This document shows, piece after piece, positions 1-64,000 of a stretch of 64,000 nucleotides of DNA. Each line of letters starts with the position of its first letter. The stretch's first letter is position 1. Source of the stretch: Herpetosiphon aurantiacus DSM 785 (GTDB lineage: Bacteria > Chloroflexota > Chloroflexia > Chloroflexales > Herpetosiphonaceae); NCBI GenBank assembly GCA_000018565.1, contig CP000875.1:1069199-1133198 (forward strand), in the 5' to 3' direction. The notes beneath the pieces were generated by a model. It saw only the letters and a program-made list of their open reading frames with translations, was not told the DNA's origin and did no database searches. The translations under genes were made by a program, and so were the position numbers.

Positions 1-1610
1 CGGATATGCCGTTTGCCGCTGGGGCTAGCTCCTCAGCCGTGATCAATGGCTATGCCTATGTTGCTGGCGGGATTATCAATGGCAGTACAACCACCCGTGT
101 AGCCCGCTATGATCCAGTCGCGAATACTTGGACTGAAGTTGCCGCCATGCCGCGCGGGCGCAATCACGCTGCTTCGGCGACTGATGGTAGCAAATTGTAT
201 GTCTTTGGTGGGCGTGGGCCAGGTAGTGGCGATGGCAATAATGTTGCCAATGGCTTTGATACTGTCCAAATTTACGATCCTGTTGCTAATTCATGGCGCT
301 CAAGCATGACCGATACAACGATTGCGCCGTTGCCGCAAGCCCGTGGTGGGATGGGCAAAGCGGTTTATTATGACGGCGAGTTCTATATTTTTGGCGGTGA
401 AACGCTTGATGGTGCAGGCGCGGTCACTGGCAATGTGTATGATCGGGTTGATATTTATAACCCAATTCTTAACCGCTGGCGCACTGGTTCGCCTATGCCG
501 ACCGCCCGCCATGGCATCTTCCCTGTGATTAACGGCGGACGAATTTATATTGCTGGGGGTGGCACGGTTTCGGGCTTTAGCCAAACCAACATCACCGAAA
601 TTTATAATCCAGGGATTGCTGCCGACGAAAATGCCCACCTTGAAAGCAATGGTCAAGTTGGCTTCGATTCCGAGCAAGTCCACGGCAATACCGCGCGTGG
701 TCAGTGGTCGTGGCAAACTCGCAATGATGTTGATCGGCCTGGCTTCAGCGGCAACAACTACTTGGCGGTCTTGCCCAATACTGGCACCCTTTCGGATACC
801 AATTACACCACGATGGCTCCACAACTGGATTATCGCGTGAAGTTCACCACGCCTGGTACCTATTATGTGTGGCTGCGTGGCTGGGCCGATAGTGGCGGCG
901 ATAATTCGGTGCACCTTGGCCTGAATGGTCAGCAATCAAGCTCATCGGATAAGATGACCTTGCCAATTTTCAGCGCTTGGCGTTGGTTCCGCGATACAAC
1001 CGATGGTGTGCCTTCAACTATCACTATTCCAAGTGCTGGAGTATACACGCTGAATTTGTGGATGCGTGAGGATGGTTTCCGTGTTGATCGCTTGTATCTG
1101 ACGACTGATGTTAATTTTGTGCCAAGCGATGCCCAATTAACCCCAATTCCGACGACTGCACCAACCGCGACGGTGAGCAATCCGACCGCGACCAATACCG
1201 CGACGGCAACCAATACACCAACCAACACACCAACCACCGTGCCGCCAACGGCGACCGATACCGCTACGGCGACCGAGGTTCCAACTAATACGCCAACCGC
1301 CACGACGGTTCCGCCAACGGCAACCGATACTCCGACTTCAACCAATACGCCTGAACCGTCAACCACCGAGCCAGCGACCAACACGCCGACTCCGACGATT
1401 ACGGTGACGGCAACCAATACAACCACGGCTGTGCCGACAACAGCAGTGCCGACAACAGCATTGCCAACCACGGCTGTGCCAACGGTAACTGAGACGCAAA
1501 CTCCGACCGCAACTGTCACAGTAGGCACGATTACGCCAAGTGAAACGCCAACCGCGACAGTCCCGACCAGCGAAACACATCAAGTCTATCTACCTTGGGC
1601 TTCTAAATAA
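1..1610 (+). CDS. Secreted Kelch-repeat protein with Thr/Pro-rich linker, 5' partial
   Basis: The reading frame is open to the left edge, so the true start and any signal peptide lie outside the window. The first ~210 visible residues hold about four Kelch blades: Gly-Gly pairs followed by Tyr and Trp, as in [20 protein letters not shown] and IYNPILNRW. Residues ~215-375 form a beta-rich domain resembling carbohydrate-binding modules ([23 protein letters not shown]). A ~130-residue Thr/Pro/Ala linker with TNTPT and AVPTT repeats follows, ending in the tail [10 protein letters not shown]. Kelch propellers bind ligands or act in galactose-oxidase-like enzymes; no catalytic copper site can be seen in the part present. 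It is probably extracellular. The C-terminal tail resembles those of the proteins at 3943-5703 and 38172-40301. The exact function is unknown. Confidence 0.85.
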
Positions 1611-1613
1611 GCA

Positions 1614-1654
1614 AAAAGCCCTGTGCGGTAACTCCGCACAGGGCTTTTGTTTTT
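1614..1654. terminator. Bidirectional rho-independent terminator
   Basis: A perfect 15-bp stem (1614-1628 with 1634-1648) closes a TAACT loop. A T-rich run follows on the plus strand, and a run of A on the left gives U's for minus-strand transcripts. It sits between the convergent Kelch gene and hsp20 and can serve both. Confidence 0.92.
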
Positions 1655-1660
1655 CAAGGC

Positions 1661-2128
1661 TTATTTATTAACTTCGAGTTCTTTGGCTGGACCAACATGC
1701 ACGCTAATTTTGCGTGGCTTGACTTCTTCGGCCTTGGGAACGTCGAGTCGTAGAATGCCATGTTCCAAGGTGGCGCTAATTTGGTCGCCCTTGACCAACA
1801 TTGGCAAGTTGATCGAACGGCTGAAACGGCCATAGCGACGTTCGGTGCGATGGGCGGTGGTGCCTTCGCTTAATTTTTCGCTGCGAACTTCACCGCTGAT
1901 CGTTAATACATTTTCTTGTAATGTAATATCAAGATCTTCAGCTTTGAGACCAGGCACGGCAGCTTCAACGATATAGCTGTTGGCATTTTCCAAAACGTTC
2001 ATATCAACACTCAAACCGCTGCGCATTGCAGCCGATGGCGCAACAAAGCTTTCTTCGAACAAACGGCTCATTGCATCGCGCAAGCTAAGAGCTTCTTCAA
2101 CTGGTGACCAACGATTGATAGTTGCCAT
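1661..2128 (-). CDS. Small heat-shock protein, Hsp20/alpha-crystallin family
   Basis: This 155-residue ATP-independent holdase chaperone binds unfolding cytoplasmic proteins. The alpha-crystallin domain spans ~45-145: DMNVLENANSYIVEAAVPG at the start, GLKAEDLDITLQENVLTISG in the middle and the GILRLDVPKAE strand near the end. A short tail (KPRKISVH) can supply the oligomer contact. The length is normal for the family. The start has AAGGAG about 11 nt upstream on the minus strand. It is single-gene and divergent from the kinase at 2254. I looked for a CIRCE element in the shared upstream region and saw none. Confidence 0.95.
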   Translation of the reverse strand: MATINRWSPVEEALSLRDAMSRLFEESFVAPSAAMRSGLSVDMNVLENANSYIVEAAVPGLKAEDLDITLQENVLTISGEVRSEKLSEGTTAHRTERRYGRFSRSINLPMLVKGDQISATLEHGILRLDVPKAEEVKPRKISVHVGPAKELEVNK

Positions 2129-2205
2129 TGTGGTATTCTCCTTGCAATAAAGATTTTGTTTTTGCTGTCGATGTCGTCTGCATCAATCAATTTCGTAACT
2201 GTTTG

Positions 2206-2211
2206 TATAAT
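2206..2211 (+). promoter_or_regulatory. -10 hexamer TATAAT upstream of sensor kinase
   Basis: A perfect TATAAT lies 42 bp before the ATG at 2254; no good -35 is visible. It predicts a transcript start near 2218. That rules out the longer reading frame beginning at 2122 and supports the start at 2254. Confidence 0.5.
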
Positions 2212-2253
2212 ACTCTGGCAGTGTTAGAACAACATCTATGGAGCGTTAGAGCC

Positions 2254-3858
2254 ATGTTAGAGCCTCAGGATCTGCGATTACGCCAACGTGATTATTTATT
2301 GCGTTTGATGCGGGCAATGGCTGCCCAGCTTGATGCTGAGCCGTTGCTCAATCTGGTGATCGCCCAAGCAGTCGAGTTGTTGGCGGGTAATTATGGCTTG
2401 ATCGCCTTGTACAATCCCAATCAGCGGCTCGAAATTCGCGCCGCCTATGGGCTTACGCCTAGTTTGTGGTCGGCCTTCGATGAAATTTTGCATGTGTTGG
2501 AAAGTGAAGGCCCACAATCAAGCCACATGTCGAATGAATTAAGCAGGCTGGCGAATGCGTTGAATGTGCCATTACGCCAAGTTGTGGCGTTGCCAATGGT
2601 TACTGGCGATCAGCAATTGGGCATGATGTTGGTGTTGCGGGCGGCACTCAACGTGGGTTTTACTGCTGATGATCGTCAATTGCTCAGCGCATTTGTCGAT
2701 TTTGCGGCGATTGCGGTCAACAATTCGCAACTCTACGCCGAAGCAATTGCTGAACGTGGGCGGCTCGATGCCATTATTGAATCAAGCGCCGATGGCATGA
2801 TGATGCTCGACACCCGTTGGCGAATCACCCGCTTCAACGCGGCCATGGAGCGCTTGACTGGTTGGTCGCGTGAAGAGGCTTTGGGGCGACCATGCGCCGA
2901 AGTGTTGGCAATTCACAATCAGCAAGGAGTCAATATTTGCTTAACTGCCTGTCCGTTGCAACTCTTCCCTGACAATGATCATCCTTCGGTTGAGGGTTGG
3001 GTGACCCATCGTGATGGTCACGAGATTTATGTTGGCTCATCGTATAGTGTGGTGCGCGAACCAACTGGCCGTTTTGGTGGGGCAATTGCCAATATTCGCG
3101 ATATTACCAAGCAAAAACGCGATGAGCAGCAACAATCAACCTTTATTTCGGTGATGTCGCATGAATTAAAAACCCCAGTTGCGATTATTAAAGGCTATGC
3201 CAGCACGCTTAGTCGCACCGATGTAAAGCTCAATAAAGCTACTAAAGCCGAAATGTTAACTGGCATCGAAGAGGAAGCTGATCGCTTGGCCCGCTTGATT
3301 GGCGATTTGCTGGAAGTTTCGCGCATGCAGGCGGGTGGCTTGCGGTTGCACCCAGCGCCCTTTGATCTCAGTGAGTTGGCAGCTGATGTGGTGGCCGCCT
3401 TTGCCGCGACGGTTGATCAGCGCTTTGAATTTCAACTGCGTTTCGAGCCAAAACTGCCGCATGTCTATGCCGATCAAGAGCGGATTCGCATGGTGCTCTC
3501 CAATTTGATTTCAAATGCGATCAAATATTCGCCAGAAGGTGGCGTGATTCGCTTGGGTGGTTGGCCGGAGAATGGTCATGTGCTCAGTTATGTAACTGAC
3601 GAAGGCATTGGCATCGCCCAAGAGGAACTACCCAAATTGTTTACGCCATTTTATCGGGTTGATAATCGCTTGGCACGTGAAACTCAAGGTGCTGGCTTGG
3701 GTTTGTATCTGACGAAATCGATTATTGAGGCTCATGGTGGCCGCATGTGGGCCGATAGCACGGTGGGAAAAGGCTCGCGCTTCTATTGGACATTGCCAAT
3801 TGCCCCGCCCAGCTTGCCAGATGTTGAGCCAAGCATGATTTTGGCCAATGGGGAATAG
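2254..3858 (+). CDS. Sensor histidine kinase, GAF-PAS-HisKA-HATPase
   Basis: This is a 534-residue cytoplasmic kinase with no membrane segment. A GAF domain spans ~25-160 and a PAS domain ~170-285. HisKA follows with phosphoacceptor His ~303 in SHELKTPVAIIKG. The HATPase domain has an N box (NLISNAIKYSPEGG), a G1 box (DEGIGIAQEELPKLF) and a G2 box (GAGLGLYLTKSI). All catalytic boxes look intact. The start was placed at ATG 2254: it has GGAG 10 nt upstream and lies 40 nt past a TATAAT. The frame opens further upstream, but that part overlaps hsp20 and would precede the promoter. No response regulator is adjacent, so it is an orphan kinase. The ligand is unknown. Confidence 0.92.
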   Translation: MLEPQDLRLRQRDYLLRLMRAMAAQLDAEPLLNLVIAQAVELLAGNYGLIALYNPNQRLEIRAAYGLTPSLWSAFDEILHVLESEGPQSSHMSNELSRLANALNVPLRQVVALPMVTGDQQLGMMLVLRAALNVGFTADDRQLLSAFVDFAAIAVNNSQLYAEAIAERGRLDAIIESSADGMMMLDTRWRITRFNAAMERLTGWSREEALGRPCAEVLAIHNQQGVNICLTACPLQLFPDNDHPSVEGWVTHRDGHEIYVGSSYSVVREPTGRFGGAIANIRDITKQKRDEQQQSTFISVMSHELKTPVAIIKGYASTLSRTDVKLNKATKAEMLTGIEEEADRLARLIGDLLEVSRMQAGGLRLHPAPFDLSELAADVVAAFAATVDQRFEFQLRFEPKLPHVYADQERIRMVLSNLISNAIKYSPEGGVIRLGGWPENGHVLSYVTDEGIGIAQEELPKLFTPFYRVDNRLARETQGAGLGLYLTKSIIEAHGGRMWADSTVGKGSRFYWTLPIAPPSLPDVEPSMILANGE

Positions 3859-3893
3859 TTAAATTAATCTTGATCAATGTGATCTAAAATGCA

Positions 3894-3928
3894 AAGGCCG
3901 CGTCACTCGACGCGGCCTTGCTTATTTT
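3894..3928. terminator. Rho-independent terminator, convergent genes
   Basis: A perfect 11-bp GC-rich stem (3894-3904 with 3909-3919) has an ACTC loop and is followed by TGCTTATTTT. It lies between the kinase and the minus-strand DUF11 protein. Confidence 0.9.
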
Positions 3929-3942
3929 AGCTGGGAGCGAGT

Positions 3943-5703
3943 TTAGCGTATAACGAAGGGAGTGAAAATGCTGTAGCGCTCGATTTGTGCATCGGTTGGG
4001 CCGATCATGCTCAAATTATTGTTGGCATCGACTTCAACCAACCAATAGTAATAATGCACATTTGGCTCAGCGTTGGTGTCAAGCCATTGATAGTTGGTTT
4101 GCGCACCCAAGGCTGGAATCAAGTTCTCAGTCACTTGGACGGCGGTCGCTGGGTCATCACTGGTGCTCCGATAGATATGGAAGCCTTGGGTTTCCAATTC
4201 TTGGCTAGTGCTCCAGCGCACTTGAATATCATCGACCCGTACCAAGGCCGTGAAGCCAACCACAGTTACCGCAGTTGGATTGACCAAATCGCTATCGCTG
4301 GCGTTCAATGGTTGGAACACATTGTTCAAGGTATCGTTGAAGGTCAAGGTAACATTGTTGACCACCGGAACCGTGGTGATCGGATCGTTGACGGTTACCT
4401 GAACGTTGAGTGTGCCAACTTCGCCTGGGCGAACTATTTGGGTAATATTGAAGGTCACCACACCAGCAGCATGATTACATGTACCAGTGAATGGCAGATT
4501 AATCGCACAACTGACAAAGGTCGTGTCGGGTGGTAAATTGTCGGTTAAGGTAACGTTGGTTGCACTACCTGGCGTGGCCGTGCTGTTGGAAGTATTGGTA
4601 AAGGCGATGGTGTAATTCAGCGTATCGCCTGGTAAGACCAAGGTAACGCCATCGGTTTTGCTCAAGGCCATGACTGGCGTTGGTGGCTGTTCGTAGTAGG
4701 CTGGTGTGCCAGTTTGGCCTTCTTGAATAAACTGATTGTGATTGCTGGTACAGGTTACGATCCGCCACCAGCCTGAAACTGGGTTATTGATCGTATCGCC
4801 GACGCGGGTGGCTAAGGTTGCGCCAGTGCCATTCCAAATTTGGTCGTTGCTAAGGCTGCCCACGATGCCACCGCTATTGCCCATAGGCGTGTAGCTCGCA
4901 TCACCAGGCGCATAATAACGCACCCGACGGACATTATCGATATCAAAATTATTAAAGCTAACGCTGGGCTGACCAGGAGTAACATATTCATACAAGGTTA
5001 AACATGTGGCGACAACATCTGCTGCACCAGCGTCGTGTTGGAACGAAGCCTGACGCATCCCAAGGGTAATTTCATCGCCAGTACCAGCTACACCATCGAA
5101 ATTATCGGTGTTGGCTGGTGGCGCGTTATTGGGATCAGCGTCGTTATCGCGGCCAACCCGCAAGCGCCAACCATTTTCGTCGTTGCCGGAAGTGGCTGAA
5201 CGCAAAACATACGTACCACAAGTGACAGGTGCGGCAATTGTGTAGAAGCGCAACCATGCCTCAGGCGTGCCAGCAGGCACAAAGGTTTGTTGAATCAAAC
5301 TACCAGCCGCACCTGGGCCAGGCGTTGCTGGAACAACAATCGGCGTGCCAGCAGCATAGAACTCAAATTGCGTATTATCGTACACCCCACCACGAATCTC
5401 GTCGCTGAGGGGGGCATTACTATTCATTTCAGGGCTAAAGATATCGATATGGACTGGCTCAGTGCTCGGCCAAGCACATGGAATATCAACCGTAAAGTAA
5501 TGATAACCATTACCTGCACCTGCCAGACTATTGGTGTACCAATCACCGTTATTCAAGGTATTGGTAGGCCCATTGGTTTGGAGGTACACCGATGCGCCTG
5601 TTGGCGGGATTTCGACGGCTTTGGTTGGTGTGACTAACACTCCCAGCAAAGCCACAAGGCTGAGTAGTGCGAGGCGTTGATAGCGAAAGTGCTGCCGACC
5701 CAT
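3943..5703 (-). CDS. Secreted DUF11-repeat surface protein
   Basis: This 586-residue exported protein has an N-terminal signal peptide: QRLALLSLVALLGVLV, with cleavage probably before VEIPP. Residues ~30-340 form a beta-rich region with several Cys and no family I recognise. Residues ~345-475 match the DUF11/TIGR01451 repeat of bacterial surface proteins (PGDTLNYTIAFTNTSN, TNVTLTDNLPPDTTF). Residues ~485-575 resemble the fibronectin-like domain that starts ..VRWSTSQELETQGFHIYRS and recurs at the C-termini of surface proteins. The last residues, YSIFTPFVIR, match the tail style of two other exported proteins here. AAGGAG precedes the start. It is probably a cell-surface or matrix protein; the ligand is unknown. 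Confidence 0.85.
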   Translation of the reverse strand: MGRQHFRYQRLALLSLVALLGVLVTPTKAVEIPPTGASVYLQTNGPTNTLNNGDWYTNSLAGAGNGYHYFTVDIPCAWPSTEPVHIDIFSPEMNSNAPLSDEIRGGVYDNTQFEFYAAGTPIVVPATPGPGAAGSLIQQTFVPAGTPEAWLRFYTIAAPVTCGTYVLRSATSGNDENGWRLRVGRDNDADPNNAPPANTDNFDGVAGTGDEITLGMRQASFQHDAGAADVVATCLTLYEYVTPGQPSVSFNNFDIDNVRRVRYYAPGDASYTPMGNSGGIVGSLSNDQIWNGTGATLATRVGDTINNPVSGWWRIVTCTSNHNQFIQEGQTGTPAYYEQPPTPVMALSKTDGVTLVLPGDTLNYTIAFTNTSNSTATPGSATNVTLTDNLPPDTTFVSCAINLPFTGTCNHAAGVVTFNITQIVRPGEVGTLNVQVTVNDPITTVPVVNNVTLTFNDTLNNVFQPLNASDSDLVNPTAVTVVGFTALVRVDDIQVRWSTSQELETQGFHIYRSTSDDPATAVQVTENLIPALGAQTNYQWLDTNAEPNVHYYYWLVEVDANNNLSMIGPTDAQIERYSIFTPFVIR

Positions 5704-5909
5704 AAAAACTCCTTGGCGGGTGAAAAAGAACGAAATGTGCTATGACCACATTAACGACATTTGAAAAATAATAGGTATGGTTGAGTAAAGGCCGTAATAA
5801 GTCTAGCGTATTGTATGCAATCAATAGTCCTTTTGCCATCCCCCACGAGAGGCAACTTGAGGCGTAATTATAGGACTAAATTCCCACTAAAGCCACTATG
5901 CCTAGATAG

Positions 5910-6746
5910 TTACTCAATAATTTGACTGGTCACCCGCAGTTCGTAGACGCTTAGACGGAAATCATCTGCCACAATGGTGTGAATTAAGCGCTCGACATTG
6001 GCTATTGTGCTTGGGACAGGCGCAGTTTTTTCGAGAAATAATTGCACAAACACACTTGCCCCATCAGGGTGATAGCCCAATACTACTTCGAGATCAACCA
6101 CGTTGGGCTGATTCAAAATGCCTCGTTCTAGACGACGGCGCAACTCACGTAGATCCCACGCTGGTTGGCGTGGGTCGAGTTCGGGAGCCGAGCCAGCTTC
6201 GTTGGGTTGGCTGTGAGGGGCATTGGGGTAAGGCTGAGTTTTGACCTTACTTTTGAGCGTCAAGATTGCCACGCCCAAACGCTCTTCAACTTCTTCACGA
6301 ATGCTTTGGTGCAGATAGGCCAAGGTATCATTTAAATGCGCGGTTGGGTGCAATTCAAGCTCAGTGTAAATTGCCACACCCTCGCCATAACCTTGAACTT
6401 GGGCTTTGCCGCTGCGTACATCGAGAGCCTGCCCAAGTGCTTGATCAACAGCCCGCTGAATGGTTTGCAAATCGAGTTGGGCATAACCTGAGCCAGTATT
6501 GCGCACGGGTACATATTGACTTTGGCGAATAAACATCTGGGCCAACGCCAACCCAAGCAGCAACAAGCCCCCAATGCCTGCCACAATCCGCGTGGTTGTA
6601 CTATAAATTAACGCTTGAGCACGCAAATATTGGAGCGAACGCAAGGCCAAATCAAAGCTTTGCAGCGGCAGGAGAGCAATCGTGATTGCCAAGACGGCTA
6701 AGGCTAAGGCAATTATTGTCATCGCTAAACGGTTAAATCCTTGCAT
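5910..6746 (-). CDS. AmaP/Asp23-like membrane protein
   Basis: This 278-residue protein has two N-terminal membrane segments (~8-28 and ~55-75), then an Asp23-like domain (~90-165). That domain carries the family pattern of a positive helix, GYGEGVAIYTELEL and SIREEVEERLGVAILTLKSKV. This is the layout of AmaP, which in Firmicutes anchors Asp23 to the membrane during alkaline or envelope stress. A further ~80-residue domain (195-278) with a similar beta-helix pattern follows, so this version is longer than AmaP. It is the last gene of the sigma/FecR/CHASE2 operon, 6 bp after the cyclase gene. A role in the envelope-stress response is inferred from family and context. Confidence 0.7.
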   Translation of the reverse strand: MQGFNRLAMTIIALALAVLAITIALLPLQSFDLALRSLQYLRAQALIYSTTTRIVAGIGGLLLLGLALAQMFIRQSQYVPVRNTGSGYAQLDLQTIQRAVDQALGQALDVRSGKAQVQGYGEGVAIYTELELHPTAHLNDTLAYLHQSIREEVEERLGVAILTLKSKVKTQPYPNAPHSQPNEAGSAPELDPRQPAWDLRELRRRLERGILNQPNVVDLEVVLGYHPDGASVFVQLFLEKTAPVPSTIANVERLIHTIVADDFRLSVYELRVTSQIIE

Positions 6747-6752
6747 GTGCGC

Positions 6753-8549
6753 TTACTCGGCTACTACAATCGCGGCAATTTCCAGCGAGGCTTCCTTGCC
6801 CTTGAGCGCCAATGCACCCATCGGCTGAATCAGGCTTTGTAAATCGCCCAAATCTTCGGCAAGTGTGTCGGGGCCAAGATAAATTGTGTTGGCCGGAGCC
6901 GCGCCACATAAACGGGCTGCTACATTGGTTACATCGCCAATCACGCTATAGTCGTAGCGCTCGTGGGCCCCAACATTGCCCACCACGCCAATGCCGGTGT
7001 TGATCCCAGCGCCAAACGAGGCTTGTGCGGGCAAGGCTTGGGCCGCAGCTGAACGATTAAAGGCCACAATTGCCTCTAATGCTGCCACTGCACCACGAAT
7101 GGCTCGTTGCGCATGGTCGGGCTGGGCGACTGGCGCGTTGAAAATTGCCATAGCTTGATCGCCTGCGTATTGGTTGAGCGTGCCACCATGGCCAATTAAT
7201 GCCTTGGCAATCAGATTCAGGTAGGTATTGATAATTTGCATCATAGCTTCTGGTGGCAAGCGCTCGGATAAATTGGTAAAGCCGCGCATATCCATAAAAA
7301 CAATGCTGACTTCGCGGCGCTCGCCGCCAAGCTGCAATTGACCACGCTCGGCAGCCTTTAATAGCTCGCTGAGCACGCTGGGCGGGGTGCGTTTGGCAAA
7401 AAGTTCGAGCACTTGGGTGTGATCTTGGCGTTGAAGATTGTTTTGCACTAACAGCATCACCAAGCCAGTTAAGCCAATTGCCAACAATGGGCTTGCCAAG
7501 TCGATGCGCAGCAATTGCTGTTGCAAGGCACTGACTGCGCTAATCACCATCACGCTTGCCCCTATCACCATGCCACTAAATAGCAGCCATGGCCGCCGAA
7601 TCATGGCGATTAATGTGAGGGCTAGCACTAAACCAAGCGTAATGAATCGCCGACTGCTAGAGCTTTGTTCACGCAGCGCATTGGCGTTTAAAATTGTGCC
7701 AATCGCATTGGCATGAATTTCAACTCCATCCATTAATGCACTGGTGGGGGTGGTGTAGCGGTCGCCAAGTGCCGCAGCAGTCGAGCCAATCAGCACGATT
7801 TTATCATTGAATAGGGCTGGATCAACCTCGCCGTTGAGCACTGCCAGCAAACTCACTTGCGGATAGGTGTGGTTGGACCCAGCATAATTTAACATAAAGC
7901 TAGAATTATTGACCGGAATTACCACACCATTAGTGAGGGTTGTGGCCGTGGGTTCAATCTGCAAACCTGCTGGGAGATGCCACCATGCTTGAGCACTGGC
8001 TAGCGCAATCGCCGGATAGAGCGCAGTTTGATCATAATGAGTTTGAATGCGCCGCACCACCCCATCGGAGTCGGCAATGATATCGCTATGGGCCAAAACC
8101 ACTCTGCCAGTGACCAATTGCGACGCTGGCTCAATAATCTGGTTGGTCTGGTTATCGCGCGAAACTGCCAAAATTGGGTGCTCTAAGGGTTCGAGCGCTT
8201 GGGTAAACGCTTGATCTCCAGCCGGATTGGCCCCGGTAAATAGCATATCAAAGACGATCACCCGTGCAGCGTGCAGCTTGTCCAACAACCGCGCATAGAT
8301 GCTACGATCCCACTCGGTCAGCCGCCCAAAGCCTGTCTCGTTGCTGAGCGCTTGATCGTCGATGGCGACGATAATAATCGCTGGTTGCGGGCTATAGCTG
8401 GCAAGTTGGCGTACCAATAGATCGGCAGCTGAGCGATCGAGTTGTCTGCGCCAGCCCCAGCTATCGCTCAGCAAGAGGGCTAGCAAACATGCCAGCCCGG
8501 TTGCACTAAACCAGATTCCACGGCGAATTTGTTGCGAACGTAGCACCAA
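6753..8549 (-). CDS. CHASE2-domain class III adenylate/guanylate cyclase
   Basis: This 598-residue membrane sensor has TM1 at ~12-30, an extracytoplasmic CHASE2 domain at ~35-285 (DLLVRQL, VAIDDQAL, IVLIGSTAAALGDRYTTP), three more TMs at ~302-370 and a cytoplasmic cyclase domain at ~412-595. The metal-binding aspartates are present (Asp420 in FMDMRGFT, Asp464 in YAGDQAMAIF). So are the transition-state residues Asn542 and Arg546 (DVTNVAARL). The base-selecting Lys four residues before Asp464 is Gln460, so nucleotide specificity is uncertain. It lies 7 bp after the FecR/LysM gene. CHASE2 cyclases are often adjacent to FecR-domain genes, which suggests a shared extracellular input. It should make cAMP or cGMP. 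Confidence 0.9.
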   Translation of the reverse strand: MVLRSQQIRRGIWFSATGLACLLALLLSDSWGWRRQLDRSAADLLVRQLASYSPQPAIIIVAIDDQALSNETGFGRLTEWDRSIYARLLDKLHAARVIVFDMLFTGANPAGDQAFTQALEPLEHPILAVSRDNQTNQIIEPASQLVTGRVVLAHSDIIADSDGVVRRIQTHYDQTALYPAIALASAQAWWHLPAGLQIEPTATTLTNGVVIPVNNSSFMLNYAGSNHTYPQVSLLAVLNGEVDPALFNDKIVLIGSTAAALGDRYTTPTSALMDGVEIHANAIGTILNANALREQSSSSRRFITLGLVLALTLIAMIRRPWLLFSGMVIGASVMVISAVSALQQQLLRIDLASPLLAIGLTGLVMLLVQNNLQRQDHTQVLELFAKRTPPSVLSELLKAAERGQLQLGGERREVSIVFMDMRGFTNLSERLPPEAMMQIINTYLNLIAKALIGHGGTLNQYAGDQAMAIFNAPVAQPDHAQRAIRGAVAALEAIVAFNRSAAAQALPAQASFGAGINTGIGVVGNVGAHERYDYSVIGDVTNVAARLCGAAPANTIYLGPDTLAEDLGDLQSLIQPMGALALKGKEASLEIAAIVVAE

Positions 8550-8556
8550 ACTGCTC

Positions 8557-9636
8557 CTATGGCTGCGGAATAATCAAAGTTAAACCAATCGGAATCTCAT
8601 CACGATCACGAATGATCGGGTTGGCGTTGACCAAAGCATCAGGGGTGATTCCAAAGCGTTGGGCGATGCCATTGATTGTATCGCCAGCTTGGGTAATGTA
8701 AAGCTGTGGTGTGGCCGTTGGCGTTGCGCTTGGCGTTGCAGTTGGCGTGGCCGTGGTCGTCGCCGTTGGCGTTGGCGTGTTGGTTGGGGTATTGGTTGGC
8801 GTGGCCGTCGCCGTTGGTGTTGGCGTGTTGGTTGGGGTATTGGTTGGCGAGATTTGGGGCTGAACCACCAATGGTTTGGATTGCTCGGCCAATAATTGTT
8901 CGCCAGCCCGCACAAACACCGTTTGACCATCCATCGCCACTTGCACATTGCCCTTGTCGGTGGCATAAAAGGTGGTAGTATTATTGCGCGATTCGACAGT
9001 GAACTCTGTGCCACGGACTGAAGCTGCTGAGGATGGCGTTTCAACTTCGAACTGATCATTTGGCCCAAGCAACCGTTTGACTCCATTGAGCGTGCGGCCA
9101 AACCAAACTTTAAGCCGAATTTGTTGGCCGCCATTTTGGCTATCCATGGTTTCAAGGGTTAGGCGAGCGTTGGCTTGCAAGGTAGTAGTTTGGCCATCGA
9201 AATAAGTAATTAATGCCCGACCGGTTTCAGTTTGAATTGTATCGCCTGGCTCTAAAATGGTTACATCGCCAGCGTTTAAGCGGCGTTCAGCGCCAGTACG
9301 AAGGTTGTTGATCACGGCTGTGCCATCGAAAATTTGCACACTGGCATTATGGGGCACGCTAGGAGCCGATGTGGCTAAGGTGGCGTAGGTAACAAAAAAT
9401 AAAAGAGCAGTTGCCACAATTAATGCAAAAATTTGCGCCCGACTCCATTGCCATTGCCAAATTCGGCGTTTGGTTTTAGGGGCTTTGCGCCGATCACGGG
9501 TTGGCTGAAGCTGGCGAACTTGCTCCAGCTGTTGTTCAAGCGCTTGATTGATGACCTGTTGTTGACTATAGCTAAGCTGTTGTTCAGGCAAGGCCTGATT
9601 AATCGCCTGCTGCAGCTGCTGCTTGGTTGATGCCAT
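8557..9636 (-). CDS. Membrane FecR-domain protein with C-terminal LysM
   Basis: This is a 359-residue single-pass protein. Residues 1-65 are Gln-rich and basic and predicted cytoplasmic. The TM is at ~67-88. The outside part holds a FecR domain (~100-255, with TPSSAASVRGTEF near 200), a Thr/Pro/Ala linker (263-310) and one LysM module (~312-357, YITQAGDTINGIAQRFGI) that should bind peptidoglycan. The start at 9636 has AGGA 5 nt upstream; the frame extends 31 codons further but those lie inside the sigma gene. The start overlaps the sigma gene's 3' end by 38 nt, which implies translational coupling. FecR-type proteins control partner sigma factors; here it could be a wall-anchored anti-sigma. 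That role is inferred. Confidence 0.85.
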   Translation of the reverse strand: MASTKQQLQQAINQALPEQQLSYSQQQVINQALEQQLEQVRQLQPTRDRRKAPKTKRRIWQWQWSRAQIFALIVATALLFFVTYATLATSAPSVPHNASVQIFDGTAVINNLRTGAERRLNAGDVTILEPGDTIQTETGRALITYFDGQTTTLQANARLTLETMDSQNGGQQIRLKVWFGRTLNGVKRLLGPNDQFEVETPSSAASVRGTEFTVESRNNTTTFYATDKGNVQVAMDGQTVFVRAGEQLLAEQSKPLVVQPQISPTNTPTNTPTPTATATPTNTPTNTPTPTATTTATPTATPSATPTATPQLYITQAGDTINGIAQRFGITPDALVNANPIIRDRDEIPIGLTLIIPQP

Positions 9637-10108
9637 AAAATTCCTCTGCCCCAGCAAGCTTGAGCCGTTGCTGGCCTTGCTGTAATAGTTGTTCAGTGGC
9701 GCGTTGGGTGCGACCAAGAATTTCAGCAATCATCGCAACCGATTCATTGTGGCGCAGCTGGAGCAACAGTGCCAAGTGCATGGCTTCGGGCAAATGTTGT
9801 AGCTCGCTAATCAGGCTAGCAGTTTGCGGCGTATGGCCATAATCGCGCCAATGATCAAGAATCACATGGCAGCTGATGGTGTAGAGCCATAAACGCAGAC
9901 CTAGCCGTTGATCAACACTGTGGATGGTGCGAATTGCGGTGGCCCAAACCTTGTTAACAATGTTTTGGGCGAGATCAGCCTGATACACTGCACCCCAAGC
10001 CAAGTTGTAAAGCTCGCCTGACCACTGTTCGGCCAGCATGCGCCACGTTTGTTGATCGCCACGTTGTAATAAGGCGATGATTGCTGAATCGTTTGCTGGT
10101 TGAGCCAT
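9599..10108 (-). CDS. Sigma-70 family (ECF-like) RNA polymerase sigma factor
   Basis: This 169-residue protein has a sigma region 2 (GDQQTWRMLAEQW ... LRLWLYTISCHVILDHWRDY) and a region 4 helix-turn-helix (LPEAMHLALLLQL, ESVAMIAEILGRTQRATEQ). The -10 recognition helix ends in CHVILDHWR. Region 4 is less typical than in standard ECF proteins, so no known ECF group is assigned. The ATG at 10108 is chosen over an upstream TTG at 10144, which would lie in the U-tract of a terminator-like hairpin. Its 3' end overlaps the FecR/LysM gene, its likely regulator. It heads the four-gene operon ending at 5910. Confidence 0.8.
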   Translation of the reverse strand: MAQPANDSAIIALLQRGDQQTWRMLAEQWSGELYNLAWGAVYQADLAQNIVNKVWATAIRTIHSVDQRLGLRLWLYTISCHVILDHWRDYGHTPQTASLISELQHLPEAMHLALLLQLRHNESVAMIAEILGRTQRATEQLLQQGQQRLKLAGAEEFYGINQAAAAAGD

Positions 10109-10140
10109 TGGCTGATACCCATCACTTTCGCACAAACTGA

Positions 10141-10178
10141 ACAAAAAGAATCACGTCGCGCATTTGTGCTGACGTGAT
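10141..10178 (-). terminator. Terminator or attenuator ahead of the sigma gene
   Basis: An 8-bp stem (10150-10157 with 10171-10178) is extended inward by four more pairs. On the minus strand it is followed by TTCTTTTTG. It lies between the Cys-rich gene and the sigma gene, only 33 bp before the sigma ATG. It may end the upstream gene or attenuate the sigma operon. Confidence 0.7.
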
Positions 10179-10208
10179 CGTAGAAGAATGACATTACGGG
10201 ATTGCTAA

Positions 10209-10664
10209 CTAGCCTTCGCGAGCACGCCGCACCGCAGCATTAAAGCCAGCTTCATCGCGATTGATTAGCTTGCGATTTTCGCTGGTTTCCTCAAATTTAG
10301 GGCAGCGTACCGCCAAATATGGGGCGGTATGCGGATCAACGCCCATCACACATGGCACATGTAAGCCAACCCGAAAATGGCTACAATCGCGGCAATCGCG
10401 GGCGCGGCGGGGATCGCCACCAGTTTCATTGTAGTGTTCGGCCAGTGCCCCAATGCTCTCGTAGAGCAACTGCACTTGGCGGCGCAAATCTTCGAGCGCC
10501 AAATTAAAGGCATTATCGCGGTCGTTGGGGCGTGGGCGGCGAATTAAGCCATCGTCTGGTTGGCGTGGTGGGGGCGTTGGGCGTGACGCATCATTACTAC
10601 TCATGGGTTCCTCCTTGGGCGCTTGCGGCGATGCTTTATCGCGCCCCAACCAATTATCCAACAT
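10209..10664 (-). CDS. Hypothetical protein with C-terminal Cys cluster
   Basis: This is a 151-residue soluble protein. The first ~60 residues are Pro/Arg/Asp-rich and probably disordered. A short helical stretch (NLALEDLRRQVQLLYESIGALAEHYNE, about 27 residues) follows, then a compact Cys-rich segment with CRDCSHFRVG, VPCVMGV and RCPKF. Four Cys in this order could bind one metal ion, perhaps zinc. The start at 10664 has AAGGAG 6 nt upstream; a TTG six codons earlier lacks one. I do not recognise the family. It is followed by a terminator-like hairpin, so it is probably a separate unit from the sigma operon. Confidence 0.7.
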   Translation of the reverse strand: MLDNWLGRDKASPQAPKEEPMSSNDASRPTPPPRQPDDGLIRRPRPNDRDNAFNLALEDLRRQVQLLYESIGALAEHYNETGGDPRRARDCRDCSHFRVGLHVPCVMGVDPHTAPYLAVRCPKFEETSENRKLINRDEAGFNAAVRRAREG

Positions 10665-10966
10665 GCCATGCTCCTTCGGCAATAGGCTCGCACTGGTGAT
10701 TAATCAGTATTTTAGCACTCACCAACAAGGGGTAAACTTGGGAAGGATGAAGGATGAGGGATGAAGGATGAATAACGATCAATCATCCTGAGATAAATCT
10801 GTAAATTCTGTGGCTAAACATTAAAAGCACAAAGGACGCGAAGCATGATCTTCGTGTCCTTCGTGCTCTTCGTGGTCAATTTACTGATCCCAATCCCAAA
10901 AGCCTAGAGCCAATAGCCAATAGTCAAAAAACTCTGACCCCTGATCCCTAGCCCCTGACCCCTCGA
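10665..10966. repeat. 302-bp gap: imperfect dispersed repeats
   Basis: This gap has no convincing gene. It holds GGATGAAGGATGAGGGATGA-type tandem units (10742-10770), a CTTCGTG-type array (about 10824-10881), and short direct repeats such as AGCCAATAGCCAATAG and CCCCTGA (10906-10962). All three motif types recur in other gaps of this window. Confidence 0.7.
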
Positions 10967-12517
10967 TTACAACGGCATATTGCCATGTTTGCGTGGTGGC
11001 AGGCTTTGGCGTTTGGTACGCGATAAATGCAGCGCTTTGATTAAGGCTGGGCGGGTTTCGCGTGGCTCGATCACCGAATCGATATAGCCGCGTTCGGCAG
11101 CAATATAGGGATTGGCAAACCGCTCTTCGTAATTGTGAATCAACTCAGCGTTGGTTGCCACAGGATCGGTCGATTCAGCAATTTCTTTGCGGAAGATGAT
11201 CGATACTGCGCCGCTTGCCCCCATCACGGCGATTTCGGCGGTAGGCCATGCAAAGTTGAAATCAGCGCGAATATGCTTCGAGGCCATCACATCGTAGGCT
11301 CCACCATAGGCCTTGCGCGTGATCACGGTCAGTTTTGGTACAGTCGCTTCACAATAGGCATACAGCAGTTTTGCGCCGTGGCGAATAATGCCACCATACT
11401 CCTGATGCGTGCCCGGCAAGAAGCCTGGGACATCAACAAAGGTGATCAACGGAATATTGAAGGCATCGCAGAAGCGCACAAAGCGTGCACCCTTAACCGA
11501 TGAATCAATATCCAAGGTTCCGGCCAAGGCGGCAGGCTGATTGCCCACAATACCCACGGGCATGCCATCAAGCCGCGCAAAACCAATTACCAAGTTGGGC
11601 GCATAATGCGGCTGAACTTCGAAGAAAAAGCCATCATCAACGATCAATTCGATCACGGCTTTCATATCGTAGGGTTTTTTAGGCTGATCGGGAATAATGC
11701 TTTGCAAGGCATCATCCATGCGGTTGGGATCGTCGGTTGGCTCGATGATCGGTGCATCATCCATATTATTCAGCGGCAGGAACGAAAGTAGCGTGCGCAA
11801 TTGCTCGAAACATTCATCCTCATCATCGGCAGCAAAATGCGCCACGCCCGATTTGCTGTTGTGGGTCATCGCACCGCCCAATTGTTCTTGGGTCACTTCC
11901 TCGCCAGTCACGGTTTTAATCACATCTGGTCCGGTGATGAACATTTGCGATGTGCCCTTGACCATCAGAATGAAGTCGGTCATGGCAGGTGAGTAGACCG
12001 CACCGCCAGCACATGGTCCGGCGATAATCGAAAGCTGGGGAATTACGCCCGAAGCCACAACGTTGCGATAGAAAATTTCGGCGTAACCACCTAGCGCGAC
12101 CACGCCCTCTTGAATGCGTGCGCCGCCGCTATCGTTGATGCCAATCAGCGGCACGCCCATGCGCATCGCCAAATCCATCACTTTGACGATTTTTTCGGCG
12201 AATACTTCACCCAACGAACCACCAAGCACGGTGAAATCTTGCGAAAACACACAAACTTGGCGACCATCAATCGTGCCATGGCCCGTGATCACGCCGTCGC
12301 CAAGAATCCGTTTGTGCTCTAAGCCAAAAGCGGTTGAGCGGTGAACGGCCAAGGCATCGAGTTCGACAAACGAATCGGGGTCAAGCAAGCGTTCGATCCG
12401 CTCACGCGCGGTCAATTTGCCACGGGCATGTTGCTTTTCGGCGGCCTTGGGATCGGTGGTTGCTGCTTGTTCACGCCGTCGCCGCAACTCAGCGATTTTT
12501 TCTGCTGTTGTCGTCAT
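10967..12517 (-). CDS. Acyl-CoA carboxylase, carboxyltransferase (beta) subunit, PccB-like
   Basis: This 516-residue carboxyltransferase moves CO2 from carboxybiotin to an acyl-CoA such as propionyl-CoA. Both crotonase-fold halves are present: N-terminal with [14 protein letters not shown] and [13 protein letters not shown]-terminal with [10 protein letters not shown] and [11 protein letters not shown]. The C-terminal [11 protein letters not shown] is characteristic of the family. Start 12517 (MTTTAEK) is chosen because GGAG lies 8 nt upstream; the ATG two codons earlier is too close to it. No biotin carboxylase or biotin-carrier gene is adjacent, so the partner subunits lie elsewhere. Propionyl-CoA is the likeliest substrate, but acetyl-CoA cannot be excluded. 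Confidence 0.93.
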
Positions 12518-12541
12518 TGACATATCTCCCACAGAATAGCG

Positions 12542-12586
12542 CTAGCCGTAGCAGGCAAGAGTGCCAGCGGAAATTACTACGGCTAG
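12542..12586. repeat. Nested hairpin between purN and acyl-CoA carboxylase gene
   Basis: A perfect 10-bp inverted repeat (12542-12551 with 12577-12586) encloses a smaller GGCA-AGAG-TGCC hairpin. There is no U-run, so it is not a plain terminator. Its ends resemble the palindrome at 37516-37554. Confidence 0.6.
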
Positions 12587-12594
12587 GGCGGAAT

Positions 12595-13215
12595 TTAGGC
12601 AACTGTTTGGGCTAAATTGTTAATTACTTCAACTAAAATCCGTCGTTCAGCTTGTTTGATTCGTTCGTGCAAACTGTCTTGATCATCGTCGGGCAAGACC
12701 GCAACTTCAACTTGCGCCAAAACGGGGCCAACATCAACGATTGGCGTAATTTGATGCACCGTGCAACCAGTAACTGGCACGCCCAGCGCCAAGGCATCGC
12801 GTACTGCATGCGCCCCGCGAATCGCCGGAATTTGGCGGCCATCGCTGAGCGTATAGCATTCGCCGCCATCGTGGGGCAACAAAGCTGGGTGCTGATTGAT
12901 AATATTCGGTGTCCAGCGTTCAACAAACGAGGCTGGCATTACCCGCATCCAGCCTGCCATCACAACTAAATCGGGTTTGAAAGCGGCCAGTAATTCGCTA
13001 ATTTGGGCGGCCCATTGCTCGCGGCTGGCTTTTTTTGCCAATGGCACACAGATCACTGGAATCCGTGCTTCCAAGGTGCGACTAATCGCTTGGGCTTTGG
13101 GTTGGTCGCAAATCACCACCTTGATTGTGGCGTTGAGTTGGTGCGATTTTTGAGCATCGATCAAGGCTTGTAAATTGGAGCCACTGCCCGATACCATCAC
13201 GGCAAGCCGCATCAT
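12595..13215 (-). CDS. purN: Phosphoribosylglycinamide formyltransferase
   Basis: This enzyme formylates GAR with 10-formyl-THF in purine synthesis. The length is 206 residues. N-terminal VSGSGSNLQALIDA is the family signature. The catalytic triad is visible: Asn107, His109 (NQHPALLP) and Asp161 (VDVGPV). Between HPALLP and GAHAVRD there is a longer loop (about residues 115-133, HDGGECYTLSDGR) where typical bacterial PurN has a short FPG segment. The start overlaps the purD stop as ATGA, giving translational coupling. It is the third enzyme of the pathway, directly downstream of the second. Confidence 0.96.
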   Translation of the reverse strand: MMRLAVMVSGSGSNLQALIDAQKSHQLNATIKVVICDQPKAQAISRTLEARIPVICVPLAKKASREQWAAQISELLAAFKPDLVVMAGWMRVMPASFVERWTPNIINQHPALLPHDGGECYTLSDGRQIPAIRGAHAVRDALALGVPVTGCTVHQITPIVDVGPVLAQVEVAVLPDDDQDSLHERIKQAERRILVEVINNLAQTVA

Positions 13216-14474
13216 TCTGCTAACCCCCGTGCGGCGATATCGCTGCGTTGATATTTGCCAGCAAATTCGACCAATTCGGTTGCGGCGTAGGCTTTATCGC
13301 GGGCTTCGCGCAATGTTGGCGCAACTGCGGTGATGCCCAAAACCCGCCCGCCTGCGGTTACCAACTCACCTTGAGCATTGGTGGCCGTGCCCGCTTGAAA
13401 CGCTAGCACATCGCTGGGCAAACGATCTAAACCAGTGATCACGTCGCCGGTGCGTGGTTTGGCGGGATAGCCTGCCGCCGAAAGCACCACACAGACCGCC
13501 GCGCCGTCGTGCCATTCGATTGTGACATCGGCCAAATTGCTGGTGGCAACCTTGTGCAGCAGTTCGAGCAAATCGCTTTTGAGCAAGGGCAGCAAGGCTT
13601 GGGTTTCGGGGTCGCCAAAGCGGGCATTAAATTCGATGACTTTTACGCCGTTGGGGGTGAGCATCAAACCAGCATATAACACCCCACGATAGGGAATTTG
13701 GCGAGCGGCCATGGTGCGCAGCACTGGCGTGAAAATCACATCAACCAAGGCTTGCGCTTCGGCATAGGGCAAAATTGGGGCTGGCGCATATGATCCCATG
13801 CCGCCGGTATTACCGCCAGTGTCGTTATCGCCGATGCGCTTGTGGTCTTGAGCGGCGATCAGCGGAATCGCCCGTTCGCCATCGCATAAGGCCAATAACG
13901 AAACTTCGGGGCCAGTTAGTTTTTCTTCAAGCACCAAGCGCGTGCCAGCATTGGTCGCGGCCAATTCGCGAATGGCGCTGATTGTGGCGGCAACATCGCC
14001 ATCTTCGGGCACGATCACACCCTTGCCAGCGGCCAAACCATCAGCTTTAACCACCCAAGCCTGTTGATCGGCTTCAACAAAGGCGATTGCAGCGGCGGAG
14101 TTATCGAAGGTATGGGCAGCAGCGGTTGGCACGCCCGCCTCAAGCATAATCATTTTGGCGAAGGCTTTGCTGCCCTCAAGTTGGGCGGCCTCAGACGAAG
14201 GCCCAAACATGGCCAAATCGACAGCCTCGCAGACCTCGCCTAAGCCTGCGACCAAGGGCGCTTCTGGCCCGACAACCACCAAATCTATCTGTTCGCGGGT
14301 GGCTAAACCCACAATGCCAGCAGCATCGTCTGCGGCTAAATCGACGTTTGTACCAAGCGTTGCCGTGCCGGGATTACCAGGGACGATCCACAGGTGTTCG
14401 CATAATGGCGATTGGGCGATTTTCCATGCTAGGGCATGTTCACGCCCGCCGGCTCCAACAAGTAATACTCGCAT
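13212..14474 (-). CDS. purD: Phosphoribosylamine-glycine ligase
   Basis: This 420-residue ATP-grasp enzyme joins phosphoribosylamine and glycine to give GAR. The sequence shows MRVLLVGAGGREHALAWK at the N-terminus, the VVKADGLAAGKGV nucleotide loop, the LEEKLTGPEVSLLAL strand, and EFNARFGDPETQ for metal binding. The length is normal for the family. It overlaps purN by 4 nt. A reverse-strand TATAAT (14517-14522) lies about 43 bp before the start and may be its -10. Confidence 0.97.
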   Translation of the reverse strand: MRVLLVGAGGREHALAWKIAQSPLCEHLWIVPGNPGTATLGTNVDLAADDAAGIVGLATREQIDLVVVGPEAPLVAGLGEVCEAVDLAMFGPSSEAAQLEGSKAFAKMIMLEAGVPTAAAHTFDNSAAAIAFVEADQQAWVVKADGLAAGKGVIVPEDGDVAATISAIRELAATNAGTRLVLEEKLTGPEVSLLALCDGERAIPLIAAQDHKRIGDNDTGGNTGGMGSYAPAPILPYAEAQALVDVIFTPVLRTMAARQIPYRGVLYAGLMLTPNGVKVIEFNARFGDPETQALLPLLKSDLLELLHKVATSNLADVTIEWHDGAAVCVVLSAAGYPAKPRTGDVITGLDRLPSDVLAFQAGTATNAQGELVTAGGRVLGITAVAPTLREARDKAYAATELVEFAGKYQRSDIAARGLAE

Positions 14475-14516
14475 TGCGTTGCTATCCTCAATAGGCTCGT
14501 AACGGGTTCAAGCCCT

Positions 14517-14522
14517 ATTATA
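14517..14522 (-). promoter_or_regulatory. Possible -10 of purD-purN
   Basis: The minus strand reads TATAAT here, 43 bp upstream of the purD start. No clear -35 is visible. The site lies in the 77-bp gap to the next gene. Confidence 0.4.
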
Positions 14523-14551
14523 ATCCGAGAACAGCCAGTTGCGGATCAGGC

Positions 14552-16951
14552 CTAAACACGCTGTTCGAGGCTTTCGAGCAAGCCCCGTTCGCGGGCAATG
14601 TAGGCTGCTGCACTCCGCGTCGAAACGCCCAATTTACGATAAATCGCCCGCAAATGATTGTTCACGGTAAATGGGCTAAGCACCAATTCTAGGGCAATTT
14701 CGCTATTGCTTTTGCCTTGGGCAATCAAGGTCAATAATTCATGTTCGCGTTTGGTCAACAGCGGGGTTGGCGTTTGCGGGGTCGGTTGACGTAACGTTAC
14801 CATATCCAATTCTAGCTGTTGGCCTTGCTCCCAATCGTGGTGATATTGCGGTTCGCCCAACAATTTTTTGGCTTCATCCAAGACCTGTTGTTGAATGCGT
14901 TGCTCGGTGGCTGGCATAGGCTCGCCACTTTGCAAGCGTAAACTAGCAGCGCGACTGCTCAATTGCACCGCCCACGACCAATGGTGTTGAGCTTGGGCGA
15001 CCCGCGCCAAGGCTTCGAGTGAACTCGCGATCATCGGCAAGAGTTGATGTTGGCGGCGTAGGCTGAAGCTTTCGTATAAGGCAGTTAATGCTTGATCGTG
15101 CTGTTGGCGGGCCAAAGCGATTAATCCTAATTGATGCAAGCCCTCGGCGCGATGCCATGGATCGTGCAATTGCTCAGCGATTGCAATGCTGGCTTCGATA
15201 AAATGTTGAGCTTGATCATAATCTTGTTGGGCGGCGGCGACGATGCCACAATGATTGAGCGCAAAGGCATCGCCCCACAAATGACCCAAGCGCGCAAAAA
15301 GCTGATGAGCACGAGCAAACAACAGCGCAGCGCGTTTCCATTGACCTTGCTGAATACACGCCCGCCCCAAATGATCAAGCGACCAAGCCAATTCATTATG
15401 ATCATCAAGCTGCTCGAAAATTTGCACACTTTCCTCGTAGAGCGTGATTGCTTGGGCATAATCGCCGCGATGATAGGCAATTTCGCCAACGCCATGCAGG
15501 GCCAAGCCAATGCTCATGGGAATTTGCAAATCGCGGGCGAGGCTCAACGCCTGCTCAAAAATTGTTTCGGCTTGGGCAAATAAGCCTTGATTGAGAATAA
15601 ACCAGCCCGCCGTGGAAAGCGTTTCGACCCGTGCGCCTGAGCGGATGTTACTGCTAGCCTCAAGCATGCGCCCTATCCACCAAACATCGCCATGACGACG
15701 GCGATAGGTGATCCACAGATTAATTGATGGAAAGAGTTCAATTGATTCAACCACGGCATGATCAAGCGTCCATTGGAGAGCTGCATAAATATTGCCTTGC
15801 TCGGCATCAAGTTGACGTAACCAAAGCGCTTGTTGCTGATCGCGCAAATGCGGCGCGGCTTGGGCGACCATCTGCAAATAATAACTGGCATGGCGTTGGC
15901 AGATCGTTTGAAAATCCTCGCGTAGCACTGCTTGCTCACGGGCAAATTCAGCGATGGTATGTAACATGGTAAAGCGAGTTTGGCCATCGTGGGTGGTTTG
16001 CTCGACTACCAAACTTTTATTGACCAAGGCTAAAACGGTTGCTACGACATTAGCCTGACCTGCGCAAATTTGCTCAACGGCAGCCATCGTCCAGCTACTA
16101 ACGAGTACACTGAGATAACAAAAAACCGTTTGTTCCTCAGGAGTCAAACGTTGGTAGCTCCAATCGATGCATTGGCGCAACGTTTGCTGGCGGTTGGGCA
16201 AATCGCGTGCGCCGCCAACTGGCACATCGAGGCTATAACTGAAGCGGGTTAATAATTCTTGCGGGGTAAAAACCTTGGTATAGGCCGCAACCAACTCAAT
16301 CGCCAAGGGCAAGCCATCGAGGCGCTGACAAATTGTGGCAATACTTTGGGCATCATTGGCATTTAGTGGAATGTGGGGGCGAGCAGCTTTGGCTCGTTCA
16401 ATAAATAAGCGGGTTGCGCTAAATTCACTTAATTGCTCGATTGCCATGGGTTGGCTGCTGGGTGGCAGGCTGAGCGGTGGCACTGGCAAGCGATATTCGC
16501 CCTGCACATTTAATACTTCGCGGCTGGTCACCAACAAGGTTAATTTGGGAGCCAAGGCCAACAGCTGCACCAACAAGGCGGCAACATCGATCACCTGCTC
16601 CAAATTATCTAAAATCAGCAATAATTCTTGGTCGGCTAGCCACGCCCCAACGCTGGCCAAGAGCGACTGATTGCCCAGCCGACTGAGGTTGAAGGCTTGG
16701 GCTAGGGTTGGTAGCACCAGATCAACATCATAGACATGGGCCAAACTGACAAATAACGCGCCATCGGCAAATTGCTCGCAGACTGTGCGGCCTGCTTCGA
16801 GTGCTAAGCGCGTCTTGCCCGCGCCACCAGGCCCAACCAAGGTAACAAGACGAATTGTGGGATCGGGCAAAAGCTGCTCAAGTTGCGCCATTTCTTGGAT
16901 GCGGCCAAGCAGCGGTGTAACTGGTAATGGAATATGGCGTGGAATTCCCAT
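14552..16951 (-). CDS. Large regulator: NTPase (NB-ARC-like), TPR and LuxR-type HTH
   Basis: This is a 799-residue one-component regulator. A P-loop lies at ~40-47 (GPGGAGKT) and a Walker B near 115 (LLLILDNLEQV), followed by winged-helix and TPR-rich regions (~360-690; repeated A..Y..G.Y..A pattern such as GEIAYHRGDYAQAITLYEES). The C-terminal LuxR/FixJ HTH is at ~735-795 (LTKREHELLTLIAQGKSN, SPFTVNNHLRAIYRKLGVS). The architecture matches the LuxR-family AfsR/MalT-like group, where ligand binding to the TPR part gates ATP-dependent DNA binding. Start 16951 has AGGA 10 nt upstream. The ligand and targets are unknown. Confidence 0.9.
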   Translation of the reverse strand: MGIPRHIPLPVTPLLGRIQEMAQLEQLLPDPTIRLVTLVGPGGAGKTRLALEAGRTVCEQFADGALFVSLAHVYDVDLVLPTLAQAFNLSRLGNQSLLASVGAWLADQELLLILDNLEQVIDVAALLVQLLALAPKLTLLVTSREVLNVQGEYRLPVPPLSLPPSSQPMAIEQLSEFSATRLFIERAKAARPHIPLNANDAQSIATICQRLDGLPLAIELVAAYTKVFTPQELLTRFSYSLDVPVGGARDLPNRQQTLRQCIDWSYQRLTPEEQTVFCYLSVLVSSWTMAAVEQICAGQANVVATVLALVNKSLVVEQTTHDGQTRFTMLHTIAEFAREQAVLREDFQTICQRHASYYLQMVAQAAPHLRDQQQALWLRQLDAEQGNIYAALQWTLDHAVVESIELFPSINLWITYRRRHGDVWWIGRMLEASSNIRSGARVETLSTAGWFILNQGLFAQAETIFEQALSLARDLQIPMSIGLALHGVGEIAYHRGDYAQAITLYEESVQIFEQLDDHNELAWSLDHLGRACIQQGQWKRAALLFARAHQLFARLGHLWGDAFALNHCGIVAAAQQDYDQAQHFIEASIAIAEQLHDPWHRAEGLHQLGLIALARQQHDQALTALYESFSLRRQHQLLPMIASSLEALARVAQAQHHWSWAVQLSSRAASLRLQSGEPMPATEQRIQQQVLDEAKKLLGEPQYHHDWEQGQQLELDMVTLRQPTPQTPTPLLTKREHELLTLIAQGKSNSEIALELVLSPFTVNNHLRAIYRKLGVSTRSAAAYIARERGLLESLEQRV

Positions 16952-17338
16952 CGGCTTAATCCTATCAGTGATGCACAACACACCTCACAACTCTATTATA
17001 GTGCAAGCCTGCCGCAGAACATAGCGGATCGGGGAAAGGATGAAGGATGAAGGATGAGGGATGAAGGGCATAGATGTAATGGTTTATCAGATGAACAACG
17101 GCCAGCATGCCCTCACCCCCTGACCACCTCTCCCGCCTAGCAGGCGAGGGGGAACCCATCCCAAGAGCGCCCCTCGCCCGCCGCAGTGGGAGAGGGGCTG
17201 GGGGTGAGGGTAACTCATAGCCTATAGCCTCATCTTCGTGTGCTTCGTGTGCTTCGTGGTTTCCGTTTCCCTCCTTCGTGTGCTTCGTGTCCTTCGTGGA
17301 TCAACACATCCATACCACTTTCTCGTACTAGAGTATGA
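16952..17338. repeat. Intergenic region packed with dispersed repeats
   Basis: No gene is visible. The region holds GGATGAAGGATGA units (17036-17068) and a 46-bp segment (17074-17119) shared with 45400-45445. It then has a cloverleaf-like CCCTCACC...GGTGAGGG element (about 17109-17212) and a CTTCGTGTGCTTCGTG array (about 17231-17303). Confidence 0.75.
17109..17212. repeat. Cloverleaf-like palindromic repeat, copy 1
   Basis: The outer arms CCCTCACCCCC and GGGGGTGAGGG enclose two inner hairpins of CCCTC/GAGGG type. Similar elements occur at about 25347, 34065, 42328, 45434 and 54764. Confidence 0.75.
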
Positions 17339-17366
17339 TTGATCTTTTTGAAACTAGGCGTACAAT
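17339..17366 (+). promoter_or_regulatory. Promoter of the ABC exporter operon
   Basis: A -35-like TTGATC (17339-17344), a 16-bp spacer and -10 TACAAT (17361-17366) lie 35 bp before the ABC gene. The -10 overlaps the palindrome at 17363-17389. Confidence 0.65.
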
Positions 17367-17389
17367 TAGTTAGTTCAGCTAACTAATTG
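17363..17389. promoter_or_regulatory. Perfect 11-bp-arm palindrome, probable repressor operator
   Basis: The arms CAATTAGTTAG and CTAACTAATTG are separated by TTCAG. The site covers the -10 and predicted +1, where a repressor would block transcription. TTAGTTAG-type sites are typical of MarR-family regulators, but no regulator gene is adjacent. Confidence 0.7.
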
Positions 17390-17400
17390 AAATTGTAAGG

Positions 17401-19338
17401 ATGTGCAACGTGCAAGCACAAATGGGAAAACCCCAAGCACAGCGTGGTCAGAAAGCTGGCGGTGGGTCGGGGGGGCTTGGTCGTGCGATCGCCTACCTTG
17501 GTGCTCAGCGTAAATCGGCGATTCTGGCCTATGTGGCCTTGGCACTCGCAACCTTAGCCCAATTGGCAGTGCCGCAATTGGTGCAAAACATGATCGATGC
17601 GGTAACCAGCGGCTCAATTGCGCGAATTATTTTCAAGCAAGTGCCTGAGCCTATGCAAGCTGCCGCTGCCCAACAAGCGGGCACGACTATCGAACAATTG
17701 CGGCTTGATCAAACCAATGCTGAATCGTTGTTGATTAATGCGGCGTTGATTATTGTGGCTTTTGCGTTTATGCGTGGAATTTTCTCGTTTGTGCAAGCCT
17801 ATATGGCTGAAAAAACCTCGCAAGGTGTGGCGTTTGATCTGCGCAATCAGATTTTTGCGCGGGTGCAACGCCTTTCATTCTCCTACTACGATCAAAATCA
17901 AACAGGCCAATTGATGATTCGCGCTACCGATGATGTGGAAAAAGTGCGAACCTTCATTGCCCAAGGTTTGATTTTAACTGCTCAAGCGTTGTTGCTCTTG
18001 GTTGGCGCGTTGGTGATTTTGTTCTTCACCAATTGGAAGCTTTCATTAGTGGTTGTACCCTTGTTGCCCGTCGCCATGGTCATGTTTATGATCTTTGGCA
18101 AGGTCAGTCAGCCTTTGTTTGGGGTGGTGCAACGCAAACTTTCGGCGCTTAACACGATTTTGCAAGAAAACCTAGCGGGGATCAAAGTTGTCAAGGCGTT
18201 TACCCGCGAGCCATATGAATCGCAACGCTTTGATCTGGCGGCAACCGATTTGATGTCGCAACAACTGCGAATTAGCAAAGTCTTTTCGTTTTTGTTTCCG
18301 GTAATCTTTTTGGTGGCCCAACTTGGCCAAGCGGGAATTCTCTATTTCGGCGGTCGCCAAATTTTGGGCGGCACGCTTGATTTAGGTGAATATCAAAAAT
18401 TTAGCTTGTACTTGGTCTATGTGTTTTTTCCCTTGGGTCAGCTTGGCTTTATTATCTCGCTGATGGCGCAGGCTGGGGCTTCGGCCTCGCGGATTTTCGA
18501 AATTCTCGATGCCAAGAGCGAAATTACCGACAAACCTGATGCCCAAGAATTGCCTGCCATTCAAGGTAATGTTGAATTTCGCAATGTAACCTTCCGCTAC
18601 TTTGGTAGCAGCGATCCAGTGCTTCGTGATGTGAGTTTCGAGGCCAAACCAGGCCAAACCATCGCCTTGCTCGGCGCAACTGGTAGCGGCAAATCGACGA
18701 TCATCAACTTGCTGCCACGCTTTTACGATGTCAGCGAAGGCGCAGTCTTGATCGATGGTCATGATTTGCGCGATGTCAAACTTGATAGCTTGCGCTCGCA
18801 GATTGGGATTGTGCTGCAAGAAACCAATCTGTTTAGTGGTTCAATTCGCGATAACATCGCTTTCGGGCGGCCTGAGGCGACATTTGAAGAAGTTGAGGCA
18901 GCCGCTAAAGCTGCATCAGCTCACGATTTTATTATGACTTTCCCGCAAGGCTACGATACCTCGGTTGGCGAACGTGGTGCAACCTTGTCTGGTGGTCAAA
19001 AGCAACGGATCGCAATTGCCCGCGCTTTGTTGCTCAATCCACGGCTCTTAATTTTGGATGATTCGACCAGCAGCGTTGACTTGATGACTGAATATCGGAT
19101 TCAAAAGGCGCTTGATCAATTGATGCAAGGCCGCACCAGCGTGGTAATTGCCCAACGGATTAGCACCGTTTTGAATGCCGACCAAATTTTGGTGCTCGAA
19201 AAAGGCCAAGTCGTGGCGCGTGGCAACCATGAAGAATTAATGGAAAGTAGCGCCATCTACGCCGAAATTTACAATTCACAACTGGTCGGCGATGCCGACA
19301 TTGCAGCGCTTGAAAGCTCAAGCGTTGAGGAGGCTTAG
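17401..19338 (+). CDS. ABC exporter half, fused permease-ATPase, degenerate ATP site
   Basis: This 645-residue half-transporter has six predicted membrane helices (~35-330) and an ATPase domain (~385-620). Walker A (GATGSGKST) and signature (LSGGQ) are intact. The Walker B catalytic Glu is Asp (LLILDDSTSS) and the switch His is Gln (VIAQRIST). This is what one subunit of heterodimeric exporters such as TM287/288 or LmrCD shows. The partner gene follows with its ATG 4 nt past this stop. The start is uncertain: ATG 17401 has AAGG immediately before it, while GTG 17410 has better spacing (9 nt). It probably exports drugs, lipids or peptides; the substrate is not deducible. Confidence 0.93.
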   Translation: MCNVQAQMGKPQAQRGQKAGGGSGGLGRAIAYLGAQRKSAILAYVALALATLAQLAVPQLVQNMIDAVTSGSIARIIFKQVPEPMQAAAAQQAGTTIEQLRLDQTNAESLLINAALIIVAFAFMRGIFSFVQAYMAEKTSQGVAFDLRNQIFARVQRLSFSYYDQNQTGQLMIRATDDVEKVRTFIAQGLILTAQALLLLVGALVILFFTNWKLSLVVVPLLPVAMVMFMIFGKVSQPLFGVVQRKLSALNTILQENLAGIKVVKAFTREPYESQRFDLAATDLMSQQLRISKVFSFLFPVIFLVAQLGQAGILYFGGRQILGGTLDLGEYQKFSLYLVYVFFPLGQLGFIISLMAQAGASASRIFEILDAKSEITDKPDAQELPAIQGNVEFRNVTFRYFGSSDPVLRDVSFEAKPGQTIALLGATGSGKSTIINLLPRFYDVSEGAVLIDGHDLRDVKLDSLRSQIGIVLQETNLFSGSIRDNIAFGRPEATFEEVEAAAKAASAHDFIMTFPQGYDTSVGERGATLSGGQKQRIAIARALLLNPRLLILDDSTSSVDLMTEYRIQKALDQLMQGRTSVVIAQRISTVLNADQILVLEKGQVVARGNHEELMESSAIYAEIYNSQLVGDADIAALESSSVEEA

Positions 19339-19342
19339 CGCT

Positions 19343-21220
19343 ATGATGGGTGGATTAGGCGGTCCCCGCCACTTACTCGAAGCCGAAGCTCAGAAGCCCC
19401 AACGCTTAGGTGCGACGCTGGCTCGCTTTGGGTTTTACTTTCGCAAAAAATGGTTTGGCTTTGCCTTTGCCATTCTATTAATTGTTATCGGCACATGGGG
19501 TCAGGTGCTTACTCCCGATTTGATCGGCCAATCGATCGATTGCTATTTGCTGCCCAACCCCAGCGCCTGCTGGTTTGATACGATCAACAGCGAGATTAGC
19601 AATGCTGATCGTTTGAGTGGACTTGGCTCGTTGGTGCTGTTGTTGTGTGGCTTGTTCATTGGCACATCGATTTTGCAGGGCTTGGCCTTTTATGCCATGA
19701 ACTGGTCGGGCCAGCATGCCCTGCGCCAAATGCGCGAAGATCTATTTGCTCAGATTCATCGCTTGTCGTTGGGTTTTTACTCACGCAATGAAGCTGGCAA
19801 CATTATGAGCCGCATCACCAGCGATACCGATACGATTCAGCAGATGCTGGGCTTTGCCTTGCTCAACGTGCTTGGCGGCATTTTGCTGATCGGCTGGGTT
19901 GCCATCAAGATGTTGCAAGAAAATGTGCCGTATGCTTTGCTGAGCTTGAGCGTTGTGCCGTTTATGGCGATTGCAACCTTCTATTTTTCAAGCCAAGCTC
20001 GCAAAGCCTTCCGCAAAACTCGTCAACAGATGGGTAGCGTCAACGCTGGCTTGCAAGAAAGCATCGCAGGAGCGCGGGAAGTACAAGCGTTCAATCGCGA
20101 AGAAGAAAGCATCGCCCAATTTGTGCGTACCAACGCCGCCAATCGCGATGCCAACGTGCGGGCCGCCACTTTTACCAGTGCGCTCAACCCAGTGCTCGAA
20201 GCCTTGGGTTATGTGGCGATTGCGATTGTTGTGGTGGTTGGCGGGCTTTCAGTGTTGCGCGATCAACCATTATTTGGCTCGACCGCAATTTCCTTGGGCT
20301 TGGTATTTGCCTTTTTGCAATATGTCCAACGCTTCAACCAACCAATTCAGCAAATTGCTGTGATGTGGACCAACGTGCAAAATGCGATTGCTGGCGGCGA
20401 ACGGATTTTCAATTTGCTCGATGAAGCTCCCGATGTGACCGACAAGCCCGATGCTCGCGAAATGCCGGCGATTGTGGGCAAAGTTGAGTTGGTTGATGCT
20501 AAAGCTGAGTACAAAAAGGGCGAACCCGTGTTGCGCGGTGTCAGTTTTACGGCTGAGCCAGGCCAAACAATTGCGATTGTGGGGCCGACTGGAGCTGGTA
20601 AAACCACAATCATCAACTTGCTGCCACGTTTTTATGATGTCACTGGTGGCGCAGTTAAGATTGATGGAATCGATGTGCGCGATGTAACAGCTGCTAGCTT
20701 GCGCCGCCAAATTGGTATCGTGCTACAAGATTCGTTCTTGTTCTCCGATACGGTGATCAACAATATTCGCTATGGGCGGCTCGATGCCAGCGATGAAGAA
20801 GTGATTGCAGCGGCTAAATTAGCCTCGGCTCACGATTTTATCGAGCGTTTGAGTGATGGTTACCAAACGGTGCTCGGCGAGCGTGGTGGTGGTTTGAGCC
20901 AAGGCCAACGTCAATTAATTTCGATTGCCCGTGCTGCGCTGGCCAATCCACGTATTTTGATTTTGGATGAAGCGACTTCGAGTGTTGATACTCGTACCGA
21001 GCGCTTGATTCAGCAGGCCTTTGATAGCTTGTTGCAAGGCCGAACCAGCTTTGTGATTGCCCACCGTTTGAGTACAATTCGCAACGCCGATTTGGTGTTG
21101 ATGCTCAAAGATGGTGCAGTGATCGAGCGTGGCACACATACCGAACTCTTGGCGCAACGGGGCGCATACTACGATTTGTATATGAGCCAATTTCGGCGCG
21201 AAGAGGAAGTAGCAGTTTAG
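19343..21220 (+). CDS. ABC exporter half, catalytic partner subunit
   Basis: This 625-residue fused permease-ATPase is the second half of the heterodimer. It has Walker A (GPTGAGKTT), a canonical Walker B with catalytic Glu (LILDEATSSVD) and switch His (IAHRLST). Its signature is LSQGQ rather than LSGGQ. The degenerate site of the dimer therefore combines the upstream subunit's Walker motifs with this signature, and the other site is fully competent. The start at 19343 has GAGGAGG 10 nt upstream, inside the end of the preceding gene. An in-frame ATG at 19292 overlaps that gene by 47 nt and lacks such a site. Confidence 0.94.
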   Translation: MMGGLGGPRHLLEAEAQKPQRLGATLARFGFYFRKKWFGFAFAILLIVIGTWGQVLTPDLIGQSIDCYLLPNPSACWFDTINSEISNADRLSGLGSLVLLLCGLFIGTSILQGLAFYAMNWSGQHALRQMREDLFAQIHRLSLGFYSRNEAGNIMSRITSDTDTIQQMLGFALLNVLGGILLIGWVAIKMLQENVPYALLSLSVVPFMAIATFYFSSQARKAFRKTRQQMGSVNAGLQESIAGAREVQAFNREEESIAQFVRTNAANRDANVRAATFTSALNPVLEALGYVAIAIVVVVGGLSVLRDQPLFGSTAISLGLVFAFLQYVQRFNQPIQQIAVMWTNVQNAIAGGERIFNLLDEAPDVTDKPDAREMPAIVGKVELVDAKAEYKKGEPVLRGVSFTAEPGQTIAIVGPTGAGKTTIINLLPRFYDVTGGAVKIDGIDVRDVTAASLRRQIGIVLQDSFLFSDTVINNIRYGRLDASDEEVIAAAKLASAHDFIERLSDGYQTVLGERGGGLSQGQRQLISIARAALANPRILILDEATSSVDTRTERLIQQAFDSLLQGRTSFVIAHRLSTIRNADLVLMLKDGAVIERGTHTELLAQRGAYYDLYMSQFRREEEVAV

Positions 21221-21237
21221 AAAAGCGGTTTGTTGTT

Positions 21238-21402
21238 GATCCACGAAGGATACGAAGGGCACGAAGAATGTATTCTTCAATAATTCAGCTCTTTGTATCC
21301 TTCGTGGTTTTGTGCTTAAAGCAGAAGTGCGGAATTGAAAATAAAGGGCACAAAGTACACGAAACAGAATTTTTCGTGCTCTTCGTGCCCTTCGTGGATC
21401 AA
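21238..21402. repeat. CTTCGTG-type dispersed repeat block
   Basis: Both orientations are present: CCACGAAGGATACGAAGGGC near 21241, and TATCCTTCGTGG near 21294 and CTTCGTGCCCTTCGTGGATC near 21379. The block resembles arrays near 10840 and 17231. It fills the gap between the ABC operon and rdgB; no gene is seen. Confidence 0.7.
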
Positions 21403-21406
21403 AAGC

Positions 21407-22006
21407 TTATTTGGCTAAAAGCTCCAAAACCTCACGTGCAAGTGCACAGGCTTGGCCGCGATGGCTGATGCGGTTTTTTTCCTCAGGGTCAAGCTCTGCC
21501 AAATGCTTATCATAATCCAAAAGGTAAAACACCGGATCATAGCCAAAACCACCAACACCGCGAGGCTCCTCGGCAATTACCCCAGGCAGAATACCCTCAA
21601 CCACCTCGGTTGGTTGGCCGGGCCAAGCAATTGCAATTACACAGACGAAACGGGCAATTCGGTCGTGGAATGGCTTGCCTTTGAGTTCTTCTAGTACCCG
21701 AGCGTAAGCCCGATGTGGGTTATTTAGGTCGGGCAAGGCCCAGCGGGCGGTGTAGATGCCAGGTTTGCCATCAAGGGCTGCGACTTCCAGCCCTGAATCG
21801 TCGGCCAAGGTTGGCAAGCCACTGATTTGGGCATAGGTTTCGGCCTTCAAACGGGCATTTTCAACAAAGGTTGTGCCCGTTTCCTCAACCTCATAATCGA
21901 TGCCTGCATCGGCCAAGGTTAGCAATTCAAAGGGCAAGCCACTGAAAATTGCCCGCAGTTCACCGACTTTATGGGCATTATTTGAACCAATTAATAGCTT
22001 TTGCAT
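21407..22006 (-). CDS. rdgB: Non-canonical purine NTP pyrophosphatase (RdgB/HAM1)
   Basis: This 199-residue enzyme hydrolyses dITP and XTP to monophosphates and keeps deaminated bases out of DNA. Family hallmarks are visible: SNNAHKVGELRAI at the N-terminus, FVENARLKAETYA, LPTLADDSGLEV and GVGGFGYDPVFY. SHRGQAC near the end closes the active site. The length is normal. It is the last gene of the ilvA-HAD-rdgB run, 11 bp after the HAD gene. Confidence 0.96.
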   Translation of the reverse strand: MQKLLIGSNNAHKVGELRAIFSGLPFELLTLADAGIDYEVEETGTTFVENARLKAETYAQISGLPTLADDSGLEVAALDGKPGIYTARWALPDLNNPHRAYARVLEELKGKPFHDRIARFVCVIAIAWPGQPTEVVEGILPGVIAEEPRGVGGFGYDPVFYLLDYDKHLAELDPEEKNRISHRGQACALAREVLELLAK

Positions 22007-22017
22007 ACATCCTTACC

Positions 22018-22824
22018 CTAGGAACGGACATTTTGATGTTGTAAGACATAACGATGCACCGCGACGGCGACTCCGCCGAAACGCGCCGAAGGTGCAACCC
22101 AATCGGCGGCCTCGATGGCCTGCTGCATACTGCCAGTTAGTGAAACCCCAACGCCAGCCCAGCGCAACATCCCGACATCAGCATCAGCATCGCCAATTGC
22201 TAGCACCTCGCTTTGCTGAATACTCCATGCCTGACAGAGATGTTCCAAGGCCCGTTCTTTGGTGGCCTCGGCATGCGAAATAACTGCTGAATAAACTTCA
22301 CCAGTGCTGCGCAAATAGCGAAATTGCTTTAATTGTGAATTACGCCCCAAAATCTCTTCAACTGCGCGGGTTGCCAGCTCGCCATGGCATAAAATACGGG
22401 TGGGAGCCAGCCGCACAATCAATTCAAGTGATGATACAGGCGTACAAACGGTACGCGAGCCGACTAAATTGCTGGCTTGGGCCGTGACAAAGTTAGTTTC
22501 ATCAATCGTGAAAACCACTGGTAAACTGCGTTTATCGGCCATGGCCGCGATGCGCTGAGCCAACTCCAAATCGATGGTGTGATGGGCAATTTCGCGCCCA
22601 CGTTCATCCCAAATACGCGCGCCATTATGGCAAACCAGCGCAGTTGGAATATGCAAACGCTGGGCAACTTCTTGGGCAGCTTCACGACGGCGGGCAGTGG
22701 CTAAAACCACGCGAATCCCTTGACGAGCAGCCAAGGCCAACGCCTCGATATTGGTCGGGGGCAATTGGCCGCGGTCATCAAGCAGGGTAAGGTCAATATC
22801 GGTTGCAATCATTCGAATTGGCAT
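22018..22824 (-). CDS. Cof-type HAD-superfamily phosphatase
   Basis: This 268-residue HAD hydrolase is of the Cof (class IIB cap) type. Motif I is ATDIDLTLLD, with nucleophile and acid/base Asp present. The cap domain covers ~85-190. Motif IV is GDADADVGML, where the usual Asn before the second Asp is Ala. The substrate is unknown; related enzymes act on sugar phosphates and flavin or pyridoxal phosphates. It sits between ilvA (47 bp upstream) and rdgB (11 bp downstream) on the same strand. Confidence 0.88.
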   Translation of the reverse strand: MPIRMIATDIDLTLLDDRGQLPPTNIEALALAARQGIRVVLATARRREAAQEVAQRLHIPTALVCHNGARIWDERGREIAHHTIDLELAQRIAAMADKRSLPVVFTIDETNFVTAQASNLVGSRTVCTPVSSLELIVRLAPTRILCHGELATRAVEEILGRNSQLKQFRYLRSTGEVYSAVISHAEATKERALEHLCQAWSIQQSEVLAIGDADADVGMLRWAGVGVSLTGSMQQAIEAADWVAPSARFGGVAVAVHRYVLQHQNVRS

Positions 22825-22871
22825 AAGCCCTACCGTAGATAGTTCATGCGAGCATTCGCATCAACCATCGA

Positions 22872-24119
22872 TTACACCGGCCACACACGCTGGCCAAAAC
22901 GCTCGATGTGATAGCCGTGTGTTTCCAACATGTCAATGATAGATTGGCCATGCGCTTCATCGCGCACTTCGAGAATCATCTCTATTCCCACCCGATCAAG
23001 CGGGAGTTGCCACACTGCCCGCCGATGGCTAATATCGATCACATTCGCCCCAGCCTGGGCAATCGCATTAACTAAGGGAGCGAGATTTCCCGGACGATCA
23101 GGAACACTAGTCCGAACGCGTAAATAGCGACCTTGTTTGACCAAAACTTGCTCAATAATTCGAGCAAGGAAGTTGCCATCGATATTGCCACCGCTGAGCA
23201 CTACCAACGTTGGCTCATTTGGTCGCAAGCGAATTGCGCCTTCAAGCAAGGCGGCCACGCCAACTGCTCCTGCTCCCTCGACCACCATGCGGCTATATTG
23301 CAAAATATGCACTAAGCCCCGCGCTGCTGCATCGTCATCAACCGTTACAATATCATCAACTAATTGATTGATAATCGGCAAGGTCAATTCGCCTGGGCGT
23401 TTGACCGCAATTCCATCACAGATGGTCGCGGCATGGGGCACAGCAATTGGCTTGCCTGCTTGCTGCGAGGCGATCATCGATGGGCAGCCTGCTGCCTGCA
23501 CCCCAATCAATCGCACATTGGGGCGCAGCGAACGCAAGGCCAGGGCAATCCCTGCCATCATCCCGCCACCGCCGATTGGTACGACGACCGTGCCGCCTTG
23601 GTCGGGCAGTTGGTCGGCAATTTCTAAGCCGAGCGTGCCTTGGCCAGCAATTGTAAAGGGATCGTCGAAGGCATGGACATAGGTTGCGCCAGTTTGGGCT
23701 TGCAGTTCGCGGGCATACGACCCAGCATCATCAAACGAAGCTCCATGCAAAATAACCTCTGCACCCATACGTTGGGCCGACGTAATTTTGGCCAATGGGG
23801 CAAATTCCGGCATCACGACGGTAGCTTTAATGCCATTCAATTGAGCAGCGAGGGCCACGCCTTGGGCATGGTTGCCTGCCGAATGGGTAATTACGCCACG
23901 GGCTTTTTCTTCATCGGAGAGCGAATTGATTTTGGTATACGCTCCACGCACTTTGAACGAACCAGCACGTTGAGTATTTTCGGCTTTGTAAATAATTTGG
24001 CCACCAAGCTCTTGGCTCAGTTGTTCAGCTGGCAAGAGCGGCGTTTGGGTGATAATCGAGCCTAAAACATGGGCTGCGGCATAAATGTCATCAATCGTTG
24101 GCATAGACTTTTCTACCAT
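22872..24119 (-). CDS. ilvA: Threonine ammonia-lyase (threonine dehydratase) with ACT domain
   Basis: This PLP enzyme converts threonine to 2-oxobutanoate, the first step to isoleucine. The length is 415 residues. The PLP Lys lies in GSFKVRGAYTK and the phosphate-binding loop is PIGGGGMMAGIA. One C-terminal ACT domain (~335-415, VPDRPGNLAPLVNAI) replaces the longer regulatory pair of E. coli IlvA, as in the TdcB-like short forms. The start at ATG 24119 has GGAGG 13 nt upstream, a little far; an alternative ATG lies at 24104. Upstream are an extended -10 (24179-24187) and a palindrome at the predicted transcript start. Confidence 0.94.
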   Translation of the reverse strand: MVEKSMPTIDDIYAAAHVLGSIITQTPLLPAEQLSQELGGQIIYKAENTQRAGSFKVRGAYTKINSLSDEEKARGVITHSAGNHAQGVALAAQLNGIKATVVMPEFAPLAKITSAQRMGAEVILHGASFDDAGSYARELQAQTGATYVHAFDDPFTIAGQGTLGLEIADQLPDQGGTVVVPIGGGGMMAGIALALRSLRPNVRLIGVQAAGCPSMIASQQAGKPIAVPHAATICDGIAVKRPGELTLPIINQLVDDIVTVDDDAAARGLVHILQYSRMVVEGAGAVGVAALLEGAIRLRPNEPTLVVLSGGNIDGNFLARIIEQVLVKQGRYLRVRTSVPDRPGNLAPLVNAIAQAGANVIDISHRRAVWQLPLDRVGIEMILEVRDEAHGQSIIDMLETHGYHIERFGQRVWPV

Positions 24120-24146
24120 GGTGAGTTCAAATCCTCCACAATGAGG

Positions 24147-24187
24147 ATTGACCCGCATCGTTGCGAGTCAATGGGGCTATTGTACCA
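24147..24187 (-). promoter_or_regulatory. ilvA extended -10 with palindrome at transcript start
   Basis: On the minus strand TGGTACAAT (24187-24179) is an extended -10. The inverted repeat ATTGAC/GTCAAT (24147-24152 with 24167-24172), with inner CGCA-TCGT-TGCG, lies at the predicted +1. It could be an operator or a leader hairpin. Confidence 0.45.
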
Positions 24188-24233
24188 TAGCCACTTTGGA
24201 TTTTTGGCTAGTTGGTAAACGATTGAATAACGG

Positions 24234-24674
24234 TTAGACGTTGAGAAAGTAATAGTACTCGGCCAGATCTCGTTGCCAGCCATGCTGCTCGTAGAGCCGT
24301 TGAGCGCTTGTATTGCTCGCTTCGGTTTCTAATACGAGTCCTTTACTATTGGTGCTAACGGCCCAATCACGAGCCACATTCAGCAAGCCTGAAGCCACAC
24401 CTTGGCCACGGGCATGTTCTGCCACAAACAGATCGTTTAAAATCCATAAGCGCTGCATTGAAACCGATGAAAAACTAGGGTACAGTTGGCAGAAGCCTAA
24501 ACCAGCCTCAGGAGTTTGCGCCAAAAAGATGATCGATTCGTTATTGCTCAGCCTTTGGTGTAAAAATGCGCGGGCGGCAGCAAGATCGCTTGTTTGACGA
24601 TAAAATTGGCGGTAGCCATCAAATAATGGTACAAGGCGCTCAAGTTCATCCAAACTCGCTTGGATAATTTGCAT
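24234..24674 (-). CDS. GNAT-family N-acetyltransferase
   Basis: This is a 146-residue acetyl-CoA-dependent acyltransferase. Motif A is visible as LNDLFVAEHARGQGVASGLLN (first part; RGQGVA binds CoA pyrophosphate). Motif B is GLVLETEASNTSAQRLYEQ, with the typical N..A..LYE helix. The start at 24674 has AAGGAG 5 nt upstream; the eight codons before it lack a site. The acceptor substrate cannot be told from sequence. It is a single gene, divergent from the SRPBCC gene. Confidence 0.9.
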   Translation of the reverse strand: MQIIQASLDELERLVPLFDGYRQFYRQTSDLAAARAFLHQRLSNNESIIFLAQTPEAGLGFCQLYPSFSSVSMQRLWILNDLFVAEHARGQGVASGLLNVARDWAVSTNSKGLVLETEASNTSAQRLYEQHGWQRDLAEYYYFLNV

Positions 24675-24869
24675 CGCAACTCCTTCGTGCGGCTGCACAC
24701 AATTAATATCCGACTATGGTAGCTAGTATCGTACCATAATTCGGCCTAGAATAGCGCATTAATTGGCATGTCACAGATCGAGTTCCTGTTTCGTCTAGGT
24801 TAGGTCTGTTTGATTTTTGATCGATAGTAGCCTTTAATGCTTAAGTATTTTAGTGAGGAGCTAAGTGCT

Positions 24870-25340
24870 ATGAAACCAATTATTTTTGAAATTACCGGGG
24901 AGATCGAAGCCCCCGCCGAACTGGTGTATCAAATTATTGCTGATTATCGCGATGGGCATCCACATATTGTGCCGAAGAAATATTTTAAAAGCCTGACAGT
25001 TGAGCAAGGCGGCATTGGCAAGGGCACGATTTTTGTCACTGAAACCGAAGCCTTTGGTCGCAAGCAAACCATGCGTATGCACGTGACCGAGCCAAGCCCA
25101 GGCAGTGTGTTGGTCGAAACTGATTATGATTTGGGGATTATCACCACGTTTACGGTTACGCCCGATGGTGAAAATCGCTCGAAGCTAACTTTGCACACTC
25201 GATCTGAGCCAAAACCCGGCCTGATGGGTTTGATCGAGCGCTTTTTATCACCTGGATTGTTACGCAAGATGTATTTGGCCGAATTTGAGACCTTCAATCA
25301 ATACCTGCGCAGCAATCAATATCGTGCCCAAAGTACCTAA
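24870..25340 (+). CDS. SRPBCC-family (START-like) protein
   Basis: This is a 156-residue single-domain protein with the START/polyketide-cyclase layout. It opens with strand IIFEITGEIEAPAELVYQIIADY, continues with a beta sheet (ETEAFGRKQTMRMHVTE) and ends in a long helix (GLLRKMYLAEFETFNQYLR). Such proteins bind lipids or other hydrophobic ligands in a central cavity; the ligand is unknown. The start at 24870 has GAGGAG 9 nt upstream, so the earlier ATG at 24837 is not used. Confidence 0.83.
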   Translation: MKPIIFEITGEIEAPAELVYQIIADYRDGHPHIVPKKYFKSLTVEQGGIGKGTIFVTETEAFGRKQTMRMHVTEPSPGSVLVETDYDLGIITTFTVTPDGENRSKLTLHTRSEPKPGLMGLIERFLSPGLLRKMYLAEFETFNQYLRSNQYRAQST

Positions 25341-25346
25341 CGATTG

Positions 25347-25445
25347 AGTACATACCCTCACCCCCAACCCCTCTCCCACTGCGGCGGGCGAGGGGCTTTC
25401 CAAACTTCATGATCGAGGGATTTCCCTCACCTCGCGTGCGGGAGC
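25347..25445. repeat. Cloverleaf-like palindromic repeat, copy 2
   Basis: CCCTCACCCCCAACCCCTC, GGCGGGCGAGGGGC and TTCCCTCACC units form a diverged, partial copy of the element seen at 17109 and 34065. It fills most of the gap between the SRPBCC gene and the ECF41 gene. Confidence 0.6.
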
Positions 25446-25509
25446 AGGGCAGGGGCAGGGGATGCAGGCATGTCATGGGTTGCCAACTCAACGATCCATG
25501 ACAAGTAGT

Positions 25510-26361
25510 TCAAGGCTTAAGATGCTGTAATTTTTGCGGGTTGAGCATAATATAAATCCCAGCAATCTGTTGATCAAGCATATCTAAGATTAACGTGCCG
25601 CTGGCCTGCCCATCGACCAGTGCTACAAACCCAGCTTGACCATTGATCAGGCGTGGCTCAAATATGCTATTGGCAGGCAATTTGGGCAATACGCCGAGCA
25701 AGAAACGCCCAACTGCCGTCGGCCCATAAATTGGGTTCCGCGCTGCTTGGACTACGCCGCCGCCATCGCTGCGCAATACAACATCCTCGGTAAGCAAACT
25801 CATCAAGCCATTTAAATCGCCAGTTGCACAACTTTGTAAAAATTGTTCGCTCAGCCGTTGCTGCACGCTTGGCTCAACCTTGAAGCGTGGACGAGCTTGG
25901 GCCACATGGTCGGCGGCCCGATGGCCAAGTTGGCGACAGGCCGCTGGAGTTTTGCCCACAATCTCGGCAATTTCGCTATATTCGTAGCCAAAAACTTTGT
26001 GTAGCAAGAAAACTGCGCGTTCAGCTGGCGAAAGCCGTTCAAGCAGCACCAAAAATGCGGTTGATAACGATTCGAGTTGTTCTACGTTACTGCTAGGCGC
26101 GGCGATAATTAATGGTTCTGGCAACCATTCGCCGATGTATTGCTCACGTTGATGGCGTGCCGTGTTAAGCTGATCAAGGCACCAGCGCGTTGCCACGGTT
26201 GCCAGCCAAGCCCGTGGGTTTTCAACTTGCTCGGCATGGCTTTGCCAGCGCAAAAAGGTCTCTTGCAAACAATCTTCGGCATCCATCACGCTGCCAAGCA
26301 TGCGATAGGCAATGCCAAACACGTAGCCGCGATAGCTTTCGAATAGCTCAACATGGTTCAT
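25510..26361 (-). CDS. ECF41-type sigma factor with SnoaL-like C-terminal domain
   Basis: This is a 283-residue sigma factor. Region 2 (YRGYVFGIAYRMLGSVMDAE) and region 4 (ERAVFLLHKVFGYEYSEIAE) are joined by a linker with the hallmark WLPEPL. The C-terminal SnoaL-like extension carries DGGGVV and NPQKL, matching the DGGGK and NPDKL motifs of ECF41. In that group the extension acts as a built-in regulator in place of an anti-sigma. ECF41 genes usually sit next to oxidoreductase or carboxymuconolactone-decarboxylase genes. Here the start overlaps the stop of a FAD oxidoreductase gene as ATGA. The upstream in-frame extension to 26505 lies inside that gene and is rejected. Confidence 0.93.
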   Translation of the reverse strand: MNHVELFESYRGYVFGIAYRMLGSVMDAEDCLQETFLRWQSHAEQVENPRAWLATVATRWCLDQLNTARHQREQYIGEWLPEPLIIAAPSSNVEQLESLSTAFLVLLERLSPAERAVFLLHKVFGYEYSEIAEIVGKTPAACRQLGHRAADHVAQARPRFKVEPSVQQRLSEQFLQSCATGDLNGLMSLLTEDVVLRSDGGGVVQAARNPIYGPTAVGRFLLGVLPKLPANSIFEPRLINGQAGFVALVDGQASGTLILDMLDQQIAGIYIMLNPQKLQHLKP

Positions 26362-27662
26362 GCCAAAGCTCCTACGCTGCGCATCTGGCTTTGAGTGGCT
26401 GGTTGCAGCAGCTGTTTGGCTGCGGTGTAGCCGCTGGCAAAGCTGGCATCGGCCAATTGACCCTCGATTCCGACCCAATCGCCCGCCAAATAAACGTTCG
26501 GGCAATCATTCAAAACCACGGGTGTTCGCCCCGCCAAGCCGCCAAATTGCACCTGCGGTGTATCATAGCTAACGGTGATCGACGGCAAAAATTGGTTGGT
26601 AACCAGTTGATCACGCCAGCCAGCCTGATATTGATCCAATAATTGTTCTAATTCGGCGCGGGTTTGCTTGGGATCATAGGTTTGGCGCGGGTCGAGATAT
26701 TTCATCACATGAATTAATGCTTGACCTTGAGTGGCAAGTTTGGCATAGCTAGAGTGGGCAACCGCATAATAAGGCCGATCAACGCCGAGCAAAAAGCGTC
26801 GCTGTGGTTGGGGCAATTGGCGCAAGCCCACATCCAAACAAGCGGCGGTAATCGGCAACAACCGTTGATAGTGGCGCTGAAAGTGCTGGCTTGTGCCGAT
26901 TAATTCGTTGGCTGCCTGCGGCGTAACCGCCAAAACCACTGCTTCGGCTTGAATATTCGTCCCATCAGCTAGTTGAATTGTCACCCCTGCATGGCTTGGC
27001 TGGATTGCTTGAACCCGTTGGCTGGTGCGTAGTTCAACGCCTGTTTGCCGCGCTTTGTTGATCAACGATTCAACGATCACTTGCCAACCATGATCAACAT
27101 ATAACACTCCAGCCAAGCCAGTTTTGATATTTTCGAGGGTGGCAGCAGCACTTTGCAGGTCGTTAGCAGCGCCATAGGTGGTCAAACGCCCAAACATCGC
27201 CAACAATTGGCGAGCGCGTGGCTCATCGGCTTGCTGCGCGATCCATTGGGCAAAGCTGCGATCGGCATAATGCGTTGGGTTGGTGAATGGAAGTTTGGCA
27301 AAGCTACGCAAAAATTGCCATTTGGCGCGGCGATTGAGCAACGATGTACTGAGTGCTGCTTTAATTGATTTGGTTGGATAAAGCTGTTGCTCAGCCAACA
27401 GCACGTCGGGTGCGATCGGCTTCGAGCCAAATGGCAACACGTTTAATTCGCGTAGCACGCGTGCTCCAGCACCCTTCAAATATAAAGCATGCGGGCCAAA
27501 ATTAATCTCAAAGCCATGCTCACGATTAGTTCGAGCACGCCCGCCCAAGTGCTTAGCCCGCTCCAAAATGATCACCTGTTTGCCTGCCCGCGCCAGATAA
27601 TTTGCCGCCGTCAGGCCTGCCAACCCACCGCCAATCACCACCACCGGTTTTTGCGTATGCAT
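26358..27662 (-). CDS. FAD-dependent amine oxidase/phytoene-desaturase-like oxidoreductase
   Basis: This 434-residue flavoprotein has the N-terminal dinucleotide fold VVVIGGGLAGLTAANYLARAG, then ERAKHLGGRART for FAD ribose and phosphate. The C-terminal NVYLAGDWVGIEGQLADASF closes the FAD site. It resembles the protoporphyrinogen oxidase/carotenoid desaturase/amine oxidase superfamily, but the substrate cannot be assigned. It is translationally coupled to the ECF41 sigma factor that follows (4-nt overlap), so the enzyme and regulator belong to one unit. The MpaB-like oxygenase gene lies 80 bp upstream on the same strand. Confidence 0.88.
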   Translation of the reverse strand: MHTQKPVVVIGGGLAGLTAANYLARAGKQVIILERAKHLGGRARTNREHGFEINFGPHALYLKGAGARVLRELNVLPFGSKPIAPDVLLAEQQLYPTKSIKAALSTSLLNRRAKWQFLRSFAKLPFTNPTHYADRSFAQWIAQQADEPRARQLLAMFGRLTTYGAANDLQSAAATLENIKTGLAGVLYVDHGWQVIVESLINKARQTGVELRTSQRVQAIQPSHAGVTIQLADGTNIQAEAVVLAVTPQAANELIGTSQHFQRHYQRLLPITAACLDVGLRQLPQPQRRFLLGVDRPYYAVAHSSYAKLATQGQALIHVMKYLDPRQTYDPKQTRAELEQLLDQYQAGWRDQLVTNQFLPSITVSYDTPQVQFGGLAGRTPVVLNDCPNVYLAGDWVGIEGQLADASFASGYTAAKQLLQPATQSQMRSVGALA

Positions 27663-27742
27663 CGTTAACTCCAGTTTGTAAAAAACATTCTAGAGCTATG
27701 ACGATTGAGTAGCCTGCAATGTGACATGCAAGCTATTTGATT

Positions 27743-28894
27743 TTAGCCATCTTTTTTGGGTTGATAGGCAGTTGGGTTGGCATTGACCACTCGTTCGCGA
27801 AAATCGGCAGCGGTAGCCTGAATTTGGGTTTGCCAAGCGTTGGGATTGCGGCGCAATTTACGGCGTTGCCAACGATTTGCCAAAACAACCAATGGAACCA
27901 GCAGGCTAATCCATGAACGTTTGATGCCCAGTTGTTGCGAAAGTTGGCGACCATGAAAATGGTGAGTCAGCGCGGTTACCAAGGCAAACGAAAATTTAAA
28001 CGAACGCTTGATCAACGGTTGCACCAATTCACTCACTGCTTGGATCATAGCGGCGGTCAAACGGCGTGAGTTAGCATTGGGCGGCTGCATACTACCATCA
28101 ACCCATGCCAACAAACCTGCTGCCGAGGCTTGATCGACGACATGCTGGTAAATGCTGGGGTCAATTCCTAGTAAATAGCCAATATAGCGCCACAGATGAT
28201 ACAAATCGCTTAATTCAGCGGCAGTGAAATCGATACCAAAACGTGCCAGCGCGGTAAATGGCACATAGGTAAAATCGAGCCACGTTCGTACCATTTCAAG
28301 CTGATTAATCGGCAAGCCCGTTTTGGTTTGATCCCAGCCGCGTTTGAGCATGGCGCTGCGGATTTGGGCATGCAACAAGCGTACTTGCAAACTATGCACG
28401 TAGCCCAAGCCGCCGCGTTGCAGTTGCTGTGGAATGGCGATCGCCATGCCCCACGTGCCCGTTTCGATGATCCGTTTGGTCGCCATATGCTCAAGATCGC
28501 CTGTTTGCACCAACAGATCGGCGATGGTCGGAGCGCTGTAGGTATGCACCAACGAACCTGGGCCGAGCGCCAAGGTTAGCCAAAGCACGCCGATTGAGCA
28601 ATAGGCTTGTGCTCCGCGTTCAAGCCGTGAAACTTCAACCCAAGCGGGCAAGCTTTCGGCGGCAGCAACAAAGGCGCGAATTGCCGGAAAATCGCCCTCA
28701 ATCTGAGCCAGCCCTTCAACCAAGCCGGTTTGTAGCACTTGGCGGGCAGTTCGCCCACATTGAGCAAATTCAGCAATCACTGCATCGGCTAATGGATCGC
28801 CCTGATAGGTGGCTTGGACGAGTTGTTCGAAGCTGGCTTGACCAAAGGTGGCTTGAAGTTTGGCATGGTTGATAACGCTCGCAGGGGCTTGCAT
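27743..28894 (-). CDS. Oxygenase MpaB-family (DUF2236/Lcp-like) protein
   Basis: This 383-residue mostly helical protein matches the DUF2236/MpaB family, which includes the haem b latex-clearing protein Lcp. Family features are GPGSLVHTYSAP, the ETGTWGMAI segment and RLLHAQIRSAMLKRGWD, whose His may be the haem ligand. The C-terminal part is basic with a hydrophobic stretch (SWISLLVPLVVLANRW). Known members cleave or oxidise hydrophobic substrates such as polyisoprene; the substrate here is unknown. It is followed on the same strand by the FAD oxidoreductase and the ECF41 gene, suggesting a small oxidative pathway. Confidence 0.75.
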   Translation of the reverse strand: MQAPASVINHAKLQATFGQASFEQLVQATYQGDPLADAVIAEFAQCGRTARQVLQTGLVEGLAQIEGDFPAIRAFVAAAESLPAWVEVSRLERGAQAYCSIGVLWLTLALGPGSLVHTYSAPTIADLLVQTGDLEHMATKRIIETGTWGMAIAIPQQLQRGGLGYVHSLQVRLLHAQIRSAMLKRGWDQTKTGLPINQLEMVRTWLDFTYVPFTALARFGIDFTAAELSDLYHLWRYIGYLLGIDPSIYQHVVDQASAAGLLAWVDGSMQPPNANSRRLTAAMIQAVSELVQPLIKRSFKFSFALVTALTHHFHGRQLSQQLGIKRSWISLLVPLVVLANRWQRRKLRRNPNAWQTQIQATAADFRERVVNANPTAYQPKKDG

Positions 28895-28910
28895 GGACGA
28901 CCTCTTGGCT

Positions 28911-28949
28911 AAAAATCAAAAAGCACGTACTGGCAAACCAGCACGTGCT
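28911..28949 (-). terminator. Rho-independent terminator of acyl-CoA dehydrogenase gene
   Basis: The stem (28922-28933 with 28938-28949) has 7 + 4 bp, one mismatch and a 4-nt loop. On the minus strand it is followed by TTTTGATTTTT. It lies just past the stop of the gene at 28962-30233. Confidence 0.88.
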
Positions 28950-28961
28950 CAATAGTAAAGC

Positions 28962-30233
28962 CTATTTCAATTCGCGTGACGAGAAGCCCAAAATCCGGCG
29001 GGCAATGATCAAGCGGTTGATTTGGCCAGTGCCTTCAAAAATGTCGTTGATCTTGGCATCGCGCATCCACTTTTCAGCTAGCAGTTCGCGCGTGTAGCCT
29101 AATGGCCCCAAGAGTTCAACCGCTTTTTGGGTGATGACGGTTGCAGCTTCGCCAGCTTTGACTTTGCAGGCTGAGGCTTCGACGGTGTTGGCTTCACCCG
29201 AATCCATCATCCAAGCGGCTTTGAGGGTGAGCAACCACGCTGCTTTGTGCTGGGCTTCTAATTCCAACACATCACGTTCGATCGCGCTCATCTCATTAAC
29301 TGGCACATCGTCGCGGATTGGGATGCCAGCAAGGCTAAGTTGTTCGCGCAACAATTCCAAGGCGGCGCGGGCGATCCCCAAGGCTGAAGCAGCCACGGCT
29401 GGGCGGGTGGCATCGAAGGTTTTCATCGCACCTTTGAAGCCCTTGGGCGCGTCAGCGCTGGCAGCTGTTGCCTCGGCCTTCGGAATTTCGGGGTTGCCGA
29501 GCACGTTATCAAATGGAATGCGGCAATCGGTGAATACAACTGCGGCGGTATCGCTGGCGCGAATCCCCATCTTGTGCTCAAGCTTGGTTACTTGCATGCC
29601 TGGTGTGCCAGCTTCGACCACAAAAGCCTTCATTCCAGCGCGACCCAATTTGGGATCGACCGTCGCCCAAACCACCACCAAACCTTGTGATTCTTCGAGC
29701 GACAAACGACCGCCAGTACAATAAATCTTTTCGCCGTTTAAGATCCACGAATCACCATCGCGCACGGCGGTGGTGCGAATTGCCGAGGTATCCGAGCCAG
29801 CTTGTGGCTCGGTCATCGCCATCGAACCCCAAACCGGAGTTTCGCTCTCGCCGAAGCGTGCCAAGAAGCGATTTTTTTGGTCGTTGGTGCCAGCAGCGGC
29901 GACGGCAGCTCCACCCAACGCGCCGCCTGGAGTGGTCAGATACATACCTGCATCGCCCCACGAAAGCGCCTCGATCAAATGCACCATGCGCACATTGCCT
30001 GTTTTGGGCTTTTTGGGTTTGCTGGGGTCGGTTGCAGTTTCCGGTTTATCAACAGCACCAAACATTGGATTTTGGCGCATAATTGGCCACATCGCATTGA
30101 TATAATCCCATGGAATATCGTGTTCGTGCTCATCGAAATGGCGTGAAACAGGCCGCATCATTTGTTCGGCAACCATCTGCGCCATTTGGCGTTGGGTATC
30201 AATGCTTTCGGATAATTTAAAATCAATCGCCAT
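28962..30233 (-). CDS. Acyl-CoA dehydrogenase (catalytic Glu present)
   Basis: This 423-residue flavoenzyme makes the alpha-beta double bond in acyl-CoA. The FAD-contact strand is WGSMAMTEPQAGSDTSAIRT. The C-terminal block EKWMRDAKINDIFEGTGQIN holds FEGT, whose Glu is the usual catalytic base of medium/short-chain enzymes. Residues ~75-85 (TDPSKPKKPKTG) are a charged insertion before the N-terminal helical core resumes. The start at 30233 has GGGGG 5 nt upstream. A terminator follows. It lies downstream of a second dehydrogenase and an SCP2 gene, all on the minus strand. Confidence 0.92.
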   Translation of the reverse strand: MAIDFKLSESIDTQRQMAQMVAEQMMRPVSRHFDEHEHDIPWDYINAMWPIMRQNPMFGAVDKPETATDPSKPKKPKTGNVRMVHLIEALSWGDAGMYLTTPGGALGGAAVAAAGTNDQKNRFLARFGESETPVWGSMAMTEPQAGSDTSAIRTTAVRDGDSWILNGEKIYCTGGRLSLEESQGLVVVWATVDPKLGRAGMKAFVVEAGTPGMQVTKLEHKMGIRASDTAAVVFTDCRIPFDNVLGNPEIPKAEATAASADAPKGFKGAMKTFDATRPAVAASALGIARAALELLREQLSLAGIPIRDDVPVNEMSAIERDVLELEAQHKAAWLLTLKAAWMMDSGEANTVEASACKVKAGEAATVITQKAVELLGPLGYTRELLAEKWMRDAKINDIFEGTGQINRLIIARRILGFSSRELK

Positions 30234-30245
30234 GAGAACCCCCAT

Positions 30246-30448
30246 GTATTAAGGCAGAAATCAAAAGTCAAAAGTCAAAATATCAAGTTAAATGTTAGAA
30301 AGCAAAAATTAGAATACTATAGAAATTTAAGCTAGAAATAATCTAATAGGTATTTATGAGCTATATTACTTTCTACCTTTATAACGTTTCGTTTCTGATT
30401 TTTTTGCCTTTTGCCTTTTGCCTTTTGCCTTTTGCCTTTTGCCTTTAC
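30246..30448. repeat. Gap with AAAAGTC and TTTTGCC heptamer repeats
   Basis: CAAAAGTCAAAAGTCAAAA lies near 30263. Six exact tandem copies of TTTTGCC occupy 30402-30443, right after the stop of the next dehydrogenase gene. The rest is AT-rich. No gene is seen. Confidence 0.85.
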
Positions 30449-31540
30449 TTAGACCATTGCCAAGCCGTCGAAGGTGCTGAAGCCACGAGCGTTGCGCAGC
30501 CATAATTCGACTGGAAACTCACGAATATAGCCGTGACCGCCAAGAATTTGCAAGGCGCGGTCGCAAACCATCAAGACCGTTTTGTCGGCGTTGTGTTTGG
30601 CCATCAGCGCATCGCGAGTGACTTCTTGGTTATTATCGAGCTTCCAAGCCGCTTCCCAAACCATCAAGCGTGCGCCATCAATTTCGACCAGCATTTCGGC
30701 CAACATAAAGGCAATTGATTGGCGTTGACCGATCGCTTCGCCAAACGTTTGGCGATTACGGGCATAATCAAGGGCATATTCGTAGGCTCCACGGGCAACT
30801 CCAACCGCCAAAGCAGCCAAGCCAACCTGTGAACGCGCATATAAACGTCCGAAATCGATGCCAGCTTCGCCGCCAAGTTTGGCATCGGCGGCAACTTTCA
30901 CGTTGTCGAGGGTGATGCGAGCGACTTCAAGCGCCCGTACACCCATCAATTTTTCACGCTCACCAACAGTTAGGCCAGTGGTTTTCGTGGGCACAATAAA
31001 AGCTTGGGTTTGGCCATCTTCAGCAGCATAAATCAAGAAATGTTCGGCGCTGTTGGCCAGTGGCACATAGCTTTTGACCCCGTTTAACACATAGCCATCG
31101 CCATCGCGGGTGGCCGTGGTTTGCAATTTGCGTGGGTTGAATTGTAGGCGGGGTTCGATCAAGGCTGAGGTGGCGTTGACGAAGCTTTCTTCGCTAAATT
31201 GAGGCAACAGCGCTTCGCGTTGGGCTTCAGTGCCAGCCGCCAAAATTGCGAATGCAAAGCTAGCAGGAGCGCTCAAGGCCAAAGCACTAGCCAAATCGCC
31301 CCAAGCCAACTCTTCGAGTGCCAACGCACCAGTTACCGCCGAAAATTCACCAAAACCGCCGTATTGCTCAGGAATCGACGAACCGACCAAGCCTAATTCC
31401 CAGCCTTTGCTCAGAATATCGGCGGGCAATTCGCCATTTTCGTCGGCCTCGCGAAAAATCGAGCGCAGACGATCCTTGGCAAAACGTTTAAGCGTATCAA
31501 CAATCAGGGCTTGTTCTTCAGATGGAGAGAAGGAAATCAT
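30449..31540 (-). CDS. Acyl-CoA dehydrogenase family protein, short C-terminus
   Basis: This is a 363-residue acyl-CoA dehydrogenase homologue with all three domains: N-terminal helices, central beta (VNATSALIEPRLQFNPRKL) and C-terminal helices ending ILGGHGYIREFPVELWLRNA. The usual FEGT is replaced by STFDGLAMV, so the catalytic Glu position is Asp. The protein stops there, lacking the normal last helix. In the central domain the TEP..GSD flavin motif is also altered. It may be a non-catalytic or specialised subunit pairing with the dehydrogenase at 28962-30233. The start at 31540 has GGAG 6 nt upstream. Confidence 0.87.
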   Translation of the reverse strand: MISFSPSEEQALIVDTLKRFAKDRLRSIFREADENGELPADILSKGWELGLVGSSIPEQYGGFGEFSAVTGALALEELAWGDLASALALSAPASFAFAILAAGTEAQREALLPQFSEESFVNATSALIEPRLQFNPRKLQTTATRDGDGYVLNGVKSYVPLANSAEHFLIYAAEDGQTQAFIVPTKTTGLTVGEREKLMGVRALEVARITLDNVKVAADAKLGGEAGIDFGRLYARSQVGLAALAVGVARGAYEYALDYARNRQTFGEAIGQRQSIAFMLAEMLVEIDGARLMVWEAAWKLDNNQEVTRDALMAKHNADKTVLMVCDRALQILGGHGYIREFPVELWLRNARGFSTFDGLAMV

Positions 31541-31561
31541 CGTTGCTCCCTCAGAGTGCAA

Positions 31562-31619
31562 ATCAAAAGTCAAAAGTCAAAAGGTAGAATTTTTGCCTTC
31601 TGCCTTTTGACTTTTGAGC
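31562..31619. repeat. 14-bp-stem hairpin of AAAAGTC repeats
   Basis: CAAAAGTCAAAAGG (31571-31584) pairs perfectly with CCTTTTGACTTTTG (31603-31616) across an 18-nt loop. It is built from the same heptamers as 30246-30448 and may act as a terminator of the SCP2 gene. Confidence 0.7.
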
Positions 31620-31622
31620 TAA

Positions 31623-32162
31623 TTACATGAGTGTGCCGAGCTTCATGAGGAAATTCATGTCGCCTTTGAATTTGAGTTTGCCAGTCATAAAGGCCATTTG
31701 GCTATTGAGTTCGCCCTTGAGGATTTTGGCGTAATCTTCGGCCTTCATCATGAGGGTGACTTCAGGGGTATCAACGCCGTTGAAGGTGGTAGTTGAATAG
31801 GCCACGCTGCCATCGGCTTTGGTCAATTCAAGGTTGAATTTGCCCTTGAGATTTTGCAATTTTTCCATGCGGCTGGCGCTCATTTTGGCTGGGCTAACCA
31901 AGGCATCTGCCGAGGCAGTTTCTTCGGTAATTACCCCACGCCAGGTTGGCTCGTCGAGGGTCACGGTCAATAATGGATTTTCCACCGTGCCATTGACTAC
32001 TTCGCCGCGGCCAGCGCTATAGCTCACCGCGTAGGCCGTCCCATCAACCAAATACTGAATTGCATAGGTCGCATCTTCCAAGCCACCACTTTGGCTTGCC
32101 AATTGTTCCGGCAGGGCGGTCGCAATGTAATCACTAACGGTTATCGTGCTGAGGTCTGCCAT
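31623..32162 (-). CDS. SCP2 sterol-carrier-domain protein
   Basis: This 179-residue soluble protein has an SCP2 lipid-binding fold. The core strands are TYAIQYLVDGTAYAVSYSAG, PLLTVTLDEPTWRGVI and VTLMMKAEDYAKILKGEL. The C-terminal pattern AFMTGKLKFKGDMNFLMKLGTL is the SCP2 hallmark. Such domains bind and move acyl-CoA or sterol-like lipids. It lies upstream of the two acyl-CoA dehydrogenases, consistent with a lipid-oxidation cluster. The start at 32162 has AGGAG upstream; the 54 codons before it in the frame are Cys-rich and not expected to be translated. Confidence 0.88.
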   Translation of the reverse strand: MADLSTITVSDYIATALPEQLASQSGGLEDATYAIQYLVDGTAYAVSYSAGRGEVVNGTVENPLLTVTLDEPTWRGVITEETASADALVSPAKMSASRMEKLQNLKGKFNLELTKADGSVAYSTTTFNGVDTPEVTLMMKAEDYAKILKGELNSQMAFMTGKLKFKGDMNFLMKLGTLM

Positions 32163-32332
32163 CGAAGGTGCTCCTTTGCAATTGACGCAGATGAATTTGA
32201 GAGGTTTTTGTTTGCTTGATTTGAAGTATATCATTAGTTTATGACATACTGCGTCATGATTATAGCGAGGTTTTAACAATGCTGCAATGTTGCACCAAAT
32301 TTCACAAGGGGCAGGTTTTGGCAAGGACTAAA

Positions 32333-33463
32333 TCAAGCTGCTGCTGCGGCTTTTTGATCAAGCAGTTGTTGCCGCAGTGCTTGAAAATGCTCAAGCCATG
32401 GACTGGTTGATTCTTGTGCTTCAAGCTGCTCAAGCAACTGATCGGTAATTGCCAAGGCTGGTTCGGGCTGCTGATTGTGGCTCAAACTGGTAATGTAGTT
32501 AAAAGCCACATGATAGACAAAAGGATCATCGGTAGGATAATGTTCGGTTAAATGAGGATACATTTGCTCTAATAGTTGACAGGCTTCGGCATGTTGCTCT
32601 GTCTCATCAAGCACTACAGCGAAGAAATGGCCAACCCTTAAATAATACTTGTTATTCTTGCCATATTTACTGATAATTTCGTCTAATAAATTACGATATT
32701 GTTCGATTGCCAGTTCAGGATTATCCATAACTGCATATTGGGTAAATGCTAAACGCTCTTTTAAATAATATTCAAACTTTGTTTGATCAGCAAAATAGAT
32801 TTTTTGTAGCTCCTGCAAACGTTGATACTGTAACAATGCTTCAGATGATTTTCGCTCGATGAGAAAATTGGCAAAATCTATTAAGCTAAAAAATAAAACC
32901 TCTCCTTTAAGATCATCAGCTGAGGTTAAATCATCGAAGCTATGAATAATTTGGCGATAATAGGTTTCGGCCTCGGCATAGCGTTCGCTGGCAGTCATAC
33001 ATTGCGCTAAGCTTTGGATGGTACTCAGGGTATTATCGTGATCAGCACCAAGTAAAGCAGTTTGTTTGGCTAAAATATCTCTGAGGTGCTGTTCGGCTTT
33101 GCTGATTTCACCTTGTTCGAGCAACATAACTGCGTAATGTTGCAAGGCCACTAAGAAATTGGCCTGATTGGCTGGGTCGAATTTTTGATAATAGTGCATA
33201 ATGCGCTGGTAAATTGCCTCGGCCTCAGCGTATTTTTGGGCTTGAATCAGCTTAATTGCCTGATTTTGTTGGGCGAAAATAAATAAAATATGGGTGTCGC
33301 CAACCGTATAATCCAAATTTTCACGCATCACCCGATCAGGGTCAGGCTCAAGTGCTGCATAGCGGGTCTGCTCTTCAATTCTCAAATGCCGATATTGTTG
33401 ATAAAACCACCAGCCGCCGATTAACGTAACCACAAGCAGAATAATCCAGCCACTCCAGTGCAT
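32333..33463 (-). CDS. TPR-repeat membrane-anchored protein
   Basis: This 376-residue protein has an N-terminal membrane anchor (IILLVVTLIGGWWFYQQY, ~5-22) and then helical TPR repeats across ~60-360. Repeats include KYAEAEAIYQRIMHYYQKFD, EISKAEQHLRDIL and RYAEAETYYRQII. The TPR part should form a protein-binding scaffold; the partner is unknown. It is more A/T-rich than its neighbours in the middle. It is a single gene, separated from SCP2 by about 170 bp and from the OsmC gene by a hairpin. Confidence 0.78.
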   Translation of the reverse strand: MHWSGWIILLVVTLIGGWWFYQQYRHLRIEEQTRYAALEPDPDRVMRENLDYTVGDTHILFIFAQQNQAIKLIQAQKYAEAEAIYQRIMHYYQKFDPANQANFLVALQHYAVMLLEQGEISKAEQHLRDILAKQTALLGADHDNTLSTIQSLAQCMTASERYAEAETYYRQIIHSFDDLTSADDLKGEVLFFSLIDFANFLIERKSSEALLQYQRLQELQKIYFADQTKFEYYLKERLAFTQYAVMDNPELAIEQYRNLLDEIISKYGKNNKYYLRVGHFFAVVLDETEQHAEACQLLEQMYPHLTEHYPTDDPFVYHVAFNYITSLSHNQQPEPALAITDQLLEQLEAQESTSPWLEHFQALRQQLLDQKAAAAA

Positions 33464-33487
33464 AAACGTCTCTCTAAGGCTTAATCA

Positions 33488-33528
33488 TCAACGCCCGCTA
33501 TTCAGTAATTGAGTAGCGGGCGCGTTGA
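33488..33528. terminator. Strong hairpin downstream of OsmC gene
   Basis: A 9-bp core (33492-33500 with 33514-33522) is extended on both sides with one bulge. There is no clear U-run on the minus strand, so terminator activity is likely but not certain. Confidence 0.55.
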
Positions 33529-33548
33529 GCTAAGCAGCAAGGCCAAGC

Positions 33549-33977
33549 TTATTTCAAGGTTGCGTGTAATTCAATGGTTGGAACTGCTGCCAAGGCTTTT
33601 GAGATTGGGCAATTTACTTTGGCCTTTTCAGCAAATTCGGCAAACGCCGCAGCATCGATGTTTGGCACATCGGCTTCGGTGTGCAATTCGATTTTGGTGA
33701 TGCTAAAGCCAGCATCGCCACGTTCGATATGAACCTTGGCAACCGTGTGAACGCTCTTTGGCTCGAAGCCACCGCGACCGAGATCGGCAGTCAATGCCAT
33801 CGAAAAACAACCAGCGTGGGCGGCTGCAATCAATTCTTCGGGGTTGGTGCCAGTGCCATCTTCAAAGCGTGAAGGAAATGAGTAGCTACCTTCCACTGCG
33901 CCACTGCCAGTTTTGACCGAGCCTGCGCCTTCGCGTAAAGAGCCAGTCCATGTTGCTTCAGCCGAACGTACTGCCAT
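33549..33977 (-). CDS. OsmC/Ohr-family peroxide-reducing protein
   Basis: This 142-residue thiol peroxidase reduces organic hydroperoxides. The two redox Cys are visible in HAGCFSMAL and KVNCPISKAL. TNPEELIAAAHAG and the beta strands VHTVAKVHIERG fit OsmC proper rather than Ohr. The length is normal. The start at 33977 has GGAGG 9 nt upstream; an ATG three codons earlier overlaps that site. A second, shorter OsmC-like protein is at 50878-51234. Confidence 0.94.
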   Translation of the reverse strand: MAVRSAEATWTGSLREGAGSVKTGSGAVEGSYSFPSRFEDGTGTNPEELIAAAHAGCFSMALTADLGRGGFEPKSVHTVAKVHIERGDAGFSITKIELHTEADVPNIDAAAFAEFAEKAKVNCPISKALAAVPTIELHATLK

Positions 33978-34064
33978 AGGAATCATCCTCCATAACTTAA
34001 TCGTGGCTCTATGGTAACAGAATTTTGCTATTGTGTGCGATGTTTGGGTATAATCGTGTTTGGT

Positions 34065-34158
34065 ATGCCCTCACCTCCTAGCCCCCTCGCCCGCCGAGCG
34101 TGGCGAGGGGGAACGCTCCCCTCTCCCGCCGTCGTGGGAGAGGGGTCGGGGGTGAGGG
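34065..34158. repeat. Cloverleaf-like palindromic repeat, copy 3
   Basis: The outer arms CCCTCACCTCC and GGGGGTGAGGG enclose two hairpins: CCCCCTCGCC/GGCGAGGGGG and CCCCTCTCCC/GGGAGAGGGG. It is the clearest copy of the family and lies between the divergent osmC and tatD genes. Confidence 0.8.
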
Positions 34159-34214
34159 CACCCAATCGATTAATAATTTGATAAACCATGACCCATAGCA
34201 CCGTAGGGAAATCC

Positions 34215-34985
34215 ATGTTAATTGATACCCACACTCATGTTCATAGCGATCAGTTTGATGATGATCGAGCGGCAGTGTTTGAGCGTGCCCAAGCCGCTGA
34301 CGTAACTCGCATGATCAACATTGGCTACGATTTGCCCTCGTCACGCGCCAGTGTTGCCTTAGCTCAATGCCAGCCCATGGTCTGGGCTAGCGTGGGCATT
34401 CAGCCGCATTATGCCTTGAATACTGGCGAGGCTGAATTAGCCCAAATTCGCCAGTTATTGGCTGAGCCGCGAGTGGTGGCCTTGGGCGAAATTGGGCTTG
34501 ATTATTACCATGATCGTGCGCCCCACGATATTCAAGAGCAGTTGTTTCGCCAACAACTAGCGATGGCCCGCGAACTGGATTTTCCGGTCGTCATCCATAG
34601 CCGCGATGCTGTTACCGATACAGTACGGATTTTGGATTCGGCGGCACGCGGCCAAGCTGGGGTGATGCACTCATTTAGTGGTGATTGGACTTACGCCGAA
34701 GCTTGTTTGGATGTTGGGTTTTATCTTTCATTCTCTGGTCCTGTGACCTTCAAAAAAGCTGTTGAGTTGCAGGATGTGGTTCAGCGTGTGCCGCTTGATC
34801 GCATATTAATTGAAACTGATGCCCCGTATCTAACACCTCACCCATATCGTGGCAAACGCAATGAGCCAAGCTATGTGGCGTATGTGGCCGAAGCAATTGC
34901 GCGGTTGCGTGATTTGAGCCTTGCTGAAGTTGCGACGATCACCACGGCCAATGCTGAACGCTTATTTCGGCGGTTGCTCGCCTAA
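34215..34985 (+). CDS. TatD-family metal-dependent deoxyribonuclease
   Basis: This 256-residue TIM-barrel hydrolase has the metal ligands visible in order: HTHVHSDQF, GEIGLDYYHDR, VIHSRDA, MHSFSG and IETDAPYL. Together these are the TatD signature. It acts on DNA 3' ends in related species and may aid DNA repair or quality control. The start at 34215 (MLIDTHTH) has GGGA 7 nt upstream; the ATG nine codons before lacks one. Confidence 0.95.
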   Translation: MLIDTHTHVHSDQFDDDRAAVFERAQAADVTRMINIGYDLPSSRASVALAQCQPMVWASVGIQPHYALNTGEAELAQIRQLLAEPRVVALGEIGLDYYHDRAPHDIQEQLFRQQLAMARELDFPVVIHSRDAVTDTVRILDSAARGQAGVMHSFSGDWTYAEACLDVGFYLSFSGPVTFKKAVELQDVVQRVPLDRILIETDAPYLTPHPYRGKRNEPSYVAYVAEAIARLRDLSLAEVATITTANAERLFRRLLA

Positions 34986-35071
34986 ACCAATGCTCATCAA
35001 CTGCTAACCCAGCAGCGCCGAGAGCCATTTTAAAATAGAAGTAGCCTGCCTGCTAGATTGAGGAATCCCCT

Positions 35072-37474
35072 ATGCTGCAACGAATTCGCGCTTTTGTTCA
35101 ACCAGGCTATGGGTTATTAACCTGGACGCTTGCCAGCCTGATGGCCTTGTTGGTTGTGACCAATGTGGTCGAATCGGAATGGGTCGAAGGTTTTGAACGC
35201 ATGCGGATTGTGGCACTCGGCGGCTTGATTGTGGCAGCCTTGTTTGCGCGGTGGCAAGCCTTGCCCTCGTTTTTGGCCCATGTACTTAGTTTTTTCATGG
35301 GCTTGGCATGGTCAATTCGCTTTTTACCGCTTGATGAACGGCTCGATAGCCAAGTTGATCGCTGGACGGATATGCTGATTCGGGGGATTGCAGCAATTCG
35401 CGCGGTTAAAACTGGCGAGCAAATTGAAGATTATTATCTCTTTTCGTTGGCAGGCCTACTACTGGCTTGGATTTTTGCCTATAGCACGATTTGGCTGCTG
35501 TTTCGTTGGAACTGGAATTGGCGTTTGGTGCTGCTGAATGGTAGCCTGTTGATGGCCAATTTGACCTATGCGATTCCCAAACCAATTGCCTCGTTCTGGC
35601 TGTTTTTACTGGTTGCCCTGCTCTTTTTGGTCACGCAGACCTATGCCCAACGCCAAAATGGCTGGGATGCTGGCTTGCTTGAGCAACAAGAATGGCTTTC
35701 GCTGCGCTATTTGTGGGCGGGAGTTTTAGCCTGTTTTAGTTTGGTGTTTATGGCGGCCTTGATGCCTGCCAATATTACCAATGCCCAATTGCGGATTTTT
35801 GGCGAAAATCTGAGCCGCCCGATCGATTTCTTTCTGCCTGATAATGGGGCTGAACGCGCCGATCGTGGGCCGCAAGGTGTGGGGAATGTGGTCGTGCCCA
35901 ATGGTAGTGGGGCTAGTTTTTCCAATAATACGGTCAACCTTGGCGGGGCACGCTCAGCCACCAACGAAGTCGTGCTTGAAGTCAAAGCACCATCAGCCGA
36001 GTATTGGCGCTCGAATGCTTGGGATTTATACACAGGCAAAGGTTGGCAAAACACCACTGGCGAGTTGGCTTGGCAAGTGCGCCAAACTCCAACCCGCCGC
36101 GAAGCCTTGACCCCAATTAATCCCGAAGATACGCTGACCCAGCTTGATACAACTGGTCGTGTGCCATTCACCCAAACGATTAAATTGATGCAAACCCGTG
36201 GCGATCAGCAATTGCCTGCCGCAACCTCGCCGCTGACTTGGAGCGTGCCAGTCTTGGTGCAACACTCATTTATCGTTTCGGATACCGAAAATACCTTGCC
36301 CAACTTTGCCGATAGTGCGATCTATTTCAATCAAGGCCCAGCCAACGAAGGCTTTGAATACAGCGTAGTTTCGTTGATCAGCAATATTGATAAGCAAAGT
36401 TTGCGTGGAGCAGCGACCGATTATCCGGCTTGGTTGCAGCGCTATGTTCAGTTGCCCGATACGCAATCGATGCGCAATATTGCTGGTTTATCGCGCCAAT
36501 TAACGACTGCGGCAGGAGCTGAAACCGCCTATGATAAAGCGGTGGCAATCGAACGTTATTTGCGCGAATTTCCCTATGATGATCAAATTCCTGCGCCGCC
36601 TGCTGATGCCGACCCGATCGAGAATTTCTTGTTCAATCTACGGCGGGGCTACTGCGATTATTTTGCTGGCTCGATGGTGCTGATGTTGCGGGCGCAAGGG
36701 ATTCCAGCGCGTTGGGTTCAGGGCTATGCCACCGGCGATTATGATGCTGATCGCCAAGTCTATGTCGTGCGTGATACGATTGCCCATAGCTGGCCCGAAG
36801 TCTATTTTATGGGCTATGGCTGGATTCGCTTCGAGCCAACCCCAGCGGGCTATGTAACTGTGCCAATTCGGCCTGATGGCCCACCCCAAGCCATAGATAA
36901 CAGCGAAAACCCTGATGATATTGGGCCAAATGCGGGGATTGTTGATCAACCAACTACCAATTTTGATGCCCTGCAAGATTTGCGCGAAAACTTCCAAACC
37001 ACGCCAATTCCAACGGTCGAACCTCAAGCGTTGCCAGCTGAAGATGTAGCGGCGCAGGTTGTCGAAAGCAGCCCATTCTGGCGTTGGCTGGCCATTATTT
37101 GTGGAGTGATTGGCTTAATTATTTTGTTGCTATGGTTGCTGTTGCAACGTGAATTTCGTGGTTTGCGACCTGCGGCACGGGCCTATGGGTTTATTGGCTT
37201 ATTGGCGCGTTGGGCTGGTTTAGAGCAGCGACCCGAACGCACACCCCAAGAGTTTGCCTGCGATTTGGCCAAAGAAATGCCTGGCCAGCGCCGAACTCTG
37301 CGGCGCTTGGCCGATGCCTATAGTGCTGAGCAATATGGCAGCCAAGTGCGGCTTGACCCTGAGGAAATTGAAAATGATCGAGCTATGGTCAGTCGCACGC
37401 TTTGGCCGCGCTCGATCAGCCGTGGTTGGCGCTCGATTTTGCAACAAATCTTGCATCCGCGCTGGCGACGCTAG
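35072..37474 (+). CDS. TgpA-like membrane transglutaminase
   Basis: This 800-residue membrane protein has several N-terminal helices (~15-235), an extracytoplasmic transglutaminase-core domain (~470-590), one more TM (~665-685) and a cytoplasmic C-terminal DUF4129-like part. The catalytic Cys lies in RRGYCDYFAGSM, His in TIAHSWPEVYF and the acidic partner in IRFEPTPAG. Between the TM bundle and the enzyme domain are ~230 residues of beta-rich sequence (YWRSNAWDLYTGKGW). In Pseudomonas, TgpA is an essential membrane enzyme. The substrate here is unknown. GAGGAA precedes the ATG. Confidence 0.9.
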   Translation: MLQRIRAFVQPGYGLLTWTLASLMALLVVTNVVESEWVEGFERMRIVALGGLIVAALFARWQALPSFLAHVLSFFMGLAWSIRFLPLDERLDSQVDRWTDMLIRGIAAIRAVKTGEQIEDYYLFSLAGLLLAWIFAYSTIWLLFRWNWNWRLVLLNGSLLMANLTYAIPKPIASFWLFLLVALLFLVTQTYAQRQNGWDAGLLEQQEWLSLRYLWAGVLACFSLVFMAALMPANITNAQLRIFGENLSRPIDFFLPDNGAERADRGPQGVGNVVVPNGSGASFSNNTVNLGGARSATNEVVLEVKAPSAEYWRSNAWDLYTGKGWQNTTGELAWQVRQTPTRREALTPINPEDTLTQLDTTGRVPFTQTIKLMQTRGDQQLPAATSPLTWSVPVLVQHSFIVSDTENTLPNFADSAIYFNQGPANEGFEYSVVSLISNIDKQSLRGAATDYPAWLQRYVQLPDTQSMRNIAGLSRQLTTAAGAETAYDKAVAIERYLREFPYDDQIPAPPADADPIENFLFNLRRGYCDYFAGSMVLMLRAQGIPARWVQGYATGDYDADRQVYVVRDTIAHSWPEVYFMGYGWIRFEPTPAGYVTVPIRPDGPPQAIDNSENPDDIGPNAGIVDQPTTNFDALQDLRENFQTTPIPTVEPQALPAEDVAAQVVESSPFWRWLAIICGVIGLIILLLWLLLQREFRGLRPAARAYGFIGLLARWAGLEQRPERTPQEFACDLAKEMPGQRRTLRRLADAYSAEQYGSQVRLDPEEIENDRAMVSRTLWPRSISRGWRSILQQILHPRWRR

Positions 37475-37515
37475 CTGGCCCAAATCTTGCTTTACTTAGT
37501 TTTGGCACAACCCGT

Positions 37516-37554
37516 AGCCGTGGCAGATCACTCGCGGGGGTGAGCTACCACGGC
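37516..37554. repeat. Interrupted palindrome (AGCCGTGG...CCACGGC)
   Basis: Seven-bp outer arms (37517-37523 with 37548-37554) enclose an inner TCAC/GTGA pair. It lacks a U-run. Its ends resemble those of the hairpin at 12542-12586. Confidence 0.55.
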
Positions 37555-37698
37555 ATTAACTAGACATAGGATCACAATTTATTCACCTATATGGGTGTTG
37601 TGCCAGTACCTGCCGCACTATACAATAGTACTCATATGATACCAAAGTACTTGTATCAGTGTGTGTGGGGACGCTAGCAGAACAGTAGGAGGCCGACC

Positions 37699-38085
37699 GT
37701 GACCAAACGCATTTTAATTGCCGAAGATGATACAGCGATTGCAATGACCCTAATGATTGGTCTGCGAAGTATCCCTGATGTTGAAGTAGTTCGGGCCTAT
37801 CATGGCGAAGAAGCTTTGAATATATGGCTGCACGAGCCGTGTGATATTCTTTTGACTGATCATCATATGCGTGAAATGTCTGGTTTGGATCTGATTCGAG
37901 CGCTGCGTTCCCAAGGCGCAACCCAACCCATGCTGATGATCACTGCGTATGATAGCGTAAAATTGCAACGTGAAGCCCGTGAGGCTGGGGCAACTGAATT
38001 GATTGCTAAGCCCTTTTTTATTGATCAACTGATTGACAAAGTTTCTGAAAAATTGCTTGATGTCTCGGTGGTTAATCACGCCTAA
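37699..38085 (+). CDS. Single-domain response regulator (CheY-like)
   Basis: This 128-residue protein is only a receiver domain. Acidic residues are in AEDD near the N-terminus, the phosphoacceptor is Asp54 (LLTDHHM), the conserved Thr lies in MITAYD and Lys in LIAKPFF. There is no output domain, so it probably works by protein contact or as a phosphorelay intermediate. The start is GTG, supported by GGAGG 6 nt before it. A terminator follows. No kinase gene is adjacent. Confidence 0.93.
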   Translation: MTKRILIAEDDTAIAMTLMIGLRSIPDVEVVRAYHGEEALNIWLHEPCDILLTDHHMREMSGLDLIRALRSQGATQPMLMITAYDSVKLQREAREAGATELIAKPFFIDQLIDKVSEKLLDVSVVNHA

Positions 38086-38129
38086 ATGGTGGTTTAGCTA
38101 GCTCAACGCTCTATAATCCTGTGTGGAGG

Positions 38130-38175
38130 ACACGGCCTACCTGAAATTTTAAGTAGGCCGTGTTCGGATTTTTAG
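38130..38175 (+). terminator. Rho-independent terminator
   Basis: A perfect 11-bp stem (38130-38140 with 38153-38163) has a 12-nt loop and is followed by TCGGATTTTTA. It lies between the receiver gene and the convergent protease gene. Confidence 0.85.
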
Positions 38176-40301
38176 GGTTGTTTCATGGCTACTGGCAAGT
38201 AGACCATTGATGTACTTGGGGTAGCTGTTACGCTTGGGGTAACCGTTGCGGTTGCCGTTGGCGTAATGGTTGGGGTTGCCGTGGCATCGCTGGTTGGCGT
38301 GACCGTGGCATTGCTGGCGGTTACCGTGAAGTTGGCGTTGCCAATATCAAAGAAAACATTGCCAGCACATTGCACTTTGATCCGACCAGTTGTGGTAGCA
38401 ACGTTTGGTACGGTGATGCTCTCGCTGCCATCATTAGGCGTGTTGCTCAGCACTGGGCTAAAGCTCGTACCACCATTGCTTGAGAACAAAATATTGACAT
38501 TGCTACAATTGACTGGTGCAGCAGTCGTGTTGGCAACATTCCAAGTAACGCTTTGGCTGCTGAAGCCAGCCCAGGTTACGGCGGTGTTTGGCGCGGTTAC
38601 TTGGAAGGGGCCAGCAGTATTGACGGTTGTAACTCGTGCTGTATCCAAGCCATAACCACCGCCACCAGCCCGATTATCACGGACGGTTAGGCGGAAATTC
38701 ATGGTGCGATTGGTCGTTGCCATCGATTCACCAATCGTCGTCGAGTTGTTCAAAATATTGGTCAAGCGTGGGAAGCTACGGCTGGTCGAAGTGGTTGAAT
38801 CGAAACTACGGAAAATTGGGCGATTGCCGTTATCAGTATTCGGTGGCGATGCTGAACCTAAATCGTATTGCTCCCAATTGTAAGTCAGGCTATCGCCGTT
38901 CACATCGTTGCCGCTGCCAGTTAATTCAAACGGCGTATTGGCAGGAATCGTGAAATCTGCGCCAGCGTTAGCGGTTGGTGGCGTGTTGCCAGTGGCCGCC
39001 GTGGTACCACAGCTTGCGCCAGCACCAGTTGTAATAAAGGCGCTCATTTCTTCCAAGCTTTTCACATGGAAATATGGATCACTGTTGGGTTGCAGATTTT
39101 CCGAGCCACAAATCCCAGCATAGGCCATAATGGTTGAGCCGCTGCCTGGTTCGTAGGCGGCTGGGCCTTCACGATTGCCACCGCCACAGGCGTTAGTTGT
39201 ACCGTTGAAGGTGTGGTTACCTGCGAATTGGTGACCAACTTCGTGGGCGACATAATCAATGTCAAAAGGATCGCCAACCGGAGCTGGTGAACCCGTCACA
39301 CCTTCAGCTTTTGAGCCTGAGACACAGACTGAGCCAAGTGCGGCAACCCCGCCACCACCAGTGCTGAATACGTGACCAATATCATAATTGGCGTTACCAA
39401 TCACGCTGGTGAGGTTAGTTTGATTCTCGCCCAGCATCTCAAAGCCATCGTCGTTGGTGTAGGGGTCAGTGCCGCCATTGGTATACACAATTAAGTTATT
39501 GTTGGCAACCAACACCATACGTACCGAGATATCGCGTTCGTAAACGGTATTAACGCGATTGACGCTAGTTACGATTGCTGCCATTGCTCCATTGACCGTG
39601 CCACCATGAAAACTGGTGTATTCGCCTGTAGCAGCCATGGCGAGGCGATAGGTGCGCAAGGTTTCGCCAATGCTATAGCGCTCAGGGAATGGGTTGGTGA
39701 TGGGAGTTTCGCCAACATAATCGGTCTTGCCTTTGCTGGCGAGTTTGCTGGGGTCGGCCACAAAATTACGGCTATCATAGACAATATAATTGCCAGTATC
39801 GTTGCGGCTGTAGGGGTCGATAAAATAGCGCCCTTCCGGAGCCAAGATCAAACCATGAAAGCCGCTTGGCGTAAGATCAAGCCGTGCAACCATTTCGGGG
39901 TCGTCGTAGCCTTGTGCCAAGTAGGTGCGCAATTCAGGGAACTTTGCCGCCAGCGCAGGCTCCATAATTGGCGATTCGACCACCCGAAATTGGCGAAATT
40001 GGCCGCTTGGCAGCGGTAAGCTCAACAAAAATGCTGATTGCTGTACCTGCACAGCACTTTCCAAGGGTGCTTGATCTAAACGCTGGCTCAAACCTGCGAG
40101 GTCGAGGCTGACCGTGCGGTAGACCAACGGCACGATATCACGTTGGCCTTTTTGCTGAATCCGTTGTTCAGCAACGTCTTGCCATAGCCCATCGGACGAC
40201 GATGCCGCGCTGGATGGTGTGAGGCTACTAGCCGCAAACACACTCAACAAGGCGATAGCGAGCGCCAACCCGATAGCGATCAACGAACGTTTGGTTTGCA
40301 T
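38172..40301 (-). CDS. Secreted reprolysin-like zinc metalloprotease
   Basis: This 709-residue exported protease has a signal peptide at the N-terminus (SLIAIGLALAIALLSVFAAS), a propeptide-like region and a metzincin domain. The zinc site is HEVGHQFAGNH. The consensus Gly of HExxHxxG is Ala, but the third His is kept. The Met-turn is SGSTIMAYAGIC. A domain near 440-550 has Asn/Asp/Gly PKD-like features (GNDVNGDSLTYNWEQYD). A further beta domain (FSSQSVTWNVANTTA) precedes a Thr-rich linker and the tail MVYLPVAMKQP. The start at 40301 has GGAT 5 nt upstream. It probably degrades extracellular protein, fitting a predatory lifestyle if this is Herpetosiphon. Confidence 0.92.
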   Translation of the reverse strand: MQTKRSLIAIGLALAIALLSVFAASSLTPSSAASSSDGLWQDVAEQRIQQKGQRDIVPLVYRTVSLDLAGLSQRLDQAPLESAVQVQQSAFLLSLPLPSGQFRQFRVVESPIMEPALAAKFPELRTYLAQGYDDPEMVARLDLTPSGFHGLILAPEGRYFIDPYSRNDTGNYIVYDSRNFVADPSKLASKGKTDYVGETPITNPFPERYSIGETLRTYRLAMAATGEYTSFHGGTVNGAMAAIVTSVNRVNTVYERDISVRMVLVANNNLIVYTNGGTDPYTNDDGFEMLGENQTNLTSVIGNANYDIGHVFSTGGGGVAALGSVCVSGSKAEGVTGSPAPVGDPFDIDYVAHEVGHQFAGNHTFNGTTNACGGGNREGPAAYEPGSGSTIMAYAGICGSENLQPNSDPYFHVKSLEEMSAFITTGAGASCGTTAATGNTPPTANAGADFTIPANTPFELTGSGNDVNGDSLTYNWEQYDLGSASPPNTDNGNRPIFRSFDSTTSTSRSFPRLTNILNNSTTIGESMATTNRTMNFRLTVRDNRAGGGGYGLDTARVTTVNTAGPFQVTAPNTAVTWAGFSSQSVTWNVANTTAAPVNCSNVNILFSSNGGTSFSPVLSNTPNDGSESITVPNVATTTGRIKVQCAGNVFFDIGNANFTVTASNATVTPTSDATATPTITPTATATVTPSVTATPSTSMVYLPVAMKQP

Positions 40302-40383
40302 AATCCATCCTTTTCCGCTAAACACAGCGTGGTTCATTATAGCGGTTGGCTACGATTAAGGAAAAGGTGAATTACATCACACC

Positions 40384-40725
40384 TTATTCAACCAAAACAA
40401 AAAAATAGCCCTCGGAGTTCTGAAAATTATAGCGCTGATCATCAAGCTCAACGCTGGTCAGCACATCGTTATACACGTGAATCAGATAATCATCGCCGTC
40501 ATACTGACACAATGGGCAAGTTTCGGCAATTGCAGACACAACGACATGCGTCATACCAGGTTTGCCATCGTTAGCACGACGATAACGATGATTCCAACGC
40601 AATTGGTCATTGAGTTTATACTCGTGTTGCCAATTTTCGGCATATTTAAATTGCAACACTAGCGGAATTTCGACCCCACAACTCAAACATGGTGCTTGCA
40701 AATGTAATGTGTTAAATGCACCCAT
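40384..40725 (-). CDS. Hypothetical zinc-ribbon protein
   Basis: This is a 113-residue protein with two CxxC knuckles: CLSCG at ~13 and CPLCQ at ~70. The arrangement suggests a single zinc-ribbon site. The rest is beta-rich and charged, including FKYAENWQHEYKLNDQLRWN. There is no known catalytic motif and I do not recognise the family. GGAG precedes the ATG by 8 nt, and codon use matches neighbours. It is a single gene, divergent from the SpoIID gene. Confidence 0.72.
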   Translation of the reverse strand: MGAFNTLHLQAPCLSCGVEIPLVLQFKYAENWQHEYKLNDQLRWNHRYRRANDGKPGMTHVVVSAIAETCPLCQYDGDDYLIHVYNDVLTSVELDDQRYNFQNSEGYFFVLVE

Positions 40726-40838
40726 AGTTTATACTCCCTTCGGTTAATCAATAACTTCTCTTTGATTTAGGTACAATTATTTTAAGTAATTTTTTAGAAT
40801 TACCTGCATTCATTAAGAAAATTTTAAGACGATCGCCT

Positions 40839-40844
40839 TATACT
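40839..40844 (+). promoter_or_regulatory. -10 hexamer upstream of SpoIID gene
   Basis: TATACT lies 55 bp before the ATG at 40900. It puts the transcript start near 40851, only 4 nt before the longer GTG start at 40855, and thus favours the ATG. Confidence 0.45.
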
Positions 40845-40899
40845 TGCTGGCAGCGTGAAGCAATCACGCGGGCTATTTTCTTCAGTGGAAGGAGCATGG

Positions 40900-42288
40900 A
40901 TGCTGCGCAGGTTAACATGGCGTTGGTTGGGTTTGCTCAGTTTGGCCTTAGGTTTGCTGATTCAAGCACCTGTTTCGGCGCAAACTCGCAATCAGCAACG
41001 AGCTAATTTAACGGTAACGGTCACCAATATTGATGGCAAGCCCTTGAGTAATGCCAGCGTTTCGGTAGCGAGCTTAGGCCTAACAACGACTACCAACGAA
41101 GCAGGCATCGCGCATTTTACAGTATCAACCAACGATAGCCAAGTGATTGAGGTGGCGGTTGAGTCACAGGGCCATCGTGCTTGGCGCTTACGTAATGCCC
41201 AGTTAATTCCTAATGATACGCTGTTGGTTGATGCGCCCCTTTCGCTTGCCGCCAAAGCTGTTGATCAACAACCTGAAATTATTGAGGTTCAGGCCCATCG
41301 GTTAACCACCAACGCGCCCCAAGAAGCTAACCTGAATGACGCTGAATTGAATCAAATAATGGCTGGCACAAATACCACGCCGCCAAGCACGATTCGGGTC
41401 TATCGCGTCAGCCTTGGCCGAATTGATACAGTTAATTTCAAAACCTATGTTAAGCACGTACTGCCCAATGAATGGGTGGCGGGCTGGCGCACTGAATCGT
41501 TGCGTTCGGGCGCGATGGCTTCGAAAACCTATGCCTGGTATCGCACGATGTACCCCAAATATCCGGGCAAAGGCTATGATACCAAGGATACGACTGCCGA
41601 CCAAGTGTACAATCCCAATGTCTCATATGCTAGCACCAACGCCGCAGTTGATGATACCTGGAACTATCGCTTGATCAAAAATAATGCGATTTTCCAAAGC
41701 CAATATTGTGCTGGCTCCTACAATGGCAGCCGCACGTCGGGCCAGTGCAGCCAAAATCATGGTTGGACGGTTGGCTTGTATATGAGCCAATGGGGCTCGA
41801 AATATCTGGCCGATAATGGCTCAAGCTGGCGTTCAATCCTAACGTTCTACTACGATAACGTCACAATTGGCACGATCTCTGGTGGCACAACGCCTAGTTT
41901 GCCAGCATGGCCAAGCTTGCGCAACGGCAGTTCGGGCAACGATGTTAAGGCTGCTCAGTATTTATTGCGTTCGCATGGCTATTCGCTGACTGCTGACGGC
42001 GCATTTGGCGCAGGCACCGAACAAGCAGTGCGCAGCTTCCAAAGTGCCAATGGCTTAACCGCTGATGGAATTATTGGCCCGCAAACCTATGCCAAACTGA
42101 TCAAAACCGTGCAAAATGGTAGCAGCGGCGATGCGGTTCGGGCAATTCAGACCCTGCTTGGTGTAACGGTTGATGGGGCATTTGGCGCAGGCACCGAACA
42201 AGCAGTGCTCAATCTGCAAGCAACTTATGACCTGACCCGCGATGGAATTGTTGGGCCAGTTACTTGGCAAGCAGCTTTTGGGAAGTAA
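40900..42288 (+). CDS. Secreted SpoIID/LytB-domain protein with two peptidoglycan-binding repeats
   Basis: This 462-residue exported protein has a signal peptide (RWLGLLSLALGLLIQAPVSA), then an Ig-like/carboxypeptidase-regulatory domain (~35-110, NIDGKPLSNASVSVASLG). The SpoIID domain (~165-320) has the family pattern VNFKTYVKHVLPNEW, SGAMASKTYAWY and HGWTVGLYMSQWG. Two PG_binding_1 repeats follow (~330-460), each ending with DGAFGAGTEQAV. SpoIID cleaves denuded glycan strands in spore-formers, and LytB-like proteins enhance amidases. In a non-sporulating filamentous bacterium a wall-remodelling role is likely. The start at 40900 has AAGGAG 5 nt upstream. Confidence 0.9.
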   Translation: MLRRLTWRWLGLLSLALGLLIQAPVSAQTRNQQRANLTVTVTNIDGKPLSNASVSVASLGLTTTTNEAGIAHFTVSTNDSQVIEVAVESQGHRAWRLRNAQLIPNDTLLVDAPLSLAAKAVDQQPEIIEVQAHRLTTNAPQEANLNDAELNQIMAGTNTTPPSTIRVYRVSLGRIDTVNFKTYVKHVLPNEWVAGWRTESLRSGAMASKTYAWYRTMYPKYPGKGYDTKDTTADQVYNPNVSYASTNAAVDDTWNYRLIKNNAIFQSQYCAGSYNGSRTSGQCSQNHGWTVGLYMSQWGSKYLADNGSSWRSILTFYYDNVTIGTISGGTTPSLPAWPSLRNGSSGNDVKAAQYLLRSHGYSLTADGAFGAGTEQAVRSFQSANGLTADGIIGPQTYAKLIKTVQNGSSGDAVRAIQTLLGVTVDGAFGAGTEQAVLNLQATYDLTRDGIVGPVTWQAAFGK

Positions 42289-42327
42289 ACACAACGTCTA
42301 ATCAGGTTCAAGCCTTTGCTTGTTTAT

Positions 42328-42430
42328 GCCCTCACCCCAACCCCTCGCCCACAAAACGGGCGAGGGGCTTTTCGTTGGGTGCTTCCCCCTCTCCCGCTTG
42401 CGGGATGAGGGGGCGAGGGGGCGAGGGATA
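42328..42430. repeat. Cloverleaf-like palindromic repeat, copy 4
   Basis: CCCTCACCCCAACCCCTCGCCC, GGGCGAGGGGC and CCCCTCTCCCGC units are present. It is less complete than copy 3. It lies between the SpoIID gene and the translin promoter. Confidence 0.65.
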
Positions 42431-42454
42431 ACAATCAAAGTGCCATGTTCGGCT

Positions 42455-42483
42455 TTGACTTATCGCGTCATGCCAAGTATGCT
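42455..42483 (+). promoter_or_regulatory. Promoter of translin-aroA operon
   Basis: TTGACT, a 17-bp spacer and TATGCT are close to consensus. The predicted transcript start, near 42490, lies inside the longer reading frame from 42445 and supports the GTG start at 42526. Confidence 0.7.
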
Positions 42484-42525
42484 ATGGGCAGTTTTACACC
42501 CAGAGAGTCTAACAAGGACAACGCT

Positions 42526-43194
42526 GTGAGTATTGAAACCACCAGCCTCATTAGCGAGTTAGAGGCGATTCATGCCACCCGCGAAATCGCGCTCAAATCG
42601 GCTCGCGAACTGATTCGCCAATGTGCCAACACGATTCGGGCGGTGCATCGCCACGAATGGGCTTTGGCCGAACCACTTTTGCAAGCAACGGCAGCAGCAG
42701 CTCAAAGCCTACGCGAACGCCTTCAGGATTATCCGGCCTTGCTCTATGCAGGCTATACCCAAGATGCCTTTAAAGAATATGCCGAAGCGGCATTAACCTT
42801 GGCCTTGGTGCGCGGCGAAACTCTGCCAACCCATCATGCCTTGGGCGTTGAAGCCGCAGCCTATCTCAATGGTTTGGCCGAGGCCGCCAGCGAATTGCGG
42901 CGCTATATTCTCGATGGCTTGCGCCATGGCAAGGTCGATAGCGGCGAACGCTTGCTCGACCAGATGGATGAGATCTATAGCTTTTTGGTGACGGTCGATT
43001 TCCCCGATGCCGTCACCAGTGGCTTGCGCCGCACAACCGACGCGCTGCGAGCTGTACTCGAACGCACCCGTGGCGATCTAACCAGCGCTGTGCGCCAAGA
43101 ACAATTGGTTGCCGCCCTCGCCCGCTTTGAACAGCATATGGGGCTGCCCCCCGCTGCGCTACAGGAGTCAACGCCCGATGAAACAGACAGTTAG
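42526..43194 (+). CDS. Bacterial translin-family protein
   Basis: This is a 222-residue all-helical protein. The pattern matches translin from start to end: ATREIALKSARELIRQCANT, then RAVHRHEWALAEPLL, the central LGVEAAAYLNGLAEAASELRR and the C-terminal VTSGLRRTTDALRAVLERTRGDL. Eukaryotic translin forms the C3PO nuclease ring with TRAX and binds single-stranded nucleic acid. Bacterial members are little studied and are often mislabelled haloacid dehalogenase. The start is GTG, with AAGGA 8 nt upstream and a consensus promoter before it. It overlaps aroA by 17 nt. I see no TRAX-like acidic triad. Confidence 0.82.
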   Translation: MSIETTSLISELEAIHATREIALKSARELIRQCANTIRAVHRHEWALAEPLLQATAAAAQSLRERLQDYPALLYAGYTQDAFKEYAEAALTLALVRGETLPTHHALGVEAAAYLNGLAEAASELRRYILDGLRHGKVDSGERLLDQMDEIYSFLVTVDFPDAVTSGLRRTTDALRAVLERTRGDLTSAVRQEQLVAALARFEQHMGLPPAALQESTPDETDS

Positions 43195-44473
43195 TCATGC
43201 CAAGCGCCTGCGCGGGGCAATTAGCGTCCCAGGTGATAAATCGATCTCGCATCGCTCGGTGTTATTTAATGCTTTAGCCGAGGGCAACGCCGAAATTACG
43301 GGGTTCTTGCCAGGCGCTGATTGTCTTTCGTCAATCGCTTGTTTGCGCCAAATGGGCGTTGAAATTGAACACAGCGACGATAAGGTACGGGTGTTCGGGC
43401 GGGGTTTGCGTGGCCTGCGTGAGCCAAGCGACGTTTTAGATTGTGGTAATTCGGGTACAACGCTCCGTTTGTTGGCAGGTTTATTGGCTGGTCAGCCATT
43501 TTTGAGCGTGCTAACTGGCGATGCGTCGTTGCGTTCACGCCCTCAGAAACGCATTGTTGAACCATTACGCCAACTAGGAGCCAAGCTCGATGGCCGCGAT
43601 AACGGCAACCGTGCACCCTTGGTGATTCGTGGCACAACCATTCATGGTGGCAACTATGAATTGCCGATCGCCAGTGCTCAAGTTAAATCGGCCTTGCTCT
43701 TGGCTGGTTTAACTGGCGATGCGCCAATGCGTTTATCGGGCAAAATCGTTAGCCGCGACCATACCGAGCGCATGTTGATCGCCATGGGAATTGATCTCAC
43801 CGTTAAAGATGATGAGATTGTGCTCTATCCACCGAGCCATCCGGTTTTCCCCTATCCGCTTTCGTTGCATGTTCCAGGCGATCCTTCGTCGGCAACCTTT
43901 TGGTGGGTAGCCGCAGCGATTCACCCCGATGCCGAAATTACCACCTTGGGCGTTGGATTAAACCCCAGTCGCACTGGAGCGCTCGATGTGCTCAAGGCCA
44001 TGGGCGCTGATATTACGATCAGCAATGAGCGCAATGAAGGTGCAGAGCCTGTTGGCGATGTAACCGTGCGTGGCGGTGGCTTACGAGGCACACGCATCGA
44101 TGGCGATTTAATTCCGCGTTTGATCGATGAAATTCCGGTGCTGGCGGTGGCGGCAGCCTGTGCAGTTGGCGAAACCGTGGTTGCCGATGCCGAAGAACTG
44201 CGGGCCAAAGAAACCGATCGGGTAGCCACAGTGGTTAGCGAACTAACAGCCATGGGTGCGACCCTCGAAGCCACACCCGATGGCATGATCATCGCTGGTG
44301 GTGGCGAACTCCAAGGCGCTCACGTTCAATCGCATGGTGATCATCGCATCGCGATGGCCTTGGCGGTGGCTGGCTTAGTGGCCGAAGGCGAAACGATTAT
44401 CGACGAAGCTGAAGCCGTGACCGTCTCGTACCCAACATTCTGGCAGCATTACGCGCAGATCAAAGAAGCCTGA
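43178..44473 (+). CDS. aroA: 3-phosphoshikimate 1-carboxyvinyltransferase (EPSP synthase)
   Basis: This 431-residue enzyme of the shikimate pathway joins shikimate-3-phosphate and PEP. Signatures are GAISVPGDKSISHRSV, LDCGNSGTTLRLLAG, RSRPQKRIVEPLRQLG, RDHTERML and the C-terminal SHGDHRIAMALAVAG. The length fits. The start at 43178 has AGGAG 10 nt upstream and overlaps the translin gene. It appears as a single aro gene; the rest of the pathway is elsewhere. In place of the usual Gly-Asn-Ala of sensitive types, the PEP loop reads GNSGTT, as in many class II enzymes. Confidence 0.97.
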   Translation: MKQTVSHAKRLRGAISVPGDKSISHRSVLFNALAEGNAEITGFLPGADCLSSIACLRQMGVEIEHSDDKVRVFGRGLRGLREPSDVLDCGNSGTTLRLLAGLLAGQPFLSVLTGDASLRSRPQKRIVEPLRQLGAKLDGRDNGNRAPLVIRGTTIHGGNYELPIASAQVKSALLLAGLTGDAPMRLSGKIVSRDHTERMLIAMGIDLTVKDDEIVLYPPSHPVFPYPLSLHVPGDPSSATFWWVAAAIHPDAEITTLGVGLNPSRTGALDVLKAMGADITISNERNEGAEPVGDVTVRGGGLRGTRIDGDLIPRLIDEIPVLAVAAACAVGETVVADAEELRAKETDRVATVVSELTAMGATLEATPDGMIIAGGGELQGAHVQSHGDHRIAMALAVAGLVAEGETIIDEAEAVTVSYPTFWQHYAQIKEA

Positions 44474-44504
44474 TCGCGCCGATAGCCCAACAAGGAGGTT
44501 GTGC

Positions 44505-45359
44505 ATGTTTCGTTCAGATCTGCTCAAAGACAAAGTGATCATCATCACTGGTGGGGGTTCGGGCTTGGGGCGTTCAATGGGTGAGCGCTTCCTGGAGTTG
44601 GGGGCAAAGTTGGCAATTACCAGCCGCAATGCCGAAAAATTAAGCACTGTGGCCAACGAAATGATGGCAGCCAAAGGCGGCGAGGTCTTTACCGTGCCCT
44701 GCGATGTGCGCGACCCCGAAGCAGTTGACCAGATGATCGAGGCCGTTTGGAACCATTTCGGGACAGTCGATATTTTGGTCAACAATGCTGCTGGCAACTT
44801 TATCAGCCCAACCGAGAAGCTTTCACATCGCGCAGTTGATGCTGTTTTGGGGATTGTGCTGCATGGCACGTTCTACTGCACCTTGGCTTTAGGCAAAAAG
44901 TGGATCGAAGCTGGACGTGGTGGTCAATGTTTGAACATCGTTACAACCTATGCTTGGTCGGGTAGTGGCTTTGTTGTGCCATCGGCGGCAGCCAAAGCTG
45001 GGGTTTTGGCCCTGACCCGCTCGTTGGCGGTCGAATGGGCACGCTATGGTATTCGCATGAATGCAATCGCACCTGGCCCCTTCCCCACTCAAGGCGCGTG
45101 GGAACGACTTGCCCCAACCCCCGAATTGGCCGAACAAGCACTCAATCGCGTGCCTTTACGCCGTGTTGGCGAACATATTGAGCTGGCCAATTTGGCCGCC
45201 TATATGTTGGCCGACGAAGCAGGCTATATCAACGGCGAATGCATCACGATTGATGGCGGCGAGTGGCTGTATGGCGCTGGCCAATTCTCAGGGCTTGATC
45301 GTTTGCCCAACGAAATGTGGGATATGCTCTCCAAAATGACCAAGAAAAGCGGCAGCTAA
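44505..45359 (+). CDS. Short-chain dehydrogenase, 2,4-dienoyl-CoA reductase-like
   Basis: This 284-residue SDR has the cofactor motif ITGGGSGLGRSMGERF and NNAAGNF. The YxxxK Tyr is missing: the segment reads TTYAWSGSGFVVPSAAAKAG, as in mitochondrial and bacterial 2,4-dienoyl-CoA reductases, which keep only the Lys. DGGEWLYGAGQF near the C-terminus also fits that group. It would reduce dienoyl-CoA with NADPH in the oxidation of unsaturated fatty acids. It follows aroA by 31 bp with a strong AAGGAGG. The start at 44505 is chosen over a TTG at 44499. Confidence 0.88.
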   Translation: MFRSDLLKDKVIIITGGGSGLGRSMGERFLELGAKLAITSRNAEKLSTVANEMMAAKGGEVFTVPCDVRDPEAVDQMIEAVWNHFGTVDILVNNAAGNFISPTEKLSHRAVDAVLGIVLHGTFYCTLALGKKWIEAGRGGQCLNIVTTYAWSGSGFVVPSAAAKAGVLALTRSLAVEWARYGIRMNAIAPGPFPTQGAWERLAPTPELAEQALNRVPLRRVGEHIELANLAAYMLADEAGYINGECITIDGGEWLYGAGQFSGLDRLPNEMWDMLSKMTKKSGS

Positions 45360-45906
45360 GTGATAGATCATCGGGCATAAAAGTCAGGCTATCGACTATA
45401 TGTAATGGTTTATTGCCGGAACAACGGCCATCATGCCCTCACCCCTCCCTTTCCCGCACTCCCAACGCAGTTCCCTGCGTCCCTCTCCCATCGGATGGGA
45501 GAGGGGTCGGGCTTACAAGGGTGGGTTTTAGCCCCCTCACCCCAACCCCTCTCCCATCCGATGGGAGAGGGGCTTTAATGGCGTGGTTTTGGCATGATTT
45601 GTGGTGAAAACGGGTGCTCCCCCTCGCCCGCGTTTTCGTGGGAGAGGGGGTTTGGGGGGTGAGGGAACGCTCCACAGCAGACCAATCGTAAAAAACCTAC
45701 CCTTGTAAGCAGTCCAGAATCCTAATCCCCAATGCGCTCTATTCATAACTGCATCCCGTAGTTCGCATAATTGCTGCTTTGGTTCTCTGCACCTCGGCGT
45801 TAAACCCTAGCCCCGATGTTCGTTGCTCTATGTTCGTTGCTCTGTGTTAAGACTTGAACCTCTTTTTTTGCCTTTTGCCTTCTGATTTTTGCCTTTCACT
45901 TCCCCC
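45360..45906. repeat. Gene-free region with dispersed repeats
   Basis: The region holds the 46-bp segment shared with 17074-17119 (45400-45445), two adjacent cloverleaf-type elements (about 45434-45535 and 45536-45665), GTTCGTTGCTCT direct repeats (45818-45842) and TTTTGCC heptamers (about 45866-45895). No gene or RNA is seen. Confidence 0.75.
45434..45665. repeat. Cloverleaf-like palindromic repeats, copies 5 and 6 (tandem)
   Basis: Two consecutive units carry CCCTCACC or CCCCTCACCCC starts and hairpins CCCTCTCCCATC/GATGGGAGAGGG. The second ends in GGGGTGAGGG. They are about 70-115 bp each and differ in arm sequence. Confidence 0.75.
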
Positions 45907-45934
45907 TTGACATTTTCTGAATCGCTAGTATATT
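45907..45934 (+). promoter_or_regulatory. Promoter of the tetR-P450-SDR cassette
   Basis: A perfect -35 TTGACA (45907-45912), a 16-bp spacer and -10 TATATT (45929-45934) are present. The palindrome at 45936-45951 lies directly downstream. Confidence 0.75.
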
Positions 45935-45935
45935 T

Positions 45936-45951
45936 ATGACTGGTAAGTCAT
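45936..45951. promoter_or_regulatory. Palindromic operator, probably for the TetR regulator
   Basis: ATGACT and AGTCAT are separated by GGTA. The site covers the predicted transcript start, directly before the tetR gene, which suggests autorepression. Confidence 0.65.
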
Positions 45952-46006
45952 TAAAATACTGATGAGTCGAAAAGCCATCAGTAGAATGGTTAGAAGCAGG
46001 CAATCT

Positions 46007-46663
46007 ATGGCAGCGAATCAACCAAGCGATCATGCTAGTTCGGTGGTACGTCCGTTGAAAGAACGCCAGCGTGAACAACGCGAGGCCATGATTTTGGCCG
46101 CAGCCCACGCGGTGTTCATTGCCAAAGGCTATCACGACGCTTCGATTGACGAGATTGCAGGCCAAGTTGGCATTTCCAAGGGCGCGATCTATCAACATTT
46201 TGCCAGTAAAGAGGATTTAGTTGAGGCCTTGATTGCCCAACAGATCAGCGATTTTCTGGGCATTTTGGATCGCCTACTCGCAGAAACAACCTCGGTTTGC
46301 ACTCGGCTTGAACAGATTCTGTCCCACGCTTATGGTGGCTTGCAGGGCAAACACAGTGGTGTGTTGCTCGAATTGCACCATCGAATCGGCTTGCCCAATG
46401 CCGTGATTGAAAAACGTCCTCAGCTTCAATCGCGCGTTGAACAAGCCATGAGCCGCCTCAGTCGCTTATTTGATGAGGGCAAAGCGACTGGCGAACTCAA
46501 TCCATGCATTCCAACGCCAATTATGGTGGCCACCTTTATTGGTTTGTTGTCATTGCGTGGTTACGAGCAATTAATCGCAAGCGCCCAATTCAGCCCTGCC
46601 GACTTGATTCCCCATATTAGCCAGATCTTCTTTCGCGGCATTGTCGCACCAACTGGAAGTTAA
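46007..46663 (+). CDS. TetR/AcrR-family transcriptional repressor
   Basis: This 218-residue regulator has an N-terminal HTH at ~25-70 (DASIDEIAGQVGISKGAIYQHFASKEDLVEAL) and a helical ligand domain. The start is uncertain: ATG 46007 has a weak AGG upstream, while the ATGs at 45962 and 45986 have none, and 45962 is only ~20 nt from the predicted transcript start. It heads a cassette with a P450 (30 bp on) and an SDR. The palindrome at the promoter suggests that it controls itself and these enzymes. The inducer is probably the P450 substrate or a related lipid. Confidence 0.9.
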   Translation: MAANQPSDHASSVVRPLKERQREQREAMILAAAHAVFIAKGYHDASIDEIAGQVGISKGAIYQHFASKEDLVEALIAQQISDFLGILDRLLAETTSVCTRLEQILSHAYGGLQGKHSGVLLELHHRIGLPNAVIEKRPQLQSRVEQAMSRLSRLFDEGKATGELNPCIPTPIMVATFIGLLSLRGYEQLIASAQFSPADLIPHISQIFFRGIVAPTGS

Positions 46664-46692
46664 GTTAATTGATAGCAAGGAATCATACAACA

Positions 46693-47931
46693 ATGACACA
46701 ATCACAAGTGCACATATATGCCGATGATCCAACGGCGCAGATTTTTCAGTCCAGCGCAATTGAAAATCCGTATCCGTTGTTTGCCCAAATGCGGGCCAAA
46801 GCGGCGGTGCTGGCGGTTCCCTCGCCCTATGAATTTGTCAAAGCCGATGCGTGGCTGGTAACGCGCTATGCCGAAGCAGTCCAAGTATTAAAGGATAGCC
46901 GCTTCACGGTCGATGCAACGATCCTCAACCCTGAGGCTGGCGTATTTGGCCAAACTGCCTCGGAAGGAGCCGAAGATCGCAGCTTCTTGGGCGCAAAATC
47001 GATGGTTAGCGCCGATGGAGCCGAACACTCGCGCTTACGCAGTTTGGTGGCCAAAGCCTTTACCCCGCGCTATATCGAACAGCTGCGCCCACGCATCCAA
47101 GAGCTTGCCGATGAATTGCTTGATCAGGTGCAGGCTCACGGCACGATGGATTTGGTGCAAGATTACGCCTATCCTTTGCCAATTAACGTTATCTCCGAAA
47201 TGCTGGGCGTACCAACCCATGAACGCGACCAGATGCGCGAATGGTCGGACGCATTGACCAGCCATAGCCCTGAAAGCCAAGGCCAGTTGCGCGAATTTGC
47301 CATGTATGTGCAAAAGCTGATCGCTGATAAACGCCGCAATCCGCAAGCTGATCTGATTAGTAAATTGGTCGAGTTGGAAGCCACAGGCGATGCCCTCAGC
47401 GAATCAGAATTATTGGCAACCGCAGGCTTGTTAATTTTTGCGGGCCACGAAACCACCTCGAATTTAATCAGCATTGGCTCGTTGATGTTGCTTGATCATC
47501 CTGAGCAACGCGCTCGCTTGCAAGCCGATCCCAGCCTTATTCCAACAGCCGTCGAAGAATTATTGCGCTTCAATGGGCCAATCTTTAGCCCTGCCCCACG
47601 TTTTGCGCTCGAAGATGTGGAGATCGCAGGTCAGCCGATTCGCCGTGGCGATTTGGTGTTGGTGGCGCTTGGCTCGGCCAACCACGATCAAAGCGTTTTC
47701 AACGATCCTGAATCATTGGATGTGGCGCGTGAAATTAGCCGCCAACTCGCTTTTGGCCATGGCGTGCACTTCTGTTTGGGTGCGCCGCTCGCTCGCTTAG
47801 AAGCTGAAATCGCTTTCACCAGCTTATTGAAACGCATGCCCAACTTACAGTTAGCTGTGCCACGCGAACACATTCAGTGGCGCGATAACGTGAATTTACG
47901 GGGTCTCAAAGCCCTCCCTGTGATCTTCTAG
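46693..47931 (+). CDS. Cytochrome P450
   Basis: This is a 412-residue soluble bacterial P450. The I-helix oxygen-binding segment is AGHETTS, the ExxR is EELLR and the haem-ligand loop is FGHGVHFCLG with the axial Cys. PRFALEDVEIAG and AHGTMDLVQDYAYPLPINVISE fit the CYP107/CYP102-like soluble class. It needs ferredoxin and reductase partners, which are not nearby. It lies between its TetR regulator and an SDR, so the substrate is probably hydroxylated and then oxidised to a ketone. AAGGA lies 11 nt before the ATG. Confidence 0.95.
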   Translation: MTQSQVHIYADDPTAQIFQSSAIENPYPLFAQMRAKAAVLAVPSPYEFVKADAWLVTRYAEAVQVLKDSRFTVDATILNPEAGVFGQTASEGAEDRSFLGAKSMVSADGAEHSRLRSLVAKAFTPRYIEQLRPRIQELADELLDQVQAHGTMDLVQDYAYPLPINVISEMLGVPTHERDQMREWSDALTSHSPESQGQLREFAMYVQKLIADKRRNPQADLISKLVELEATGDALSESELLATAGLLIFAGHETTSNLISIGSLMLLDHPEQRARLQADPSLIPTAVEELLRFNGPIFSPAPRFALEDVEIAGQPIRRGDLVLVALGSANHDQSVFNDPESLDVAREISRQLAFGHGVHFCLGAPLARLEAEIAFTSLLKRMPNLQLAVPREHIQWRDNVNLRGLKALPVIF

Positions 47932-47977
47932 ATCACTTTTTCGATCAACCATTCATTCTTACCACAGGAGTCGATCA

Positions 47978-48742
47978 ATGCGTTTACACGACAACGTTGT
48001 CATCATTACCGGAGCCGCCTCAGGGATGGGCCTTGCGATGGCTACCCGCTTTGCTGCCGAAGGAGCTAAATTAGTACTTGGCGATTGGAATGCTCAGCGG
48101 CTCGAAGCAGCCGTCGCCACGATTCAAGCCAGCGGGGCCGCCGTGGTGGGTGCACAAGGGAACATTGCCGATCAAGCGACTGCCGAGGCCTTAGTTGATT
48201 TAGCCATCAGCAGCTACGGCCAACTCGATGTGCTCTGCAACAACGCCGGGGTTATGGATTCGATGCAAGGAGTCGCCGAAGTTTCCGATGATATGTGGCG
48301 ACGAGTCTTGGGCATCAATCTCGAAGGCCCGATGTTTACTAGTCGGCGGGCACTCAAATATATGTTGGAGCGTGGCAGCGGCGTGATTGTTAATGTTGCT
48401 TCGACGGCAGGAATTCATGGTGGTTCAGCTGGCGCAGCCTACACCGCCTCGAAACATGCCTTGGTTGGCCTAACCCGTAACACCGCATGGATTTACGCCA
48501 AACGCAACATTCGCTGTAACGCAATTTGCCCAGGCGGCACGATCACCAACATCGTCGAATCGATGGATCGCAACGCGATTGCTCCAGCCGATGCTGCTCG
48601 CGTTGGCGAGTTTACTGCGCTGGCTCCGGCCTACCTCGAACCCTCGGATATTGCCAATTTGGCCTTATTCTTGGCTTCGGATGAGTCGCGGCATATCAAT
48701 GGGGCAATTATTCCAGCCGATGCTGGTTGGGCCGCCGTTTAG
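47978..48742 (+). CDS. Short-chain dehydrogenase/reductase (classical)
   Basis: This is a 254-residue NAD(P)-dependent oxidoreductase. It shows TGAASGMGLAM for the cofactor, CNNAGVMD, Ser in NVASTAGIHG and the catalytic YTASK. Asp in VLGDW at the end of the second strand favours NAD. The C-terminus has HINGAIIPADAG. It is the third gene of the cassette, 46 bp after the P450 and preceded by CAGGAG. It probably oxidises the alcohol made by the P450; the substrate is unknown. A terminator follows. Confidence 0.93.
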   Translation: MRLHDNVVIITGAASGMGLAMATRFAAEGAKLVLGDWNAQRLEAAVATIQASGAAVVGAQGNIADQATAEALVDLAISSYGQLDVLCNNAGVMDSMQGVAEVSDDMWRRVLGINLEGPMFTSRRALKYMLERGSGVIVNVASTAGIHGGSAGAAYTASKHALVGLTRNTAWIYAKRNIRCNAICPGGTITNIVESMDRNAIAPADAARVGEFTALAPAYLEPSDIANLALFLASDESRHINGAIIPADAGWAAV

Positions 48743-48765
48743 CTAGATTATTCGCTTGGATTCAG

Positions 48766-48797
48766 CCCCACGCCCAACGCCTTGGACGTGGGGTTTT
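48766..48797 (+). terminator. Rho-independent terminator of the P450 cassette
   Basis: A 7-bp GC stem (48766-48772 with 48787-48793) continues after one mismatch as CCAA/TTGG and is followed by TTTT. It lies 24 bp past the SDR stop. Confidence 0.88.
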
Positions 48798-48841
48798 CGT
48801 ATTGATCAGGCAATGAGTTCTGATGCCGAAACGCTATTTGC

Positions 48842-48850
48842 TGGTACAAT
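48842..48850 (+). promoter_or_regulatory. Extended -10 upstream of SpoIIE-type phosphatase
   Basis: TGGTACAAT is a TGN-extended -10. The predicted transcript start near 48857 gives a 36-nt leader to the start at 48893. Confidence 0.5.
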
Positions 48851-48892
48851 GAGTGCCGATGAACAATCTAGCTATGTTGCGTGAGGTTTAGA

Positions 48893-50821
48893 GTGCTGCG
48901 CTTGATTAAACGCAGCTTAGTTGCCCGCTTAGTGGCAATGTTTTGTTTGGTCGCCACTTTGGCTGTAAGTCTCTTAGGCTTAACGGCCTATTGGCTTGGT
49001 CGGGGGGCAATTGAGCAATCGGTGATCGAACGCTTGAGCATCGCAACCTCGCTCAAAGAGCAAGAAATCGAGCGTTGGATCGATGATCAGCGCAAAGAGG
49101 TGCAATTGTTAGCAGGCTTGCCGCTTGTTCGTACCAACGCCAATATGTTGGCCAACTCCAAACTGGTTAGCCCTGAAGCCAATAGTGCCTACGATACGCT
49201 CGCAACCTATCTGCGCTCAGTCGTCAAAAATCAAACCAAATTTGATGAGATTTTTGTCTTGAATCAAGTGGGCCGTGTCATTTTCTCAACCGATCCCATT
49301 CGCGAGGGCAGTGTGGTGAGCGGCGTTGATTATGTGAATGTTGCTCAATTTGGCTTGTATATCGAGAATATCTACCCCAATGATTTAGATATTCCAACCA
49401 TGACGATTGCCAGTCCATTATTTGACCAAGATAATAATGTCTATGCCGTTTTAGCGGCCCACATCAATCTCTCGCGGCTCGACGATATTTTGGTGCAGCG
49501 GGTTGGCATAGGGCGCACGAGCGAAACCTATTTGGTCGATAGCAAGCAGCGCTTTGTTTCGAGCAAACGCTTTGGGCGGCCTGGCATGCCCAGCCTGGTT
49601 GATTCATATGGCATTCAGCAAGCCTTAGCCAAGCAAAATGGCAATGCTAAATATCAAAATTATGCTGGCGACGATGTGGTTGGGGTCTATCGTTGGCTCG
49701 AAGGGCGCGATCTGATTCTGCTGAGCGAGGTTAGCCAAACTGAGGCCTTTGCGCCTGCCCGCGAACTGAGTATCATCATTGTGGCGATTGGCTTGGTTTT
49801 GGAGGGGTTGGCGGTTGTGGCGGTGCTTATGCTTATGCGGCGCGTGGTGTTGCCGATTGCCCAATTAACCGAAGCGGCAGCCCATGTGGCCGAAGGCAAT
49901 TTGCAAACTGCCGATTTGCCCTCACGAGATGATGAATTGGGCTTGTTGATTCGTAGTTTTACTCGTATGACCGCGCAGTTACGTACCAACCGTGAGCAAC
50001 TTGAAGAGCAAGTTACCCTCCGTACCAACGAGTTACGCTTGGCCTATCAGCAATTGGTACAGGTAACCGATCAACTGCAAGAGAAAAACGATTATCTGCA
50101 ACAAGGCCTCAGCTTGGCCCACGACATTCAGCTTGGCTTGCTCTCGCAACGCCCACCGTGGCCACCAGATCTGCTGCGAGCGAATGCCCGATCGTTGCCT
50201 TCAGCCGAAGTCGGCGGCGATTTCTATAGCTTTGTCGAGTTGGGCAATGGGCGGGTTGGCGTGGCGATCGGCGATATCTCGGGCAAGGGTGTTGGCGCTG
50301 CCTTGATGATGGCGTTGGTTTCAAGCACCTTGGAAGAACGCGCTCGCGAAGGCAGTCAGCCAGCAGTATTATTGCAAACGCTCAATAGTTTGTTGATCGA
50401 TCGACTAAAATCTAACCATATGAATGCTGCCATCTTGTATGCTATTTATGACCATGCGACTGAAACCTTGCATCTTGCCAATGCTGGCATGGTTATGCCC
50501 TATTTGCTACGAGCAGGCACGCTTGAAGAAATTGATGTGGTTGGCTTGCCAATTGGCTCACGCTCCGATATCCAGTATCAAGAACGCATGATTCAGCTGA
50601 AACCTGATGATCATGTGGTGTTTGTGAGCGACGGCGTGGTTGAGGCACGTAATCTCGCCAACCACATGCTGGGCTTTGAGTTGCTCGAAACAATTCTGGC
50701 AGGCTATCGCCAATGGCCCGCGATCGAGCCATATCATGAGTATCTGTTCAAACAAATTAGCAATTTTATGCAAGATCGTAGTCCCGTTGATGATCTGACA
50801 ATCGTCTGGTTACAAAAATGA
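48893..50821 (+). CDS. Cache-HAMP-SpoIIE (PP2C-type) membrane phosphatase
   Basis: This 642-residue sensor phosphatase has a TM at ~10-32, an extracytoplasmic Cache-like domain (~40-295, with GRTSETYLVDSKQRF), a second TM (~300-320), a HAMP (~325-375) and a coiled coil (~380-420). The SpoIIE/RsbU phosphatase domain is at ~420-640 (SAEVGGDFYSFVEL, GDISGKGVGAALMMA, DGVVEARN). In this class the phosphatase acts on an anti-anti-sigma protein to start a stress response. No anti-sigma partner is adjacent. The start is GTG 48893 with GAGG 6 nt before it; an in-frame GTG at 48881 is the alternative. Confidence 0.92.
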   Translation: MLRLIKRSLVARLVAMFCLVATLAVSLLGLTAYWLGRGAIEQSVIERLSIATSLKEQEIERWIDDQRKEVQLLAGLPLVRTNANMLANSKLVSPEANSAYDTLATYLRSVVKNQTKFDEIFVLNQVGRVIFSTDPIREGSVVSGVDYVNVAQFGLYIENIYPNDLDIPTMTIASPLFDQDNNVYAVLAAHINLSRLDDILVQRVGIGRTSETYLVDSKQRFVSSKRFGRPGMPSLVDSYGIQQALAKQNGNAKYQNYAGDDVVGVYRWLEGRDLILLSEVSQTEAFAPARELSIIIVAIGLVLEGLAVVAVLMLMRRVVLPIAQLTEAAAHVAEGNLQTADLPSRDDELGLLIRSFTRMTAQLRTNREQLEEQVTLRTNELRLAYQQLVQVTDQLQEKNDYLQQGLSLAHDIQLGLLSQRPPWPPDLLRANARSLPSAEVGGDFYSFVELGNGRVGVAIGDISGKGVGAALMMALVSSTLEERAREGSQPAVLLQTLNSLLIDRLKSNHMNAAILYAIYDHATETLHLANAGMVMPYLLRAGTLEEIDVVGLPIGSRSDIQYQERMIQLKPDDHVVFVSDGVVEARNLANHMLGFELLETILAGYRQWPAIEPYHEYLFKQISNFMQDRSPVDDLTIVWLQK

Positions 50822-50877
50822 AATTTGACCTTCCCCTTATTCCTCTCATCGCTGTCAACGCGAGCGCGAGGCTACGC

Positions 50878-51234
50878 TTAGCTTAGCCGAATCTCGATCA
50901 ATGGTGGATACTCGAGCGTTGCATGCACCGTACAATGCTGGGCGGCGCGTAACACCGCAGCCTGGCGAGCTTCAGAGACGCTGGCTGGTAATGCAACCGC
51001 AAGCTCATAGCGATCGATGCGCCGTGGATCACTGCCGAAACTCCAACGAATCACCACTGTAGTGCCAGTTAAATCAAGCTCAGCAGTTTGGGCATAGCGC
51101 TCCATCACCGCAGCGGTGCAGCCAACTAAGGCGGCTGCCTGCAATTGTACCGGATTGAGATCGGCGGGATAGCTCAATGGCTGGTTATTAAAAATGAGAT
51201 CAAGTTGCTGCGATTGTGTAACTGAAATTTGCAT
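50878..51234 (-). CDS. OsmC-family protein, short
   Basis: This 118-residue OsmC-like thiol protein has its two Cys at positions matching the redox pair: VGCTAAVM and QHCTVHATLEYPP. LNPVQLQAAALVG matches the helix before the first Cys. It is shorter than OsmC/Ohr at the N-terminus. Many such proteins are of unknown function; some handle peroxides or disulphides. AAAGG lies before the ATG. It is divergent from the TolB-like lipoprotein. Confidence 0.85.
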   Translation of the reverse strand: MQISVTQSQQLDLIFNNQPLSYPADLNPVQLQAAALVGCTAAVMERYAQTAELDLTGTTVVIRWSFGSDPRRIDRYELAVALPASVSEARQAAVLRAAQHCTVHATLEYPPLIEIRLS

Positions 51235-51275
51235 AAAGAACCTTTTTCAAATAGTCGAATCTGTGTGAGGGATCA

Positions 51276-52226
51276 ATGAACCTTGTTCGTAGCTTAACAT
51301 TAATTGGAATACTTGGCTGTTTAACTGGCTGTATGCGTACAACTGCTGAGCCAACCAGTCAACCAACGAGCCTGCCATCAAGCGTCCCGCTTGCCACTCC
51401 AACCGTGGGCGAAGCCCCGCAACGCTTGGCTTTTGTTGCCAATCAGATCAACCGAGGAACGATCATGATCTCGGGGCTTGATGCTAACCCACCGCAACTA
51501 CTCAACCCTGATTTTCCGCTAGCCATAGATCCAACGTGGTCGCCTGATGGTAACGAACTGGCGTTTGTGGTGCAAGATAGCGATGGCTTCAATATGTATA
51601 TCAGTTCTGCTGATGGCAGTAATTTATTCCAAGTAACCAATCAACCAGGTGACGATCAAAGCCCCAGTTGGTCGCCTGATGGCCAACAATTGGCGTTTCA
51701 ATCCAATCGCTCGGGCAATGACGAATTGTATCTGATCAATCGTGATGGCAGTAATCTTAGACAACTCACCAACGATCCTGCCCGAGATTGGCAACCAAGT
51801 TGGTCGCCTGATGGAAGTTTGATTGCTTTTACTTCAGATCGTGGGGCGCAAACTCCTGATGGTTGGAATGATCAATTGTATGTAATTCAGCCTGATGGTC
51901 AAGGCTTGAAGTATTTAACCGAAGGCTTTGGCCGCGCTCGCCATCCTGCGTGGTCGCCTGATAGTCAACAGCTTGTCTATGTCGTTGGTGGTGGTGATGT
52001 AGGCAGTAACTCGATTTATACCGTCAATCGCGATGGCAGCGATCCGACGTTGCTGTATGCCAATGCCTTCGACCCTCAATGGCTTGATCAGCGAATGTTG
52101 TTTACCACCTATGATGAGCAAACATTTCATACTGCGCTGCGTATATTGGATTTGAATACCTTAGAAGTGAGCGTGCCGATCACAATGGCGGATACAGATC
52201 TCATCCAACCAGTTTTGAATCGCTGA
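51276..52226 (+). CDS. TolB-like beta-propeller lipoprotein
   Basis: This 316-residue lipoprotein has a signal peptide with lipobox LTGC at ~16-19. A short Thr/Pro/Ser linker follows, then a WD40-like propeller (PD40) with at least four copies of the TWSPDGNELAFV and SWSPDGQQLAFQS type. Repeat ends such as DNELYLINRDGSNLRQLTND are typical of TolB-type blades. It is anchored outside the membrane and probably binds protein or polysaccharide. No partner gene suggests its task. The start has GAGGG 8 nt before it. Confidence 0.9.
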   Translation: MNLVRSLTLIGILGCLTGCMRTTAEPTSQPTSLPSSVPLATPTVGEAPQRLAFVANQINRGTIMISGLDANPPQLLNPDFPLAIDPTWSPDGNELAFVVQDSDGFNMYISSADGSNLFQVTNQPGDDQSPSWSPDGQQLAFQSNRSGNDELYLINRDGSNLRQLTNDPARDWQPSWSPDGSLIAFTSDRGAQTPDGWNDQLYVIQPDGQGLKYLTEGFGRARHPAWSPDSQQLVYVVGGGDVGSNSIYTVNRDGSDPTLLYANAFDPQWLDQRMLFTTYDEQTFHTALRILDLNTLEVSVPITMADTDLIQPVLNR

Positions 52227-52278
52227 TCCTGATCGAACGTCGTTTAACCACGTTTTTAGGTAAGAAGGGAAGAATCAT

Positions 52279-52527
52279 ATGCAGCCCGTTCGTTGTGCAA
52301 GCTGTCAATCCAATAAAATAATTCCTACTGCAAGCATCCACGAAATGGAAAAACGCTATGAACGCCTTATGGTGACAGTCTATACAAATCCTAAGGCTGT
52401 TTTCGCCAAAGGTGGAGTGGATACATGGGTAAGCTGTGCAGTTTGTGGCGATTGTGGCCATATGATGCTTTACGCTGAAGATCCACAAGCCTTGTGGCAA
52501 GCCTATCAATCGCAGCAAACGCGCTAA
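52279..52527 (+). CDS. Small zinc-ribbon protein
   Basis: This is an 82-residue protein with CASCQ near the N-terminus and CAVCGDCGHMML near residue 53, a possible four-Cys zinc ribbon. HEMEKRYERLMVTVYT joins the two. I do not recognise a named family. The start has GGGAAG 9 nt upstream and codon use is normal. A terminator follows. It is a real gene by signals and composition but of unknown role. Confidence 0.68.
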   Translation: MQPVRCASCQSNKIIPTASIHEMEKRYERLMVTVYTNPKAVFAKGGVDTWVSCAVCGDCGHMMLYAEDPQALWQAYQSQQTR

Positions 52528-52562
52528 AATGCTGATCGCCGTAGGAATATAGCAGCACTGGC

Positions 52563-52600
52563 TTAGCGCCCCTCATCTCGAAAGCGGGATGAGGGGCTAA
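52563..52600. terminator. Terminator between convergent genes
   Basis: CCCCTCATC (52569-52577) pairs with GATGAGGGG (52588-52596) and the stem extends inward to 12 bp. It is a short relative of the CCCTC-type repeats. The following T-run is weak. Confidence 0.7.
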
Positions 52601-52636
52601 CTGTATTGTTACTCAACAACCTATTGCGTCGATGGA

Positions 52637-53032
52637 TTAAGCACGTTGATAGCTGGCAACTTGCTGGCGAAATGAATCGGGAATTGGCACCGAACGTTGA
52701 GTTTTGTAATCAAACCAGATTAATTCGGTCGAGCCTTGGGTCACAATTTCGTTGCCCCGCTTAATCGTATAAATCATGGTAAAGCTTTTATGCCCAATCC
52801 GCGAGACATCGACGCTGCCTTGGAGTTGATCGCCAAAAAACACAGGCTTGAGAAAGCGCACTGAAATTTCGCCTAAAATAAACGGCACTTCAGCCAAATG
52901 CGCTACGCCCAACAATTCGAGCGCAAAGTGTAAACGCAAGGTCTCAAAATAAGTCAAATAGACCGCATTATTGACATGCCCAAGCCCATCCAAATCGCGA
53001 AAACGAACTTCTAGTGGATACTGAAACGACAT
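52637..53032 (-). CDS. Acyl-CoA thioesterase, hotdog fold (YbgC/FcbC type)
   Basis: This is a 131-residue thioesterase. The 4HBT signature RFRDLDGLGHVNNAVYLTYFE contains the catalytic Asp and the following HVNN. FILGEISVRFLKPVFFGDQL forms the central strand pair. It hydrolyses acyl-CoA in the cytoplasm; chain length is unclear. The start at 53032 has GGAGG 5 nt upstream; the 14 codons before it do not belong. Confidence 0.93.
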   Translation of the reverse strand: MSFQYPLEVRFRDLDGLGHVNNAVYLTYFETLRLHFALELLGVAHLAEVPFILGEISVRFLKPVFFGDQLQGSVDVSRIGHKSFTMIYTIKRGNEIVTQGSTELIWFDYKTQRSVPIPDSFRQQVASYQRA

Positions 53033-53227
53033 CGATGTCCTCCAACCATCCAAAGTACACACAGATATAGGCATATTGTAACAAATTTCTCAAAATTTCG
53101 GTGTTGTTGATAACCTTGTCGCCAGCCAATCTTTGTGATATTCTGCACATAAGCCTGCAACGACGTTTGAGCAATTGTATGGGGCGCTTGATCTGGCAAG
53201 GTTGCAGCAATACAAGGGGGTTTTAGC

Positions 53228-53779
53228 ATGAGCGATAATCCATTTCTTGACCGATTTCGTGAGCAAAGCCGCACTTCAGGCAAAATAAAGCCACAAGCAC
53301 CCGCTTCCGACCCGAACGCCGACAGCGACAAACCTAAAAAAAGCCCATCGCTCACCGCTCAACGCGCAGGATCGATCGCCGAGCAACGCATTCAGGCGGC
53401 CATGGAAGATGGCATGTTTGATAATTTGCCAGGCGAAGGCCAACCAATCGATTTAAATGATGATATGTATATTCCTGCCGAGCTGCGCATGGCCTTTCGG
53501 GTGATGAAAGGCAGTCAACAAGGTGCGCCATGGGTTGCCTTGCAACACGATTATAATAATCATATCAATCGCTATCAGATTTGGTTGCGTAATAATCGTG
53601 AGACATGGGCCGTTACCAGCATTAATGAGCAAGAACGGTTGCGCCGAGAGTTACAAGTTTGGGTGCGTGATTTGAATACAATCATTCATCAACTTAATGC
53701 CATCGTGCCAAACGACAGCCTCCGCGTTGGTTTGGTGGTCTATGAGCGCGAATTGCGAGCCTTAGAAAGCGCCTTATAA
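53228..53779 (+). CDS. DUF1992 (DnaJ-C28-like) protein
   Basis: This is a 183-residue cytoplasmic protein. The first ~45 residues are polar and low in order. Residues ~48-120 match DUF1992, with AEQRIQAAMEDGMFDNLPGEGQPI. This domain is also in DNAJC28, without a J domain here. Function is unknown. A strong AAGGGGG precedes the start. It is followed 2 bp on by the CDF transporter gene, so the two form an operon. Confidence 0.88.
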   Translation: MSDNPFLDRFREQSRTSGKIKPQAPASDPNADSDKPKKSPSLTAQRAGSIAEQRIQAAMEDGMFDNLPGEGQPIDLNDDMYIPAELRMAFRVMKGSQQGAPWVALQHDYNNHINRYQIWLRNNRETWAVTSINEQERLRRELQVWVRDLNTIIHQLNAIVPNDSLRVGLVVYERELRALESAL

Positions 53780-53781
53780 CT

Positions 53782-54699
53782 ATGTTTAATGGGAAACAGC
53801 GCTATGCTTTATTATCAATTGTTGCAGCATGCGTAACGATTGGTTTGAAGTTTGGCGCTTATCTTTTGACCGGATCAATCGGGCTTTTTTCGGATGCGGC
53901 GGAATCGGTTGTCAACCTGATTGCAGCGATTATGGCTTTATGGATGCTGACGATTGCTATGCGTCCCCCCGATCATGACCATGCCTTTGGCCACTCCAAG
54001 GCTGAATATTTTGCCAGCGGCTTAGAGGGCATGTTAATTATGTTGGCTGCTGGCAGCATCATCTGGACAGCTTGGCCACGCGTGTTAAATCCAACTCCAA
54101 TAACGCGACTTGACCTTGGTTTAGGGCTTTCGATCTTTGCCACCGCGATCAACGGCGGTGTGGCGTGGATCATTATGCGAGCAGGCAAACGCTTACGCTC
54201 GATCACCTTGCAAGCCGATGCCCACCACCTATTTACTGATGTTTGGACGACGATTGGCGTAATTGGCGGAATTTTACTGACCAAATTATCGGGCTGGCTG
54301 GTGCTTGATCCGCTAATTGCGATCGCAGTTGCCCTCCACATTATCTGGATTGGCTTTCGGATTTTGCGTGAATCGGGCTATGGTTTGCTTGATAGTGCCT
54401 TGCCCGATGAAGATCAAGCGGTGATTGAAGATATTCTGTCGCGCTATCGCCAACGTGGCTTGCAATTCCATGCTTTGCGCACGCGGGTTGCTGGGCCGCG
54501 CCGTTTCATTTCATTGCATGTGCTAGTACCAGGCTCGTGGAGTGTCCAAAAAGGCCATGATGTCTGCGAAACGATTGAATTGGCAATTGCCGCCGCCCTA
54601 CCCGATAGCCATGCGATCACCCACCTTGAGCCACTCGAAGATCCCGCCGCCTGGGACGACGAAGGCCTTGATCGGGTCAATCACGAGCCAATCAGTTAG
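53782..54699 (+). CDS. Cation diffusion facilitator (CDF) metal efflux transporter
   Basis: This 305-residue antiporter of Zn/Mn/Fe-type cations has six TMs (~8-200). Metal-site segments are SDAAESVVNL in TM2, DHDHAFGHSKAEY in the loop and ADAHHLFTDVW in TM5. The C-terminal cytoplasmic domain (~210-295, FHALRTRVAGPRRFISLHV) is present. The TM2 site (D-A-A-E) differs from the canonical HxxxD, so the metal is uncertain, perhaps Fe or Mn. It is translationally linked to DUF1992. No metal regulator is adjacent. Confidence 0.92.
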   Translation: MFNGKQRYALLSIVAACVTIGLKFGAYLLTGSIGLFSDAAESVVNLIAAIMALWMLTIAMRPPDHDHAFGHSKAEYFASGLEGMLIMLAAGSIIWTAWPRVLNPTPITRLDLGLGLSIFATAINGGVAWIIMRAGKRLRSITLQADAHHLFTDVWTTIGVIGGILLTKLSGWLVLDPLIAIAVALHIIWIGFRILRESGYGLLDSALPDEDQAVIEDILSRYRQRGLQFHALRTRVAGPRRFISLHVLVPGSWSVQKGHDVCETIELAIAAALPDSHAITHLEPLEDPAAWDDEGLDRVNHEPIS

Positions 54700-54763
54700 T
54701 TTGTAGGTAGAGGATAATGCAGGTTTTAACAACGGCTGGATGCGATTCGCAGCCGATGCGCAT

Positions 54764-54875
54764 GCCCTCACCCCCTAGCCCCCTCTCCCGCCCAGCAGGC
54801 GAGGGGGAACTATACAATCATGATGGTTGGAACTCCCCTCGCCCGCCGCCGTGGGAGAGGGGTTGGGGTGAGGGA
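54764..54875. repeat. Cloverleaf-like palindromic repeat, copy 7
   Basis: The outer arms CCCTCACCCC and GGGGTGAGGG enclose CCCCCTCTCCCGCC/GGCGAGGGGG and CCCCTCGCCC/GGGAGAGGGG-like hairpins. It fills the gap between the CDF gene and the tRNA genes. Confidence 0.78.
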
Positions 54876-54944
54876 ACGCTCTATTTGCAAAAAAAACGAG
54901 TCTGTGGTAGTATATCCCCGTTGTCGCGAGGCAAGCAAAAACGC

Positions 54945-55021
54945 GGGCTCGTGGTGTAGCGGCCTAACATGCCACTCTGTCACAGTGGAGATCGGGGGTT
55001 CGAATCCCCTCGGGCCCGCCA
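54945..55021 (+). tRNA. tRNA-Asp (GTC), copy 1
   Basis: The acceptor stem GGGCTCG pairs with CGGGCCC, and discriminator G is followed by an encoded CCA. The anticodon loop CTGTCAC has GTC (Asp), and the T arm has GGTTCGAATCC. All arms fold. The second copy, 32 bp away, is identical. Confidence 0.97.
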
Positions 55022-55053
55022 ATTGAACTGCTAGCGCAACAACAACCTGATCG

Positions 55054-55130
55054 GGGCTCGTGGTGTAGCGGCCTAACATGCCACTCTGTCACAGTGGAGA
55101 TCGGGGGTTCGAATCCCCTCGGGCCCGCCA
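55054..55130 (+). tRNA. tRNA-Asp (GTC), copy 2
   Basis: It is identical to the copy at 54945-55021, including the encoded CCA, and separated by 32 bp. They are probably cotranscribed, with the terminator at 55135-55174 directly behind. Confidence 0.97.
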
Positions 55131-55134
55131 GACG

Positions 55135-55174
55135 ATACGGACGTAGAACACTCTACGTCCGTATTTTGTTTTAG
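55135..55174 (+). terminator. Rho-independent terminator of tRNA-Asp pair
   Basis: A perfect 13-bp stem (55135-55147 with 55152-55164) has an ACAC loop and is followed by TTTGTTTTAG. Confidence 0.95.
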
Positions 55175-55189
55175 CATTGCGAGGATGCT

Positions 55190-55525
55190 GTGCTCCGCAC
55201 AAAAATCCGTTTTATTGCAAGTTTGTGGCTTATGGCTGGGCTAATTGGCATTGCTGCGCTGGTTAATCTGCTGTGGCAGCCATTTTCATGGGCCTTGCTG
55301 TTGCAAACCATTGTCCATAGCTGCGTTGCCGGATTAATCGCGACCTATGGTTTGGCGGTTCGATCAACCCCAAACCACCATCATCGCTATCGCCGGAGCC
55401 TTGGCGATATGCTGGGCTTGCGCTTTAGCTGGATGCCTTGGCATGTTGCGCGTTTGGCCTATGGCTTGGTCTTAGTTGGCTGTGTGGCGGGGCTTGGGGT
55501 CGTTCTACTGGTTCTAATCGGCTAA
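55190..55525 (+). CDS. Small membrane protein of unknown function
   Basis: This 111-residue protein has three predicted membrane segments (~8-28, ~33-55, ~88-108) and a His-rich loop (NHHHRYRRS) between the second and third. It has no recognised domain. The start is GTG with GAGG 7 nt upstream. The His cluster may bind metal, but that is a guess. It lies between the tRNA terminator and a two-component system 55 bp downstream. Confidence 0.65.
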   Translation: MLRTKIRFIASLWLMAGLIGIAALVNLLWQPFSWALLLQTIVHSCVAGLIATYGLAVRSTPNHHHRYRRSLGDMLGLRFSWMPWHVARLAYGLVLVGCVAGLGVVLLVLIG

Positions 55526-55565
55526 AAACTATGGCTCAATCTTGGTTCATAAGATTGATGGTTGA

Positions 55566-55574
55566 TGATACAAT
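55566..55574 (+). promoter_or_regulatory. Extended -10 placing +1 at the kinase ATG
   Basis: TGATACAAT is a TGN-extended -10. The expected transcript start is at 55581, the first base of the ATG, implying a leaderless message. No ribosome site precedes it. Confidence 0.5.
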
Positions 55575-55580
55575 ACTGCT

Positions 55581-56621
55581 ATGCGACGGATACCACTGAT
55601 TTACCAGATTTTAATCGGCAATAGTGCAATAGTTTGTTTGGGCGCAATCGCTGGCACGGCGATCACACGCCGCTTAGCAACGACCGAAGGCTTGACCTTA
55701 ACGGTTGTTTTTTCGTTGATCGGGGTTGTGCTGAGTGTTGCAGTCAATTATGCAGTTTTGCGCGTAGCACTACGCCCGCTCACCAATCTGCAAATTGCCG
55801 CCGAGCGCGTGACCGACGGCGATTTGAGCGTGCGTGTGCCCCAGCCCAGTGCTGGCGATACCCAAATTGCCCAACTTTCGCAAGCTTTCAATGCAATGCT
55901 TGACCAAGTTGAGGATGACACTCGCGCCATCGAGCGTTCACGCGCCTTGACCGAGCGCCTAACCCAGCAAGTGATCAACGCGCAAGAAGAAGAACGGCGG
56001 CGGATCGCCCGTGAATTGCACGACGATACGGCGCAAGCCTTGGCAACCTTGGTGATCTATGCTGAAACTGCCGCGCAAAATCCCCAAGCCCAAGCGGTGC
56101 GCGAACGGCTGATTGGCTTGCGCGATTTGGCTGGTACGACCCTCGAAGGCGTGCGCACGATCATCGCCGATTTACGTCCATCGCAGCTTGATGACCTTGG
56201 TTTGGCCGCCGCCGTGCGTGCTCAAGCCGCCGAACGTTTAGCCCATCGCGGAATTCGGGTTGATGTGCAAGTTCGTGGCGAGGAGCGCCGCCTCCCATCA
56301 GCCGTCGAAACCGCGCTCTATCGCATGCTGCAAGAAGCATTTAGCAATATTGTGAAACATGCCCAAGCCTCGTATGTCGAGGTCGATATCGACCTAACTA
56401 ATCCCAAAATTGTACGAGCGCGGGTTGAAGATAATGGCGTTGGCTTTGACCCCAATACAATTAACCCTGAACGTGATGGCCGTGGAGTTGGCATGTTTGG
56501 GATGTATGAGCGGGTCAATCTTCTCGGTGGAACGATGGCGATCGATAGTGCACCTAGCATTGGCACTGAATTAACGATCACAGTTCCCTTGGAGCCAGCA
56601 ACCCAAGCCAGCGCCGCCTAA
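55581..56621 (+). CDS. NarL-type sensor histidine kinase (HAMP-HisKA_3)
   Basis: This 346-residue membrane kinase has two TMs at ~5-28 and ~38-62 with almost no external loop. A HAMP follows (~62-115, RPLTNLQIAAERVTDGDLSV), then HisKA_3 with phosphoacceptor His147 in ARELHDDTAQALA. The HATPase has QEAFSNIVKHAQ and DNGVGFDPN. It probably senses within the membrane or an internal signal. Its response regulator gene starts 11 bp downstream. The ATG lies where transcription is predicted to begin, with no ribosome site, which suggests leaderless translation. Confidence 0.93.
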   Translation: MRRIPLIYQILIGNSAIVCLGAIAGTAITRRLATTEGLTLTVVFSLIGVVLSVAVNYAVLRVALRPLTNLQIAAERVTDGDLSVRVPQPSAGDTQIAQLSQAFNAMLDQVEDDTRAIERSRALTERLTQQVINAQEEERRRIARELHDDTAQALATLVIYAETAAQNPQAQAVRERLIGLRDLAGTTLEGVRTIIADLRPSQLDDLGLAAAVRAQAAERLAHRGIRVDVQVRGEERRLPSAVETALYRMLQEAFSNIVKHAQASYVEVDIDLTNPKIVRARVEDNGVGFDPNTINPERDGRGVGMFGMYERVNLLGGTMAIDSAPSIGTELTITVPLEPATQASAA

Positions 56622-56632
56622 AGGATTGTGCT

Positions 56633-57274
56633 ATGGCAATTGCCGAAATAACAATTTTATTGGCCGATGACCACGCTGTGATGCGTGATGGTGTGCGCAT
56701 GGTTTTGGAAGCTCAGCCCGATTTTCGGGTGATTGGCACTGCCAACGATGGAACAGAGGCGGTTGATCTGGCTGATGCCCTGCATCCCGATTTAGCAGTG
56801 TTGGATATTGCGATGCCTGGCATGAATGGCTTGGCCGCCGCCCGCGAGATTCGTAGTCGCTCGCCCGAAACCAAAGTGATTTTTTTGAGTATGCACGAAG
56901 GCGAGGAATATCTCAAGGAAGCTTTGCGAGCTGGCGCAACTGGCTATGTGCTCAAACGTGCTGCTGCGACCGAGCTAGTTTCAGCGATCCGCGCTGTGCA
57001 ACGTGGCGATTCATACCTCGACCCCGCTTTGATTGCCAAACTCAACCAGTTGGGTGATAGCGATACCGTCAAGCTAGCCGATCTCACTGATCGCGAATTA
57101 GAGGTTTTGAAATTGGTTGCTGAGGGCTTGACCAATCGTCAAATTGCCGCCCAATTAGTCATTAGCGTAAAAACTGTGCAAAGCCATCGCACCAATATTA
57201 TGGAAAAGCTTGATTTGCATGATCGCACCGATCTGGTTAAGTATGCAATTCGCCGTGGCATGATCGAACCCTAA
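56633..57274 (+). CDS. NarL/FixJ-family response regulator
   Basis: This 213-residue regulator has a receiver domain at ~8-125 with Asp58 (VLDIAMPG), then a LuxR-type HTH at ~150-210 (LTDRELEVLKLVAEGLTNRQ, VISVKTVQSHRTNIMEKL). It pairs with the kinase 11 bp upstream. Target genes are unknown. Confidence 0.96.
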   Translation: MAIAEITILLADDHAVMRDGVRMVLEAQPDFRVIGTANDGTEAVDLADALHPDLAVLDIAMPGMNGLAAAREIRSRSPETKVIFLSMHEGEEYLKEALRAGATGYVLKRAAATELVSAIRAVQRGDSYLDPALIAKLNQLGDSDTVKLADLTDRELEVLKLVAEGLTNRQIAAQLVISVKTVQSHRTNIMEKLDLHDRTDLVKYAIRRGMIEP

Positions 57275-57314
57275 ACCTACGCCGAGAGATGAGAGATTAA
57301 GGTTGCCCACCAGC

Positions 57315-57355
57315 AGCACTAGTAACTTGACATATCGATACTCTAGTGCTATTGT
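57315..57355 (+). promoter_or_regulatory. Promoter of MFS gene with inverted repeat
   Basis: TTGACA (57327-57332), a 17-bp spacer and TATTGT (57350-57355) form a good promoter. AGCACTAG (57315-57322) and CTAGTGCT (57343-57350) flank the -35 as an 8-bp inverted repeat, possible operator half-sites. Confidence 0.6.
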
Positions 57356-57634
57356 AGCGCCGACATAACGGCTTTAAGTGAAATTTAACTTCTGCATCAA
57401 CCACCCATCCTTCACACTCCATACCTGATGCCCAACCTTGCTGAATTGCTCCGCGCAGAGCATTCAAAAACCAAGCTGTTATGCCAAACATCCCCAATCT
57501 GGCTTCCGTTAATCGAGGAGGTGTATGGATTTTCGCTTGGAAGGATATCCCCGTTAATCTCCCCATCGAATGTTCGCTGTCTAGGGCACACACAATTTGG
57601 GTTGAATTTGTTGTTGCAATGAAGGAGCAACACG
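57356..57634 (+). other. Long untranslated leader of the MFS gene
   Basis: About 280 bp lie between the promoter and the MFS ATG. I see no convincing gene; the 64-codon frame at 57428 lacks a ribosome site. GGAG at 57623-57626 serves the MFS gene. It could hold a leader RNA, but I recognise no known riboswitch. Confidence 0.4.
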
Positions 57635-59080
57635 ATGTCAAACACACCCATGCCATCACAGCATTCCACCGTTGTCTCGCAATCCACAATTTGGAAGGTC
57701 ATCATTGCATCGGCTTTGGGTACCATGATTGAATGGTACGATTTCTACATTTTTGGCAGTCTTGCTGCGGTCATTGCGACAAATTTCTATCAGTCGGGCA
57801 ACGAAACGGCGGCCTTGCTGGAAACCTTTGCCACCTTTGGGGCGGGCTTTGCGGCGCGACCGTTCGGGGCACTGGTGTTTGGGCGCATTGGCGATATTGT
57901 TGGGCGCAAATATGCCTTTTTGGTCACGTTGCTGATCATGGGCGGCGCAACCACGGTCATTGGGATTTTGCCCACCTATGCCTCAATTGGCATCCTCGCC
58001 CCGATCATTTTGGTGATTATTCGGATCATCCAAGGTTTGGCGCTTGGTGGTGAATATGGCGGTGCGGCGGTCTATGTCGCTGAACATGTTCCCGACCATA
58101 AGCGCGGTTTTTACACCAGTTTTATTCAAATTACCGCCACGCTTGGCTTATTTATCTCGTTGCTGGTAATTTTGATTGTACGAACCTCGATGAGCAAGGC
58201 AGCCTTTGATAGCTGGGGCTGGCGGATTCCCTTCTTGCTCTCAATTGTCTTGGTGGGTGTTTCAGTCTACATTCGCTCGAAGATGAGTGAATCGCCGTTG
58301 TTTACCAAACTCAAACATGCAGGCAAAACCTCGAAAGCTCCGCTTAAAGATAGTTTTGGCAATCGGCGCAATTGGAAAGTGATTTTGACGGTGTTGTTTG
58401 GAGCCGCTGCGGGTCAAGCAGTAATCTGGTATACCGCTCAATTTTACGTGAACTCGTGGCTCAAAACCCAAGCCAAAGTGCCAGCTAACACCGTTGATAC
58501 AATCGTGGCGATTGCTTTGTTCTTAGGCATGCCGTTTTTCGTCGTCATGGGAGCGCTTTCAGATAAATGGGGGCGCAAAACGGTGATGATGGCAGGCAAT
58601 TTAATCGGTGCAATTGCGATTTATCCCGCCTTTATGGCCCTGAAAGCGGCGGCTGGTCCAATTACTCCGGCGGTTCTCGATGAAGCTGGAAAGGTTATCA
58701 CGCCTGCGGTCGCCAACAATCCTAACACCGTTCTACTCACCTTGATCATTTTTGGGTTGGTGTTGTGTGTTTGTATGGTGTATGGCCCGATTGCGGCCTT
58801 TTTGGTGGAATCGTTTCCTGCCAAAATTCGCTATACCTCGGTTTCACTGCCCTATCATGTTGGCAACGGCTACTTTGGCGGTTGGTTGCCCTTTATCGCC
58901 ACAGCAGTGGTTAGTAGTACCGGCAATATCTATGCTGGCCTATGGTTTCCAATTGCCATCGCTTTGTTGACCTTTGTGGTTGGGATGGTCTTGCTCAAGG
59001 AAACCAAGGATAATTCGCTGCATGAAGAGGCTAGCGATAACCCAATGGCGACTGAAATGGATTTAATTGCCCAATCATAA
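57635..59080 (+). CDS. MFS transporter, metabolite:H+ symporter (MHS) type
   Basis: This is a 481-residue permease with 12 predicted TMs. MHS hallmarks are visible: GTMIEWYDFYIFGSLA at TM1, ARPFGALVFGRIGDIVGRK at the TM2-3 loop, and IRIIQGLALGGEYGGAAVY at TM4. PHPCS-like relatives carry dicarboxylates, betaine, proline or shikimate; the substrate cannot be told. A ~45-residue insertion (~330-375) has AAGPITPAVLDEAGKVITPA. GGAG precedes the ATG, which follows a long leader and consensus promoter. It is the only gene of its unit. Confidence 0.93.
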   Translation: MSNTPMPSQHSTVVSQSTIWKVIIASALGTMIEWYDFYIFGSLAAVIATNFYQSGNETAALLETFATFGAGFAARPFGALVFGRIGDIVGRKYAFLVTLLIMGGATTVIGILPTYASIGILAPIILVIIRIIQGLALGGEYGGAAVYVAEHVPDHKRGFYTSFIQITATLGLFISLLVILIVRTSMSKAAFDSWGWRIPFLLSIVLVGVSVYIRSKMSESPLFTKLKHAGKTSKAPLKDSFGNRRNWKVILTVLFGAAAGQAVIWYTAQFYVNSWLKTQAKVPANTVDTIVAIALFLGMPFFVVMGALSDKWGRKTVMMAGNLIGAIAIYPAFMALKAAAGPITPAVLDEAGKVITPAVANNPNTVLLTLIIFGLVLCVCMVYGPIAAFLVESFPAKIRYTSVSLPYHVGNGYFGGWLPFIATAVVSSTGNIYAGLWFPIAIALLTFVVGMVLLKETKDNSLHEEASDNPMATEMDLIAQS

Positions 59081-59143
59081 TTATTGGAATAGCTTTTTCT
59101 CTTTCGCATGCCCATTTCCAACGGGCAATCACTCGATCGAACG

Positions 59144-59172
59144 CCCTTCTCCCACCAAGTGGGAGAAGGGTT
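59144..59172. terminator. Hairpin between convergent genes
   Basis: A perfect 12-bp stem (59144-59155 with 59159-59170) has a CAA loop. There is no long T-run. It sits between the MFS gene and the GGDEF-EAL gene and may serve both. Confidence 0.7.
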
Positions 59173-59188
59173 GATACTGCAAGTCTCC

Positions 59189-61303
59189 CTAGTGAGCAAC
59201 TTTGGCATTCAGTGGAACCGGGACCATTACTGTGCCTTGGGCAAAGTTGCGAATTAATACCCGCGCCTCTTCTGGTGGTAATGCTTTGGAATACCACCAG
59301 CCTTGACCAAAATCGCAACCCATTTCGATCAACATCTGGGCAGTTTGGGCATCTTCCACGCCCTCAGCGACCACGGCACAACCCAACGATCGTGCCATCA
59401 AGCTAATTAACTGGGCGATTGAGTGCTTGCTGGCTCCGCTTTCGGGCTGAATAAACGTCCGATCAATCTTTAAAACATCGATTGGGGCACTATGCAACAA
59501 ACTGAGCGAGGCATAACCAGTGCCAAAATCATCGATATGCACTTGCACGCCCAAATCATGCAATTCGTGCATCACTTCGACCGCACGATTACTTTGCATC
59601 ATCACGCCTTCTGTAATTTCGGCGCACAAATGCCGTGCAGGCATGCCAGTTTCAGCTAAAATGCTTTGAACTTGCTGAATCAGATTGGCTTGGAAAAATT
59701 GGCGATGGGTAAAATTAACGCTCAATTCCAAGGGTGGATGAAACTGAAATTCGTTTTGCCAAGCACAAATTTGTTGGCACGATTCGCGTAACAACTTCCA
59801 GCCAATTTGGGCTAAAATCCCAGTTTCTTCGGCAATGGCAAAAAACGAGGCTGGGCCAATCACGCCTTGAGTTGGGTGATTCCAACGCAACAACGCCTCA
59901 AAGCCCGATAACTCGCCCGTGGCTAGTTTGATAATTGGCTGATAGTGCAAGCACAATTCGTCACGCTCAACTGCGCGGCGTAATTCGACCTCAAGTTGCA
60001 ATGTACGCAAGGCCTCAACATGCATCTCTTCGTCAAAGACGGCGCGACAACCACGACCTTGCGATTTAGCCCGATACATCGCGCTATCCACATCGCGCAA
60101 CACTTCGTGATAATGCTTGTAATGATCGTCAATCACCACAATTCCAATGCTGGCTGCGGTAAACACTTTATAGCCATCAATATGATATGGCTCGGCAACC
60201 ACACTTAATAAACGATCGGTAACTCGTAGAACATCATGGATATCATTAACGCCATCAAGCAAAATGGTAAATTCATCGCCGCCCAGCCGTGCTACTAAAT
60301 CATGGGAGCGAATACAACGCTCTAAGCGTTGACCAACTTGAATTAATAATTTGTCGCCAACAATATGGCCTAAACTATCATTGATAATCTTGAATCGATC
60401 AAGATCGATAAATAGTACGGCATGATGATGGTGTAAATGATAATGATCAAGAATATATTGCAAACGATTGATAAAAACATTCCGATTGGCCAAGCCAGTT
60501 AGGGCATCGTGCAAGGCTTGATGGCGAATATGCTCCTCAGCTGCATCAAGATCGCGCATATCACGCAGCACTAAGACAATTCCAGCAATCGCTTCATCTT
60601 CTTCGCGAATTTGCGAAATACTTGGCGCAACCACAAATTTAGCTTGATCGTTCACCAGAATCTGGCGTGGTAATAACATATGATGATTAGCTTGTTGGAT
60701 TAAATAGGGCAAATCAAATTGATAGGTTATTTTGGTTTCGCGATCAAGGAGCTGAACTACATCGCCTATAAATTGGCCAATTAATGCATCATTCGGTCGA
60801 TTTAACAAGCTACTGGCGGTCGGATTGGCAAATTTAATCAAGCCATAGATATCTGTTGTAATAATTGCATCATCAACGCTGTTTAAGGTGCTTGAATATA
60901 AACGTTCCATGCGCCGCAAGCGCTGATCCACGCGATGGCGATACAAACCCATTTCGATGGCACTCAGCAAATCACGATCTTCAAATGGTTTGACCAAGTA
61001 GGCATACGGTTCGGTTGCCTTGGCGCGACTCAAGGTTTCCGAGTCAGAGTAGGCGGTAAGATAAATAATCGGCAAGCCATAACGTTTTTGAATCTGTTCG
61101 GCAGTGCTGATGCCATCAAGTTGGCCTTGCAAGTGAATGTCCATCACGATCAAATCGGGGCATTGTTCGGCAATAAATTCGAGCGCGGCCTCACCGCAAC
61201 TAAAACTGCCAATCACGTTATAGCCCGCCGCCTTGAGTGCTTGCGCCATATCCAAGGCCACAATTACTTCATCTTCAACAATGACAATGCTTGCTTTACT
61301 CAT
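59189..61303 (-). CDS. Response regulator with PAS, GGDEF and EAL (c-di-GMP turnover)
   Basis: This is a 704-residue cytoplasmic protein. The receiver domain (~5-120) has phosphoacceptor Asp55, PAS is at ~135-260, and GGDEF at ~265-430 has RLGGDEF intact and an upstream RSHD I-site. EAL at ~440-690 has EALLRWNHP, HIDDFGTGYAS, LKIDRTF and AEGVEDA. Both enzymes look active, so it can make and degrade c-di-GMP, with output set by phosphorylation and PAS input. It lies 11 bp after the kinase gene at 61315, its probable phosphodonor. Confidence 0.94.
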   Translation of the reverse strand: MSKASIVIVEDEVIVALDMAQALKAAGYNVIGSFSCGEAALEFIAEQCPDLIVMDIHLQGQLDGISTAEQIQKRYGLPIIYLTAYSDSETLSRAKATEPYAYLVKPFEDRDLLSAIEMGLYRHRVDQRLRRMERLYSSTLNSVDDAIITTDIYGLIKFANPTASSLLNRPNDALIGQFIGDVVQLLDRETKITYQFDLPYLIQQANHHMLLPRQILVNDQAKFVVAPSISQIREEDEAIAGIVLVLRDMRDLDAAEEHIRHQALHDALTGLANRNVFINRLQYILDHYHLHHHHAVLFIDLDRFKIINDSLGHIVGDKLLIQVGQRLERCIRSHDLVARLGGDEFTILLDGVNDIHDVLRVTDRLLSVVAEPYHIDGYKVFTAASIGIVVIDDHYKHYHEVLRDVDSAMYRAKSQGRGCRAVFDEEMHVEALRTLQLEVELRRAVERDELCLHYQPIIKLATGELSGFEALLRWNHPTQGVIGPASFFAIAEETGILAQIGWKLLRESCQQICAWQNEFQFHPPLELSVNFTHRQFFQANLIQQVQSILAETGMPARHLCAEITEGVMMQSNRAVEVMHELHDLGVQVHIDDFGTGYASLSLLHSAPIDVLKIDRTFIQPESGASKHSIAQLISLMARSLGCAVVAEGVEDAQTAQMLIEMGCDFGQGWWYSKALPPEEARVLIRNFAQGTVMVPVPLNAKVAH

Positions 61304-61314
61304 ATGCTGGTCCT

Positions 61315-63933
61315 TTATTTACGTGGAATTGTTAACTTAAACACAGTGCCATCCGTTGAAAGCTGCTGAATCGAGGCACCAAGTTGGCGAATCAGGGCAT
61401 GCACTAATTCAAGCCCCATCGAGTTGGATGGTTGACGATCAGTTGGCATCCCAATGCCGTCATCGCCAATTTCTAGCTCTACAAACTGCTGATCATAGCT
61501 GCCCTTCAACCAAATCAGGCCGGTCTCTTGGGCGACAAAGGCATGTTTGAAACTATTCGTCAGAAGTTCATTGATAATTAATCCTAGCTGAATCGTTGTA
61601 TCAGTATTCAGATTGACTGGCTCAATCTGGATATTAATTGAAAGTGTTGGGCGATTCGTATGCGAACGGCGGAAAAATTGCACAAGGTGTTTGATATATT
61701 CGGCTAAATCGATATACCGTAAATCTGATGAACGATACAATTGTTCATGGACTAATGCCATTGCATGAATGCGGCTTTGGCTTTCGAGAAAACGATCGCG
61801 GGTATTTGGATCGCTAATTTGGCGAGCTTGTAAATTGAGCAAGCTTGAAACAATTTGCAAATTGTTCTTGACTCGATGATGAATTTCTTGCAAGAGCACC
61901 ATTTTTTCTTCCAATGATGCTTGCAATTGTTCACGATGCGAATAGAGCTCGCTGACATCTTGCAATGCCGATAGAATTGAGCTGGCATACCCAGTTTCAT
62001 CAGTTTGAAATACGGTATCATAGCCAATAATCCAGCGCCATTGGCCATCGCGATGCTTAATGCGAAAGCGATTTTGAATAATTGTACCTGGCTTGGACGT
62101 ATATAAACTTGGCAAATAAGCATCAATTTGGATCAAATCATCAGGATGAATTAAGCTACGTAAATCCATTTCTTGCATTTCGAGCATTTCGTTTGTCCCA
62201 TACCCAAGCATTGATTCTAATGAGCGATTAATATAGGTTATTTGATTGAGCTTTACATCATATTTATAGACAATACAGGGAATCGAAGCATTAATTTGCT
62301 CAACAAGATGCTTACTTTCTTCCAACGATTGCTGAAGATTACGACTTGCGGTGATATCTTCGAGCACAAAACAAAAACGTTGGCCGATTGGTGAAGCGGT
62401 GTTAACCGGGCCAATTGTCGCAGTATAGATAATGTTCGAATCGAATGGATCGTTATAGTCAAAGCGTTCTGGCTGACCTTTCGTTCGGCTACGTTGAAAA
62501 TATTGAATCCAACGATCAATATCTGCTTGAGGTATTCCAAGCTGGCTCATCGTCATTTCAGCATAGCTAGCTGCAAGTTGCCATTGCTTAACCGTCATTG
62601 TATTAGCAGTCAGCAAGACTAAATCAGCCTCAGGCGTAATTTCAACCACCCCCATCATTACGGGAGTGCTAGCATAAAAACTACGCAATAAGGCTTGGCT
62701 CTCGACTAAGGCCTCTTCGGTTTTACGTCGCCGATCGAGTTCACGATTAAGCTGTACATTCTTATTTGATAACTCATTTGTGCGTTCTTCAACCTGTTCT
62801 TCTAAACGACGAACCATCAGCATTAATGCCTGCTCTTGTTCACGCAACTCAGCATATAAACGAGTTTGTTCGAGTGCTTCAACAAAACGGGTGCCAATAT
62901 CACGCGCAATCTCAAGATCTTCTTGCATAAATGGCAAATTGATGTGAGTACGCAATAAACTTAATATGCCAACTGGATGTTCGTTCCAATAGAGACCAAC
63001 CATTAGCACACTGTGTAATTTATATTCACCTAATAGCGGTTGAAATTCGCTTGCTTCAAGTAGCAATTGATGCTCATAGATGTTTAATGCTAAGGGTTGA
63101 TTAGAAATAAGCACTTGATAGCGTAACGAATCAGGTGCGAGTTGATCAGCCCATTCTGCCGACATTCGATAGAGTTGGGTACGATAATCGGTTTGTTGAT
63201 GATGAAAAATCTCTTGCTGAATCTGGCTGGGTTGGCTCATACTCAGGATTTGAATCATACAGCCATCGCTAAAATGCTGGCACAAATGCTTACTCAACGC
63301 CATGAGCATGCGATCCAAATTCAAGCCAGTGTGAGCCAAAATATGCGACGATTCGCTCATCATCTGCATGCGCTGGTAGGCTTGCACCTCGTATTCGCGG
63401 GCATAGCGAGCATCCAAATGCAGGCTGAGATTGGCAATTGCTTGCGCTACCATGACATACAGCGGATGTTCGCTGGGTGGGCTAGCCTCGGCTACTTCGA
63501 GCACAACAATGCCCCACAAACGACCATAGGCTCGCAAAGGAATCAGCCACACAGGTTCGTTCGTGCTAGGCAGCGGTAAACCAAATTCAGTTGGTTTAGC
63601 CAAGCGTTGAGGAGCCAAAAGCGCCTGCGGAGCACTGAAATAATACTGTTCCAGCCAGGCCAAACGGGTTGCTTGAGCTAAAAGTTGATAGCGGTCTGCT
63701 TGGCCGAGCACAAAACCTTGCAGCAATGTTTTCGGATCGGTGGGAATAAATAGCAGCCAAGTGGTCAGATGAGTCAGCCAAGGTTTAAAATAGTGGGGCA
63801 GGCTTTCGCCACCTAAACTTTCATTGGCAACCAAGGTTACAAACTGATTGAGCGCCAATTGCCAAGGCGTAGCTGGTTGGCCTAGGGCGATAGTTGGCAC
63901 AGCATCGGCATCAGATTGTTGCAGAAAACTCAT
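61315..63933 (-). CDS. HisKA_2-type sensor histidine kinase with GAF and PAS domains
   Basis: This 872-residue soluble kinase has two GAF-like regions (~30-180 and ~200-365), a coiled coil (~365-410, LEEQVEERTNELSNKNVQL), PAS domains (~420-530 and ~540-660), then HisKA_2 with His in EIHHRVKNNLQIVSSLLNLQ. The HATPase has INELLTNSFKHAF and GDDGIGMP. The HisKA_2 subclass is typical of blue-light and stress sensors; no LOV Cys motif is seen. The start at 63933 has GGTGG 7 nt upstream. It is cotranscribed with the REC-PAS-GGDEF-EAL gene, so it probably sets c-di-GMP levels. Confidence 0.92.
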   Translation of the reverse strand: MSFLQQSDADAVPTIALGQPATPWQLALNQFVTLVANESLGGESLPHYFKPWLTHLTTWLLFIPTDPKTLLQGFVLGQADRYQLLAQATRLAWLEQYYFSAPQALLAPQRLAKPTEFGLPLPSTNEPVWLIPLRAYGRLWGIVVLEVAEASPPSEHPLYVMVAQAIANLSLHLDARYAREYEVQAYQRMQMMSESSHILAHTGLNLDRMLMALSKHLCQHFSDGCMIQILSMSQPSQIQQEIFHHQQTDYRTQLYRMSAEWADQLAPDSLRYQVLISNQPLALNIYEHQLLLEASEFQPLLGEYKLHSVLMVGLYWNEHPVGILSLLRTHINLPFMQEDLEIARDIGTRFVEALEQTRLYAELREQEQALMLMVRRLEEQVEERTNELSNKNVQLNRELDRRRKTEEALVESQALLRSFYASTPVMMGVVEITPEADLVLLTANTMTVKQWQLAASYAEMTMSQLGIPQADIDRWIQYFQRSRTKGQPERFDYNDPFDSNIIYTATIGPVNTASPIGQRFCFVLEDITASRNLQQSLEESKHLVEQINASIPCIVYKYDVKLNQITYINRSLESMLGYGTNEMLEMQEMDLRSLIHPDDLIQIDAYLPSLYTSKPGTIIQNRFRIKHRDGQWRWIIGYDTVFQTDETGYASSILSALQDVSELYSHREQLQASLEEKMVLLQEIHHRVKNNLQIVSSLLNLQARQISDPNTRDRFLESQSRIHAMALVHEQLYRSSDLRYIDLAEYIKHLVQFFRRSHTNRPTLSINIQIEPVNLNTDTTIQLGLIINELLTNSFKHAFVAQETGLIWLKGSYDQQFVELEIGDDGIGMPTDRQPSNSMGLELVHALIRQLGASIQQLSTDGTVFKLTIPRK

Positions 63934-64000
63934 GCAGCTACCACCTTTCATAATCGGCCAATTGCGCAAGGCAGATCATAGCAAGGCTTCACAGGTTCGT
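63934..64000. other. Window edge, nothing identified
   Basis: Only the upstream region of the kinase gene is present. A GGTGG site for that gene lies at about 63941-63945. Nothing else is seen. Confidence 0.4.

Follow-up and report, generated by a model that had tools for sequence, protein, structure and literature searches.

A Herpetosiphon operon in which a FecR-LysM protein appears to stand between a sigma factor and a second-messenger enzyme

FecR-domain proteins are known chiefly for regulating sigma factors in iron signaling, and many of them are encoded next to CHASE2 receptors. What, then, does a FecR domain do for CHASE2? The Herpetosiphon FecR protein, whose gene is flanked by those for a sigma factor and a CHASE2 cyclase, is a concrete test of this question, and a test case for whether one protein can couple second-messenger and sigma-factor signaling at the wall of a filamentous predatory bacterium. 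We analyzed its operon within a window of 64,000 nucleotides from Herpetosiphon aurantiacus DSM 785 (CP000875.1, positions 1,069,199 to 1,133,198); the features are listed in table 1.

Table 1. Features of the operon and its upstream region (window coordinates; protein parts in residues)
Feature	Position	Strand	Basis
Conserved intergenic block before the sigma gene: hairpin and T-rich tail	10141..10206	-	61/66 positions invariant, six species
ECF-like sigma factor, 169 aa, regions 2 and 4, short linker	9599..10108	-	domains, solved relatives, dN/dS
FecR-LysM protein, 359 aa	8557..9636	-	profile matches, hydropathy, conservation by part
FecR-LysM, predicted cytoplasmic part	residues 1-64		
FecR-LysM, membrane helix	residues ~65-87		
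FecR-LysM, FecR region	residues ~94-258		
FecR-LysM, Thr/Pro linker	residues 259-311		
FecR-LysM, LysM	residues 313-357		
CHASE2 class III nucleotide cyclase, 597 aa from GTG	6753..8546	-	domains, catalytic residues
AmaP-like membrane protein, 278 aa, C-terminal extension past the 166-position AmaP model	5910..6746	-	NF033218

The operon runs from 10108 to 5910 on the minus strand in the order sigma factor, FecR-LysM protein, CHASE2 cyclase, and AmaP-like protein. The genes, domains, and order given in an initial annotation are borne out, and all six Herpetosiphon genomes keep this order. The 38-nt overlap of the sigma and fecR genes, as annotated, is present in all six species. Gaps of 6-7 bp had also been claimed; this is correct for the 6 bp between the cyclase and AmaP genes, but the FecR-cyclase gap is 10 bp from the GTG start of the cyclase and 7 bp only from the alternative TTG at 8549. 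We prefer GTG as the start: in three of the six species the frame offers no earlier start codon, and in the remaining three a TTG sits immediately before it. The upstream end had been set at 10178, which falls inside the intergenic hairpin and is no start codon of the sigma frame; the gene starts at the ATG at 10108, with TTG 10144 as a possible earlier opening of the in-frame ORF. Comparison among the genomes suggests that the four genes probably form one transcript. All four are under purifying selection (dN/dS 0.05-0.18 in four species pairs), and PF04773 and PF05226 are each found once per Herpetosiphon genome, in adjoining genes. Genus-wide synteny by itself was rejected as a sign of function: gene order within the genus proves little because the flanking genes at 10209-10664 and 3943-5703, which are unrelated to the operon, are likewise syntenic in all six genomes.

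Judged by its sequence, the sigma protein is a divergent member of the ECF family. The Sigma70_r2 match passes its cut-off (24.7 bits vs 24), and the Sigma70_r4_2 match falls under the Pfam cut-off (19.1 bits, E 0.0011, vs 25.7) in a region that aligns with solved ECF factors. Its nearest relatives of solved structure are ECF sigma factors, aligned over residues 14-143 and 6-160, and the top PDB matches of a low-confidence structure model (mean pLDDT 51.5) in Foldseek are SigW, AlgU, SigH, and BldN, with E 2.3e-3 at best. About eight residues separate the matched regions (90 to 99), compared with 29 and 37 in the Chloroflexota sigma factors of loci L136 and L132. The dN/dS of the gene is 0.11-0.18, with 0.06-0.13 in region 2 and 0.12-0.19 in region 4.

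The cyclase matches CHASE2 with 172.4 bits and Guanylate_cyc with 54.2 bits, and conserves D420, D464, N542, and R546 (P0003 numbering), which we take to be the two metal Asp and the transition-state Asn and Arg. The adenine-selecting Asp is kept; the Lys position is Gln in all six Herpetosiphon cyclases, as against Lys in 35 of 36 other aligned CHASE2 cyclases. The AmaP-like protein matches NCBIfam NF033218 over residues 1-165 with 60.7 bits, above the equivalog cut-off of 55. An internal duplication considered for this protein was dropped (hhalign probability 12 percent). The Herpetosiphon operon contains no Asp23 gene; each of the six genomes encodes three Asp23-domain genes elsewhere.

In the FecR-LysM protein, the FecR match (33.9 bits) covers residues 132-222 and the LysM match reaches 36.9 bits. 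Hydropathy predicts a single-pass protein with the FecR domain outside and 64-65 residues before the helix, in agreement with the topology first annotated. By dN/dS, constraint is strongest in the FecR domain and LysM, and the N-terminus, together with the sigma factor, is among the faster-evolving parts. Profile searches found neither DUF4880 (at E up to 1) nor FecR_C. Against Pfam, NCBIfam, and PDB sequences the N-terminus gave no match to a known anti-sigma domain, and it does not significantly resemble its counterpart in the FecR protein at L136. The structure model is of low confidence (mean pLDDT 45) and was left out of the fold search.

Conservation of the four-gene set across Chloroflexota had been proposed as a check. 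It holds in all six Herpetosiphon genomes and fails in the 77 CHASE2-cyclase stretches from elsewhere in the phylum (0/77, 15 of them shortened by contig ends), leaving one genus among those searched. What recurs is the pairing of FecR with CHASE2. In 17 of the 77 stretches the cyclase has a FecR gene no more than 1 kb away, against a rough chance expectation of ~0.24 for 76 stretches, and thus far more often than by chance. The FecR gene is directly upstream of the cyclase at, for example, L094, L096, L099, and L183-L188, with an SH3_3 protein adjoining the pair at L094 and L099. Outside Herpetosiphon, no sigma gene or AmaP was in view near these CHASE2-linked FecR loci, and none of the CHASE2-linked FecR proteins scanned has LysM. 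With a lipobox-like motif in 16 of 18, these sigma-free proteins mostly look like lipoproteins with almost no cytoplasmic part; the Herpetosiphon locus adds sigma factor, AmaP, and LysM to this arrangement. We therefore rejected the FecR domain alone as an anti-sigma mark: CHASE2-linked FecR proteins elsewhere have no sigma gene in view, so the domain by itself is no evidence of sigma control. A scan of a genome collection with a four-sequence FecR alignment returned five loci, three in Herpetosiphon and two in other Chloroflexota, the latter without a sigma match.

A long predicted cytoplasmic part precedes the membrane helix in all nine FecR proteins with an adjoining sigma gene (65-145 residues by longest ORF; 64-65 in Herpetosiphon from the likely ATG), whereas 37 of 38 without a sigma neighbor have 38 residues or fewer (L138, cut by a contig end, is left out of the 38). 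With Herpetosiphon collapsed to one lineage, the long N-termini number 4/4 vs 1/38 (Fisher p 4.5e-5), or 3/3 when counted by genome (p 3.8e-4); this comparison covers few lineages, namely Herpetosiphon, G091 with two sigma-FecR pairs, and G234, in a non-random draw that includes 20 further FecR stretches picked from domain-search matches. The idea that the N-terminus serves the sigma factor, which the initial annotation had raised, gains support from this association, while the FecR domain that had been offered as evidence for it does not carry the point. One of the G091 pairs (L133) has DUF4880 like canonical FecR. Genome G234 has one of each kind at separate loci: at L136 a sigma-FecR pair with a cytoplasmic N-terminus, and at L095 a FecR lipoprotein beside its CHASE2 cyclase. 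In the FecR tree, the Herpetosiphon proteins share a group (unstarred support 88/83) with the L136 protein and two FecR proteins linked to CHASE2. Comparison thus suggests that the N-terminus serves the sigma factor and the FecR domain serves CHASE2. The rule of a cytoplasmic N-terminus with a sigma neighbor and a lipoprotein form with CHASE2 alone could be tried on FecR proteins in other genomes.

The pairing of FecR with CHASE2 is a recurrent and already published module. In the BiofilmReg operon of Burkholderia, a response regulator, a LysM/FecR protein, a CHASE2 histidine kinase, and a DUF4136 protein are encoded in the same order by role as in Herpetosiphon: the LysM and FecR protein adjoins the CHASE2 receptor, one more protein follows, and the start codon of the FecR protein lies inside the upstream regulator gene (PMC5192318). 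According to that description, its FecR protein carries a signal peptide and lies mostly outside the cytoplasm, and the operon has a response regulator and kinase where Herpetosiphon has a sigma factor and cyclase (PMC5192318). A Campylobacterota cluster likewise combines a CHASE2 adenylate cyclase with a FecR-domain protein, adding a phosphodiesterase and a TPR protein; sigma factor, LysM, and AmaP are not mentioned in the available part of that report (PMC9239204). The earlier statement that no such system had been described is consequently limited to the sigma-containing set. What seems new is that a sigma factor takes the place of the regulator; no such set came up in the literature searched.

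Among other known systems, FecI/FecR pairs share with Herpetosiphon a sigma gene adjoining a single-pass FecR protein with at least ~60 cytoplasmic residues (predicted in Herpetosiphon), and in E. coli the initial 59 residues of FecR are reported to be essential for ECF activity (PMC7406223). Unlike these pairs, the Herpetosiphon protein is without DUF4880 and FecR_C, has LysM added, and adjoins a CHASE2 cyclase. Staphylococcal AmaP/Asp23 has an AmaP-like membrane protein in common with the operon, which differs in its absent Asp23 and in the C-terminal extension of its AmaP-like protein (PMC6954212). AmaP proper shares an operon with Asp23 and serves as its anchor. NsrA in Sinorhizobium sets a precedent, as a different envelope protein that feeds into CHASE2 cyclases.

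Given the N-terminus rule and the lipoprotein form of sigma-free CHASE2-linked FecR, we favor a FecR/CHASE2 envelope-sensing module with an ECF sigma output, in which FecR-LysM would control the sigma factor inside the cell and the cyclase outside it; we put the probability of this reading at about even. LysM would keep the FecR ectodomain at the peptidoglycan, the ~64-residue cytoplasmic N-terminus would bind and control the sigma factor of the overlapping gene, as an anti-sigma factor or a FecR-like chaperone or activator, and outside the cell the FecR domain would contact the CHASE2 domain of the cyclase. Through contact with both partners, a single envelope change would affect the activity of the sigma factor as well as the synthesis of cyclic nucleotides. 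We would guess that the signal is wall stress and that AmaP, the next gene product, acts locally at the membrane. The lack of a recognized anti-sigma domain and of similarity to the L136 N-terminus, the fast-evolving N-terminus and sigma factor, the poor structure models, the few and non-randomly drawn lineages in the N-terminus comparison, the lack of a regulon with the one promoter-like pattern tried, the Gln for Lys, and the equal synteny of unrelated flanking genes count against this model. Its fullest form we offer only tentatively: wall-bound FecR-LysM would be a two-way transducer, its outer domain driving the cyclase and its inner tail releasing or activating the ECF sigma factor, and would fuse two FecR modules found separately in other Chloroflexota.

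The operon might instead hold two pathways, with FecR-LysM regulating only the cyclase and the sigma factor controlled transcriptionally or otherwise. Sigma-free FecR/CHASE2 pairs are indeed the common form, constraint is highest in the FecR domain and LysM, and the N-terminus has no recognizable anti-sigma domain. We nevertheless think this unlikely, as a long cytoplasmic N-terminus is missing from 37 of the 38 FecR proteins without a sigma neighbor and the sigma/fecR overlap is kept in all six species. Conversely, the single-pass architecture, the overlapping sigma gene directly upstream, and the sigma-FecR pairs with no CHASE2 cyclase in view (L132, L133, L136) would fit a plain sigma/anti-sigma system like RsgI or FecI/FecR, with cyclase and AmaP as passengers or sigma targets; this leaves unexplained both the above-chance FecR/CHASE2 adjacency in the phylum and the pairing in other phyla, and appears decidedly improbable to us. 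Least credible of all, with very little probability, is a sigma-like protein that has lost the ability to initiate transcription and acts by binding, whether as decoy or adaptor. The subthreshold region 4 match and the short spacing between regions 2 and 4 are in its favor, but the low dN/dS in both regions, the region 2 match above cut-off, and the ECF sigma factors among the solved relatives listed all argue against it.

The conserved block upstream of the sigma gene may be a promoter, operator, or terminator. Rfam gave no credible match near the operon, and folding the 100-nt leader as RNA yields the hairpin with an overall energy no better than that of shuffles (z -0.85). With a guessed -35/-10 pair taken from the block as search pattern, no conserved regulon emerged from the six Herpetosiphon genomes: other recurring matches occur in at most three of the six and are unconserved or partly conserved. 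Among the 22 matches, the operon's own site is the one common to all six genomes.

Four adjacent genes on the minus strand make up the predicted operon, in a Herpetosiphon genome of 6,785,430 bases in three contigs whose close relatives, in a scan of named genomes, include Herpetosiphon llansteffanensis, H. geysericola and H. giganteus.

Genes of the operon, with coordinates in the window
Gene product	Position	Strand	Length
ECF-like sigma factor	10108-9599	minus	169 aa
FecR-LysM protein	9636-8557	minus	359 aa
CHASE2 class III cyclase	8546-6753	minus	597 aa
AmaP-like protein	6746-5910	minus	278 aa

The initial annotation gave a 38-nt overlap and gaps of 6-7 bp. The overlap, between the sigma and fecR genes, stands and is identical in all six Herpetosiphon genomes, as does the 6-bp gap between the cyclase and AmaP genes; the fecR-cyclase gap is 10 bp, or 7 bp with a TTG at 8549. 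In three of the six genus genomes, the cyclase frame has no start codon ahead of GTG. The gene spacing suggests that all four genes would be carried on one transcript.

All four genes are under purifying selection, with dN/dS values over four species pairs of 0.11-0.18 for sigma, 0.06-0.12 for FecR-LysM, 0.07-0.09 for the cyclase and 0.05-0.08 for AmaP. The slowest-evolving parts of FecR-LysM are the FecR domain (0.02-0.07) and LysM (0-0.06); its cytoplasmic part evolves faster (0.12-0.19). The conserved co-occurrence sought across the phylum holds inside the genus, as the full set is found in 6/6 genomes, whereas 0/77 non-genus stretches that carry a CHASE2 cyclase have it (15 of the 77 being cut short by contig ends). 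Gene order within the genus is weak evidence in itself because the flanking genes (10209-10664 and 3943-5703) are likewise syntenic in 6/6. FecR residues 1-254 are matched in 7/60 related genomes, the six Herpetosiphon and one weak match (E 7.6e-4), and AmaP in 8/60, two of the matches being weak (E about 1e-6). Sigma is matched in 37/41 genomes, full-length in the six Herpetosiphon and as weak generic ECF matches only in the remaining 31 (best E 2e-7).

The part of the operon that does recur is the pairing of FecR with CHASE2. CHASE2 is present in 77/400 genomes of the phylum, six of them Herpetosiphon (39/201 in a smaller search). We read 78 non-genus CHASE2 stretches (L093-L127, L158 and L181-L222), having left out four fragmentary or below-cut-off places; L215 has no cyclase match, leaving 77. 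FecR occurs in 19 of these; in 17 the two genes are at most 1 kb apart, 15 of them sharing a strand, and the figure becomes 16/76 without L158, which came from a FecR search. In these genomes there are 72 FecR genes, spread over 32 of them, and the rough chance expectation of FecR near a CHASE2 cyclase is 0.24 for 76 loci, which are not independent of one another. In family f11 the pair is present at 10/12 loci, at several of which a FecR gene directly precedes the cyclase; an SH3_3 protein is encoded upstream at L094 and L099, and immediately before the cyclase at L098, a locus without a FecR match. Contig ends leave less than 2 kb upstream or less than 1.5 kb downstream visible in 15/77 stretches, and among the 77 there is neither an AmaP match nor, by sequence queries that so divergent a sigma could escape, a sigma gene close to either FecR or CHASE2; the sole sigma gene lies about 5 kb off in L120, which lacks FecR. 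A Pfam scan found LysM in 0/20 non-genus FecR proteins, some of which carry Ig, cadherin, PD40 or F5/8-type-C domains. A lipobox-like motif (loose pattern) follows the first helix in 16/18 non-genus CHASE2-linked FecR. At L185 (1550-7079), a tandem pair of FecR lipoproteins lies directly upstream of a CHASE2 cyclase.

The length of FecR ahead of its first membrane helix follows the presence of a sigma neighbor. In the available proteins, a non-random sample of CHASE2-linked FecR, one weak match and 20 further stretches picked from FecR matches, this part is long (65-145 residues by longest ORF) in 9/9 FecR with a same-strand sigma neighbor, namely six from Herpetosiphon (64-65 residues from the likely ATG), two from genome G091 and one from G234, judged to be Thermoflexia bacterium J88. 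Without a sigma neighbor, it spans at most 38 residues in 37/38, one of the 38 (L141) having just 62 bases visible upstream; the lone exception, L149, has 64 residues by longest ORF and 29 from its own ATG. The count excludes L131 and L138 (contig ends) and L105 and L111 (no helix detected), and includes the L132 FecR, which escaped the profile and was entered by hand from its position in the FecR match list. With Herpetosiphon collapsed to one, long N-termini number 4/4 against 1/38 (p 4.5e-5); counted by genome, the comparison gives 3/3 (p 3.8e-4). The G091 pairs resemble ordinary FecI/FecR, and DUF4880 is present in one of them, L133. Family f23 (L134, L135 and L139) has tandem pairs of single-pass FecR proteins with short N-termini, one member of each being Cys/Gly-rich ahead of the membrane helix; these three stretches have no CHASE2-cyclase or sigma match.

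G234 has both types apart, a sigma with a long-N-terminus FecR in L136 (2577-4741) and a FecR/PD40 lipoprotein with a CHASE2 cyclase in L095 (5633-9618). A tree built from 49 FecR domains places Herpetosiphon with L136 and the CHASE2-linked L102 and L181 (support 88/83, unstarred). Given this separation and this grouping, the Herpetosiphon operon appears to be two FecR modules merged into one.

The initial annotation knew of no described system with this combination. For the sigma-containing set, searches of open-licence papers likewise gave no description; the FecR/CHASE2 pairing, however, is published in Burkholderia and Campylobacterota. The Burkholderia order is a response regulator, a LysM+FecR protein (COG4254) with its start codon inside the regulator gene, a CHASE2 histidine kinase and a DUF4136 protein, and a strain with an interrupted regulator gene produced no biofilm (PMC5192318). 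A response regulator and kinase stand where Herpetosiphon has a sigma factor and cyclase, and as a cyclase cannot phosphorylate sigma, the Burkholderia wiring is not transferable and another link is needed. Most CHASE2 adenylate cyclases of Campylobacterota are clustered with a phosphodiesterase, a FecR-domain protein and a TPR protein (PMC9239204). In magnetotactic bacteria, mtxA lies upstream of a gene with similarity to CHASE2 and adenylate cyclase (PMC4439547). The CHASE2 cyclases of Sinorhizobium answer a plant signal sensed via the outer-membrane protein NsrA, an example of input that arrives by way of a second envelope protein (PMC13001267), and the targets of its cAMP regulator Clr include a FecR-domain protein (PMC5498481).

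The earlier proposal, that LysM-FecR senses the wall while its cytoplasmic part holds sigma and the cyclase reports the same signal, can be restated as follows. LysM would anchor the FecR ectodomain to peptidoglycan, and on the inner side residues 1-64 would hold or chaperone sigma. The ectodomain would also contact CHASE2, and a wall change would alter both outputs. The first 59 residues of E. coli FecR are essential for ECF activity (PMC7406223), so an N-terminus of this kind is capable of activation and not of inhibition alone. AmaP loss induces a wall stress response in Staphylococcus (PMC6954212); because of this role and the presence of LysM, we propose that wall stress may be the signal. 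We judge the mechanism in its broad form evenly balanced, and FecR-LysM as a strict two-way transducer, with sigma inside and CHASE2 outside, rather doubtful.

Judged from its sequence, the operon sigma is an ECF factor of divergent type: its region 4 scores under the Pfam cut-off, and the interval between the Pfam-matched regions 2 and 4 (90 to 99) is shorter than in L136 (93 to 123) and L132 (88 to 126). Its solved relatives by sequence are of BldN, AlgU, SigE, SigC and SigW types. The two metal Asp residues of the cyclase and its Asn/Arg pair are retained, but all six Herpetosiphon sequences have Gln in place of the adenine-selecting Lys; 36 other aligned CHASE2 cyclases have Lys (35) or Asp (1) there. 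Gln occupies this position in at least one mycobacterial cyclase, so the enzyme may be active as a nucleotide cyclase. The genome has 12 cNMP-binding matches, which means that candidate receivers exist.

Between the upstream gene and sigma, 61/66 positions of the block 10206-10141 are invariant across the six species, against a regional mean of about 72 percent, although parts of the upstream gene are equally conserved. Within the block a hairpin (ATCACGTC...GACGTGAT) precedes a T-rich tract, and 32 nt separate the end of the block from the sigma ATG. It may terminate transcription of the upstream gene, act as an operator or contribute to the operon promoter. At 10209-10664, directly upstream in 6/6 genus genomes, lies the gene of a highly conserved 151-aa protein that contains several Cys and matches nothing in Pfam up to E 1. 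The most conserved 70-base stretch in the aligned region, 5797-5866, is leader-like and separates the AmaP-like gene from that of a DUF11 protein; 67/70 of its positions are invariant in the six species, and it has no Rfam match.
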